Translations under genes and position numbers: made by a program
NCBI GenBank assembly: GCA_034687125.1
Contig: JAQGBZ010000205.1
Span: forward strand, 48,463-112,462
Source of the DNA: Neelides folsomi
Lineage: Eukaryota > Arthropoda > Collembola > Neelipleona > Neelidae
Length of the DNA: 64,000 nucleotides
Direction of reading: 5' to 3'
The notes under the pieces: generated by a model
Told to the model about the DNA's origin: nothing
Database searches by the model: none
Seen by the model: the letters and a program-made list of their open reading frames with translations, nothing else
Shown: one piece after another, positions 1 to 64,000 of the stretch
Position numbering within the stretch: position 1 is the first letter of the stretch
Layout of the letters: every line of letters begins with the position of its first letter

Positions 1-1529
1 AATCTCAAATTTTTCCCTTGGTCTTGAACCTCCTAGTCGACCTTGCTAAAGAACCTGGGCTGAGATCATATTTTAAAGGCTTGTCCGTCTCATTTTTTGA
101 CGTTCAATAAGTTTTCTGTTGAGATATTAACTTTAATTTGAGTGTGGAATCTTTCCCGATTTTTTCTCTCCCTCCTCTTCTATTTCCTGTTCATCTGTAC
201 TTATTTACATGGGGTCAAGTGAAAAGGGAACCGGTTGGGATAGGAAGTCAAGACGTAAGAAAAACTTCGTCTTCGACGATAAGAGTTAGTGAGAGGAAGG
301 TCATGATACAAAATTGTCTAATGCCTCACACTCGCACAAATAATTATTTTGGTGATTATAATTGTTTATTTTGATTTTGATAGACCTTATCTTCAATATC
401 AATGATTGAACCATAGGCTTATATGGATCGATAAAGTGTTAATAAATCAATTAATTCTAATAATGAGGAAATTCAGAACATCCTGTGTTTCCCTTCCACG
501 TAATTAATATTATGATCCTTTTTTACATCAACAGGAAAGTTTACTTGTCATTTAGTTCTCACACAACAGTTGTGCAATGCAATTGAATGAATGAAGTGAA
601 CAAGAAACCATTAGTACTTTACTTATTTACACTGAGTAGTTGAAATTAAATTGGTTTCATGAACGCATATAGTCCTAGCTAGATACACACATATATTCTA
701 TGGGCTACATTTGTATGTATTAACATTGTTTTGGAATTGTGAATCCTTAAACATATCATTAAAGTTAAATGCATATCGCTCGAAGACTTTGTCTCTGATA
801 GTAGTAAGAGCAAAGAAAATGTTGTTTTCCTTCAAAAATTCTAAAAACATTTAATTTATTCGATTTTCATTGTTTAAGCGTGTCTATACGTTAATAATTT
901 GAGTTGTGTTCTTCTGATCTATCAAATGCCAATACTCTTTGATAATTTCTTCCTCATTACTATAATCATGTTATCTTTATTATAATTTTATACTCTTCTT
1001 TAGGTATACTGTAAAAGAGAAAAAACATTATAGGTACATAACATACCTGTATAAGACTCATTTGAATAAGTAAACAATATTAATACTAATTATTCTATTA
1101 TAAACTTATGCCATTCAACTTCAACCATACATCATCAACACTGTATAAATGAAAAAGCGCTCAATGTAATAATATTAAAATGATTAAAATCTATAGAGTT
1201 TTATCAATGATATTTCATTTTTGAGTATTTTATTGACAAGATTCTTGGAGTGATAATTCTCATATCAAGGAAAAAATGCTGATTTTTTATTATGCCACTG
1301 CAATTAATTGAATTTGTGTTGAGTCTTGAGTTTTTAAGGATTTTATCCTTCATAATTGACTTAATCCTCTTATGATTTTATGCCTTTGTTTACTTAAATA
1401 CAATGAATGAATGGTTCTTTGTTTCGATAAACTGGTTTTCATATTTTATTAATCTTACTTTATATATTTTTGTCTATAATATAAAAAAGGAATTTAATAT
1501 GTAATTATGAGAGTGAGAATGTGATGATG
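1..1529. other. no gene seen; holds 3' flank of the sevenless gene
   Basis: AT-rich DNA with only short chance ORFs. The one useful signal is a minus-strand AATAAA (TTTATT on the plus strand at about 1446-1451), roughly 80 bases beyond the stop codon of the sevenless gene and a plausible poly(A) signal for it. Confidence 0.6.
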
Positions 1530-4500
1530 CTAAACGCAGTTAGCAGCTGCATTGAATTGTGATCGTGGGCATGGAACAAATGGGAAATCTTCTCCACGCA
1601 AAGAATACTCATAGTTTTCCGCTCCACAACCGCCCCAAACCCGTTCGCTGGTGAGAGTTGGGGCATTGGAGTAGCCGACGGCCCGCCGAAGTGGAACTTC
1701 ATATCCATCCGAGTCCGTCAAAGGAGACATCGAAGCCGAGTCAGAAATGAGCTCTAGGTAACCTCGTCCCATGTATGTGACGCCAAAAGCTTCCTTTTCT
1801 TCTTCTATTAAAAATCATTTGATCATTGATCCTCGCAACATTTTGACAAATTGAAACAATTGATTACCTTGGCCTGGGGATGAAGGAGGGGATGCGATGA
1901 GGTTGACCAAAATGGTCTGAATTTGAGAAAGGCAGTCTTTGAATGAGGGTCTGTCGTCGGGTCGATATTCCCAACATAGGCCCATGAGTCGTGTTCTAAA
2001 TAAAACGAGTATATGAGAATAAAAATATTCAAGTTAATATACTTGACACTCTAACTCATTTTTGCTTAGAGAAAGTTGAATAAAAAAGGATGAAGGTATT
2101 ACAGATGTGGCGGAGCAGTCGTGGTAGGAGGAAGAGTCCCGCCATTTCTAACATAGTGAAATACATCGAGGTTGGACATTGCAGGATATGGCTGCTGTCC
2201 CATTGTCATCACTTCCCAAATTAACACTCCGAAAGCCCAGACATCAGATTGAGTGGTGCAAAGACCATCAATTAAAGCTTCTGGGCTCATCCAACGGACT
2301 GGTAGCAAACCTTCACCTTCTTTTCGATAATAGTCATTCCGATAAATATCTCTTGCAAGGCCAAAATCTCCTATTTTTACCACCCATCTGCCAGCAAACC
2401 CCTAAAAATAAATTAAATAAATAATAAGCTAATATGATATCTTATGTAATGATCTTGAATCGTTAAGAATTTTAATGTCATACTACAAAAATTCATGCAA
2501 GTATTATAGTTTTTCGAATCTCATGATTTAAATTTAAATGTATTATAATTACGTCATTGGAGGTAGAATATTGAACAAGGCAGTTTCGAGCTGCCAAATC
2601 TCTATGTACAAAATGGAGCTCTTCGAGATAAACGCAGCCTCTTGCCACATCCTCAGTGATTGCTACGAGGTCAATAATAGTGAGAGGTTCGGCGGGGGCG
2701 ACTGAAGGTCTATGCGTGCGTAAAAATGCAAGAAGATCTCCACCAGTCATAAGTTCAAGAAGAAGGAGCGGAGGATCAGTGTCTACCACTCCAATAAGCT
2801 CTAAAATATGTGGATGGTGAAATTGAGCCATGGTTTTAGCTTCCTCGGCAAATTCGGCTTTTTCTGTTTCGCTTGCTCCTTTCTTTAAGCTTTTAATTGC
2901 AACGCGACGTTCTGAACCTCCTCTCCAAGCCAATCCTTCGTAAACTTCTCCAAAGGCTCCTCGACCCAAAAGCTGACCAACGTTGACTTCTTCCCTTCTC
3001 AGTTTCGGCACTCCGGCCAGAAGTTCCCCTCCGACATAAAGACCGTTGTTTTGAAATGCCGAGCCGGCCGGCAGTTCTGACAAAGTTGCTAATTCTGTGG
3101 CGCATTCTTGTTTACCCTTCTTTCTCTCTCGCCAAATGAACCATCCTCCAATTGTGATTATAACCAAGAGAAAGGCAAGTCCACAGAGTCCGTAGAGGAT
3201 TGTAACAGGAGGGTCAGCCCGAGAAGTTAATGTCACCAACCCGGACTCACGACTCCAACTGCCCCACCCGTAACCGTTCTTTGCACGAACTCGGAAACTG
3301 TAGCTGGATTCTTGTTGCAAACCTGCGACGGCCCATTGACATTCTGAACCATTGTAAACCAACTGCCATACTGTCTGAGGACCAAACGAGCGCTTCATTC
3401 GACTACTTGTTGCACCTCCTTCTCGTGCTTCCAAAGTGTAAGCTTCCACAGTCGCTCCATTTTCCTCTGCTTTCTCCCAAATCACTTCATACGATGGACC
3501 AAATGATCGAACTATTGGTACACCTGGTGGTCCTGGCTTATCAGCCCATGTTTCAAAACGTTCACCCTAAATATTAATATAATTATTATGGATAAGTATT
3601 CATTTTTAAATATTTGTAATACCTGTCTTTGTATTGCATTATAGAATAAATATTTTAAATGTTTATATTTTAATTATTCGAATCAAAAAATTACATTTTC
3701 AGGAAAAATTAATGGAGAATCAGGTTGGGCAGAATACCAAGCCTTGGTTTGAAGGAGATAACTTGTCTTGGCGTTCAGATTATCAAGTGAAAAAAGAATC
3801 GGAGTTTTATTTTGGAATTCTCTTAGTTCAGTTGAGCTCCATGTTAAATTCCTTGAAGAGGCTTGCCGATACAAAAATTGGTATCTGGAAATGGACGGAT
3901 GAGGAGTCCATGAAAAGTTTAATGAATGGGGCGACCTGTGAATTAGAGTTAAATTGTTTGGAAATGGTAATGTAGAAACAAGTTCCGAGGGTGTCGAACT
4001 GAAGGAATCTCCCTTCTCAGAAAAGGCGACGACGGAGACTGAGTAATATGCTGACGGTGATAAGCCACAGACGTCATAGGAAAAATCCGATCTGTTTTCT
4101 TTTATCGGGTCAACAACAGCCCAAACTTGTCCATCTCCTCCACCGCCTTCTTTTTTCCATTGAACCTCATACCAGACTTTCTCTCCGTTCAATTTCTCAG
4201 GTTCAGCCCATGAGACTCGGAGAGCTGTAGGAGAAATTGGCTCAGCTTTGAGGAGTTTCGGCGGCATTGGAGCCCCAGCGGCTGTTCTTACAACAATCGG
4301 TGATGAAGTTAACAAACTTCCGTAATAGCTTTGAACAACTACAAATAAAGTGTGGGTTGTGAATGGGCTAAGCCCATCAATGGTAACGAGGTTTGACGTT
4401 GAGTTGATGAGACGACAAGAAGAGACACTGTCTGGGCTGCAACCAGAAGCTCCTCTTTCGTCCACTGGACCATAATAAATGGAATATTTGGAAGTTGGCA

Positions 4501-7500
4501 TTGAAATGTCCTGAAATGGACAAGCGTTGCATTTTGGTTCTGGTAACCTAATTGAAAGTCCGTTTGACGTTGCATTGACGAGAATAGGTTCTTTGGGTTC
4601 AAGATGAGAAGGAATGAGACATTTCTTGTCTGGCCATTTTTGTCCTCCTATGACACTTAATGCACTCACGTCTCTGGATAGGTCATGAATTGTTCCTGTT
4701 CTTTTATTTTTCCCTTTTAGATTTCCCATTGAATCCACCCAGTATAAATACGGTTCGTCCATTCCGAGGTTCATAACTTCTGCAAGTCTTTCGATGAGCA
4801 ATGTGCAGAGACATCCGTGGATATCAGCTTTCCAGATATTCCCATTTTGTCCAAATAGCAATCCCTGGTCGGAAAGGTTGAGAGAGCTTTTAAAGAAAAG
4901 TTGATTGTTTGGAGCTGGAAGCGAACTACAATTGCATCTTGGGCTTGGTGAGAAAAAGGAGCCAACTTCGCCGGTTGTTTGAACCGAATAAATTCTCCTT
5001 GCTCTTGTAAAAAATAGTCTGTTTGAAAAGGGGTCAATTGCAAGACCTGTAAAGACATTTCTTGAAGATAAAACTGTTGATAATACTGGTGGATTGGTTG
5101 ATAAATCTGCCGACATGATTCCATATTTTTCATTTACAATTTCATCAGATTTCAGAATTTTCTCAAACGTCCAATATAATTTTTGACCAATCCAATCCAA
5201 CGTGAGATGAGATGGGGTGACTGAATTGAGTGTCAAAAGCCGAATTTTCTTTTTGTCTTCGAAATTGGATATGCTGAGATCTCCAACATCATCAAATGAA
5301 TAAATTTTCATTTCATGGTCTGCAACAGTAAAAGTGATTGGAGCATAAGTTGAAGGGATGAGAACAGTTTTAATCCTTCTGTCAACGTCTAATAAAGTGA
5401 GTCCATGAGACGAAGAAATCACTAAACGAGGAACTGGGTGACTTTCTCCTTTAATCATCTTTGCATGGGAACTCATGTTACCGGCACCCCAATCCGTATA
5501 AGCTTGAACGGCAAACTCATATGCAGAATCGGGCAAGAGATTCGGGCAATAGGAAGAAAGTTTAACCAGATCAAGTTCGCAACCACAATCACTTCGTTGA
5601 ACTCGGTCCCTCCAGCAATGAAGGAGATAATTTAAAATTCGCCCATTAGGATTTGAAGGAGATTCCCAACGAAGTTCCCCGCTCAAATTCCCCTTTTCGC
5701 CAAATGGTTCATTGAGGAAAAATCGGAGATTTTGAGGAGCTGAAGGTTTCCAAGAAGGGGTCAACTTTTTGACGCTGATAGTTTTTGCAGTTGCCCAATA
5801 TGACAAAGCAGTGATGTTGACTTCTACTTCCGAATATGGGGGCCATGAGGGATATTCAATGGTCACATTGGTGTCTGAAGTATGTCTAAAGAATGAAGAA
5901 CCAATCGTCACTTCATAGAACACTTTCCCAAAGTTGGTATTGTTGACAGAAGCCCATGACAAAGTCCAATTGTCCCATCGACCGTTGAGAACGATGTTCC
6001 AAGGAGTGACCGGGTTAGGAGTGACACGAAGAAGCTTCTGATTCAATCCTCCAGGATAACGATGAGAACCCGGGTCGCACACTTCAAATGTTGTGATGTT
6101 TGACAATGCCCGGAGATTCAGGGTTGATTTGCTTTGACCAAACGTATTCGAAACGACTGCGCTGTTCGGCCCTTCGAGCCAAATAAGACGATCGCTGAAA
6201 TATTTTATGGGGCCTGTAAATTCAAACGTTTTTATAATATTTACCCATTACATAGTTAAAATTAAATTATTTGTGTTAATTATTAATATTATAACGAAAT
6301 TAAATTTAAATATAATAAGCGCATATTTAATTTAATTAATTTTAGTTGAAAATTACCTGAAAGTCCAGGTTCATCAATAGCAACAACAATTGGCGACTGT
6401 GGTGATTTGGTGTTATAAGAAAGTCGCAAAAGCGACGCTCCGGAAGATGATCGGCTCACCCAATAAAGGCGAGATTGACTCGTGTCGAGAGCAAGACCCA
6501 AAAGAACAATCCCGGAAAACAAACTCGTCTGATATAAAATGGAATGAGAATTTCCGTTCAATCTCGACATTTCCAATGAGTGGCCAGTGCTCCATACAAG
6601 AACGCCCTTATAGGAATCAATTGCCAGTTCCCTCGCGGCCGTGACGACCCTTAGAACTTCCGGTGCCTCGCCTTCAGCTAGTCGACTAATGCTCTGCTTC
6701 CTTGGAGTTGCATAATAAAGTCGCCGTCCAATGTAATCCCATGCCAGACTCACAACCCCGGTCCCCTCCATCGCTTCCAATTCCCGGCCTTTAATACGCC
6801 AAATCGTTCCATTTTGAGTAGCGAAAAATGTTGTCGAATCGGAAGAAGCAATGGAAGTGACAGTTCCTGAAGATTCCCAAGCGCCAGCTGACGCCAGGAG
6901 AGTTGGAGAGTCGCCGAGTGGATCGGTGGCCCACAACCCCCGCCCTGCCGCCCAAACAAATGAGGTGTTGACCGAGGAGTCCTTCAGACTTTTCCCTCTA
7001 AATCCTGTTGACAGAGGTCCTCGACCAGAAGAGCTCTGAGCGGCTACTTGGAATGTGTATGACGTCGATGGCTTGAGATTCTCAAGGAGGAACTCCGTCC
7101 CACTCACATTGAGGAAACTAACGTTGTTTGAGGCCGTGAGAAAGTAAGTCCACCCGCGCCAAGCTCCTTGCCCTGAAACGATCCTCGGTATAGAACTTCT
7201 ATTTGTTTTTAAGAAATGTCTAATTCGCCCGCCTCCCTGCCCGGAATTGGGAGGATAAAGGTGAAATGAAAAGCCGCCTCTCCGCCGTCGGAGGGCGAAT
7301 GAGAAAGAAATATAGATCTATTGGTAGAGAGAATAGAAAGCTTTTATTGGAAAAGGGCAGGGAGGGAGAGGCGAACGAAGAGGCGAGCCAAGGAAAGAAA
7401 ATCTTCCCAACCGCACCGGCCCTTACCGAGTCCAGAGATGGGCGGTGGAGGTTCCCAACTCAGTCTCGACCTCGTCCGGTCGAACACGGCCATTGGAACT

Positions 7501-10500
7501 GAAGGCGGAGCGAGGGGAACTGGAGTTGGCTGTGTCTCCGGGTGGAGAATCATTAGCTTTCTCACAGTGCCCACGCGCTTGTCAACATCAAAAGAATTGT
7601 GATAGAAGGCACCCTGAAATCATAATCAGAATAATTTATAATGATCGCATTTATTTAACTTGGATATCCATTAATCATTTAAGAAATAGAAGGAATATCA
7701 TTCATTACCTGTTCTGCGTTGTATTCTTCGCTCACAAGGCGCTCTCCTGTGGTCCAATAAAGTAGTCCACCCCATAGGCCAATAGAGATTACATCTCGGA
7801 ATTCTGGACTTTGAGACTTCTCTCGAATGTCCACAACCTCTCTAATATAAACATGATAAGAATAATTATTATTTCTCAAGAATTATATAAAACCAATGCA
7901 CTCGTATGTACTGATATTTAAATTAATAAACCACAATCTTTAGTTTTCCACTAACCCGTCAAGTGAAACTGCCAAAACTGTGTTGACCCCTTTGTCGACA
8001 ACAAGGACACGGTAATTTGGAAAATCCAAAGTAAATGGCCCCAGAGTGGGAGACTCAATGAGCTGCAGCGGCTCCACTTTCCTTCCACCTTCTCCAGACA
8101 GATCCATTCGGAATAGCCCGCCGCTGGACGGGGGCGTCGAAACAATGACCCAATAGAGATAGCCGGTGTAAGGGTCGGCCGCAAAGTCAGTCGGTTGGGA
8201 AAGGATTCCATCGTGGACGGTCTTCACCTTTGTACCGGAGAGGTCAGTTCTTTTGATGAGCCAGTTCTGCCCTCGCCGCTTTCTCCCGAGAACGTAGAGT
8301 TTGTCATGGAGCCAATCCACTGAAAGGAAGGTCGGAGAGACATCAAGACGGTCCTTTGGAATGAAAATCCGCGAGTCATTCCGTTCCAATCCCACAAGAT
8401 AAATGTTCCCATCTTCCCCGCCAACAAAAAGGATCTTGTACTTTAAATGAGCAGCGAGGGAACTCAGGTTCCCGTTTAAACTCCAAAGTGGAGCGTCAGG
8501 CTCCATGAGGAAATCCATATGTTGGACGAACACATCTCGGCGACCAAGGAGAAGCAACTTCGGATCCTCCCTCTTTTTCACTTCTAAATATTAGGAAAAC
8601 AAATAAATATCTATTTAAACAAATGTAAATTGTAAATATTTCCAATGTCATTTATAACTACTCTAACTGCTTAAAACTAGCTGAAAATTATTCCTGTGAT
8701 ATTTGATATTATAGCTTGTTAGGTGTTAGGTACAGTTGTATGAAATAAGCATATTACATCTTACATACATAAATATACTATACAACTTGATTAAATGTAC
8801 TATTATACAGTTTTTTCGATTTAATCATAATAGTAAAAGAACCTAATTCCTAGTAATTTAATATTTAAATATTTAATTAACTAGCCGCGGTCATGAATTT
8901 CTTTAATGACGAATTTAAAAAGTTGCTCTCAATTTCATTGAACAAACATCTCATGTTCGTGATTAGAATTATTGTTATTCAATCTCAAGGTACAGATGTA
9001 GGGTATCTATATTCATTTCATTAAGGGTGAGAGTCAATGTTGAGAAACGAGGATGCAACAGGTACAGTGGGTCAAATAAGCAAATGAATTGCATCACAAT
9101 GGAATGAATGCAGAACAAGTTTATTGTTCCACACTTGCATCAAATGCTCATTGAGTTGCATTGAGTGGAATGTGAATTTGAAACCTACCGTTTGAGAGGA
9201 TCGTTGGAGGCGTCTTAAATTGAATCCGCGTAGGTTCACCTTCTCCCTCGAGATTTTGAGCCGACAGACTTAAACTATAGTTCCAGTTCGGCTCAAGGCC
9301 GGAAAACGTGTATCCACGTACCGGCTTCCCACCCAACCGAATCTCCTGCACAAATCAATGAGATCCTTTTATGGAAGATGGAACTTAAACGAGCCATTTG
9401 ACTTCCCCTCCCTTTGTCTGGACGGGAAGACAATGGTACCAATAATAACTCCATCCCTTACCTTGATGATGGGCGCGGCAGTGGGAGTTTTCTGAAGTCT
9501 GAGGACGAAGGCGAGGAGTCGGCCGTTGGGTTGAGCAGGTGGTTCCCAAGTGATTGAAACGCTCGTATTACTAATTGGCTGGATGCTCGTGATAGTCGGG
9601 GAAGTCGGGGTTCCTTTGGGAAGCGTTTCGATCCGATTGCTCGGTGAGGAGAAGAAGGTAGGGAAGTCGGCGGCCAAAGTCAGTCCGATCCGAAACTGAT
9701 ACTCGGTGAAAGGGCGTAGGCCGCTGATGGAAAATGTCGTACTGTTACCACCCGTGGGTGGGGCTGGGAGCGACTCCCAGTCCAACCCTCGTCCAAGGGC
9801 TCTTCTCTGAACAATTAATGCTACATAAGGTAATTCATGGACTCCGCCATCCCATCTTAGTCTAAGTGATGAACTTCGGAGCGAGTCGGATACGAGAAGT
9901 GGCGGGGGCAAAGCCAGGGAACTTGTCACGCTCAGGTAATATTTTTCTACAACTCTCGAACATCCAACTTGGCAGGCTCGAAGTGCTGGGAACTCGCTCC
10001 CGTTCTATCAAAGATGAAGAGGATTTATCAAAACAATTTTTTTCCTCATCCATTTTATTTACTACGCTCGTTATCTTGAGTGGTGTGATACATGTATGTA
10101 CTCCAATGTACTTATATTTATTATTATTTGTATGGCTTACGCAGAGAGGGCCGCAACCGAGCCTGAGGGCTGCTTCCAACTCCCGGCATCCTTTTTCGAC
10201 ACAGAGACTCGCCCACTGGAAGTGAAAGGCACTTAAGCATTTTCATACATTGAAACATCCTCTACCTATTCCACTCCTACCAATTCCGTTTCCGTTCTCA
10301 CGAGCCGCCCAATAATAACGATGGGACGAGGGAGGGGAATTATGGATTACTATGCAATTTTTGATTTCATCTTAAATCCCCTCCAAAGTCGAATATTAAT
10401 CCTTGACTCTTTGATAAACCGAGAGCAGAATCCTGTCTGCAGAGTCTGGATAACCTTTCCCCTCACCCTCCACGTGCCCTGGCCCTGCACTTTCCTTGGC

Positions 10501-11364
10501 TTCATCTCTCATCTCAAGAGAGAAACTTAATCTGCCCCTTTGTTTGGGCTAGAAGACCCCTCGCGGAGCGTAAGGGCAGGGCCACTTGAAGGGATTCTCA
10601 TCTAATCCTTCGTCTCCTGGCTTATGTGCCGCTGGAACTGCGTTCCCATCCGCCCTTTCTGAGGTGCAGACGTTCGGGGGCAGCTCAATACGACGTCCTC
10701 ATGTCCATGACTCTCATCTCCATTTGTACATGCCAGCATGGATTGACGAATGGTTCGGATGATGAAGACAGATAGGATTTTATGTGTGATGTTGGCAAGA
10801 GCCGTGGAGAGTTGGAGGCCTGAGAGGTGAAATGCGAGGAGGCTGGACGTCTGTTGGATCTGGATTATTTGCGCAGCAGAATGATGGGGAAATGAGAATG
10901 GACTCAATGGAGCGCGGAGAGGGCCGTAAATAAGTTTGAATGGGATAATTTGCGGAGGAGGACAGGTAGGGAGGAAGAGATTTGGGGAGGAAGGGGGCTG
11001 CGTGAGACGACGAGGCCGGCCACCTGTTGCACCTCCACCATCAGAATGTGATGAGCGGATGGAGGGACAAAGGGGATCGGAAGTGAAGTTCCTGCCAAGG
11101 CACAAATGAGTGGTGGGGGATTAAGAAGTCCCCAATTGTTCCCTCGGCGGACATCCGCTCTGGGGAACCAGAGATTTTCACCCCAATCAAATTACCTCTG
11201 CTACTACACTAATACTATTGAAGGGTGAATGGGTCAAGATGGATAAATCTTACCTGTCCCTGGTCGGCGCAGAGGGAGGGACAAGTGGCGGAGTCGAGAT
11301 GTGTGAGGTTGAGGGCGACGGCGGCTGCCGAGAGGGTGAGGGCGAGGAGAGGTCTCAATCCCAT
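1530..11364 (-). CDS. sev: Sevenless/ROS1 receptor tyrosine kinase, complete, 13 exons
   Basis: Single-pass receptor tyrosine kinase of the Sevenless/ROS1 family, whose fly member specifies the R7 photoreceptor. Exons in transcript order: 11364-11254, 10215-10141, 10004-9462, 9345-9189, 8583-7956, 7841-7709, 7613-7427, 7172-6357, 6213-3695, 3566-2553, 2401-2103, 1995-1868, 1804-1530; all phases close, 2294 aa (human ROS1 is 2347). Seen: signal peptide starting [11 protein letters not shown], a Cys-rich N terminus (CPSLC, CGPLC, CQVGC) matching ROS1, alternating fibronectin III and YWTD-type propeller segments, a TM helix near 1844-1868, glycine loop [16 protein letters not shown] lysine, [11 protein letters not shown], the family motif [10 protein letters not shown], and a C-terminal tail with VTYMGRGY like ROS1. 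All catalytic residues are present. Start: the ATG directly before the hydrophobic leader; an upstream in-frame ATG is less likely. The first intron is about 1 kb; exon 9 is unusually long (2519 bp). Confidence 0.95.
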
Positions 11365-11984
11365 GGCGTGTGGTTCTCCATCACAACCTGCTCGTCCGTG
11401 CCGTTCCAGGCCGAGAGCGAGAGTGGCAAGGGAGCTGGAGCCGCTCACGGCCTCCACCCCGAGTCCCATCCCCCTTCTCCTGCATCCCATCCAAACGTAG
11501 AGTGAGTCAGGGCGGAAGTGACTTCCCGGGCCGCGACACCCCCTCTTCGGAGGACAGGGCTGATTGGGCCAAACGGAGTTTCCTCATTAAGAGTCAACGG
11601 AGGAGATTTGGAGCTCTCGGCCACCGGCACGGAGAGCCTCGCACAATCCCTCACGGCGAATGTATGAGAATGTCACTCATCGAGGACCCATTAGAAGAGC
11701 TCGAGTGGAAAGTAGAAGTCGCTTCATTATTATCTCGATTTCATCAGAGGGTGGGGAAGACGATGAAGTCTGGCGGGCGTTGATCCCCAACAAAGTAAAA
11801 GTGGGGCTAATGGGAAATGGATCGTGAGAAATGAGGCGCGGAAGAGAAGGGAAGATCCCAAGGGGACCCGGAAGACGAACGAAAGCAAAAGTTCCGGACA
11901 CCTGACCTAGTTACCTTACCTCACCAGTGGAGGAGCAGGATCGTCAGTCTCCCTCGACAGGTTGAAGGAGTCACTCGAGTCACC
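11365..11984. promoter_or_regulatory. divergent promoter region between sev and the RR-2 cuticle gene
   Basis: 620 bp separate the start codons of two divergently transcribed genes, so both promoters and 5' UTRs must lie here or in upstream exons not seen. On the plus strand an arthropod-type initiator TCAGTC at 11944-11949 sits about 40 bases before the cuticle-gene ATG; no TATA box is evident 30 bases above it. The ORFs in this GC-rich stretch have no recognisable protein features. Confidence 0.4.
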
Positions 11985-13347
11985 ATGATCGCCCACGCAG
12001 TCCTCTTGTGTTTCGCCGCCGTCCTCGTCCACGCCCAGTACGAGGAGGGTCATTACATCCCGCAGCAACTCCAGCCATATGAGCAACAACAACCGCTTCG
12101 AACCCATCCAAGGCTCCTTGTAAGTCCCAAGGTAACCCATGGTCCGCTCCCAATTACACACTCACATGCACGGAACAATCACCAACACTTACATCATCAC
12201 ATCGGGCCCCGGCGGCTCATCAGTCTCCACAACAACATTCACGGCTCCCAAGAGGTAATTCGCCCAAGCGTTCCACCACTTTCAATGATTTTTTGTACCA
12301 GGAGGGACGACCGCTTCTCAGAGCTGTCAAGAAGGTCCGGATTTCCCAGCAATCTCCTTATGCCGTTGATGAGCCGGTCACGTTCTCCCAGACCGTTCCG
12401 GCCGTAGCGACCTATCGTCCCCAATCCCATGCTTCAGCAGCCCAAACTCTTTCTCATGCCATTGCTCCACAGCCAACTTATTACATCCAAAGACCCACCC
12501 CAATTCATCACCATCATGTTTCGCCCAAACCAATTTTGAGATCTGTCCGACCTCACGTCCAACAAGAACAAGAGCCAGAAGAGGAATATCCCTCTGACGT
12601 AATATTTTCACCAATCATTCAATTATTCTCTTATAATATTTTGATCTCTCAATTACTTTGAAGACATTTATTATCTGATGATCTAACCAATTCTAACCCC
12701 TATGATGTGCTGGTCTAAAATTTCAGCCTAACCCTCAGTACAACTTTTCATTCGACGTCAAAGACGACGAATTGACCAACTATCAGAATCGTCAGGAAGA
12801 ACGCGAAGGTGGAGTCATCAAAGGATCTTATAGCGTCGTTGACCCCGATGGATATGTGAGGACCGTCACTTACACGGCGGATTCAAAGAACGGATTCCAA
12901 GCAAAGGTAATCTTTTCAACAAATATTTGCTCTGGCCTTGTTTGAGCGGAAGTCACCTGTTGATCGAAGGAAGAGGGTTGCGTGTGTGTGGGAGGGTTTC
13001 AGCTCTTATTCAATCTTTTGTAGGTGGTCCGGGAGCCGACGGATGTGAAAGTGAAGGTTCCACCTCCCTCGTTGGCCGAAACTCAACATCAAAATCCGCA
13101 TTCGCACCCTGCTAAGTTGGGACATCATGTGCCAAGGGCTCAACTTGCCGCGTTCCCGCAATATCAACAAGTGTATGCGGCTGCACCAGCCAATCAAGCA
13201 TACTCTCATCAAGCACCTGAACCTTCGCATTATGCCGCTCAGCAGCCGCAGCCTTCATATGTGCTCAGACGAGTCCCAGCATCTCACCTCAACCCAAACT
13301 CACCTCACCAAACTCATCGATTAGTTAAAGTTCTTCGTGCCCAGTAG
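11985..13347 (+). CDS. RR-2 type cuticular protein (chitin_bind_4)
   Basis: Secreted structural cuticle protein binding chitin through an extended Rebers-Riddiford domain. Preferred exons 11985-12119, 12224-12598, 12727-12906, 13024-13347; 337 aa. Exon 1 encodes a signal peptide (MIAHAVLLCFAAVLVHA) followed by Gln-rich sequence. Exon 3 is the RR-2 domain: YNFSFDVKDD, then GGVIKGSYSVVDPDGYVRTV and TYTADSKNGFQAKV. The flanks are His/Gln/Pro/Ala-rich, as in cuticle proteins. The exon 2 acceptor is uncertain: 12224 keeps an open frame reading SPQQHSRLPRGN, but 12301 (EGRPLLRAV) is also in phase 0, and a read-through of exon 1 to 12254 would fit too. AATAAA lies at 13366-13371, just after the stop. 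Confidence 0.88.
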
Positions 13348-13974
13348 CTCCTTCACATCGTGTTGAATAAAAGAGTTATCATTATTTTTTTACAAAAGGG
13401 AGAGAACTCGATGGGTTTAGAAAGTAGAGAGGGGAAAAAGATAAGAAACTGATGGTCTGTTGATCCTAATCGATGAGATCGAGTGAGAGAGTTTCTGAGA
13501 GTGGATGGGCAGCAGGAGCCTCGAGGCGAACGCGTCCACGCACTACGAAAAACCTCAGAAACGGAGAGAATGCATCCACATCTTAATATTGATGATAAGG
13601 AGTGAGAATAAAGGTGTTTTTTACCACTTCATCGCCCATTCTTACCATGTTTGTAGAAGGGAGAGTCGAGGGGCAGTGGGAGATTTCTAACGATTTTTGC
13701 ACAGTCTTTAATGAACGTATGTTCAAGAGAGGGAAATCGCGGTTTTGGCTTTGGCTTTGTGGAGCAGCGAAAGCGACGGGGAGATCGCAGTGGCAGCCCT
13801 CTGCCTCTGATGAGATCTTCGTTCCAGTGGGCAGCCGAGCGAAGGCTCAAGGTGCCCATTGTGGTGGGTTGAAGCACACAGGGCTGGAGACATCGTCTCT
13901 CCTTATTACTCATATAAAAGGAAAATGCAAACTCTTCTTCGTCCATTCCATCATTTGCCATCGTCATGTACTCC
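13348..13974. other. intergenic; poly(A) signal and downstream TATA box only
   Basis: Contains the AATAAA of the RR-2 gene at 13366-13371 and the promoter of the next gene at its far end. Several overlapping short ORFs on both strands show no domain, signal peptide or splice context that would support a gene. Confidence 0.5.
13913..13920 (+). promoter_or_regulatory. TATA box of the Gly/His-rich gene
   Basis: TATAAAAG 55-62 bases before the start codon at 13975, leaving a plausible 5' UTR of about 30 nt. Strong match to the arthropod TATA consensus. Confidence 0.7.
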
Positions 13975-14544
13975 TTCGTGAGTTATTCCAATTTACACAT
14001 TCCACATCTTTACACAAAAACACACACTTTTACATTATTACAATCATTCTTAAAGTTCACTTTTGAAAATATTAACTCTAGATTTTCATTAATTACTATA
14101 AGTTGTTAAAAGTTTTTTGCATATTTAGACGTTCTTTCTACTTGCACTCGTTGCAATTGTGGTCAAGGGGGCTCCACAGCTCTTCAGAGATCAAGAATAT
14201 ATTCCTGAAGACGGTTAGATCAATTTTGCAGTTGGGGATCTTTGACTTTGACATTGTTGTGACTTTGGTGAACTTTTACAGCTGAACTTGTAAGGACCAG
14301 ACGAGGTTCTCAAGGGGCTTATGGACACCTCGCTCCTTCCTATGACTATGGACATGGTGCTGCTGAGAACAGGGGTGGATACGCACATGGACACGGAACG
14401 GGACATGGACACGGACATGGTTATGGACATGGACATAGACAACCTGTAGGGCCCGTTTTCACCTACGTTCGAACTGACTACCACGGAAACTTTCAATGGG
14501 GCGTCCGACACAAGGCCGGTGGAAACCGACACTATGGGCGATAA
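13975..14544 (+). CDS. small secreted Gly/His-rich protein, probably cuticular
   Basis: Exons 13975-13986 (MYSF only), 14129-14213 and 14282-14544; 119 aa with phases closing. The tiny first exon, interrupted inside the signal peptide (MYSF|TFFLLALVAIVVKGA), is the usual layout of arthropod cuticle genes. The mature protein has a GH repeat (GHGHGHGYGHGH) and a C-terminal block PVFTYVRTDYHGNFQWGVRH that looks conserved-domain-like. There is no RR consensus. Position next to an RR-2 gene, the TATA promoter and composition favour a cuticle or extracellular matrix role; this is inference. A Gly-rich secreted peptide of another kind is possible. Confidence 0.75.
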
Positions 14545-15089
14545 GCAAAGTTACTCTTAATACTCCAATATTGACTGACATTTACAATTGACACACAAAC
14601 TGACTGACTCTTGACTTCCAATTCCTTCCTAAACATTCCCCCCTTTTCTCGTGCTTCTAGTCAGAACAAATCCTATAAATTGAATCATTCCTTCTCAATC
14701 CTTCTTTCCTCAATTTGGTCGACTTTAATGACGATTGACATCTCTTCGTTTCAAACCTCTGCTTTCAAACCTCCAACCTCTAACCCTTTCTGAACCCTCT
14801 TTGACTGTAATATCCTATAGGAATACTTATGCATAGCATAACTATGACAAAAATGACAAAAATACTAATAATCAGCTTCAAATCAGAACTTATAAACCGC
14901 TATGATTCAAATATACGAAACTTTTTACCATTATTTTTACCTATTCAAATAAAGATATTATTTTTATACTTTCAATTGTTGCAATTTTGTTGATGAATAA
15001 ACCAAATGAGATTATTTTGTTACCTTTCTATTAAAAATCCATGTGTTTGTGCTTGTTCATGAGAAATTGCATATTTTGAGCTCATTTGA

Positions 15090-16199
15090 ATGGAACATGC
15101 GAGGGAATTGGAGCGGACAAAGCGGCGAATCAATGAAGTCAACGAGCTGGTAATCCTTCAACATTCCTCCCATTCCATTGCTGGTGTGAGAGTTATGGCA
15201 TTTGAACCCTTCATATTTCCAGACTCTGCATCAGACCCGAGCTCTCCTTCAACTTGCTGATGAAGTGAACCAGATTCCCTTCAACAAACCAAATCAAACT
15301 AATTCTTTATTTTCAGAGTGCAGATGCGGGTGTTCGGACCCTTAAAATGGTCCATGCCCAAGGAGGTCTAAACAAACATTTTTTAACTTATAAAAAACTA
15401 ACTCTCAAATGTCAGAAAAATGAAAGAAAGTTTTGAGTTTCTCAAATTACCATTATAAGCATCAATTTCAATGAACATGTTTGCAGAACAATTAAAAGTG
15501 ATGATAAGACTTCACTTTCATATTTGTAAATTATCCATTGTTAGAGAAGTTGCGGAACGTTGAGACCGATCTTAACACAATCTACGCTGAAATGGAAGAC
15601 GTTGATGAGACACTAACGAAGATGGAAAGAAACTGCTGCCTCGCATTTTTAGAAGATACTTGTCGTTCTCTTTGCTTGTGCTGTTGTCCGTGCTTTTCTT
15701 CGTACACTGCGAAGAGGAAAGCGAAGAGGAAAGAAGAAATGATTCAAAATTGGAATCCTCCTAAAGCTAAAAAGAACCAAAACCCTTCTCAGACTAAACA
15801 AATGGATAGTCGAAAGGAAAAATGGTGGCAGATTTGCACTAAAAAAGATAAATTCCCGGAGATTCGCGAAACGAACGATCCTGTTGAAAATGAAATTAAT
15901 GAAAATGTGGGTCAAATTTCTACGTTAGTTGGGAACATGAGAAGTCAAGCTCTTGAGATGGGAAACGAACTTGATGGGCAAAATAAGCAACTGGACCGGC
16001 TAAACGTTAAAGTAAAATTCAACTTACTACCTATTAAGCTATACTATATAGTTATATTTCATTTAAAGTTTAATTTCTCTCAATATAAAAATACATTAAT
16101 TATTTTAGTTAATTAAATTATCAAATAATTTAGGCTGAAAAGAACAACAACAAAATTGTAGACGCCAATTCAAGAGCACAAAATCTCCTTTCAAAATAA
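15090..16199 (+). CDS. SNAP-25-like Qbc-SNARE
   Basis: Target-membrane SNARE that supplies two helices to the fusion complex with syntaxin and synaptobrevin. Exons 15090-15149, 15223-15264, 15317-15365, 15545-16011, 16134-16199; 227 aa, phases close. SNARE motif 1 runs ELERTKRRINEV, LLQLADESADAGVRTL, MVHAQGEKL (layer-zero Gln in HAQG) and parallels SNAP-25 residue for residue. A Cys cluster CRSLCLCCCPC follows, the expected palmitoylated anchor. SNARE motif 2 (ENEINENVGQISTLVGNM, EMGNELDGQNKQLDRL) keeps the second layer-zero Gln. The linker is longer and more basic than in SNAP-25 (206 aa), so this may be a divergent paralogue (SNAP-23/24 type) rather than neuronal SNAP-25. Intron 2 is only 52 bp. 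Confidence 0.9.
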
Positions 16200-16366
16200 A
16201 TTTCATTTATTTCATTTAAGTATTTATTAAAATTCTTTATTGAACTTGTACAGCACTGAACTTAAAGTTAAAGCTGACAAGTTTTATCACATTTTTATCA
16301 TTTTTATCACTTGTCCTAATGCATGGCTTTAGGGGGTTCAATATCTTTACTCATTCCTAATATTTT

Positions 16367-17103
16367 CTATAGCTCTTGCTCATTCAGTTGGGGAGAGTTT
16401 GGTAAATTCAATTGGCGGTTTCCTTTGCTCTTTGCATTCCTCTTCATAACAGTGCAGAATTCTGAATTCTGAGAGCCGGATGTTGGACCTTTGTTCAAAT
16501 TCCTCTCGTTGTTTTTATTCCAAACTCCAAAATCCATCATGTAACGGGTCACCAGTTCACGTTTATCTTTTTCTCTCCCGAATGGAAATGAATCGAGGCT
16601 AGGAGCTCTTGATGGGCTGCAACGCTTTTTACCACATTCAGATTCCTCCCTTTGGATTCGCACTCCTGCTCCTTCATCATTTGGCCAACTTGGGAATTTC
16701 TTTGAAGTAAAGTCTGACATGTATTGGGAAACGCCTTCAAACTTTCCTTTGGGATCAGAAACGACTGTAGTAGACGGAGGTCCTTCGATCTTTTTGAGAG
16801 CCAAGCGTGGAACGTCTTCTTTTTTACCTCCGCCAAAATGCTGATTGTAAGAGCTAATCGGTTGCTCGTTATTTCCTGAAACTTCTAATTGAATATTTGA
16901 CACGTTCTTTTGAGCAAATGCTCGTCTTGGATATTCTGAGAAACAATTAGTGGACGCCTGTCTGCTTGATCCTTCTACATATTTTAACAATAAATGCATT
17001 TGGACTTATTGTAAATTTTTAATTTTTATTAACCAAACATGAATCAAAACGAACCAAGTATTTGTAGATTGGTTCCATACTCACATTCATCTTCACCAGC
17101 CAT
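16367..17103 (-). CDS. unrecognised 218-aa protein with a repeated YMxDF motif
   Basis: Two exons, 17103-17085 (MAGEDE) and 17004-16367, joined in phase 1. I do not recognise a family. The protein is hydrophilic, rich in Ser, Lys, Asn and Pro, with no signal peptide or membrane segment. Two short similar segments occur: VSQYMSDF at about residues 98-105 and VTRYMMDF at about 158-165, each followed by an aromatic or basic stretch (KKFPSW, GVWNKN). That spacing suggests a duplicated peptide-binding or microtubule-associated motif, but this is speculation. Coding status rests on the uninterrupted 210-codon frame and the phase-matched first exon with a good GTGAGT donor. Confidence 0.65.
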
Positions 17104-17539
17104 TCTTAACACGTTTATTTCACACTAGACCGGCAGGGAGGATTATACAAATGACAAAAGAACTTTTATTTGAAGTTAAAATTGAATGAAAAATTAGGCT
17201 AAACGAAGGGCAACGAAGTGTTTAGATTCCACGGATCTATTAATAGCCTATAGTTGTTAAGGGTAATCTGAGGATGAGAAATGGGGTAGGTGTGGGAGCA
17301 AACACTTGCCATTGGCGCCCCACCAAACTGCCACCGCCAAAGATGAAGGTGATCTCGATCTCTTTGGCTTCAACTCAACTGTGTCAAGCGGCCTTCGCTT
17401 CCGGAGAGATGAAACCGACACACACACATTATTGATTCGACATTTATTTATGGAGTAACCCGCCACCGCATGTGCACCGCAAAAGAATAAATATATGCGA
17501 AAATTGTATTTCTTACTTCAGTCGTCTTCATCTTCCGCA
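17104..17539. promoter_or_regulatory. divergent intergenic promoter region
   Basis: About 430 bp between the start of the unrecognised minus-strand gene and the plus-strand fasciclin gene; it should hold both promoters. A (CA)n tract lies near 17415-17430. No clear TATA box is placed 30 bases above a sensible start on either side. Confidence 0.35.
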
Positions 17540-20449
17540 ATGGAAAGATTTGTGCAAATCGCTTTGCTTCTTATACTTGCTGTTGCAACTCAAGGGCGGC
17601 CAAATAAAGTCCCTTGGTGGCAGGTTAAAGTTGCAAAGAGTCAAGGGCCAAACGCGTGTGTAGTTGAAGAAATTCCAGAGCTTGGAAAGAAGTATTGGAC
17701 CGAATGCAAATTTTGGCCAGTGAGGAAAATATGTGGAAGAGATACGATAATTCGCTATGACTGTTGTGAGGGGTATAGGCAAGTTCCTGGTGAAGAAGGA
17801 TGTACTGGAGGTATGTGAATATTTCATGAACAAGCTTAATAAGTTGTACATTCAATTAGCGTATCTGTATTTGCTCACTTTTAAATTAATAATTAAGATA
17901 ACTTTGTTTACTTTTGGTGTTTGTTTTGTAAAGTTAAACCATTGAGAAACGTTCTTGATACTGCGCGAGAACTTGGAGCTACAAAGTTTGTCAAATACCT
18001 TGAAGATTCCGGAATAGGGGAGGAATTGAAGCAAGAAGGCACTTTTACTATTTTTGCACCGTTGGATTCGGCATTTGAGGGACAAAGTGGAACTGCCATT
18101 AGTACAAAAATTCAATCATTTATGAGATCGAGTATAAATCCAGTACTTCGTTATCACATTTGCAACAAGAAACTTGCTTCAAAAGATTTTTCAGGAAACG
18201 TTGAAATGGAATCTCAATACGAAGGGAGAAAATTGAGAATAAATAAATATTCAAACGGAGTAACCATTTACATCAATGATTCTTAAATTAATTGATAAAT
18301 GATATATGGAAGCATTTTTGCAAAACAAATGTTTTATTGTTAAAGATGGAGACAGTAAACTGTGCTTTAATATCGAGAAAAGATCAAGAAGCCTCAAATG
18401 GAGTTGTTCACATTATCGACAATGCTCTTGACCCAACTCAATTTATCCCACTTGATGTTGCACAAATTGTTGAAAAGGTAACATTTTACCTAATACATAC
18501 TTAATTTTATGTTGTAATGTAGTGAATTACAATTTATTATTAACGCATGTACTACAAATATCTATTATTCAGAGCGAGAGGATTAATTAATGTAAAAATT
18601 ACATAGGATGAGAGATTTTCAATCATGGCAGGAGCAATGAATCGTTGCAACTTTTTACCAAGGCTTAAGGAGATAGGGAAAAGTTATACGCTCCTCGCTC
18701 CATCAGATGAAGCATTCCTTAAAATTCCTCCAGCTCGACTTGAAAAAATGCTTGCTGATCGTCCATCATGCACAAGTAAAATTATAAACCTCAAACATCT
18801 TAAAACATTAAAAATAATGTAACTACAAATAGTTCATTAATGTTATACAACTTACATAACATAATTTCTCGTGTTCTCAAACAAGTAAAATACTCGTTGA
18901 ATTAATTAAGCGCTTCTTGAGAATCATGTCGTTCCTCATGTAATGTGCACGCCGGTAATCACTGAAGAGCACAAAGCACGGACCATTGGATCACAAAGAG
19001 TTGCGTTTGACTGTGACGACAAAGGGCACATGGTGGAATCAAAGCGGCTTGGTGGAGAAATCATCTTGGGAGAAAACGGAGCTGTTTACATGCTCGATGA
19101 TGTTCTCATTCCTGATAGAGCAAGGACAGTTCTTGAACTTGCAGAGACAAAACACCTGTACGGATTCTCTCAACTTGTTCGAGTTGCAGGGCTTGAAGAA
19201 TCACTCAGCAATGCAGGAAATTACACAATATTTGCACCCAGCGAAGAAGCTCTTATAAGTAAGTAATTTTATTGAAATGGGACTCATGTACTCATATTAT
19301 TGGTATTGGTATATTACGTATATCATAGAGTACCTATATAATATATAATATAAAAAATAGTTTTTCAAACTTTCCAAACTGACAATGAATCAACTGCTAT
19401 TCAAAATCATTCCGCTTATGTAGTTCTGAGTGGTCTAAATAAATATGTACCTATTAGCTATGTTATAATATTCTCTATTCTATAATGTCATGTCTCTATT
19501 CCCAATATCAGTGCTGCAATTTTAATATCAATTTAAGTTGTTATAAGTATAGCTAAATAGGAATTGTGCAAGTGGTTTCAATTAAAAGCTTTCAATTTAG
19601 CTTTAGATGAAGAGCTGATGGATGAAGCAAAGAAGAATCCTGACCTCGCCAGGAAAATCCTCTTATACCATTTTTGTGAAGGGAGGATTCGAACTTCCGA
19701 AATTCGTCACAATCAAATCGTCCAGTCTTTAGATGAGGAAAATGGGCTTCGACTCCTCGTGTACAGGAAGAAGTATGGTGTCGAAGATGCTTTAATCGAA
19801 CAAAGTGACTTTGAGGGATACAATGGGATTCTTCACGTGGTTAACAAAGTGCTTTTCCCAGCTCCTGAATCGGCTGGGGACATGTTGCGGAAAAGCGGGA
19901 ATTATTCCATTTTCCTCTCGACCATGGAAAATGTTTTAGAACGCGACCCAGAAGCCCTCGATCTCCGGAAAGGTTCCGCATACACTTTTTTCGTTCCGAC
20001 AGATGAAGCCTTTAGGGCAGCTGGGTCTTCCCGAATTCGTCGTATTCAAACAGACACTTCCTATGCTTCGACATTTATTAAAAACCACGTTGGTACGTCA
20101 ATGGCAGCCAGTGAAAGCTTCAAGCCAGATCTGGTATATGACATTCTTACGCGACAGAAGGATGCTGTCATCACCTGCACAAAGGACGGACGGATGAAGT
20201 AAGTTGGCTTAAATATTTATAATCCTTCATTCATATGCCTTCTCAGGTTTGGAATATTATATGCTGAGCTAAGCTGACACTTTTGTATAATAAGCACTTG
20301 TTCATCCAACAAAAATAAAAAGGCAAAACAAGTTAAAGCACAATGTTTGACATTTCAGGGTGAACGATGCTTCGGTGGTTCGTAAGGACATTGTAAATGC
20401 TAATGGAATCATCCACGTCATCGACCGCCTCCTTCTTCCAGATGCTTGA
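17540..20449 (+). CDS. mfas: EMI + four FAS1 domain secreted adhesion protein (midline fasciclin/TGFBI-periostin family)
   Basis: Extracellular adhesion protein related to fly midline fasciclin and vertebrate TGFBI/periostin. Exons 17540-17810, 17934-18259, 18346-18477, 18607-18775, 18911-19258, 19601-20198, 20359-20449; 644 aa, phases close. After a signal peptide (MERFVQIALLLILAVATQG) comes a Cys-rich EMI domain at about 38-90 (GPNACVVEEI, KYWTECKFWP, YDCCEGYRQV), as in TGFBI. Four FAS1 repeats follow, roughly 91-236, 239-368, 371-503 and 506-643, with typical H1 motifs (FTIFAPLDSAF, YTLLAPSDEAF, YTIFAPSEEA, YTFFVPTDEAF) and H2 motifs (NGVVHIIDNAL, NGIIHVIDRLLLP). There is no GPI-like tail. 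An in-frame ATG at 17495 gives an N terminus 15 residues longer; 17540 gives the better leader. Confidence 0.93.
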
Positions 20450-20707
20450 TATTATTTATTTAACAAATTATTATCCCATTTGAGCCAGTCAAATGACAAA
20501 GCTCCAACTTCCTTATCACAATCAACAAGTGAAATTAATAACAATATATAATAATGTAATAAACTCTCTCTCTCTGAATTCGTACATCAATATGTGTTTC
20601 ATTTTTTGATAGTCTTTTCTGATATTAATAAGTGTATTAATTATTGTATAGCTTGAAGCATAAATATTTAAATATTCTGTTTAGTATTATCTACAAATCA
20701 CTAGATT

Positions 20708-22282
20708 CTATTCTGGCTTGGCAGCTGGAATGATTCCAAATTTGAAGCGAAGCTGCTCCAGGAACAAGAATGTCAGTATTGTATGAGGGCCGAGACGGAC
20801 AAAGGCCGGGACGAATCCCTTGAAGAATCCAGCAGGACCCAACCGGGCAGTGAACACCACAATATCGAATAGGCTCTAGAAATTTTAATGGAAAGTTTTT
20901 ATAAATTAACATAGAATTAAAGGTTTAATTACACGCACACACGTATCATATCCACTTATCCAAATATTCCATCTCCCAATGCCAAACATTATTCATTATC
21001 ATTTTTTATAGTTGGGCATTAGAATCATATTATCGCATAAGTTTATAAAGTGAAGGACAACCTTGAATTCACCAGGTTTTGCATTCATTTGACGCGTTTT
21101 AAGAACATCTAATGGTTGAGTCATTGTTGTTGCGACCGCCCCAGCAATGAGACTCGAAAGGAAATGTGTGGCTGTGTTGTCTTCAAAATATGGAGTTTGC
21201 AACAGCGTCGTCTTCACTTGGTCATAAAATGATAGTTGACCCACGGTCATGAAAACGGCTCTTGTGGTCGCCGTCGTCGCTCCGTTGAATAGCCTTTTGA
21301 ACCCTTCTTCTCGACTCACCCGAATTAGACCATCTAAGGCATGTTTATAACTATAAAAAATAAAAATGTGTGATCAATTGACACTTAACATCATATCGTT
21401 ATTTGCTTTGTTTTATTCATCACTTCCTGCCCAGAATTGCACTGCAATGTAATGGCAATTTGTAAAATGGTTCACAAGTTCACTTTACTAGTGCACACCA
21501 CATGAGTTTGTTTAAATATGCATAAAATCGCCTTTATAAAATATTTACAAGTACGAACACACATCCATTGATTGTGAATCTATTTCTGTATGTAACATCG
21601 TAGTTCGTAGTTGTTAGTATACTTATGTAATTCAAGGTGCGTATTTTTTGTTATTTTATTTATAGGAACGCATAAACGTCTGCATACCTATGCAGTAAGT
21701 GTTATTTATAAAAAACTGGGTTAAATTTTTATTAAGATAGCATGAAAACTTACTTTCTGCGTGACTCTGGTGGGAGTTTGACATCATTCTGCATCCGAAC
21801 GTTGATCATGTCAGCCGGAGTTCCGATGAAGCCACCACAAGCTCCTGCTGTCCCGGCAAGGAGGATTTTTTCCGGGAAGGAGATGTCCTTCCTATCTCCA
21901 GCCAGCTTCCTCTTTCCAACCTGCTCAGCTGACGAATAAGCCGAGCTACGGGCGAGGAGAACTCACTTCATAAATGGCGAACCTCGTCGTCGAGTATGTG
22001 AGTTGTCGGAGGATCGCTGCAGAAAGGCCATTGTACACTGCGAGGATTCCTTCCTTCCGGATGATTCCCGCCGTTTGCTTCATAATCCCGACTTTCATGT
22101 CTTGGGACGTTTGTAAGTGTACCTGAATAGGAGCAAGAATGCTTGAAAATCAAAGAGGGAATGTTGGATGAAAACCTTACTTTTAAGAGATCAAGTGGAT
22201 GGGTAATTGAGGCGGCCATGGCACTTGCGAGTCCTCCGAAGTACCATCGGCCGACCCTCTGCTCCCGCCGTGCTTCTCCCAT
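20708..22282 (-). CDS. mitochondrial dicarboxylate carrier (SLC25A10 family)
   Basis: Inner-membrane exchanger of malate/succinate for phosphate or sulphate compounds. Exons 22282-22181, 22122-21967, 21920-21754, 21350-21062, 20875-20708; 293 aa (human 287), phases close. The three carrier signatures are visible: PLDLLK at the end of exon 1, PADMINVR in exon 3 and PLDVLKTR in exon 4. Stretches such as GRWYFGGLAS, QLTYSTTRFAIYE, EKILLAGTAGACGGFIGTPA and LGPAGFFKGFVPAFVRL parallel SLC25A10 directly. The intron 4 donor is a weak GTTGTC but is the only one in phase. The gene lies tail to tail with the fasciclin gene (258 bp between stop codons). Confidence 0.95.
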
Positions 22283-23738
22283 GATTCGGAACGAGCTCGT
22301 GCTTCGGTCGACTCCTGCGAAGGACTGGGCCGGCGAATTAGGGCAGTGGGAGACTCCCTAAAGGATTTCCTCAATCAACTCTCCCTACTCTCGTCCTCAC
22401 AATCCTAACTCCCAATTCACAATTACAACCTCCTCTCGCCCTTTTGGTCTCCCATCGCTTAGTTTTAGTAGCCTTGCTGGTCCCTACTTCAACTTTATCA
22501 TTTTTATCATGCTTCCTTCTCAAGCCATTCCTGGAGACCATGAGAGTGAGATGGAAGGGGACGGGGAGTGGGAGAAGTTAGGCGAGACCAACCGGGGGCA
22601 AGTCGACACTCTTTTTATTGATTTTGGCCCCTACCACCCGAATGAAGGTTACGCTCGAAGTGGAGGCATTAACTCTCTTAAAACTTCTTCCAAAAGCCAA
22701 AACTTTTATGCTTCATTCCATGCAAATTTCCATAAGGGTTTATAGGCAATAAAGATAATCATGTCTAGTGACTTGATAAGCACGGGAAGGAATATGACTC
22801 TATGTTATAAATATTTGAAACTACAGGTATAATCTAAAAGTAATAGTAATAAGTGTTATATACCACAAAGTCACATAACTTTTTATTATAGGAAACCAAA
22901 CGTAAATTATTTCCATTTATTGGAAAGAGCTCTCGCAAATGATATTCTTAGCATGGCCAAGAAGAGCGAGGCAAATGGAAAATCAATGGTCCACTTAAAC
23001 GATTAGCACTTTCTGTTTGTTTCTTAATGTTTTTGTTTACCAAAAAATTATACTTTGGTTATAGGGTATTATGAATGTTAAAGAAGACTCGTGCCGAAAG
23101 AGGCTCATCGGCCCTTTAAAACTCTATTAGTTATAACAGGGGAAGAGGAAAATGAGAGAGAATCCCAAGAAGTTGAGTAAACGAGCGTTGGTGGTCTTCT
23201 CGGGTTGAGCCAGAACACACATTCGGTATGTTATTCATCACCCTATGTAAAGGTCACCAAATATATGAAATTTTTGGGAGCAAATGATCCTTGTGGGAAT
23301 ATTGTTACAGATTAAGCTCAAATGAAATGAACGTTAAAAGTATCTTGATGTCTGTCTTTTATCAATTCTTTACCAGACCTCAGAGCTACTCGTTCTTATA
23401 ATTTGTGAAAGGCCACACATAAAATAAAGATCACGTTCCCAATTTCCAGCATTCCCTTTATCCCTCTCCTCAAATTGGAAAATGCAATATTAAAAGAGAG
23501 GTTTAAATTATTGATCTAACTTAGCTCTGAACTCTTTCTTTCACCATCAAATAATTTGTTTCGTGTGAATATGAGAAATTGTTTTATCTTTATCAGTAAA
23601 ATCAATTATTTAGAGATGAAAAAATAGACCAACGATTTTAATAAAATGATGCTTTATTTTGTTAATTGATAAAAAAGTTAATATAAAATATAAAGTTTAC
23701 ATTCATGATAAGCGTTGAAATTAATACAAAATACATTT
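22283..23738. other. intergenic, no gene supported
   Basis: Upstream of the carrier gene and downstream of msl-1. A 78-codon plus-strand ORF at 22509-22745 has no recognisable feature and is treated as chance. AT-rich toward 23.6 kb; TTTATT at about 23653-23658 may serve as the minus-strand msl-1 poly(A) signal. Confidence 0.5.
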
Positions 23739-26044
23739 CTACTTCTTGGGACTCTTGGGATTGCTGCTTTTTGCCCTAGCTGGACTCTTTGTTTGATCTG
23801 AAGGAATTGAAGTGTCTCCGTTACTTCCTTCATCGCTCGTCATTTCGTAATAATCAGAGCCACTATCATCAACTTCGTCTTCATCGTCTCCTTCGTCCTC
23901 ATCATCACCTTCATTTTCGTCTTCTTCTGCTTCTTCTTCAACATTTTCTTCTACTTCTCTTGAATCTTGTTCTTCCTCTTCGTTTTCATCCCCGCTCATT
24001 TCTTCACTTCCTTGGTCACTTTCCTCACCGTATTCTTTTTCATTTGTATCAATCGATTCATCAAGGTCCATCTCGTCCTTCCACGGTAGTTTAAATTCCC
24101 TGAAATGAAAATAAAATGGTCAAACAAAGGTTCATTTTTTTAAAAAATTAATAAACATGGAAAATTAAAATATACTCTATGTGCTGTATACCGTTTATCG
24201 ATTAATGGAAGAGTGTGGCCAAATGCCATAATTGGAATGTCAGGCTTGACTCGAATATAAAGTGCTTTTTCTGGTCTAGGAAGCATGGTGCTCTCATCAT
24301 CAGAAAAATTTCCACCTTTATCTTTCCTGTCAAAATAAAAATAAATATTAAATATTAATAAAATAAATTTTTTGATGATACTGATTACAATAATAAATAT
24401 TTTTTAATTTGATCTGCATACTTTTTCCATTTTGATTTCTTTCCTTTCTTTTTCCCTTTATTTAGTTGACGAGCTTCGATATTTTCTTTTAAACGGAGGA
24501 CATAACTTTCGTCTCGTTGTCGTTGAGAGTCCCAACGTTTTCTTCGCCTCTCTTCGATTTCGGGTTTATTGTGACGTCGAGTAAAAGCTTCATCGTCAAT
24601 TTCTTCGTTTTCTCCATCGTTGACAAACTTTCCAAGCTTTGCGTTTCGCCAAGAGGGAACTTCGACATTCGATAAAGTATTTGCATCAGCTAAGCAATCA
24701 TCTTCTTCTAAAGATGGAGCATCTATTGTTTGAACATAATAAGGCTCATTTGTCGTGAGACAATTATCTTCTTCGTTGAGGTAAACAATCATCTCTTTAG
24801 AATAGCCGCCATCGGGTTCTTCTAAATCTTCATCTTCACTCAGGTAAATTTCTTCTTCTTCTAATGGAAATGCTCGTTTTAGAAAACTAGAAGGGATTTG
24901 TTCTTGCTCTTCTTCAATGTCAAAATCACTGGACTCTATTTCTTGAATAGTCATTTTTGAAGTAGAAGCTACGTGATGTGTTGGAGTTGACGATGTTAAA
25001 AAAGAATCTTTGTAATTGTGCACTTTCGAATCGTCTTCAACAATTTCTTCTTTAATTTTAACTGTATTAGAAGAAAATTATTGAACGGGATTAAAATATT
25101 TTCTAAATGAGATTAAATATTTAATATATTAAATAATAAATAATAAATTTTACTTAATTTAATTATTTTTAAAAATAATTTTTAAATATTAATGATTACC
25201 TTCATCATATTCCGGACTCAAGTACTTTTGACTAACTTCTTTCCTGGTTGAAAATTCAGGGTAAAAATAATTTTTGTACTCCCTCGATGAATCTTCGGGA
25301 GAGGAGATTCGAAGCGGATCTTCTGAAAGCGGCGAAGTGCATGATTTAGAGGGTGAGATTGCAGCGTCATAATGAGAAAGATTTGGAGTTTCAATAAGGT
25401 CTTCTCTTTCATCCTCTTCGCTTGAGGACCATCCTGTCTTCGAATGTGCCGAAACAACGGGAGATAAAACCGGGGGAGGAGGGTCAGATGAATTTGAGAA
25501 TAATCTTCGTTTGATGGGACTCGAATTCGAGGACCGATCAATGTCAATAGGTCTCCTTCCATAATCGCGCTCAGCTGGTGACTCTCTCGAATCTTCATAT
25601 CGCTTTGACAAGTTGTCCTCAAATTCATCTAGTCTTTGACGCAACTGAAATGCCATTTGAAATTTAACCAAGTCATAATGTATTTGATTACAAAATAAGA
25701 ATTTTATAAATAATTAGTGATTATTCTCATTAATTATACATTAAACTTCAATAGTTAAAGTTATAAAAATTTAACTAAATACTAACCTCTCGATTTTCGT
25801 TTTCAAGATATGAGATTCGAAATCCTTGCTGGCGAAGCCGATCTTGTTGCTCTCGAACAAGACATGTTTGAAGGCGGAAGAGTGACTTAAAATGGGCGAC
25901 TTCAGCCGACATCGTGAAAGCCGCCGCAATTGATGACAAATCCCCACTCCGTCCATTGCCATTGCTCGGCTGGATTAATTGCAGATACTCACCGAGAATA
26001 TCTCCCAAATTATCACTGCTCTTCTTCGCAGCTCCCATCCTCAT
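23739..26044 (-). CDS. msl-1: MSL1 (male-specific lethal 1), MOF-complex scaffold
   Basis: Scaffold of the MSL histone H4K16 acetyltransferase complex; in flies it nucleates dosage compensation with MSL2, MSL3 and MOF. Exons 26044-25787, 25644-25200, 25061-24389, 24326-24192, 24099-23739; 623 aa, phases close. The N-terminal coiled coil (about 45-95: LVREQQDRLRQQGF, YLENENRELRQRL) corresponds to the MSL1 dimer/MSL2-binding helix. The PEHE domain spans about 369-515: VPSWRNAKLG, DDEAFTRRHNKPEIEERR, RKRWDSQRQRDESYVLRLKE, IRVKPDIPIMAFGHTLP, REFKLPWKDE, matching human MSL1 closely. The middle is Ser/Pro-rich and acidic. An extra tail of about 100 residues is extremely acidic (long Glu/Asp runs). 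Two ATGs (26044, 26038) are in frame; the first is used here. Confidence 0.92.
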
Positions 26045-26762
26045 CTTGATCCTTCAGCTTCAGGTATTCATGGTATTACTTGTAATGAATAGATTCTACC
26101 TCCTCCTCCCACACCTACCAGAGGTCAAGGGTTGGCCCAGTTGACTTTTCAGTTATTCGGAGTTATTTTTGGCCAAAAATCTTTTGGTTATTCGGCGAGT
26201 TTCGCGTGTGTTGGAATCTCCCCCGCGCTGTGATCTTCACGTGCTCTATGTGTTTTCCGCAGTTTTCCTTACCAGATGACTTGTCAGTGGAGATCTCGTA
26301 CACCAGGTGTGTTGCAAAAAGAGATGATGGTTATTGGGCCCTCTGTGTTTAGTATAGAACCAAAGGGGGAAAAGTTTCCCATCATCAACACACATCTGTT
26401 GGATGAGGGCGAGGTCTGAATTGTCTCACTTCCGTGTCCTCCTCTTCCTCCAACAACTGTAAATCCACCCTTCACCTCCTCGCTTTATATGGGGAACAAT
26501 TGTTTGGAGAAGTGACCAACAATTGAGTTTGGGTTCATTTCTAAATTATTCATCCTCTTTTCAGTCCCATTTAGTCCCTTGGAGGTGAGAGGGTCGGAAG
26601 GAGCAGTTGGAAGTCTTCCCTTGCGTAAACAAAGAGACATTCACTTTGGACCAATTTTGGAGACGGCTCTTGAGAAAGACCTTTCGAGATGACGGAATGA
26701 AGGCGAGTCTTTTAAAGCCTTCTCAAGAACGGTGAGGTCCTCGGGTCGGAGGATCTTTTATA
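26045..26762. promoter_or_regulatory. divergent region between msl-1 and the TspanC8 gene
   Basis: About 700 bp between the start codons of msl-1 (minus) and the tetraspanin gene (plus). Must contain both promoters; no strong TATA box or conserved motif was recognised. Confidence 0.35.
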
Positions 26763-28871
26763 ATGCCTCATCCGAGGAAAAAATACCGGAGAGATGAATC
26801 TGAAGTCAGTTGTTGTCTCAAGTATCTCATTTTTGGATTCAATGTCATTTTCTGGGTAAGATATTTTGTAATTTCTTAATACTTTTGTAAATAAAAACAA
26901 TTTCATTTACAAAAAATATATCAAAGGTCATTCATAAAATTTATAATTCTTTAATTTTATAAAGTTTTAACACAAATTATAAAAGATGTTCTTCTCTCTG
27001 TTTCGTTTAGCTTCTTGGCCTATTTATTCTCGGTGTTGGTGTTTGGGCATGGAGTGAGAAAGAGACCCTATCAAATTTATCCCGTTTGACCCGAGTGGCC
27101 CTCGACCCTGCCTTTCTTCTAGTTGTCGTTGGTTCTCTTACATTTATTATCGGATTCACTGGATGCGTGGGAGCTCTGAGGGAAAATACATGTCTTCTCG
27201 CAGTTTATGCCATTTTTCTTGCTGCCATTTTACTAGTTGAGATCGCCGCTGGAATATTAGGGTAATTTTCATTTTATTATCATTAAGGTTTAATTTTTTA
27301 GATTTCGTTGAATTGGATTAACATTAAGATTATATTTGACGTTTCTAATAATGGGCATTTCTGTTTCTGTTTTTCAGATTTATATTTAAAGATTGGATCA
27401 AAGGTGAAGCGACCAGCGGGTTTCAGTCTTTTATAGTGTCTTATCGAGAAGATCCTGACCAACAAAACCTTATTGATTGGATTCAAGAACGGTGGCTTCA
27501 ATGTTGTGGCATCGAAGGACCGCGTGATTGGGTAAATAATTAAATAACTCTAATTAAATTCGTGTCATTTATTCATTTCCGCATGAATCATATTTAATTG
27601 TTCTTTTCTCAATGTTCTCAGGACAAAAATAACTACTTTAACTGTAACTCGACTGCAAGAGAAGCATGTGGTGTTCCTTTCTCATGTTGCAAGCAGCAGA
27701 CGGTAATTTACAAACTTAATTAACTCCTACATTGAACTAATATAAAATCAATATTTAAGTAGGTCTTTTGACCCATGAAATAAATTATGATCACTGATAT
27801 GAAAGTATGGCAAAATCGGAATTGGAAATTCGTAAAATGAATTCTTGAATTTTCTTTATTTTTAGCTTTGGATTACTAGAAACACTCAATGTGGGTACGA
27901 CGTTCGTAAGCCTGAATATGTGAGTTTGAAATTTAAATCCTTTTATAACCATACATATTAATCTCCCTTATATCTGGCTAGCCATCATTGAGAAACCGTT
28001 GAGTTGAGCTCTTAATTTAAACAAGCAAAGGGGTGATTGTATTATGTAGAATAGCTAATGAAATAGATCCATAATAAAGACAAGAGAAAGTGAGTTATGA
28101 ATAAATTGGGAATTAGCCTGACGACCGGGGTTTGGCAATCTATGAGAGGGGATGTCTTCGATCTGGTGAGGAATGGGTAGAGGCGAATCTCATCCCTGTA
28201 GCGGCTGTCGGCGTGGCCGTTGCCATCCTCCAGGTTCCTCCACAAATCCCTTTCTCAATGTCGTGTTAAATTGCTTATATCTTGCTCAAGCACGCCGTAC
28301 TCCCCGACTTTAATCTCATTGAAAATCATTCAACCAGTGACAACTTTATTATTAAATTTCACAATATATAATTGGAAAAAACTAATGAGTTTATCGTATA
28401 AGTACATAAAAGTTATTATCTATGTATAGTCATATGATTTTGATATTAGCATTTATTGTACTAGTGAATTGATAAAGTTAATTAGATGAAATAGAGCATG
28501 AAATCGAATGCTTATAATTTATGTCATACGTGTTTTCCATGTTAGAGTTTGGATGCTTCGAAAATCATTTTCGAAAATGGATGTTTGAGCTCTGCTGAAG
28601 ACTGGCTAGAAAGGAATCTCGTCATCGTGGCCGGAGCAATCGTAGCTACGGCATTTCTTCAGGTAAAATGGGACATTTACGTTTTTTGTTCAAATCCCAC
28701 CAATGCTTTGCACGGCTAAGCTATGTAAATGTTTTACTGCACGTGATAATTGAATCTAATTTTTGTAATTGACCTAATGAAAATTTAAATGTTTTGGATT
28801 AGATACTTGGGATCTGCTTTGCACAGAATCTCCGAGCTGACGTGTTCGCCCAGCGATCCAAATGGCGCTGA
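26763..28871 (+). CDS. TspanC8 tetraspanin (TSPAN5/14/17/33 class) with alternative exon 6
   Basis: Four-TM protein of the TspanC8 subgroup, which escorts ADAM10/Kuzbanian and so tunes Notch cleavage. Exons 26763-26855, 27011-27261, 27378-27531, 27622-27702, 27866-27919, then either 28117-28233 or 28546-28662, then 28803-28871; 272 aa with either choice (TSPAN5 is 268). Matches to TSPAN5 include [59 protein letters not shown] and [10 protein letters not shown]. The large extracellular loop has eight cysteines (CC, NC, AC, SCC, QC and the GC in exon 6), the defining TspanC8 count. Fly relatives are Tsp3A, Tsp26A and Tsp86D; I cannot say which is the orthologue. Confidence 0.93.
28117..28233 (+). 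other. alternative exon 6a of the TspanC8 gene
   Basis: 117 bp, phase 0 at both ends, flanked by TTAG and GTTCCT. Encodes 39 residues beginning [20 protein letters not shown] and ending VGVAVAILQ: the last loop cysteine plus the first half of TM4. Same length and phases as exon 6b and homologous to it, so either fits between exons 5 and 7. The donor is weaker than that of 6b. Confidence 0.85.
28546..28662 (+). other. alternative exon 6b of the TspanC8 gene
   Basis: 117 bp, phase 0 at both ends, flanked by GTTAG and GTAAAA. Encodes 39 residues beginning [20 protein letters not shown] and ending AIVATAFLQ. Shares with exon 6a the pattern GCL-S-E-W-E-NL-V-A followed by a TM half ending LQ. Splicing both together would duplicate the TM segment, so mutually exclusive use is expected. 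Confidence 0.85.
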
Positions 28872-29624
28872 CAATTAGTGGCTCCCACGTCAATTTGATA
28901 TGGGGGCCGCCTCAGCCAACATCCTCTTGACTTCCTTTGATCACGCGGAACTCCACGGATGTCACAAATATCTGAAAAAAGGAAGTGACTTCCTCGTCGG
29001 ATATTACTCCTATTTTAAAGTGGCTCATTCTACAACGGCAAATCGCCGGCGCATTTCATTTTTACAATACCATTTTATTACTCTCCATTCCTACCACTCA
29101 TATCCTCAATTCTAAATCTCATTGTTTCAGACCGTAATTCCATGTTTAACTACTCATTTTATATGTGAAATAACTCTTTTGTACTTGTTCGAACAATCTA
29201 ATTTCCTAGTTCTGTTGATTTATTGTTCGGAGTAAAATCTCTCTCCCTGTTTAAGCGTGAGTCTCATCAAACTTAAAATTAATTGACAATAATAATGTCA
29301 TCGTGTGACGATAAGTTTAAATTTAAAAAAGAGTACTTCCAGTCAAATGAGTTCTTAATTGTTATATTTGTTACTCATTAACTTATTAGAATTTAACTTA
29401 TTGCGCATTTGTACGTAAAAGCAATCTCAATTAAGCAACTTTTTGTATAAGAAACGAATTGAGAAGCCACAGTCATTGAAATGGAGACAATTTATAATAT
29501 TAATTTATTACTATAAATGGGAATAGATACTGGTGAATATAACTACAATATGCTGCTATATTGCGTACGCCATGTATAAACTTTAACCTATTGTATTTAT
29601 TATTTTGAATTCAAATAAAAAATT

Positions 29625-29718
29625 TGACTTTCTCGGGGCTATACTTATATCCTTGAACGTGATACAGATACTTAAAGAACATGCTTAAATTATGCAATTT
29701 CATGTCCCGAGAAAGTCA
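29625..29718. repeat. 13-bp inverted repeat with 68-bp spacer
   Basis: TGACTTTCTCGGG at 29625-29637 and its exact complement at 29706-29718. Similarity weakly extends outward (TTCAAAT in both arms). Could be a short palindromic remnant or a hairpin; no flanking duplication was recognised. Confidence 0.6.
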
Positions 29719-29855
29719 TTGCCAATTTGAATATGAAAATGAATATAATCGTAATTTACTATAATCATAGAAAATAGAGATATTAATCCAAATAAAATGA
29801 TCTAAAGGTAAAAGGCAAAAATACTCTTTTATATTTAAAAGGAAAGGCATTTAAT

Positions 29856-29889
29856 ACACTGGACCTCTAATTACACTGGACCTCTAATT
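29856..29889. repeat. perfect 17-bp tandem duplication
   Basis: ACACTGGACCTCTAATT occurs twice in direct succession (29856-29872, 29873-29889). Too few copies for a satellite; a local slippage or repair duplication. Confidence 0.9.
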
Positions 29890-31455
29890 GCTCTCTTAAA
29901 AGAACAATCTGGTCGTCAACAATTTCCGTGTACCTTAAAGCGGATATATTAATTAAGAAGTGACACTAACTTTTTATAATTTAAACTTACGTAATGGTTA
30001 TGTAGCTGTACTTAAACCACGTTTGTAACGCCCTCGACTCATTATCATAACATTTAACGGAGAGTGTGGGAAGAAGGCGATTATATTTTACTTCTTTATT
30101 TATTCCCCTCGCCTATTGTTTCGCAATGACTCTCATGCGGATCTGCAAGTGTGATTTCGTACATTTTATACTACTCAGTTTTGTATCATAATTTAAACGT
30201 TTTCATTTAAGACATTCAAGAAATAAAAGTCAAAGTCCTCGAATTGGCTTCTATTCGCTTTCTCACCTCCAATCTCCTGCACGCATCCTTATCATAATGA
30301 CACTTGTTTTTAAAAGTAAATAATTCATTCCGGATCATGATGATAAATTAAGAAACAAGCATGAGGATTTCGTATATCCACTCCAAAGACCCTGGTAGTG
30401 AAATGTTTAGTGAAGACAGGTCATTAGAGTGATTTATTTTTCTTGTAGAGAGTTGTGATCTTTGAAGGCTAATTAGTCAGAGTAGGATAATTTTGGATGT
30501 TTATGAAAGTTATGAAGCAAAAAGTGAAATTTGAACTATGAATGGTTCGGTGCGGATTCGAGCCTTGAAAAAGATGTTTCCCTATCTGAAGAGTCGAAGA
30601 GAATGGAAGATAATCATTAAGCACGAATTAGACCAGATGAAGAACAAAGGAAGCTTCCCGTATCAAACTGACCTTCAGTATGGGGAATCAAACTGATGCT
30701 GTTCTTAATCGCTTCCTCTTCTCTCCACCTACATCTAAAACTAAAAGCGCCTATATGCTAAAAGGGTAAGAACGCACAACAATTATTCTACGTTGTTCTG
30801 AGGAATATTTTCCTCGATCTTCTGTTTGAGTCTTGTGATTAGCAATGATTAGGTTCAGAATAAGATGTTTATTTATAAGCACAATGTGCATACATAGTGG
30901 TTGCATACATATAAATTAGAGTATTACAGTATAAATAGATATTTGAATTAGGTAAATATTAAGGTTTTAAATTTATTTAACACATAAAGCTCATATTAGA
31001 AATAACAATGAACTACATGTAATACTTGTTGATGCATTGTTTATTATTTATACGTATACTATTGCAAAGATTACATGTTTGTCATTTGCGGAAATCTTTA
31101 GAGTTTTAATTAATCAACAAAAACTTTTTTCTTAGAAAAACCTGTTTATTTTTCAGTAGGCTTAAAAGACATGTCCAGGCTCAAATCCTTATGTACATTA
31201 TAACAAGCATATTTTATGTGCGTCTGAATCTCTGAATAGATGAAACAGGAAGATGAGAACAATTTTATTCGAGTGGGAAGATCTCCGCTTCTTCACAATA
31301 AATGAAAAGAATTGCAAGACTCACGAACTTAAAGAAGGATTATCTTTGAATCTCTCAGCTCTAAAAATTTCCTCTTTCTCCTCTCTCTCACTGCTCCATT
31401 TTTCTCATTTTACAATCTTGTAGATTTTTTAGTTCAGTGTGGAAAAGAAATCAGT

Positions 31456-32266
31456 ATGAGACCGACGTGCTGTTTGAAGCTTAGGAATGGAATTTTCATC
31501 ATTGCACTTGGAGATATTGTAAGTGACGTTTCATCACCCAAATATTTTTACTTAATTATAAATAACGTACACAATTAAGTTAAATTTTCAATTAATAATT
31601 CTGGTGAGTAAAGTAAAATTATATTCCCATACTATATGTATTCAATATAGGTATTTTCGTTGGCTGCTACCATTTTAAGTATCGGAGCTTTGTCAATTTT
31701 TGAACTGAACCGAGAACCAATTCTAGACATTTTCGAAAATCCTCCTGAATACCTTACAAAATTTCTTGATTTAAGAAAGCTTGGTAGCGCTGTCATTCGA
31801 GTGTTCCTCGCGTTTAACGCATTTTATTGGCTTCAAAAGATTTGGCTTGGATCGTTACTGCTCCTTGCCTCTGTTCAGGTGCGTTAATCTTTTGAATCTA
31901 TATATCTAAAAGTACAAGTATGTAATTTTGCATAATGTAAGTCATTAATGTTTACACATAAATACATGTTTGACAATGAATAGGCAACTTGGTTTGTTGT
32001 TCTTATAGGAGAGCGAGAGAAAATGCAGACTTTGGTTTCTTCACACTTTTGTCCTCCTTGTTTTGAGTGTTGTTTCGTTCTTGGCGGCTATTTGCATGGA
32101 AGTTGTTCAGCCCTTGTCGATCCCCTTCTATGTGGCGGCTTTCGTTGTGAGAGAATATGTCGTTTGGGTTGTTTTCACCTACATGCGTGATCTTCAGATC
32201 AGAAGAGCACATCATGCTCAATCAGTTAATGTCAGAAGCAATGGAAAAATTCTTTATAAATTGTAG
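31456..32266 (+). CDS. small four-TM protein, family uncertain
   Basis: Exons 31456-31518, 31651-31878, 32009-32266; 182 aa, phases close. Starts MRPTCCLKLRNGIFIIALGD and shows four hydrophobic helices: residues about 12-35, 58-78, 82-108 (from exon 3) and 118-140. The tail is short and basic (YMRDLQIRRAHHAQ). The CC + LRxG + II start and size resemble arthropod DUF4728-type four-TM proteins, but I cannot confirm that. It is not a tetraspanin: there is no CCG loop. Function unknown. Confidence 0.7.
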
Positions 32267-32622
32267 TTTATTTCAACAACCAACAATCACAGTATACTTA
32301 ATTACAAGCATGTAAATAAGTAATAAATAGCCATTATAATACATAATTAATGTATAAGATATTAAAATTAAATGAGATTTATTTATAATTAAGGGCTAGC
32401 GATATTAAGTGAATTTAAGGATAACCATATTACAAAACCAATGGTTTTTTAACTTTGTATATTGTTAATAAACATTTAAACCAAAGATGATCATAAAAAT
32501 TAATGTGTAATTTAGGAATTGTATATTTGAAAATTATTATGTTGGCGATAATGTGAATAAGTTAAACACAAATATTGTGAAGACGAAACAAGTTTAGATT
32601 TAACATTTGAGAACCTTCAGAG
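32267..32622. other. intergenic, AT-rich, nothing recognised
   Basis: 355 bp between two plus-strand genes; contains AATAAA-like poly(A) candidates near 32320 and nothing else I can support. Confidence 0.4.
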
Positions 32623-34735
32623 ATGATCTGTACGCCATGTCCAGTTGTAAATCCCAAACAGTCATGCGATCCTTATGGGACATTTTCACCAGCGTCTGCT
32701 CCAATGGAAAGCTGCACAACCTACGATTACGAATTTTATCCGAAATCGGGTAGACCAAGAAGCAACAAGAAACCTCGAGCTCAATGTCCCATAAATCCAC
32801 CACTGGAAGTATGCTCTACGTACAACTCCGATTATTACCCCAAATGTTGTGGGCGAGTGATGAGCACGAAGCCTTTGCCATGTTACGAACCATCCACCGT
32901 TCCACTCCAAGATTGTACAACCTACGATTGGGAATTTCCTTCAAAATCAGTCGAACCAGTAATTCCAATGATTCCTTGTCCATCACTTGGAATACCACCT
33001 GGTCAAATGAACAATCGATGCGACACGGAGACACAAGAAGAATTTTGCCCAAAACTAGGGCCACTTCCAGTTTTTCCAGGTTACATGAAAGAATGTGCAT
33101 GGTTCAAACCATTGGAACTTATGGATCATTTGACAACTTATGATTATTTCTATCAGCCTCATCAGATTCCATTTCGAGTATTTTTTAACTTATTTTCAAA
33201 TTGCTTAATATAAAATAACTATAAATATTCTTATTCATTTCAATTGATTTTGTGCGAATTAATGGTAAATTGAAATTTAACTTTTATAATCGAATAAACC
33301 CTGAAAACATAGGACCAACGAAAAGTTAAGTCACCTCTCGCTGTTCCATTTCGAACTGTTCATGATCTTCGTTATTCTTGTGTGGATCCAAAACCTTGTC
33401 AAACACCGCCAGTGGAAGTTCACGTTTCTTATCCATGGCCAAAAGTTGTGACACTGCCGCATAGATATCAAGATGCACTTCTGCTAAATCCGACTGTCCC
33501 CTTCCAACAAGGATCAACATACGGATGTGATTATTATCCTAAAAGGCTTTTTGAAAAAACCAAAAGCTGGAAACGTAAAGGAATTTATGCTGAACCGATA
33601 ATTCTAATGAGTGGTTTGTTGCTCGCAATTCCTTAATTTTCAATGATTTCATTCAGTATACGATTTTTATATTAAATAAACACACTTTACCTTTTATCCA
33701 ATTATTATTCATTTAATTCATTATTCATTGTATTAATCTAACATTAAGCTAATTATTTTATTTTGACTAGGTTGCACCACACAAAAGTGTTCATATCTTC
33801 CCTTCGACAAAGCACAAATGAATTGGGCAAAGGGAAATGCTGGGAATCCTTGTGGGATCTATTGGGGTCCAACTTACAGTCCAAATCACTGTGTTGATTC
33901 AAGTGGTCAACCTTTGTTTCCACCACCTTATGGCCATCCACTTAAACCCAACGTGCGTCTTCAATCATTCAATTTAAGATCAGAAATTGATTATTTGCTA
34001 AACTATTAAATTGTTAATAAACTCATTTACGAAAACAGGATCCATCTTGTTGTCCTTGTGGTGCTTTTGATGAACGCCCAATGTACAGAAGAGACTTTAA
34101 ATGGCTATCTCCCGAACTTCTCAGTGAAAAAGACACAGAATTGTGTCAAGAAGTTCCTTGTCAGCAAAAGGGCTATTCCACATCTCGCTATGATTTCACA
34201 TCTGGGAAAGGAGAAAAGGCCAAGTTGAGTCCACCTCCACCTTCAAAGTCTGAAAAATGTCTGAATCCTTGTTCTCAACGAATTACTGATACTTTGTACA
34301 ATTTAAATTATGTCGACTATTTTAAAAGGTAACAATTATTAATAAAAATTAATTACATTAGCCATAAACCATCAAAACTTTAAATTAAAAAATTAGTAAT
34401 GATTCATGAAATGATTTTATGCGGTTATTTTTTATAGGCTCCCGCGAGAAAACATGAAACTTTTTAAAGGCATCCCAGAAAACAAAAAAGAATACAATGA
34501 TCCAGAAGCGCTTCCTCCATATCGAGACGACAACATCGAATATAAGTTTGTAGAAGCACCGAAAAAAGACAATAATGGGATTAAAGTTGAAGTTTTGAAT
34601 CCTCAACCTGATGTGGATCCCAACTTGCTTACATCTAAAGAGTTTACTCGTTGTAAATACATTCCCTATTCTGGACGAGATATCTTGAACAGGGCTCAGT
34701 GCGCTGAAGTTCTCAATGGACATGAAGGCCGCTGA
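32623..34735 (+). CDS. SAXO-like axonemal microtubule-stabilising repeat protein
   Basis: Exons 32623-33177, 33313-33574, 33771-33952, 34039-34328, 34438-34735; 528 aa with all phases closing. The protein is Cys/Pro/Tyr-rich with a recurrent motif at intervals: CTTYDYEFYPKSG, CSTYNSDYYPKC, CTTYDWEFPSKS, LTTYDYFYQPH, GSTYGCDYYPKR, then weaker copies (YSTSRYDFTSGKG). This T-T/S-Y-x-x-[DE]-[FY]-x-x-K pattern is like the Mn repeats of the SAXO/FAM154 family, whose members lie inside ciliary doublet microtubules. No signal peptide or TM segment. The exon 2 donor (AAAC|GTAAAG) is the only phase-1 choice found. Assignment to SAXO is by motif only; other microtubule inner proteins carry similar repeats. 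Confidence 0.68.
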
Positions 34736-35125
34736 CAAAGTTAAAAATTCAAAAAAAAGTTATAATAAACAAACAATGGTTTTCATCATGTCAAAAAAAT
34801 TATCAATACCTCTCTTAATGATTTTGGAATGAACACTTGCAAATTTCATGCTCTATCATAAAAATATATGGAAAATGAAATTATTAGACTTGTCGCTCCA
34901 TGCTCCATACATATTACTTAGATGCTAGCGCTATACCTAACTATTACCGTGGTAGTATACATAAACCATAGATACTTATTATTATTTCATAATTTGAGCA
35001 TGTTTTCATGTGTAATTCATTTGGTCGAGTCTATCATATAATCATTTCTCAGTCTCATAATAATCATCTTTAGTTTAAAATTATGATCTCTCAACTCCCT
35101 GACTGATGTGTAATAATATTTCATA
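34736..35125. other. intergenic, nothing recognised
   Basis: 390 bp of AT-rich sequence with a possible AATAAA-type poly(A) signal for the upstream gene; no ORF or motif worth calling. Confidence 0.4.
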
Positions 35126-38100
35126 ATGAAAACAAAACATTTAAATAGAGATGCTATTAGAAAAAGCCATCGAGGTTATCATAAATTGTCAAAACAAAGT
35201 CTACAGGAAAGAAGAGCTTTAATTGAGAGTTGGTTCTTAAAGAATGAAGGCGAAGCTGAGGCTCCTGGACTTCCACGATCACAAAGAAGGGACTCCTTAT
35301 TTTCTTCTGGAACCCTCCGTTTTAACCAAGACTTTAATCAGAAAATTAGAAGATCCAGAAGAGAACCAATTATGGATAACATGATAATAAGAGATCAATC
35401 AGCTCATGGAGTTCACATTCATATTCCAGAAGATGAAGATCCAATTTCAGAGGTCGGAAAATTTCAGCCTTTACTTAGAGGATTTATTGTAATTGGTCCA
35501 GAATATTCTAAAATTATTTGGACTTTCATTTTTTACGGAGCGCTTTCTTCCTTCCTATTCGTCACGTATTCCTCAACATTTTATTAATTCAATTGAAGTC
35601 ATTCAATTAACATGATTGATGCAACTTCAAAAAAAATTTACTTCATTTTAGGATGAATTGGATTGATCAAGCAATTGGCCAAGGAGCTTGGACCCCGTTC
35701 CCAATTTTACTCGCTTTAGTTATAATTTCATATATCAAGGTTGTAACAACAGAGCCTGGAGTAGTGCCAAAGAGTAATTTAATTTCTAAATTAATAATGC
35801 CATACTTGATGTGTTTACATTACATAATACGTATTTTTAGGGGGTTTTTTATAAAAAATTAATGAATTTTCAATTTTATAAACTTTTAGCTTTTGACTTT
35901 CAAAGTTTTCTTCGTTGTATGAAGGACTGTAATTGGAAAGAATACAAAATAAATAAGCTCATGCAAGGGAAATACTGCTCAATATGTCAAGCTGTTCGAC
36001 CTCTGAGGAGTTATCATTGCATGAGATGTGGCATCTGCATTTGTATTTAAATACATATATTTTAATATTTCCTTACCACCTGTCTTCATCTCATCATTAT
36101 GTGCTATGTAGTAGTTATGTGGATTTGATATTGATTATGATTTAATTAGATCGACAAGACATGCACTTCGTGATGGGAGGAACGTGCGTCGGGCACTTAA
36201 ACGCACGCTACTTTTACTTCCTCACCATCGTGAACACGTTGTTGGGTCTTTATGTAACTTTCCTCTATGGATTTGCTGTCTTTTACGGTGAGCCGTGAAT
36301 CATGATCCAAAACTTGAGTTCAACCTGACCTTCTTTTCAGGTATCTACAAAACTGGATGTTCTGAAGAAGTGAAGGATTTGTATTTTGATATGGGAATCG
36401 CTTCTTTCATTTTAGGAATTTGTACACTATTTTTTCCTCAGATTGGCCTCCCATTATTTTTCTTTCGCTTCTATCTATTGAAGAAGAATACAACTTTTCG
36501 GGAAGATTTCAGGGTAGGAATAAAGTTCAGATTAAAGTTTAGAGATTGATGCATTTTTGTTTATTTAATCTGAATTTTAACTCATATTGATGATGATGAA
36601 TGGCATTAAAATTATCTAGTTCAACAATTTTGGATACTTGAAAGGAGAGAATTCGAGGCGGAATTTTTTTTTCAACTTAATCGACTTTTGTTCTACATCA
36701 AGATGGAGAAGTTTAATTTGTAAATCCAATCAAATCCAATCCAATACTATATTTCGCATTGATGAATAACTATGTATCTGATTTAATGCTTTAACATTTG
36801 TTTATAAATTTTAACTACAGGGTGTAAGGATTTGTACAGGATAGAATATCAGAGCCAACCAAATGAGGATTCCTTCAACATAACTAGTGATTTAAATGTA
36901 TTAAACTAATTGACTAACTTTAAATTATTAACAGCCTTAGCTTAAACAATAGTAAACATATTTAAATTTAATCTAAATATGTAATTAAATTATTTACATT
37001 AATATAAAGTTAATAATAATTATTTTACAGGGCAATATTAGTATTAATCAAGAAGATATTGAAAATGTAAGAAAGTTTTGCTAATCCCTCGTGTCTTAAA
37101 TCTGTGTGAAATCTTAACATTTACTTTAATTAGTCTATTAATTATTAACTTCTTTTCAGGACAATCAATCGGTTTATACTGCAAACCCATCCAACAAGGA
37201 CCAAAATTCCAACAGCCTTTCTAATGTTCATTTCAAAGCGTCAGTTCAAAAAATGTCACTGCCAAATTTGGAGCAAGGTGAAAAAACACCTTATGTAATA
37301 ACTATACAAAAATAAAATGTATAATTATGATACTTACTAGGGGAGCTTCCAATGCGTCCTGGAACCAGACTTCGAATAAAGAAACAGCACAAAACGCCAA
37401 GTGTCATTAAGCAAAAAGTAGAGGAATTTCGAGTGCTGCAGAGAGATCCACCAACAATTCAAAATTCCATTAATGTCCAACATGAACGAGTGATAAGCAA
37501 CTTGAGCGAAGGTTGCATCCCCAGAGATCCTGGATCTCAACAAGATATAACGTATTTAGCAAGAGCAAGGCAATATCAGCAAGTGATTCGTTTTCTCCTC
37601 CTCCGTGACAGAGACGGTCTTATCAACTATTCGACAAGGATCGACCTTCCGGCTCTTATAGGCATAAAATAATACCTTCAATCCTATTCGCTTTTTAAAT
37701 TTTATTTTATAAAATGATCATTTTGTGAAATTAACGAGTTTAGATAAATTAAATTTTAAATTTTACAAATTAATTAAATTAAAATAAATAATGAGTAATC
37801 ATTTTAATTTCTTTTAAAAATATTTCTTTTAGGCATTCCTGATGTTGATCCTGACAATCTTCAATTAATTGAATTGAGCAACGGAGTTCCTCTCATCATG
37901 GGACGTGGTTATGCTGCCCCAAGAAGACCTCGTGGACATATTGGGATTCCTCAGATGGTTGCTGCTGGAATGATTCCTGTTGGACAAGTGAGACAAAATC
38001 ACCAGGAAAGAGAACATCGCCGAGTTCTTAGATTCTTCGAAGACCTCCGAATTATAGAATCCTCCGATAGGAATTTGAGCTCAAATTCTACAGTTGATGG

Positions 38101-38353
38101 ACTTCAGCGAAGGAATCAAATTCAATCGTTGAGAAATGCCATAAGAACTTTACCGGATATCAGTGAAGAAGATCCTCCGGCTTCTTCTAATAGGAGATCT
38201 CGATCCCATCACTATAGAAGAAGAAATGCAAGAAGGAGACAACGCGCTGTTGATAGAATTAGAAATCGCAATCCAAACATTGATATTTATAATATTAGAG
38301 ATGTAGATATTGAAGATAATCCCGAGTCATCTTCTACCGATGAGGATCAATAA
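35126..38353 (+). CDS. DHHC-family protein lacking the catalytic cysteine (DMHF), long C-terminal tail
   Basis: Four-TM protein with the architecture of a ZDHHC S-acyltransferase. Exons 35126-35565, 35652-35773, 35890-36042, 36150-36287, 36341-36513, 36620-36689, 36821-36897, 37031-37066, 37160-37277, 37341-37616, 37833-38353; 707 aa, every phase closes. TM1 and TM2 (KIIWTFIFYGALSSFLFV, FPILLALVIISYIKVV) precede TTEPGVVPK (family DPG reads EPG). The Cys-rich domain reads KYCSICQAVRPLRSYHCMRC, GICIYRQDMHF, then GGTCVGHLNARYF. Zinc ligands are kept, but the DHHC motif is DMHF at about 242-245, so the acyl-accepting Cys is Phe. TM3 and TM4 follow, then KNTTFRED (TTxE-like). The 360-residue tail is hydrophilic and Arg-rich with no known domain. 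The exon 6 donor (T|GTTCTA) is weak; a split into two genes near 36.7 kb is the main alternative. Confidence 0.78.
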
Positions 38354-38467
38354 AAATACACATTTTCTCTGCCATAGAAGTCATTTATGTATTTCATACT
38401 TTTCATACAATTGTTTGCCTAAAAAATTCAAATAAAATTATTTGAGAGTATAAATGGACTTTTCAGA

Positions 38468-40147
38468 ATGGGATGTTGTTTTAGCTCAAAGAGACAAACC
38501 CGTCAGAGGCCAAAAACAATTTTTGATCTTACAGTTAAAGTAAAATGACATTTAATAGGGTTTCATATAATTAACATATTTCATATTGTAATTTTTGTTA
38601 TTTAACGTCACTAGGATCGTGTACGAATCTGGGAAAATCTAGATTTGAATACATTAAAAACCCTTTGCGGTGTATGCAAATCCATCTGTAATGAAGTAAA
38701 CGGAGAAGGAATCCTTCCAGTTGTTTTCACACACCGTTCAATTGAGAATGAAATATTTTTAAAAAAGATCAAACCACATTCGATCAAAATTCTGTCCATA
38801 GACGAGAAAGAAACGGGAGAAACATTCAAAGGAGCATTGTTGCAAGGGCTTTATTTTCACTGCCCAATTACTCACGGCATCTTTTTCAACACGGTTGTTT
38901 TCTTTCAAAATACTCTCACGAGCCTTTCTTTGGAAAAGGACAGCATTATGGTTTGGCCCATTTCTCTTGCAAAGTTCCGTCCTGCACATTTCCCACATCT
39001 CAAGGACTTATCTTTCAAATATTATTTTAACGGAATAAAAGATTTTCAAATGGAAATTTTTGGATTGAACATGGATTTCATTTTACGGAATATCAGATGT
39101 CCGAAATTGAAAATTTTACGGGTTAGCATACAACTTTGCGAACAATTATTTTTTATAATAAATTATTATTATACCTAATATTTCATTTAATTATACGTGA
39201 TAAAATTATTTTATAAATAAACTTATTGACTAAAAAATTTCAGATAGAACCACTGGAAAATAAAGGAATGAAACGTGTATCCAAAAAGTATCTTGAATGG
39301 GAAGGATCGTCATTGAGCCAATTCCTTGATGGGGTTCCGGAACTTCAAATCCTCAATCTTTTTATCAGACGAGAGCCGGATCTCACTCAATTGCATGATG
39401 ATCAATTGGATAATCTATTCAAGTTTAGCTCAACTTCAACCCTCACAGAACTTTCATTGCTAATGGAAGACGACGATGGAATCTGCCCACTGTTTTTCTT
39501 ATTTAAAAACCTCATTTCTTCTCAAAAGTCTCTGAGCAAGTTGGAAATCTCTCTCGAGTTTTGGTCCTCGTTTTACAGATTTACAGCAGATCCAAATGTC
39601 AGTTCAATGTTAATCAAAAATGGTCCCACTCTCACATCCATCCGACTATTTGGAATTAACAATGGAAGCAATGATGTTTTTTCATTTGGGATTTTCTCAT
39701 TTTGCACAGTTCTCTCTTCTCTTGAAATTAGAATAAAATTGAAGTCAACAAGGGAAGAGAAGCCGTTGACGATTCAACCTGTTGGGGCAAAGATAAAAAG
39801 CCTCCCAAAGAACCTTCAATTTCTGGTTTTGAAGGAATAGACATTTCTTCCGTAAATGTTCTCGCTCTACAGGACAAGTCTCAATTTCGTAGATTTTTAT
39901 AAATTCTGTTGAGGATGATGAATCGCAAGTTATGTGGCGGACGGTATTTGAACAATTGCAGAACAATATCAAGAATAATGTGCGAATGAAAATCTCTAAT
40001 TTGAAAGTATCGGGAGGAGTAAGATATCTCAAGATCTTGAACCAGAAACAAGTAAATCACATTACGCTTACAGATCAAAACAATGAAGTGTTATTCATAA
40101 GAAAAGGGCGACAAGTTAAAAGTATAGGAGAATTATTTCAGCTATAG
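38468..40147 (+). CDS. F-box-like leucine-rich protein with MGCC lipidation motif
   Basis: Exons 38468-38539, 38615-39121, 39244-39825, 39893-40147; 471 aa, phases close. The start MGCCFSSKRQ fits N-myristoylation (Gly2) plus palmitoylation (Cys3, Cys4), as in many membrane-tethered signalling proteins. Residues about 17-52 (IFDLTVKDRVRIWENLDLN, LKTLCGVCKSIC) resemble an F-box, which binds SKP1. Irregular leucine-rich segments follow (LKDLSFKYYF, VPELQILNLFI, STLTELSLLM, KSLSKLEISLEF, PTLTSIRLFGI, TVLSSLEIRI). Likely a divergent FBXL substrate receptor; the F-box call is by pattern only. The last intron uses a weak GTTTTG donor; without it the protein would end at 39840. No close homologue recognised. 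Confidence 0.68.
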
Positions 40148-40467
40148 ATATAGATTATTATGTATGTAAGTGAAATAAGTATTATGATAATTAGTTTAAT
40201 TAAATGATGGGTGTCATTTTGTGAATGTGATGTGAAAATTATTTAGCATGCTAAAGCATAATTTCAATCTCCAATATTTTGTTTATTTAATGAATGGATA
40301 TCATTTACTCGAAATTTTTATTATAATTTGCGAAATTTTTATATTCATTATCAGTATATTTCTCCAGCTCCAATTTGTGAAAGAGCAGGTTCTGAATTTG
40401 CTTTCGATTTTGTCTCTGATTTCGTTTCTGATTTTGAATCAAAATTTGGTTCCCATTTTGGTTCTGG
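40148..40467. other. intergenic between converging genes, with low-complexity TCTGATTT-like tract
   Basis: The two flanking genes converge here. From about 40385 to 40520 the plus strand repeats degenerate TTTCTGATTTTG / TTTTGGTTC units. This tract runs into the 3' end of the minus-strand CDS, where it encodes its Ser/Lys/Glu-rich last residues. On the minus strand it would read as an Asn/Gln-rich peptide in another frame, which I treat as a shadow. Confidence 0.55.
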
Positions 40468-41451
40468 TTAAGACTGTATTTCCAATTTTGTTGATGACTT
40501 TGTTTCTGATTTTGCATCTGATCCTTCTAATTTAAACTCTGGAATCTCAATTGTGATCGATTCAATTATTGGCTGTGATTTAACACTTTGGGTGTCCAGA
40601 ATTTCGTTCTTTTGACTCTTTTTGCTAGAAGTTTTGCTCATTGCATCTTCTTTAATTAAAGACTCTTGAGATTTGCGCCTTTGAGAGGAGGATTCCGAAT
40701 GTGGTTGGTTTGAGTTACAATCGTTGTTGTCTCCCATCTCATAATATGGTGCGGGGCAGTAGTCCAAGTAAGTGCAAGGAAAGTCTTCCCAATTAATCAT
40801 AGGTCCAATCTCACTATTGGCTTCCGTATATTCCGGGGAACATTCATAGCATGGTTTGAAACCTTCCCATATATACCTGGATAAACATGAACAATTACAT
40901 TATTTTTTAACCTTATTTAGTTATTAAACTTATTACATATTGTGTATTTTTTAAACAATAGATAATTTTTCAATTCCAGAGAAAAACGACTAAAAAATGA
41001 TTATTTATTATCACCTGTCAAAATAAGTGAGTTTTTCATAAAAGCCTATTGCCCTTGGGGGACATTTGATTGATTTTATTGAATTTTTGGGAAGTCCGAG
41101 AATCTTAATGTGAATCATTTTCAAAAGCTTCTCAGCTGCACCAGGAGTTGAAGTTGCAAGCTGTCGAGCGAATTTAGCCTTGATTTTGAATCCCATCTTT
41201 TTGAATACTTTCTCATTGAGGAACTCAAAGTTGTACAATTTCAATTTAATGCTGTTGGCCGGTGGGAAGTTGTGCATCTCAATGTTGATGTCTTTGAGTT
41301 GGTAGAAATGAACGAGTTCTGAAAAGAATCTCCCGTCTGAAAAGTCCCGTGCAACATTTGTGATTTCTTTAGTGAAGGGGATCGTGTCCAGCCATTCCCA
41401 AATGTTCTTGTAGCCTTCAACAAAGAACTCCTCACTTGATGAGCAAGACAT
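40468..41451 (-). CDS. SPEF1/SPATA4-like CH-domain microtubule protein
   Basis: Exons 41451-41015 and 40876-40468 joined in phase 2; 281 aa. Residues about 15-120 carry the CH-like domain of the SPEF1 (CLAMP)/SPATA4 family, which binds microtubules in cilia and sperm tails. The shared landmarks are WLDTIPFTKEITNVARDFSD, GRFFSELVHFY, EMHNFPPANS, KLKLYNFEFLNEKVFKKMGF and the APG-like TPGAAEKLL. The C-terminal half is family-atypical: an aromatic/Cys segment (YIWEGFKPCYECSPEY, FPCTYLDYCPAPYYEM) then a Ser/Lys/Glu-rich tail. There is no coiled-coil as in SPEF1, so SPATA4 is the closer architectural match. Role in the axoneme is inferred from the family. Confidence 0.82.
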
Positions 41452-42455
41452 TATTGCTCAATAACCTTAAAGAAAAAAATAAATAATAGAAAAAAAGTGA
41501 AACAAACTACCAATTGTCAGCCCCTTACTGATGCAAAGAACGATAGAAAACAATTTATTGAATTCGTTTACAAACTCACATCCTTAGAGATTAGCATTTA
41601 GCGTATTTACCATTCAAGATCGAGAAGATTCACTAAATGTATAAGAGAAGTGAGAGAACTTGTCAAGCTATTTGTAAATGTTTAAATGCGGCATTGTTAA
41701 TAGAGCGTTAACTGATAACTCGTGTAAGAAAAATTATCTTGAACATGTATAGGGAAATGATGATCCTTGAATGACCTTTCCACTTCCTCTTTCTATTCAT
41801 TTTTAACTCCAATGCCCGGATAGCCTTGAGAAGAGATAATTGAGAACAAAGGCATCTTCACCTGTTATGTGCCACCGATTGTTTTTAATGGGAGATTGAG
41901 AGGATTTGAGAGGGCCAACATTTCATCAGCGATCGTTTCTCAATTCATTAGGTGATGCTCTTGATCGTTGGTTTGGTCTGATTGATGCTCTGTAATGATA
42001 GTGCATTTGGCAATGGAATAACACTCTCCCTTTCCATTCCTTGAATCATGACCTGGCTTACGATTATCCTCTCGGATTCCTTCAGATTGCGATCCATTTT
42101 ACTTTCGTGGGTTTACCAAAAGACATTATTATTACCTATGGTATATATGGTGATTTATTTTGACTTGAGGATTGAGGATGATTCGTGTGGAGATGTCCAT
42201 CACGGCGGCGGAGAAATGAAAAATTCCCAAGACGAGGAAGCGAGGATGGAGGGAGCCGCTGCAGTCCATTCATAATATAATTCGATTGAGGTCACGTACT
42301 CCAATTTGTCTGATAAGCTCCTTGCATCATTCGAGGGCATCTCCCCGGGTTCAAATCCGCCCAAGTCTCCCCTTTCCCCTCGTGAGGAAATGTGGAAGAT
42401 ATAAAGAAGACAGCGGGAGTCAAACTATTCATTTTATCCCCGACTTTCCTCAACA
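41452..42455. promoter_or_regulatory. divergent intergenic region with TATA box for the RR-1 gene
   Basis: 1.0 kb between the SPEF1/SPATA4-like gene (minus) and the RR-1 gene (plus). TATAAAG at 42400-42406 lies 50-56 bases before the cuticle-gene ATG, a good TATA position with a short 5' UTR. GGTTCAAATCC near 42350 resembles a tRNA B box but has no cloverleaf around it. Confidence 0.55.
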
Positions 42456-43407
42456 ATGAACTCCGTGAGTATTCCAGATATTTTTCACTGTAGCTCATAA
42501 TTTTTAATTATGTATTATTACCAATACCAAATCAGAGGAAATTTAACTATTATAATATCTACAGATAGTTATTAAATAAAAATTATAAATATTATGTAAG
42601 GCATTTAAATTTTACTTATATTTATTCCAGTTGGTCCTGGCGTTTGCCCTAATCGGAGGGCTTGCAGCAGTTTCGGTTGCTTATTCTTACGACTACGATT
42701 ATGATGAAGGGCTTTTCGAGAACTTTGGAGCAAAGATGATCCAAGCAGCGAGACAAAAGCGTCAAAATAATCACAATAACAACAGAGGCGCTTATGGACC
42801 CAACCAGGGATCTTCCCGAAACCAAGGATTCAATCAAGGAAACAACAACAACCAAGGAGGATTCAACAGCAATCAGCGGGGAGGAAACAACAACAACAAT
42901 GGAGGATTCGGAGGTTCTCAAACAACTCCAATTTCCATTCTTAAATACGAAAACGTGAACAATGGAGATGGAACCTACAACTACAATTATGAGACTGCTA
43001 ATGGAATAACTGCTGAAGAACGCGGGTATCTCAAAAATCCCGGATCAAACAACGAAATCCAAGCTGTCCAAGGATCTTACCAATACTACAGCCCAGAAGG
43101 ACAACTTCTTCGTGTCACTTACACAGCTGATGAAGATGGTATTTTTAAAAATTATTTCATTAAGATAAAATCCTCCTTTGCTCTTTGTTATAAAAATTGA
43201 TATACTTTCTTATTTAAAATAAAAGGTTTCAAGCCAGTCGGAGATCATTTGCCAACTCCTCCACCAATTCCAGAAGCAATTCAAAAAGCTCTTGCTATCA
43301 TTTATGCCAATGCAGCTCAGCAAAAGTCATCGGGAGGAAACAATAACAACAACGGACAATTCAATGGTGGCAACAATCACCTTGGTGGAAACCGAGGACG
43401 TTATTAA
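42456..43407 (+). CDS. RR-1 cuticular protein, Asn/Gly/Gln-rich
   Basis: Chitin-binding cuticle protein of soft (flexible) cuticle type. Exons 42456-42464 (MNS), 42631-43138, 43226-43407; 232 aa, phases close. The signal peptide is split after three residues ([22 protein letters not shown]). An Asn/Gly/Gln-rich low-complexity region (repeats like [13 protein letters not shown]) precedes the extended RR-1 domain: [56 protein letters not shown]. The [14 protein letters not shown] tail is typical of crustacean and insect RR-1 proteins. An [11 protein letters not shown] tail ends in RGRY. The phase-1 intron inside the TADEDG motif is shared with the gene at 57.3 kb. Confidence 0.93.
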
Positions 43408-46358
43408 ACGAACCTTCCATTTATACTCAAATGCAAAGTGCTGTATTCCATAATATTTTATAGAATAAGTGCCTTCATCAATTGTAAATAACCCGAATAC
43501 GAGAAAATGATATTACCCATTTATCTTTATCTTATGCGAAATGTATTAAGTTTGTAAAAATTAAGTATTTGTAATTTTATTATGAAAAAAAGTTAAATAA
43601 AATCTTCCGTGTATAAAAATCCTTTCGATTCTTATTAAAATGCATTAAAGTGCATTATAAGTTAAATGGCTCAATAAACATTAACCAGCTCATGTAAGTA
43701 AATACGTGAGTGGATTGTTAGAAGGACTTTAGTGTCAAATGTCAAGTTGAATTCCCTCGGGAAATGTAATTTTAATTGGGTTCTTTCCAATACAAATCAT
43801 GTAAGAAAAGTAGGAGTCTACAGAGGAAGAACCTTTGAGTTCTAATGAGGATCCATTTTCGTAATCACTATACTTGCCATTCCAATTTGCAGGAGGATGG
43901 GTCTCATTAGGAGATGAAATCTATCAATGGTGATATAATCGCACCTCGCACCCTCAATTGCCCCTTTACTAACTTCACTATTACACTCTCATCTTCCTCC
44001 TAACTACTTTTGCCCTAATTAAATTTAATTGTGGGATTGCATCCGTTGAAGGATGAAACTGAGTTTTGTTCCTGTATTATAATATGTGCCAATATCAAAA
44101 TCATTCATATATTTTAAATACTTATAAAAACACAATTGAATTTTATCATAAAAAATATAATTTATACTTCATTTAGGACATAACATGACTTTGCATTTAT
44201 TTTCTAAACAAGAATTAAGGTTCATGTAAAACTGTAAGTAATTTGCATACTAAAGATAAGCTATCTATTTGTGAATATTTTCATATAGGCGTATTAATTT
44301 ATTACAGACAGACAGACAATAATCACAATTGCATTCTCACTTCTTTAGAATGCACATTTCTTTTCTGTTTTACAATTAAATTTTTATCATACAATATTTG
44401 CAAATACTTCATTTTTATATTTAATGTGATTAATAATTTAGAAAGGTGAAATTAATTAATATTTAAGAATGGGTCACAATTTTGCATAAGATAATTAAAC
44501 AATATGTAAGCATATAACCATTTGTACCTAAAATGGATATTAAGTAATAGTGTGTATTTAAGTACATTAAAAATCCTTACATCAATAATAATATCAAGGT
44601 ATACCAATACAAACACATTACCTATTATGGAAGTAGGTACTAGATCTATTAACATAAGCATGGACACTGATATTGATGAGTTATGTGTGTATTGGTATAC
44701 CATATAATGTAATATGGGACACTTGAAGTATTTACTTACCTACATACCTTCTTTAAGATTTGTATGTATTTCACAGGTATGCTAGCATATTGAACCGCTC
44801 TTTCTCTTTTTTAGTTACAATTACATACTTAATTAGTTAATTAAAATTACATTTAATCATATATTACATATTTCTAAGAATTCTTGAATTTAATGTCAAG
44901 TATCTCGGAATTTTAATAAGAACATTTAACCTTTTGACATGGTAGAATATGGATAAAAATATTTTCATTTTATGGGAGTAAAATTAAAATTGTCAATCAA
45001 AACTATGACATTTTATACAATAGTTCAATGATTTAATTACTGGCATCAACGTGTAACCAGCCCATTTGAAAGGATTAAAGGCAACAATCAAGATATTATG
45101 AATAATAAGTGTAAGCTATATGCTATATTACATGTACACTTTCTTTTTGGGCAAAACTTCAATAATTTCAAAGACATTGAGAGATTGCAGCGCTTAACGA
45201 ATTAGAATGCTTGTTAATGGCCTTTCCAATTCTCGTTTATAAAAGATAATTTCGCTTACTTTTTCTGTCCTTTTCGTTGTCTCCTTTTATCCTTAAACAA
45301 TGCGAAGTGCGAAATAGCTCAATGAAATGTATTTTATGGATCATGTACAAGTTTCAACAACAGGTAGATGTATTGTATAAATATACGATTATTCTTTACT
45401 TCTAAACTTATACATAACCTACCAATATTGTAAATATATTTACATATGCTAGTACATACATAGCTAATAAACAATAATTTATTTATATATGCAAAATACG
45501 AAATGCGACTGTACGAATTTGGTTCTTTACTTAACTCCCCAAGCCCACCTTTTATTCCTTGAGATGATGAAAAACTATAAATATTTTACGACTGTAAAAA
45601 ATGACGAGTTGAAAAGTTAAAATTTAAGTTAATGAGGGGCCTTTATAGGAAAAAATTAGGAGCGATTGTAATAACGACCAAGTGATTAAACGGTTGTTAA
45701 TTCGAATCAATGATAATGAGATTGAAAAGGATCTTCATCCACCAGGGGGTGAATTGAACAAAGAGATTGAGTTGAGCAACTGAAGATTTGGCTTTTACGT
45801 ACATGGAAGTGTGTTTTGAAGCAGAATGAACAGAATTTTGGTCACATGTTGTGTTATTAGAAGCGTGTAATCTTTTATTGCCTTAATGGTCAATGAAAGG
45901 TCTTGGTGTAGTCTTGAATGATGAACATCATCATGTGGTGAATAATGTGATGAAGAAGTTTTTCGCTCTCGGTCTCTACCGATCTTCTTCAATTATTTGA
46001 TGAGTGAAAGGGAAGATTTGGCCAAAAATTGCAAGGAGAACGAGATGAGGATGAAAAAGAATCCCAAATGAGCATACAAACAAAGATTGGAGCAGACGAA
46101 CGAGGTGAATCAAATCCATTCTCATCTTCCCTTATTTACATTTTATTATCAATTAATCTTCATCTCTTGTTTTTCCATATGTCTCTTGGCTCGAGTTCCC
46201 ATTACCCTCCGGGGCATTAGGAAGTAAAGGGAGCGAGGAAACTAAAGACAGCTCAGCCTTCCATCCTTCCCGCTACAGTGTAAAACTAAATCTTCTTCAA
46301 TTTTCCACATTTATAATTTGCAATATTTATTGCAAATTATATTTGGCAAAGACTTTTT
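43408..46358. other. intergenic, 2.95 kb, no gene supported
   Basis: AT-rich DNA with only short ORFs. Contains the hairpin-forming inverted repeat at 44598-44701 and short GACA repeats near 44308-44318. No splice-linked coding segments were found on either strand. Confidence 0.5.
44598..44701. repeat. inverted repeat able to form a long hairpin
   Basis: GGTATACCAATAC begins at 44598 and its complement ends at 44701. With a two-base bulge the pairing continues through ACACATTAC / complement of ATGTGT, giving about 22 paired positions around a 55-60 nt loop. Could be a pre-miRNA-like hairpin or a small palindromic element remnant; flanks show no clear target duplication. Confidence 0.55.
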
Positions 46359-46665
46359 ATGAGTGTCGTTGTATCAATTCTCAAGAAGTACACGCTCTCG
46401 GTCGTGTTTCCTGTCTGGGCCGTTGGATCTATTTACGCCGACTGGAGCCGGACTCAACAGTGTAATTAAATTTTTGCTAATTGCGTTTTATTTGTAAAGT
46501 AGGCTACATACGATTTTCTACCAATAATTTCTTTTTTATTAACTCAATTTTAATTAGAATAAACTATTAGAATTAATGTTGGATGTTAAATATTTAATAA
46601 AATTAATTTTTATTTTTATAGGGAAGCGGAGTAAGCAAATTGAAGGAAACCAAAGCCCAAATTGA
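46359..46665 (+). CDS. upstream small ORF of a bicistronic locus, NDUFB1-like single-TM protein
   Basis: Exons 46359-46461 and 46622-46665; 48 aa, ending two bases before the ATG of the next ORF. Reads MSVVVSILKKYTLSVVFPVW, then AVGSIYADWSRTQQWKRSKQ. One hydrophobic helix is followed by a D-x-x-R and a W-K-R-S-K segment, the same order as in the downstream NDUFB1 ORF (VPFCGFLLG, YDDYER, WRDKS), so it may be a divergent paralogue. Its ATG has a poor context (T at -3). If the intron were retained, the ORF would stop after QQCN. Function otherwise unknown; a mitochondrial inner-membrane location is a guess from shape. Confidence 0.55.
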
Positions 46666-46667
46666 AA

Positions 46668-46880
46668 ATGCCGAAGTTACCAAGTGTTCCATTGAGGAAA
46701 TTGAGCCCTTATAACGTCGTAGGATTTAACCGGAAGTTTCTTTATCTAATTGTTCCGTTCTGCGGATTTCTTCTTGGAACACGATACGACGATTACGAAA
46801 GAGAACGAACGGCGACTTGGCGTGACAAGAGTAGAATGTATGGAGGACAAGTGAAGCCTGGCCATCCCCCATCATGGTGA
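46668..46880 (+). CDS. NDUFB1: NDUFB1 (MNLL), complex I accessory subunit
   Basis: Small single-TM accessory subunit of mitochondrial NADH dehydrogenase (membrane arm). A 70-aa ORF in one exon. FNRKFLYLIVPFCGFLLGTR is the membrane helix, followed by YDDYERERTATWRDKSRMYG and PGHPPSW. This matches the NDUFB1 plan: a VP-x-G-F helix, C/T-x-Y/L-D-x-x-x-x-E-R, then F/W-R-[ND]-K-S. It is slightly longer at the N terminus than the human 58-residue protein. Its ATG (A at -3) is the first ATG downstream of the upstream ORF's start in the spliced transcript, so leaky scanning or reinitiation could translate it. A separate internal promoter in the 160-bp intron is the alternative. Confidence 0.8.
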   Translation: MPKLPSVPLRKLSPYNVVGFNRKFLYLIVPFCGFLLGTRYDDYERERTATWRDKSRMYGGQVKPGHPPSW

Positions 46881-47783
46881 ACCTGCCGAGTCAATCATCT
46901 TCAACTTTTTAGTTCTCAATTAGAGTCAATGTCTGAGAGTATCATACAATTAATAAATAAATAATGATAGGCTCTTGAGAGCCAACACAATTTAATTGAC
47001 CACATTTATGACTAACGAATTATTTTAAATAAATATATCATTTACGATTAAGATAAAATAATCGAACGTAGAGGACACCAAATCATGGTAGGCATAATCA
47101 TATTAGGTAGAATAAGATTTATTAATTGGAGCTGTTGCAATTAAGGGCGAAAGTGATAACTTGACATTTGGGAGTGTTCGTCTCATCTTCTTTAAAGGGC
47201 GAGTGAAGCTGGCAGGTTGCTTTCGCAATTCCTTTGGCTCATTAAACACGGCTGAGGATACCAAACTGCATAATAGCTCTTCTTTACTATTGTCTCCAAT
47301 TAATAAAAGCGATGAGGGAGGCAAAGGGAGTTACGACAACTTTTCATACACAGCACGCGCCAGACTCCTGAGCGGCCAATGCCCAATTGTGTCTAATGAG
47401 GATTTATGGAAGTCGGGCGGTGCGAAAAGCCATTAAGTTACTTATGTTGAATTCCTTGCATCAAAGAGCTTCGGGGTGTCTTCAGCGCATTCTTCACCTC
47501 AGTGCAAGTGCATCGGGGCCAAAGTGGGCAAGATGGATTCTGGTTAAGGCCACGTGAGAAGCCCGTTCCGGAATTAAAATGAACAAAAGTCGTTTGACTT
47601 GGAATCATCACCGGCGAGAGCGACGTCGTAAAGAATGAGGTCAACGGGGCTTCTATTAATTGATTAGGTCAGCTCGGAAGGTCCCCTGGCCCCTATGGCT
47701 CCTCTCCTCCAACCTCAGCCACATATTTAAGCGAGCGGATCACTTCATCGTCAATCGCTCATTCAGCCTCCTCCTCCTACAAC
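46881..47783. promoter_or_regulatory. intergenic with TATA-like element for the second RR-1 gene
   Basis: 900 bp with no supported gene; a 91-codon plus-strand ORF at 47161-47436 has no recognisable feature. TATTTAAG at 47724-47731 is followed about 30 bases later by an initiator-like TCATTC near 47759 and by the RR-1 ATG at 47784. Confidence 0.5.
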
Positions 47784-48711
47784 ATGATGAAACAAGTGAG
47801 CTCCCGAAACAATTCTCTCGGTTCTTATTTCCAACATCCTAACATTAATCCTAATTGATCATTTTGTACTTTTTAGACGATCCTCCTCTTCGCCCTCCTC
47901 GGAGTTGCCTTCGGACAATTCCGCAACCAACAGCCAGTCCGAAGCAGCCGACAAGCTACTCAAGATGATGTTAGAATCGTCAGGAGCGAACGTGACGACC
48001 GAGAAGATGGTTCTTACAATTACCTTTGGGAGACTTCTGATGGAAGCCAAGCCGAGCAGACTGGATACGTTAAAAATTTGATCAACGAAGAAACTGGAGT
48101 CGAAGGGCCAAATATTGTCATGAAGGGATCATACCAATATTACGACCCAGAAGGTCAACTCATCAAGATCAGCTACATCGCCGATGAAAATGTAAGGACA
48201 ATTTACACATTTAATAGACCCCTCTTCTTCTTGTCTCTTTACTATCGCATAATCTCCTTACTTCTAAGGAGTTGATGTAGCCAACAAGATTGAACATTAT
48301 CTTGTAGGTGCAAACGACAATTAAGGGGAATTTCTTGTAATCAACCCAATCACGCTAAGGTCTTTGAAGCATCTTCACATTCTTCTTTGAAGATCCACTC
48401 ACTTTCAATGAATTTAAAAGAAACCGACCTTCGATCTTAATAGCACCCCGGAACTTACCACTTAATATATTAGTTGTATTTAAATGAAATCCCAAACTGC
48501 GTCTTTTGTCCATTTTTATAACTTCATCTCTTTAATTGCAATATAGGGATTCCAACCAATTGGAGATCATTTGCCAACACCACCACCAGTTCCAGAAGCA
48601 ATCCAACGAGCTTTGGAGATCATCTACAGGAACGCTGATATGCAACGCGCTGCTGCTTCCAACCAAGCCCCAGTCCGAGCCCACAGACCATCCAACAACC
48701 GACGATTTTAA
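47784..48711 (+). CDS. RR-1 cuticular protein
   Basis: Exons 47784-47795 (MMKQ), 47877-48191, 48547-48711; 163 aa, phases close. The signal peptide is [18 protein letters not shown], split by an intron after four residues. The extended RR-1 domain includes [40 protein letters not shown] and [20 protein letters not shown], then [12 protein letters not shown]. The intron within the domain is in phase 0 at DEN|G, whereas the genes at 42.5 and 57.3 kb use phase 1 one base later. Likely an endocuticle or flexible-cuticle component. Two ATGs in tandem (47784, 47787); the first is used. Confidence 0.93.
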
Positions 48712-51700
48712 ATTCGTTTAATCAAACGACTATTTCATAGTCAATTTTCTGATCATCTCAATTTCCACCTTTAGCTTAATCAACAAATTATATGAATATT
48801 CAGGATGGAAACAGCTCTTAAGAACCAATTCGATGTTTTTATTTTTACTCAAAACATTGACGAAAACGGAGAATAAATAACCATAATGGATTGTACATAT
48901 ACGTAATAAAATAACATAAGATCCAATATAATTCATTTATCAACAATTCATTCATGATTCATCTTGGGGCGTGCTTGATAACCACCTTTGAATCCTAAAT
49001 GGCAAGAAATGGTAATTAGTGAGACTAAGGACAAGAATTAGGCAAAAGGAGATTTTTTATCTTGGCGGCCGTCACCTGCAAATGCCACCGCGAAGATGTT
49101 TCACTCCCATCGTTGTTTGCAAATCATTTACTTTGCAAAGGTTTCTTCTTCAGGGCGGAACCATCACCACTCCTTAAGATCTCAAGTGTTTGCTCATTTG
49201 GCGGAGGGGGAGCCGAAGTGCATAATTGATGCGGGGAGCTGGTGACGTTGAGCGCAGAAGAGACAGTGTTTACAAAGCCATTAGACGCCTTTCATGCCAA
49301 CCACAGCTGGTCCTTCTCACAAACTCCTCAACACAAAAGAAACTGAAGCCGACAAATCAAATTTACACAATCCGAATATGTATGGATTTCCTCGGGTGGG
49401 AGGCAAGAGCTGCGTGCCGAGACCCGGGGTCCAGGAAAAGTCAGGTGGCTCGGGATACAGATCAAATGAGGACAGGTGTAGTCCACTCCCTACATATCCC
49501 TTCCATGCATTGAATGGTGCGAGTTGGTTGAATACAGTCATGTGTAGTTATATTTATTAAATGTTATCTTGGAATTATGAAGGGTTCATTCGAGCCTCTA
49601 CGGTCCCCTCATCCTCAGCCTAAATCAAAACAAACGACTCGGAGTGACAAGACAATTCACTTTCCGCCAAATGGCCCATTCCCACAGAGAGGATGGAAAG
49701 GGTGAAGGCGGCTCAACCGCATTCGACACCCCTTGGCTTCATTGCTTCTAATAGTCATTATTACACGAGTAATGAATGAGAATCTCCTTTTTATTGGCTC
49801 CGTTCATTTGTCTCTCATTTTTCCATGTTATCCCCTTTCCTTCCATTTCCTTGACCTAATCAGAGATTCACTTTTGTGAGGTGTTCTCCTCGTGGTCTTC
49901 TCTTTATTCATAACACGTCCCACAACGTCCACTTCATTCACAATAAAGCACATTGTTGGCTAATTACTTTTATTTGTTGGTTTTCACAGATTACGTGCAA
50001 ATGAACTCAACAAAAATCCTCTTCACCTTTTACAAATTAGATTGTATAGACTCTTAAAGGGGTTGGGGTTGATTCAATTTTTCTGGTATATTATCACAAA
50101 TTCCATTAAATGGGACTGCATGTAAACAGCTTAATTAAACGCCTGCTGTGTAAGTAAAAGTAATTTTGTTACGATTCTTGGCTATCATCTTTGCCAATAC
50201 AGATATGGAATACTTGAACATTTTTTATAAACATCTGCATTTGTAATACTTTTTTCACTTATAATCAATCTTTTATTTAATTTTCCAAGTACATTACTCA
50301 TATTATCTATTATGTATATAGGTAAATATAACAATACGTACATATGGTGCACATTCAAAAACTTGTAAAAAACATTGAAAAGAACGGACGAATTTCTTTT
50401 CATAAGTTTTCATTGAATGTGGCAAATTGGTGTTCTTTGAAAAGAAAGTTGAATAGAATGTCCAGTGAGTTGTGGAAAAGAGGGAAAAGTCTCGATGTTT
50501 CCTTAAATATTTAATGGATTGATGAGTATAGAAAAGAGTGGTGAAAGGAAACGGAAATCATTCGTGGTTGAGGCGTAATTGTGCTTTGGAGTGTCTGGGA
50601 AGAGAATTTGATCGACGGAGGATAGCGTGAGAATCGATGGTGACCGAAGGAGGAGATGCGGGTAAGTGAGGGTGAGAACACCGGCGCCGGGTCCCGAAGA
50701 AAGTCCAATCCAAGTCCGGAACAGGGAGTGGGAACGCCTCCGCTTTCTCCACCTTCAACCACTGCCCAACCCTCCGGTCTCCTCCTCTACTTAACCACGG
50801 GAAAAGAACACAAAGACCAAGAGTTCTATCACGACTTTCTCTAGCAAATCAACACGGAGGGAATTCACCCGGGTTTATAGGTTCGTTACCCGTTCCTCAT
50901 TACCCCTTTACTCATTAAACTACTTTGGGAAATAATTTATAACTGATTCTAAATACTAGAACTAAATTCACTTTAAATTGAATATTTCTACTTAATATTA
51001 GTACCACAATTGTTATCATTACCTATAGAATTATTGAATTTTTTGGTTTATTATTGGACCTTTAGTTTTTTAAATTAATAATTACCAACATGTTCAACAA
51101 TACATAGTTAAAGCAAATAAGGATTTGGTATTTGCTAAACTATATGAGTATTTACTGATACTTAAGTACTCGTACGCTTATACAAATACAGTACATACAT
51201 GCCTACTTAGGTAAATACTCGTATGAAGGTATTTATATTTTAGTGTTTGAATTACTTTTTAAGAGGAATTCAGCCTTGGATAATATTTATCTGAACTTTT
51301 TTGTAATTAAAATGGATTTCAATTTTAAATTCAAATTAGCAATTCATTGTGTCCACTATGAGGTCATGTGTTTTTAATATCTTTTCATTGTTAGATTTAT
51401 TTTGACTATCAAATTAAATAAGGATTTGAATCAACAACTTTGGAGAATTATGAAATTACTGTTTACATCTTTATTACATGGCTAAACTTTAGAAAATAAA
51501 TTATTTTCAATTTTACGTATCATAATGTTAGAATACGCATTGTACATTGGCATTTTGTTAAAATAATATAAATAAGAGAACAAGAATATTTTAGGTATTA
51601 GGGAAACGTTTAAACCGCCATTTTCTTCGAATGGGCTATAGACGGCACAGTAGCTAGTAGGAGTGATCAGTTTTAAAAAACCACCCTGTCTTGGTTTAAA

Positions 51701-52910
51701 GATTAAATGGGACCACTCAAGTTATTCGGATCAAAGTACAGATACTACTATAATTAATATTAAATATATAGGTAGTCAATAAATATACTATATACAGTAT
51801 GTGGTAGATATACAAAACTTAAGTAAATTAAAATATCGTTACTCTTTAAAATCACTTTATGCTATAAAATATTAATTGGCAAATAAAAAATTTGATTAAT
51901 ATGCGATTAGAAGTAAGCTCTTATTTATGTACATAATACATATTTATCTGTATACCGAATCTATCGAATATCTCAATGAATGATTTGCATAACAAAGTGG
52001 AAAGTAAAAGCCTTAATATTGAAAAATGGAGATGAGAAAAAGGGAGTGGTTGAGATTTTCACGTGAGCAGTTCCATAATGACAATTTTATGGTCTTCCTT
52101 TCAATCTCGGGATGATGAAATGACAAATTTAAACTTTAAGCATCTGCTTCTTCACACTCCACACTTCACGGTCCACCACAGCGGCTGATTCTTTCCCTCC
52201 ATACACAATAACGCGTCAGAAATTATCATAAATGTTGTTTGATACTCTGGAACAAATTTCAACTCGTTGCTTGCCCCACGCCCATCAAACTCTCATTTTT
52301 ATTCGGCCTTAATCCTCGCCTGCGTCATCATATTACAAATATTAACGCAAAGCATACTATTTATAAATAATTAATCTTTTAAAACTTTAGAATTTATTAA
52401 AAATATTTTCTTAGGCATATAAATGTAATGATTATTTGGGTATAATAAGTAATTTGGCTATACCATACTAAATGTCAGTACATGGTTCAATTATAAAAAC
52501 TAAACTTTTGAACTTTTCCTTAAAATAAATAAAATAGTATAAATTATTTTGTTGGCTATAAATGCTCAATTGATGAGTGAGATATTTATAAATACGTAAA
52601 TATTTATCTTATCAAGAAGAACTCAACTCTTTTGATATCATTAAATTAAGGAAGTATTATTTAACTATTATACAAAAGTGGCCTTTTAAAAATGAACGTG
52701 TAATAATGAGAAAGTACGAGGGTGGATTAGGAGTTAGATTATACATAAGTAATTGATGTTCTCGGAGGGGAGACCGATAAGAAGTCGAAGGTCTCGTTCC
52801 GGATGAATAAAATATCACGCTTTTCTCCAATTAAGAACGAGTTCCGACCAGTGGCTTTTGCTTCCAGGTCGCCTTAATTGAAGAGCCCAAGCGCAAGGAA
52901 GAAGTTTAAC
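48712..52910. other. large intergenic region, 4.2 kb, no gene supported
   Basis: Upstream of the NR2E nuclear receptor. Mixed GC stretches (about 49.0-49.5 and 50.5-50.9 kb) carry overlapping chance ORFs on both strands, none with a domain or coherent splice partners. The rest is AT-rich. Candidate regulatory DNA for the receptor gene, but no motif is strong enough to name. Confidence 0.45.
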
Positions 52911-54665
52911 ATGGAGAAAGTGGAGCTTCTGTGTCGAGTATGCGGAGACAAAGCTTCTGGAAAACATTACGGAGTCACATCTTGTGATGGATGCAGAGGA
53001 TTCTTCAAACGAAGCATCCGAAGGTTTATAAACTTGCACAATATATTAATTTGCTCCTATTTGATACCTCACAAAAAATTTAAAAATTTTACTTATAAAT
53101 GTAATTTAAATGAAAGATCTTTTTAATCAATTATGATTTTTAATTAGGAATTTGGATTATGTGTGTAAGGAGACGAATTCATGCATCGTAGACGTGACAC
53201 GACGAAACCAATGCCAGGCATGTCGATTCAAGAAGTGTCTCTTTGTGAATATGAAACGGGACGGTGAGTGGGGAAAATGAAATTTTCAGGTGGTGAATGG
53301 GGAAGAAGGCTTAATGAAGGCGTTTCAATTGACTGTATGACGGAGATTCGAGATTACGCCAGCTGTTCTCATAATGCCTCTTCCCCACGACATGTGAATT
53401 GTTCATGAGCTCACCCGCCTCTGTGTGTGTCTTTTAGCAGTGCAGCATGAAAGAGCCCCGCGTTGTGCTCCAGGAAAACCCCGTCTCAATGCTCCCTTCT
53501 TCTCCCCGCCTTTGTTCCTCTACCCTCCCTTCCTACCCCAACACCCGCCCATGATGCCCCGGTTCCCTCTCCCGCCGAAGAAGGAAGAGGAAGAAGAAGT
53601 TACTTCCACTGGAGAGGAAGGGACAAGACCGAAGCCGCAACATCCTCTTACTCTTAACTTGTACGGGGAAACGGTGAATGAGACGGCAGCGAAACTCTTA
53701 TTTATGAGCGTCAAATGGGCCCGCAGCGTTCCTTCATTTCTTGGAGTAATCATCAATTTCTTTTAAAAAATAATTTACATTTGATGTCCAGTTGCAGGTT
53801 CGGGATCAGGCAGTGTTGCTTGAAGGGTCTTGGTCGGAACTCTTCGTTCTCTCGGCTTCTCAATGGGGATTCTCATTTGACCCAGGCAAGAGCAAAATAT
53901 TCCTACCTAGCGTATAGGATAGCGCCATAGTGTGTGAGCTAAAGGGGCTTCAATTTTTCTGGCTTACAAACCAATTGTAATTTCGCGACATGCCCCGTTG
54001 CATTTTAATTCTCAACACAAAATCAGAGAACTCTTCGATTGCCAACCAAAAAGTAATGTATAAATATAAAATACTTTTTAGATGGGTATATTTTTGTAGG
54101 TATACTAAATACGAGTGGTAGCGTACCAGGATTAAAAATCGAACAATTCTTCTTTATACTTATTGGATAATTAATACTTGATATTCATTTTATCAACAGT
54201 TGCATTGGCTTCATCTGTATTCGGAATAAGGAGGGATGAGACTTTGCTGGAGAAAGGGCGTCTCCTCCGGGAAACACTAGAACGGACAAACTCAGTTCAT
54301 CCAGATCATACGGAACTTGCGTGTCTCAAAGCGCTAGTTCTTTTTAAGCCAGGTATTTCTATATTCAATTTTTAGTATTAACATGGCCAGTAATTTCAAT
54401 TAATTGTTTTATAGAGAGCAAGCCATTAATTGATGCTTTACAAGTTGAACTTCTTCAAGATCAAACTCAACTAATGCTTCAAGAGTATTGTCTCTCTAAT
54501 CATCCACTTCGTAAGAATCGTTTTGGCAAGTTGCTCTTACTACTTCCAAATCTCCGAAGAATTGACGCAAAGACTCTGGAAGATCTCTTCTTTAAGGAGA
54601 CTATCGGGGATGTTCGGATCGAACGCCTTCTTGATGATCTCGTCCGTGGGGGTTCACTTTTTTGA
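52911..54665 (+). CDS. NR2E-group nuclear receptor (HR83/HR51/PNR-like)
   Basis: DNA-binding nuclear receptor. Exons 52911-53023, 53148-53263, 53438-53745, 53792-53885, 54200-54352, 54415-54665; 344 aa, phases close only if intron 4 is GC-AG (CAG|GCAAGA). The DBD starts at residue 8: [16 protein letters not shown]-box [37 protein letters not shown], then [10 protein letters not shown], a signature of the NR2E (tailless/PNR) group. The hinge is Pro-rich with a Glu run. The short LBD keeps the signature [38 protein letters not shown] and [21 protein letters not shown]. Helix 12 reads IERLLDDLV and departs from the usual activation motif. CDGCRG and NLDYVCKE fit the HR83/HR51 branch better than tailless or dsf; the exact orthologue is unsettled. 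Confidence 0.9.
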
Positions 54666-55164
54666 TCTCACGTTTTTTGTTTATTAATGGAATAAACTCC
54701 TATGTATGAAAGCTTCAATCGTTCCTTTCTTTAACGTCATTTAGCTTTAATTGAGTTAATCATTGACCCACAGTTCAAACGACAAGGACAAAATCTGGGG
54801 ATTCCTCATAGAGAATAATGTAATGAATAATTATATATTTACACATATCAAGTTAGTTGTAGAAAATATTGATATTTACTCATATAGAATTTTATCTATT
54901 CAGAAATACATAAATGTTGTGCTTCATTTGCAGCTTCGTGAGATTGAGAACATTCAATAATACATATATGGTGAAAGTAGGATAGGTAATGTAATGCTTA
55001 ATGTATGTAATTATAAGTATTATACTATACTTTTTGTATGTAACAATTATTTATGTAATGTGTTTACAAAAACGATAATGTGTTAATTTAATAGTCAAAT
55101 GCTATCAAATGACGTATTAAGATTAAGATATCTCTTACGTCTTTTACATGTATTTTGAGACATA
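54666..55164. other. intergenic, AT-rich
   Basis: 3' flank of the nuclear receptor gene: AATAAA at about 54691-54696, 25 bases after the stop, is the likely poly(A) signal. No other feature seen. Confidence 0.55.
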
Positions 55165-55488
55165 CAGGGCGAACCGAAAGTCGGTATTCATTGAATATAA
55201 ATAGTTAAATTTTATTTATCCAAAGGATCTGTGTGGATTCGATCGACAAAGACGAATACGGTCCCACGTTCTAAATGACATTTTCTTAAACATTTCTGGA
55301 GACAATCACTGTGATCAAGCCATTTAAATGGAAGAATGTGAATTGTGAGTGTGAAATGTCAGTGAGGAAATAACTATGGAAGGAAAAAGAAAGGAATGAA
55401 AAGCCAGAGAAGCATGTAGCGCGCTCTAGTATTTATTAGCATTGGGGAAAACGCAGACTTAATGAGTACCGACTTTCGGTTCGCCCTG
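55165..55488. mobile_element. non-autonomous Tc1/mariner-type MITE, 324 bp
   Basis: Perfect terminal inverted repeats, CAGGGCGAACCGAAAGTCGG at the left end (55165-) and its complement at the right end (-55488), with TA on both outer flanks as the expected target duplication (the inverted match including TA is 24 bp). The interior has no coding capacity. Perfect TIRs with a TA duplication are typical of MITEs mobilised by Tc1/mariner transposases, and the lack of mismatches suggests recent insertion. Confidence 0.88.
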
Positions 55489-55574
55489 TATATTGATCAT
55501 CTTAAATCCGATATAAGGAGTCTCAAACTTTGAAATTAAGTCATTTTCATTAAAGAATTCATCAAGTCATTTCC

Positions 55575-55583
55575 TATATAAAG
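55575..55583 (+). promoter_or_regulatory. TATA box of the secreted coiled-coil gene
   Basis: TATATAAAG only 25-33 bases before the ATG at 55608. If transcription starts about 30 bases downstream of the box, the 5' UTR would be only a few nucleotides, unusually short. Confidence 0.5.
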
Positions 55584-55607
55584 TTCCATTCATTATTAGA
55601 GTTAAAA

Positions 55608-56877
55608 ATGAACCCCAATAAATATTTATCCCTTGCACTTACACTTTGTTTCTACTTTACCTTCATCCAAGCCGCCGCTATTTTGACTGAAGGCAATGAA
55701 GCCATCCCATCATGGCGTATAAATTCAAAGTATACCTACGCAAGTTTATGTAATTCTCAAAGGGGAACGGAAGCCAAAACTTAGATTTATTATTTGTTTA
55801 GTGAAAAAGGATCTTCCTTCGGAATCAGACCCGAAGATCAAGGCAATGAATCGGATCCAGGCGAACGACTCCTCTCCTTTTTGAAAAACTTTGAGGATCT
55901 GCAAGTGAGTTTTCCCCTCCGCACCCAAACCGCATTGTTTATTGTTTACATTGGAACCTTTACAAGATCCCAGAGGGTCCCGTCACATCGCGCCTCTTAG
56001 GATTAAGAGATGCACTTATGGACATTCACGACCGACTCCAAAGAATTGAAAATGTAAGAAGGGAAGGGAATTGATAAAAATTTATCCGCTTTATTATATT
56101 GGATTTTTAGGAGACCAACTTCGACTTAGCGAGGTTTTCACTTCACGTTGAAAGCTCGACAGAGGGTCCCGAGGTTAAGACTTTACCCTCCACCGAATCA
56201 ATAACTCTTGCGCCAGATACTCAAACAACAACACCAGCCAAAGAACAAGACAACGGAGATAAATTAAATCCCCTTGCTCCTGTCCTCACTGATATACGAG
56301 ACATTCTTCAAGTGAGTTTTTATTACAAATCTAATTCATCCTCCCATTTTTTATCATGTAAACTTGACATAAAATTAAATTGACATTATGTGAAGGAGCA
56401 AGTTAAAAATAATAAAATCACCGAAGACTTGAAGAGTCACGTGGAACAGCTTCAGCAGGAAAACTTGGATCTGAAGCAGCAATTGGAAAATGGACTTGAA
56501 CAACTTCGAACAGAAAATTTGGCAAATATGCTAAAGGTTAGTAGATAATTATACGACCAATTATCTAAAGATGAAACCAATATGCTTTACATAATATTCC
56601 AATATATGCATATCAACAAGGGTTAGTTTGGGACAATTATTCATAACATTCATAAGTTATAACATAATGAATAATATGACAATGAGAAAGTATGTATTAT
56701 TATGAATGGTGATTCTTATCTGCGTAAAGTGACAGTTATCCTTACCGTCTTTATTTCAAATAGGAACGTGCTGAACGGTTGAAAATAGAAGAACAGCTGA
56801 AAATGCTCCAAGAGAATCCAGTCAGTGGCATTCGAAATCAATTAAGTTCTGGCCTACAGAAGACGTTTCTTGGCTAA
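55608..56877 (+). CDS. secreted coiled-coil protein, family unknown
   Basis: Exons 55608-55729, 55802-55904, 55967-56053, 56111-56311, 56396-56536, 56764-56877; 255 aa, phases close. The signal peptide is MNPNKYLSLALTLCFYFTFI plus QAAA. The body is charged: DPGERLLSFLKNFEDLQIPE, a helix DALMDIHDRLQRIEN, a Ser/Thr/Pro linker (residues about 116-150), then a C-terminal heptad-like coiled coil (VEQLQQENLDLKQQLENGLE, ERAERLKIEEQLKMLQ). No Cys in the mature part and no known domain. It may be an extracellular matrix or cuticle-associated protein, given the neighbouring RR-1 gene, but this is only context. All exons are short, so it is easy to miss when looking at long ORFs. Confidence 0.78.
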
Positions 56878-57248
56878 TTCTGAATGAAAAACGTATACCT
56901 ATGCAAATAAAAAATGGGTCATTTGGTTGTTCCAATTCATAAATTCATACACGAATATTGATTTTTCAAATTTTCATCTCAATCAAATTTAACCTTGTTG
57001 AGAGAAAGGGGTTTAAATGCCGTCTTTAACTGCACCACCGCGTAGCTCATTACTCATTAAACTTAAGTATTATGGATTATAACCATCTTTTTATATTCAT
57101 TTATCATGCTCCTAGCGTCTCGCCGAGGCTCAGACTGCTAAAATCCCCAATTAACGTGTGGTGTGGAAATAAATGGAGCGGTGTTGTAAGCCTATGACCC
57201 TCTGCTAATTCTTACTTCACCAATTGACACTCAACACTTTCTTCGTAC

Positions 57249-57256
57249 TATAAAAG
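57249..57256 (+). promoter_or_regulatory. TATA box of the third RR-1 gene
   Basis: TATAAAAG 32-39 bases before the ATG at 57288, in GC-richer promoter DNA. Strong consensus match. Confidence 0.7.
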
Positions 57257-57287
57257 AAGACGCGACCGGCCGAGTGCTCACTTCAAA

Positions 57288-57967
57288 ATGCTCTCACGGA
57301 CTCTTCTCCTTCTTGCGTTGACTGCTGGGTCAGCAATTGGAAGGCCACAAGCTCCTCCCGGGTCAGCACCTCCTCCGGGTGGGCCTCCTCCAGGAGGATC
57401 CCCACCGCCCGGCGGAGCTCCTCCAGGCCCAGCAGTGACCATTGTGAAAAGCGAACACGACAATCCCGGAGATGGAACCTTCAAATGGAGCTACGAACTC
57501 TCAGATGGAAGCAAGTCGGATCAAATGGCCCACACGAACAACAGAGGAACGGATCAGGAAAGCATTGCAATAGAAGGATCCTATTCTTATGTTGACAAAG
57601 ACGGGAAAACTTACATGGTTTCTTACAAGGCAGACGAAGGGGGTAAGAAAACTTAAAATTGTTCAATTATCATGTAAATCTCAGTTTTTATATTTACACC
57701 CATGAAGATGCAAATTATCTTTTTAATATTTAACTTATCTTGTAAGAGCATGAGCGGCTTGTGAAGTGCATGAAGATGAAAGTGAACTGATTTGTATTAT
57801 TTTTACAATTAGGTTTTCAACCCGTTGGTGATCATATTGCCCCCGCAATTGTAGCTTCGGCCGCTGCCGCCAAGAACAATGTGGACAGCACAGGTCAACC
57901 CGGAGCTCCCGCAGAACCCACAAAACAAGCCATCAGCATAGCTAGTGCTCCTTCAAACGCCGGATAA
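57288..57967 (+). CDS. RR-1 cuticular protein with Pro/Gly-rich N terminus
   Basis: Exons 57288-57642 and 57813-57967; 169 aa, phase 1 join. The signal peptide is MLSRTLLLLALTAGSAIG, here not interrupted by an intron, unlike the other two RR-1 genes. A Pro/Gly segment of PPGG-type repeats (about residues 22-48) precedes the RR-1 domain: NPGDGTFKWSYELSDGSKSD, SIAIEGSYSYVDKDGKTYMV, SYKADEGGFQPVGDHI. The C-terminal tail is Ala-rich rather than PTPPP, so it is a distinct RR-1 subtype. The intron sits in the same place and phase as in the 42.5-kb gene. AATAAA follows at about 57975. Confidence 0.92.
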
Positions 57968-60900
57968 TTTTCAATAATAAAAACAATACAAAATTTGTTT
58001 ATTAAATGAGATTGGGTGTATTGGGAATGGACCAAAGACATGCGAGATGATGTCTAAAGGTTATGGGATGAAATATGGGAATAGTAAAAAGACATCCCAT
58101 CGGGAGCGGATTGTGAATGCGGACCCGAGGCGTAGTGAAGCGATTTCGATTTGGGGCTGGTGTGGTCTTTCGCCGCGCCACGTCTTCTGAATTGGCTGCT
58201 TCTGCTGCAGCCGCCTGTCTTGATATTTCACTCTTCGGAAAAGAGTTGAATTCCGAGCGTGGAAGGAATCGCGGGAGAGATGGCCAGGACCCGACGGGGT
58301 TGTGGAAGGTTGCTCGTTCGTAGTCGCCTGCCTGCCGAGGGATCATCCTTCCTTCGCCTCCAGCAAGGAAAAGTAGTAGGAGCCCGAGTGCCTGGAATTT
58401 TCTCTATACGCCTCCGCCCACCCCCACTCGACTCACCTTGAGAAGTGGCATTTAAATGCTGTTGGATCCGACGGAGTCTCTTTTTTATGTGGGATGCCGA
58501 GGAGCGCGGTCCGTGACTCAGCCCCGTCCACTATTATGAAGGGAGGACAAAGAGGCTGAAAGGATCTTTGGAGAGAGGGGAGAGAGAGATTTGCGGGCGG
58601 AAGGAAGGAAGGAACTGGAAGTTGTGAGAGAGAACGGTGAAAAGGAAGGTGAATTCAACGGTATTTGATCCAGGGGCCTCGGTCCGCATACTTAACCATA
58701 GGTATGGTACATCCCTCGGCCAAAGGCCCCTTTCAGCCCGAAATAAAAGGAGTGAATTGGGACGAGGGGACTTGGAAGGAGGGCGTAATTGGAGTGATTG
58801 ATGTTGAGTGTGGGTTCTTAAAATACGCCTCGGGAGCGAGGTGAGTGAGCCGGGCTGGCTGGGGAAGGTTAATGAGACTCCACTTGGCGGAGCCGCGGGT
58901 TGAGGAGGCCGGCGCGCATTGTTAGAGTAATGAGATCGTAGGAGGATGATCAGTTTGCCATCGGAGGAGAGGCTCTAATTTGGGCGGCTCGGCGATGGCC
59001 GGGCCTGGAATGTGTGGAGGAGGCCCCCATTCTTTGGCTCCGCGACTCGAAGGAGTGGAGGCGGCGAGGGAGATGAGCCAACATTCCGACTCTTTCGGCC
59101 TGCCAAGGCGTGGGTGCAAACCCGAGCCAACTTGCCCAAAAAAGGCGCCCTGCGACTTCTTGACCATGTCCAAAGGAGGAAACATCCTCCTAGGTCAACC
59201 CACCATGGGAATGAGGGAGGCCGAGGCGGCTGCGAGGGAGCCTTTTCCGCACAATGGCAAAGGTGGGAGAGGAGAAGTTCCCACGGTGGGGCCCATTGTG
59301 AGGGCCGGGCGAGGGATGCTGCGGCATGGACCAGGAAGATGTTTTCCCACAGCTGAGAAGCCGGTCGGTGTGGGAAAGTGGGAAAGAGCGGGAGGGAGAA
59401 GTCCCACGAGGGACGTAGTATTGTACCTGTTACGAGGTGGGTGCTCGCCGAGGAGGAGGCAACCCACGGCAATCCTCAGACACCGAGGAGACCCCAACGA
59501 GGGCGGACGCGTTTCTTCTGCTCCCACACCTAAGCCCGCACGCAGGTAAATACTTTCATCCCTATATCCCTACATACTTCACCACAGGATTTTTCTTGGG
59601 ATTTTCTTATCCTTCCCCACTTATTCCCAATTAATATTTAATTTACTCTCACACTAACAATAAGTATTGTATTTATCCACATTATCTTATATTGAGATAT
59701 TTCATATATTGTACAATACCAATTATGCGAAAGGGTTTCAAATATCTCATTCAGTTATACCTTTCTTTAGTTCCTTGTTACGCATCCTTAAATACGGACA
59801 TAAAAATATTTCCAACCACAACATATGTATTTATTGCAAATAACGGTAGATCATTGGCGAAAAGCGATCCATAAAAACTTTGGCTAAGAGGATGTGGAGA
59901 GTCGATGGGGTGATGGAAAGGGTAAATGGGCGGGGACGGCGGCCGCCTTTGTAGAGGGGAAGGGCAAGGACGTCGAGGTGACCTCTGAGTTGCCTTGGGG
60001 AGAGGAACCACCCTCGCAAGAAGACAAGTGGTTCTACACCCGCACCTCGCCTTGCCCCTGGCACTCTTTTCCCGGCCGTCGTGTGGTCAGAGGAAGCCGA
60101 GGCAGGTAGCTGGGAGTAACCTGGGCAATGTGGCGCGGGGGTCGAAGGAATGCGACCTCAAGGCAAGACTCACCTCGGCAGCCTGCGAGGGTGGCGAGGG
60201 AGAAGAAGAAGATCTCGCCAATCGCCCACATTCCTCGCCGCCTCCTCGCCCAATTATCCACGTAGCATTCCTTGAGGCCCATCTTCTCCCACATCTTCGC
60301 TCTGGGAAGGGAAGAGCCGACACCTTAAGATTCCTTACGCACTTACCCACACAATCATCCCCCAGCCCATCTCCTCCTGTAAAACTAATTAAAATACTTT
60401 CTTACCCTCCAAACCATAAACTTCACCTTTTCAATACCCGATTGATTTGTGACTTTGTCAGATTCGCAAAATGAAAAACGTATAGTTTATGATGATTTTA
60501 TGGAAGTGATGAGCGTGGTCGTTGGCTGATCGAGGAAAAAAATACATAAGTAGAACAGCAGGACCAGGAGCAAGGGGGCATGGATTGTATAGGAGATGGA
60601 TCTGTAATTATTGAATTAGTGATTAGAAGCTGAGGGGAGTGTTCCCTGCGAATTGTGGATTGAATGGGATGGGTGCACAAAGGGATTTTTTGCTCCTCCG
60701 CAAAGTCGAGGGCAGAGGAGGAATGTGGGGCGAAGAGTAGCGAGTGCTGAGGGCTCTCGAGGATATGATGAGATCTCGGCTGCAGATGAGAGGAAGCCCT
60801 TTACTCCTTTGTCCTCTTCCCCATTGTAGATTGGGCTCAAAGGGCCGGCCCTCTCTCTACAACTCCACAACTTCACAACCTCCTCAGCGGATCTCATGAA

Positions 60901-61217
60901 GGATTCAATAAAGCAGGTTGACTGAGGAGAGTAATTCTTTCCAGGGGCTCCTCGCTTTCCGAGAGGAGGACGAAACAAGAGATGATTTGCTCCCACGACG
61001 AGTAAAACGGCGAGGGCGAGGAGCGACGAGGAGCCTCCCGCAGGCGGGCAGCCCCAACCTCCGACAACTTTAGATATGGAAAACACCCGCGGAAAGAAAG
61101 AGAGGATTGGACTCGCCATGCTTCCGGGGAACCTCGACACCTTCGGGATCCCTTCTTCCCCCGCTTCTCCGCTCACTCCAAATACGCCACTTTCTCCACT
61201 CTTCACAGAGTTCCAAA
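57968..61217. other. GC-rich, 3.2-kb upstream region of the zinc-finger gene
   Basis: Base composition shifts to GC-rich (about 58.1-59.5 and 59.9-61.2 kb) with an AT-rich gap near 59.6-59.9 kb. Because stop codons are rare here, long overlapping ORFs exist on both strands (for example 58980-59549 plus, 60616-61206 minus). None has a recognisable domain, signal peptide or consistent splice partner. Purine-rich GGAAGGAA tracts occur near 58.6 kb and a hairpin at about 58673-58734 (GGGGCCT / AGGCCCC arms). I read it as promoter/enhancer DNA, possibly with undetected 5' exons. Confidence 0.45.
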
Positions 61218-62952
61218 ATGGGTTTTTGGCTGAAATCCTCTACCGTAGAAGGTAATCGTCAATTCCTTATCATTGTGCCATATAAGGTAGTGGAAGGTGT
61301 TAAAGAGCCATGTTTCAATGGACCTTTGTAATCAGTATGTATGTATTTAAGAATTCATTTCACTAACGGTATTTGGTGTGTGGAGGTGCCACAGTGATTC
61401 CGACCTCCTGCCTGACATAAAGAGCGAGGGGGCGACCGACTTGTCGACCAAGAGAATCCGAAAGACCCCACAAGCCCTCAGTCTCAAGAGCGCTCCCTCG
61501 ACCGAGTCTTCCGATGGAAGTTCAACACCGCAGGAGTCCCCTCTCGACCTCTCCGTCAAGAGCCGATTGGAAGGAACTTCCTCTTCTCTTGAGGCCCTCA
61601 TATCTCCCTTCCACTTTGGGGGTAAGAGCAGGGGGAAGTCGAGGAAGTCACCGAAAGGGAGAAAGTCTGAAAGTCCGGTGGGGAGTGGCGGAAGGAGTCC
61701 GCTTGAACTCCGAAAGTCGGATTTGTCCTTCGTCTGTCCGGTGTGTGGACAGGCGTTCAGCCTCCATGACCGCCTTGCCAAACATATGGCAAGTCGACAC
61801 AAATCGAAGGTTGCGGATCCGACTAAAAACTATCCTTGTGATGTCTGCCACCGATCCTTCGCTCGGTCTGACATGCTCACCCGCCACATGCGTCTTCATA
61901 CAGGCATCAAGCCGTACACCTGCAGAGTTTGTGGACAAGTATTCTCAAGGTGAGCTCATTTTACAATCTGGAATCTTGCCGTATGAATATTCCTACACCT
62001 ACGTTAGCTACATTCTCTAAAAATACAGACAGACTTTATTGGACATTGTTTTTTTATTTACAGGAGCACTTTGTTAGTTTTTAGTTTCATAATAATAAGT
62101 ATTTTATACTCTTTGTAATTTGCCGAGCCTTTCGTTAAAAAGTTTTATTAAATGAGAATCTTAGGATTTAACCTTTTTGAATTACTACAAAAGGCTTTGT
62201 CCGGTTTTGTCTATACTATGTAGACAGACCACATTATAGCGCAAGCATACATCCACAAAGTACCATATACAATAGTGCTGTAAGCTCATGATGATCTTGA
62301 GAACTACACAGTGAGAATATTATCTTACATTGATGTATATTTCTTCTGAAGACTTACGTTAAGTGCATTTTACCTATTTTCGCTTCAGTTCTGTTTAGCC
62401 CAGACATTTCCAAGTTGATTGATGATTGATGACTTGACGAACGAGACGCTATTAGTTGAAAGCAAGGACGGTTTAAAACCAGGGTTCCAATCTAACGCCT
62501 ATTTTAAGAAAAATGTGGTTTAATAGATAGTAACATTGCTCTCCGAAAGTAGGATTATTTGACACATTATTGTGGGGATTTAAAACGATATTGAAACTAT
62601 TGATATTTTGTTGAATAGGTCGGACCATTTGAGTACTCATCAACGGACACACACAGGAGAAAAACCGTACAAATGTCCACAATGTCCATACTCAGCTTGC
62701 CGTCGTGACATGATAACTCGCCATCTCCGAACTCACTCTCGGGGCGGAGGGATTTCTGTTCCGACCGACCTCCTTGACGGGGATTTGAAAGACGCTTGTC
62801 CCTCTCCGACTCTCACCATGAGATTCCTCTCCGTCAACTCCCCCGACCCACCGAACCACTCCGTTCCAACTCGTGATCTTGGACCTTTAAAGACAGAACC
62901 TCATCTAACCTTCAACACTCTCTCACCCAAAGATCTTTCTTCAAAGTTTTAA
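61218..62952 (+). CDS. klu: klumpfuss-like C2H2 zinc-finger transcription factor
   Basis: Exons 61218-61251 ([11 protein letters not shown]), 61352-61949 and 62619-62952 give 321 aa with phases closing; the last two exons are firm, the first is tentative. Four C2H2 fingers: [80 protein letters not shown], with standard HTGxKPY linkers between fingers 2-4. The [13 protein letters not shown] finger is EGR/WT1-like, and the [11 protein letters not shown] finger is what I recall from Drosophila klumpfuss. The N-terminal part carries repeated short acidic/leucine motifs ([14 protein letters not shown]), of which PLDLS is a CtBP co-repressor motif. The exon 2 acceptor is uncertain because the pyrimidine tract is poor; an upstream exon in the GC-rich DNA may be missing. 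Confidence 0.78.
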
Positions 62953-64000
62953 ACTCATCTCGGTGAATTTAATGTTAACTCACGGTGTTTTACTCTCAAA
63001 TTATATTATAAATATTATATAAATATATTATATTTAATAGACAATAAGTTCAGAGATATTTAAATGATTGTTGTTAATTCTCGAAGAAAAGGTACTACGT
63101 TATTTATTTAAACTCTTCATTATGAATGATGAATACATACAGAATATAATATGTATTTACTTCTTGTAAAAAAAAAGTACAGACATGTGAGTGAAGACGC
63201 AAATGCAAATGTTAACTCAAAATGACTTTAAATTGAAAATCTAAATACGCTTATATTTATTAATTATTTATTCAACTTTAATGGTACATTTAAATACTCT
63301 TTGAAAGACATGTCCGATTAAGTAAACCTGATGGTTTAGATTTTATAGAGAGGTGTAAAATAGGAAGTGCCGCTTGGGCGTTGAAAACAACGTGATATGT
63401 CCAGGTTTTTAGGAAGAGTCTCAACGTACATGATAGTTTCAGAAAATAAAAGTACAATTTGCTCAAAATGAAGACAAAAAACTAACATTAAAAGAAACTA
63501 ACTAAATTGCTATTCATTTTAACACTATTTGAGAAATAGCAAAGATTATTATTATTAACACTTACAAGGCCATAAATTAAACCTTATTTGGTCTAGTCTA
63601 AAGACACAAACGTTTCATTTTAAATTAATATATTATATAAATATTATACATTTATAAAATTATTAATTAAATTAATGAGTTAATTTATTTGCCAAATTAA
63701 CTATAGATGTTTAGATGTACATTATGTTTTAGTCTATTCTAATAGTTTTTCAAGATTTTATTTCTTTATGATAAATTTCTTATAGGGTAAATATTTTAAT
63801 ACACCGCATACATGATGTAAATTCGATTATAAAATTTTAACACATTTAATATTTAAAAAAGATTAAATATCGGAATTTCTTCATGAATTTTATACTTATT
63901 CTCCAGTGTAAGTTGCGTACGAGCTTTGACCGGTAACGGGGCGAGAAATATAATGTTATAATCGACCATTGTTTCATAATGCCCAATAGAAAAAGAACAA
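62953..64000. other. AT-rich 3' flank, no gene seen
   Basis: After the zinc-finger stop codon the sequence is AT-rich with many AATA/TTTA tracts; no ORF or motif can be supported up to the window end. Confidence 0.5.

Follow-up and report, generated by a model that had tools for sequence, protein, structure and literature searches.

What is the function of two homologous exons that lie within one intron of a tetraspanin gene in Neelides folsomi? The gene is located in the window, which is the whole 64,000-nucleotide stretch of DNA analysed here, and is complete on the + strand at 26763-28871, as judged by translation of exons 1-5, exon 6a or 6b, and exon 7. The frame encodes 272 amino acids up to the stop codon with exon 6a and likewise with exon 6b, and this read-through shows that the neighbouring exon borders at 27919 and 28803, which had been proposed in an earlier note on this DNA, are correct. 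The gene is organized as follows (ranks refer to all GT or AG dinucleotides in the gene).

26763..26855, + strand: exon 1, coding part from the ATG to the donor, 31 residues; donor rank 1 of 114 GT
27011..27261, + strand: exon 2, end of transmembrane segment 1 (TM1) to TM3; open frame, splice sites and PF00335 match
27378..27531, + strand: exon 3, first part of the large loop with the CCG motif; PF00335 match and translation
27622..27702, + strand: exon 4, loop cysteines 3 to 6; translation
27866..27919, + strand: exon 5, loop cysteine 7, phase 0 at its end; donor rank 11 of 114 GT
28117..28233, + strand: exon 6a, 39 codons that encode the final loop cysteine and the larger part of TM4; donor very weak, acceptor weak
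28234..28269, + strand: the 6a frame stays open for 11 further codons and then reaches TAA; candidate alternative C terminus if the 6a donor is unused
28546..28662, + strand: exon 6b, 39 homologous codons; good donor and weak acceptor
28803..28871, + strand: exon 7, coding part with the TM4 end, C-terminal tail and stop, 22 codons and the stop codon; acceptor rank 15 of 99 AG

The encoded protein matches the PF00335 (tetraspanin) profile with 187.6 bits in the 6a version and 186.0 bits in the 6b version against a cut-off of 32.1, and the match covers profile positions 1-221 of 225. The CCG motif corresponds to residues 157-159, and the large extracellular loop contains eight cysteines with either exon (residues 157, 158, 174, 182, 188, 189, 202 and 224), which is the mark of the TspanC8 subgroup. 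The best match in the PDB is TSPAN15 from its complex with ADAM10 (8esv; E 1.7e-41 with 6b and 2.3e-39 with 6a), a protein that shares the eight loop cysteines and the four membrane spans with the product of this gene. The eight loop cysteines and the TSPAN15 match support the assignment of the predicted protein as a TspanC8-type tetraspanin and, together with the profile match, bear out the TspanC8 identity that the earlier note had proposed.

Exons 6a and 6b are homologous. The two 117-nucleotide segments have exactly the borders that had been claimed for them, each with an open frame 0, a preceding AG, a following GT and phase 0 at both ends. They are identical at 61 of 117 nucleotides and 19 of 39 residues, and their BLOSUM62 score of 89 lies beyond every one of 100,000 shuffles (mean -34, maximum 33). 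The identical nucleotides are distributed over codon positions 1, 2 and 3 as 24, 24 and 13 of 39. Substitution counting gave a pS of 0.79, at which synonymous sites are saturated, and a pN of 0.38, and a further substitution method yielded a dN of 0.52 with dS undefined. When 56 random differences were placed on 6b, the number of identical residues never reached 19 in 20,000 trials (highest value 16), and a stop codon arose in 15,547 of the trials. The saturated synonymous sites, the lower pN and the failure of all 20,000 neutral trials indicate that the duplication is old and that the protein sequence was under constraint for most of the time since, a result that covers the divergence after duplication and is separate from the matter of present-day constraint on 6a. 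The splice borders were retained as well. With AG and GT frequencies of 0.056 and 0.047 among the dinucleotides of the whole window, the presence of both at the homologous borders has a chance of ~0.003, provided that selection is absent and each dinucleotide occurs independently of the other. Given that silent sites have been randomized, this retention suggests that 6a is a real exon.

How widely does this duplication occur in the genome of the animal? In the assembly (75.1 Mb, 840 contigs), neither exon had a match at E <= 10 beyond itself and the other, in a search that is insensitive to distant copies and likewise missed the split counterpart in the paralog described below. No third copy is evident within 26700-30000, where the next score is 7 versus 199 and 191, and a search for a second haplotype of the locus returned only the window itself. 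Among 30 PF00335 matches in the genome, a second TspanC8-like gene was located on contig C176 (124760-126700), and a visual count in its translated frames gave the same cysteine pattern as in the present gene. The C176 paralog contains a single exon 6 counterpart, which an extra intron interrupts behind a conserved tryptophan and whose border falls after the same glutamine that ends both 6a and 6b. Thus, the duplication is absent from the paralog. Pattern scans with exon 2 gave 35 matches in viral_contigs and 592 in genome_contigs, none of which tblastn confirmed as a relative; with a gene from an animal, this outcome is expected.

Members of the TspanC8 subgroup bind ADAM10 and aid its maturation. 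The same assembly contains two matches to the ADAM10 cysteine-rich profile over the cut-off, on contigs C222 (E 2.8e-16) and C228 (E 2.5e-5), and a Notch-like match that consists of three adjacent Notch repeats. As to the surroundings of the gene, the cuticle protein profile PF00379, whose family is an arthropod marker, has 39 listed matches in the genome; four of these are found in the window (12724-12912, 42958-43140, 47997-48191 and 57462-57644), including the best-scoring one of the list. By eye, the minus strand of the window at 24001-26050 also looks coding and is rich in acidic and serine stretches. Its frame seems to start ~0.7 kb from the tetraspanin start, which allows for a possible shared promoter region.

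The splice sites of the two exons differ in strength. Splice sites were scored with a matrix from 12 introns, namely the four constitutive introns of this gene and eight of the C176 paralog that were set by hand from conserved frames; the scores are rough given this small training set. In leave-one-out scoring, the reference donors ranged from 3.9 to 8.7 and the reference acceptors from 3.0 to 12.2. The 6a donor, CAG/GTTCCT (slash, exon border), scores 0.6, which is below all 12 reference donors (rank 55 of 114 GT in the gene), and lacks the +3 purine common to all 12. The 6b donor scores 6.9 (rank 5 of 114 GT). The acceptors of 6a (-1.2, rank 43 of 99 AG) and 6b (0.3, rank 31 of 99 AG) are each below all 12 reference acceptors, and the flanking sites with which both would be joined score 4.8 (exon 5 donor) and 4.1 (exon 7 acceptor). 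Exon 6a therefore combines the weakest donor and the weakest acceptor among the exons of the gene. The AG and GT borders claimed earlier are thus present on both exons but are not equal in strength, the 6a donor being very weak. Weak acceptors are common in regulated exons. Minor (U12) splicing was considered as a source of exclusion and rejected, as 6a has no U12-like donor when compared by eye with the consensus.

Inverted repeats flank 6a (for example, 27986-28008 with 28238-28260) and were considered as competing RNA structures. In intron-intron pairing of three intron pairs, however, 130, 134 and 165 of 200 dinucleotide shuffles were at least as stable, and five folds gave z-scores of -0.71 to 1.17, with nothing beyond shuffles. 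This test of a single genome gives no support to competing structures of the docking-selector type; it relies on duplex energies of whole introns, which respond little to short elements, and such elements would be missed.

What would the choice between the two exons change in the protein? As the earlier note had stated, either exon completes the eight-cysteine loop and TM4 in a 272-residue protein, and TM4 is hydrophobic in each version (best 19-residue mean hydropathy of 2.52 for 6a with exon 7 and 2.47 for 6b with exon 7). Up to loop cysteine 7, and again in the C-terminal tail, the two isoforms are the same. The exchanged segment covers the surroundings of the last cysteine, the helix that runs down to the membrane and most of TM4, and 20 of its 39 positions differ. 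In a gapless placement of the outgroup segments, which for TSPAN7 is approximate ahead of the cysteine, 6a and 6b share 9 and 12 residues, respectively, with the C176 paralog, 9 and 9 with TSPAN15, and 8 and 11 with TSPAN7. At positions 27 and 30, 6b has I and G, as do the C176 paralog, TSPAN15 and TSPAN7, and 6a has P and A. Given the agreement of 6b with all three outgroups, 6a is derived at these two positions, and 6b appears to keep the more ancestral-like TM4 start. Exon 6a alone agrees with two of the three outgroups at position 31 and with TSPAN15 at positions 9 and 11.

The topology of the protein also bears on whether the exons exclude each other. Inclusion of both keeps the frame and yields 311 amino acids with two separate hydrophobic TM4-like stretches, in keeping with the earlier claim that joint inclusion would break the topology; omission of both also keeps the frame and leaves no TM4 (best 19-residue mean of 0.66). 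Because one product would have two TM4-like stretches and the other none, mutual exclusion is likely. The lengths of the exons are divisible by three, and thus the reading frame does not enforce exclusion.

We propose, with a slight leaning in its favor, that 6b is the default exon and 6a a regulated alternative and that the two are probably mutually exclusive. In this view, the next-to-last coding exon of a TspanC8 gene was duplicated in tandem long ago, which yielded two interchangeable exons. Exon 6b, with its good donor, would be used by default, and the weakly bordered 6a would be picked in some tissue or developmental stage by exon-recognition factors, so that each transcript would carry either 6a or 6b. 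The use of 6a, its regulation and the mutual exclusion are what we infer from the borders, the constraint and the topology. More speculatively, the exchange may affect how the loop packs against the membrane core, how the protein behaves in the membrane or how the ADAM10 complex is trafficked; a wholesale change in ADAM10 binding seems less likely.

The main rival to this proposal, although unlikely, is that 6a is an alternative last exon whose donor is ignored, such that 11 further codons are read before the TAA at 28267, with the end of the transcript in the intron between 6a and 6b. The locus would then switch between two C termini and not between mutually exclusive internal exons. The very weak 6a donor, the 11 open codons and an ATTAAA at 28351 fit such an exon, as does a G+C content of ~0.42-0.45 for ~100 nucleotides past 6a that then falls to ~0.2. 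However, an AATAAA or ATTAAA also occurs in 70% of 1000 shuffles of 28267-28545, and the G+C content is 0.37-0.40 for ~100 nucleotides after 6b as well. Moreover, the GT is retained exactly at the homologous border (~5% by chance), and the resulting TM4 would be short and broken by PP, with a best 19-residue hydropathy of 1.93 versus 2.52 when exon 7 is joined.

To an equally low degree, we consider that 6a may be a fading duplicate that was in use in the past but is seldom, if ever, spliced today. Its donor and acceptor, the weakest of the exons of the gene, and its loss of the two TM4 residues that 6b and the three outgroups keep are consistent with decay. However, the 6a frame and borders are intact after a divergence that saturated the synonymous sites, and 6a is not wildly more diverged from the outgroups than 6b.

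A function of 6a as a regulatory (poison) exon is quite improbable. A GT at 28166 inside 6a scores 6.0 as a donor versus 0.6 for the own donor of 6a (rank 8 of 114 GT), and its use would produce a 49-nucleotide exon and a frameshift that lowers expression, with early stops at 244 or 239 amino acids, versus 272, upon joining to 6b or exon 7. However, this function leaves unexplained why the remainder of 6a has retained a TM4-coding frame and its border. Least probable of all is the inclusion of 6a and 6b together to add a span, for which the 311-residue frame is open but the two TM4-like stretches break the tetraspanin topology.

The proposed choice between a default 6b and a regulated 6a can be compared with known systems, since mutually exclusive exons that arose by tandem duplication are well known as a class. 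Among the closest likenesses are exons 18a and 18b of arthropod N-Cadherin, which are also tandem homologous exons, each encoding part of a transmembrane domain, and of which arthropod transcripts are reported to include either one or the other (PMC2655722). N-Cadherin differs in that it is a single-pass adhesion receptor and not a four-span tetraspanin, and its exons are backed by mRNA and several arthropod genomes (PMC2655722), whereas 6a and 6b are known from the DNA of one genome. The transmembrane isoforms of N-Cadherin are described as showing no difference in localization in neurons but a graded homophilic interaction in cells (PMC2655722). Human tandem duplicated exon substitutions, reported as 236 events in 214 genes, resemble the 6a/6b pair in that an old duplicate provides a homologous replacement with the phase kept (PMC9741552); the words "tetraspanin" and "TSPAN" are absent from the main text of that report.

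Splicing also changes the spans and the loop in non-conventional tetraspanins, but the cases reported lose or truncate segments (PMC6773723), unlike the replacement of one segment by another in 6a and 6b, and the term "mutually exclusive" is absent from the main text of that article. No tetraspanin with mutually exclusive exons was found among the literature matches listed, as judged by titles and the starts of abstracts, a scope that does not extend to the catalogue that Hatje and Kollmar (2013) compiled for Drosophila. If used as proposed, exons 6a and 6b would be a tetraspanin case of a known exon kind.

How could the two isoforms relate to ADAM10? The earlier note suggested that the switch would act on ADAM10 partnering or trafficking. 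Tspan14 is reported to require its whole loop to bind ADAM10; the variable part of the loop cannot be dispensed with but does not suffice by itself (PMC4751363). The structure of ADAM10 with Tspan15 is said to have no transmembrane contact as extensive as that of ADAM17-iRhom2 (PMC12184519). In chimeras of Tspan5 and Tspan15, the main extracellular region of Tspan5 placed in Tspan15 reportedly gave no Notch activation, and surface stability depended on the cytoplasmic regions; the same report treats the steering of ADAM10 among substrates by TspanC8 proteins as an open question (PMC8268256). The structural and chimera studies thus disfavor a simple switch of ADAM10 partner and make trafficking or the packing of the loop on the membrane a better guess.

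Mammals have six separate TspanC8 genes (PMC4751363), whereas the present gene contains two versions of one segment. It is conceivable, although rather unlikely, that, in an animal with few TspanC8 genes, one such gene with a mutually exclusive TM4 exon tunes the handling of ADAM10 where mammals use separate genes. If this were true, the surface lifetime, compartment or substrate choice of ADAM10, including Notch, would be set by splicing. In addition, two natural isoforms whose differences are confined to TM4 and the base of the large loop would allow a ready test of whether that segment matters, with the gene and the genetic background unchanged.
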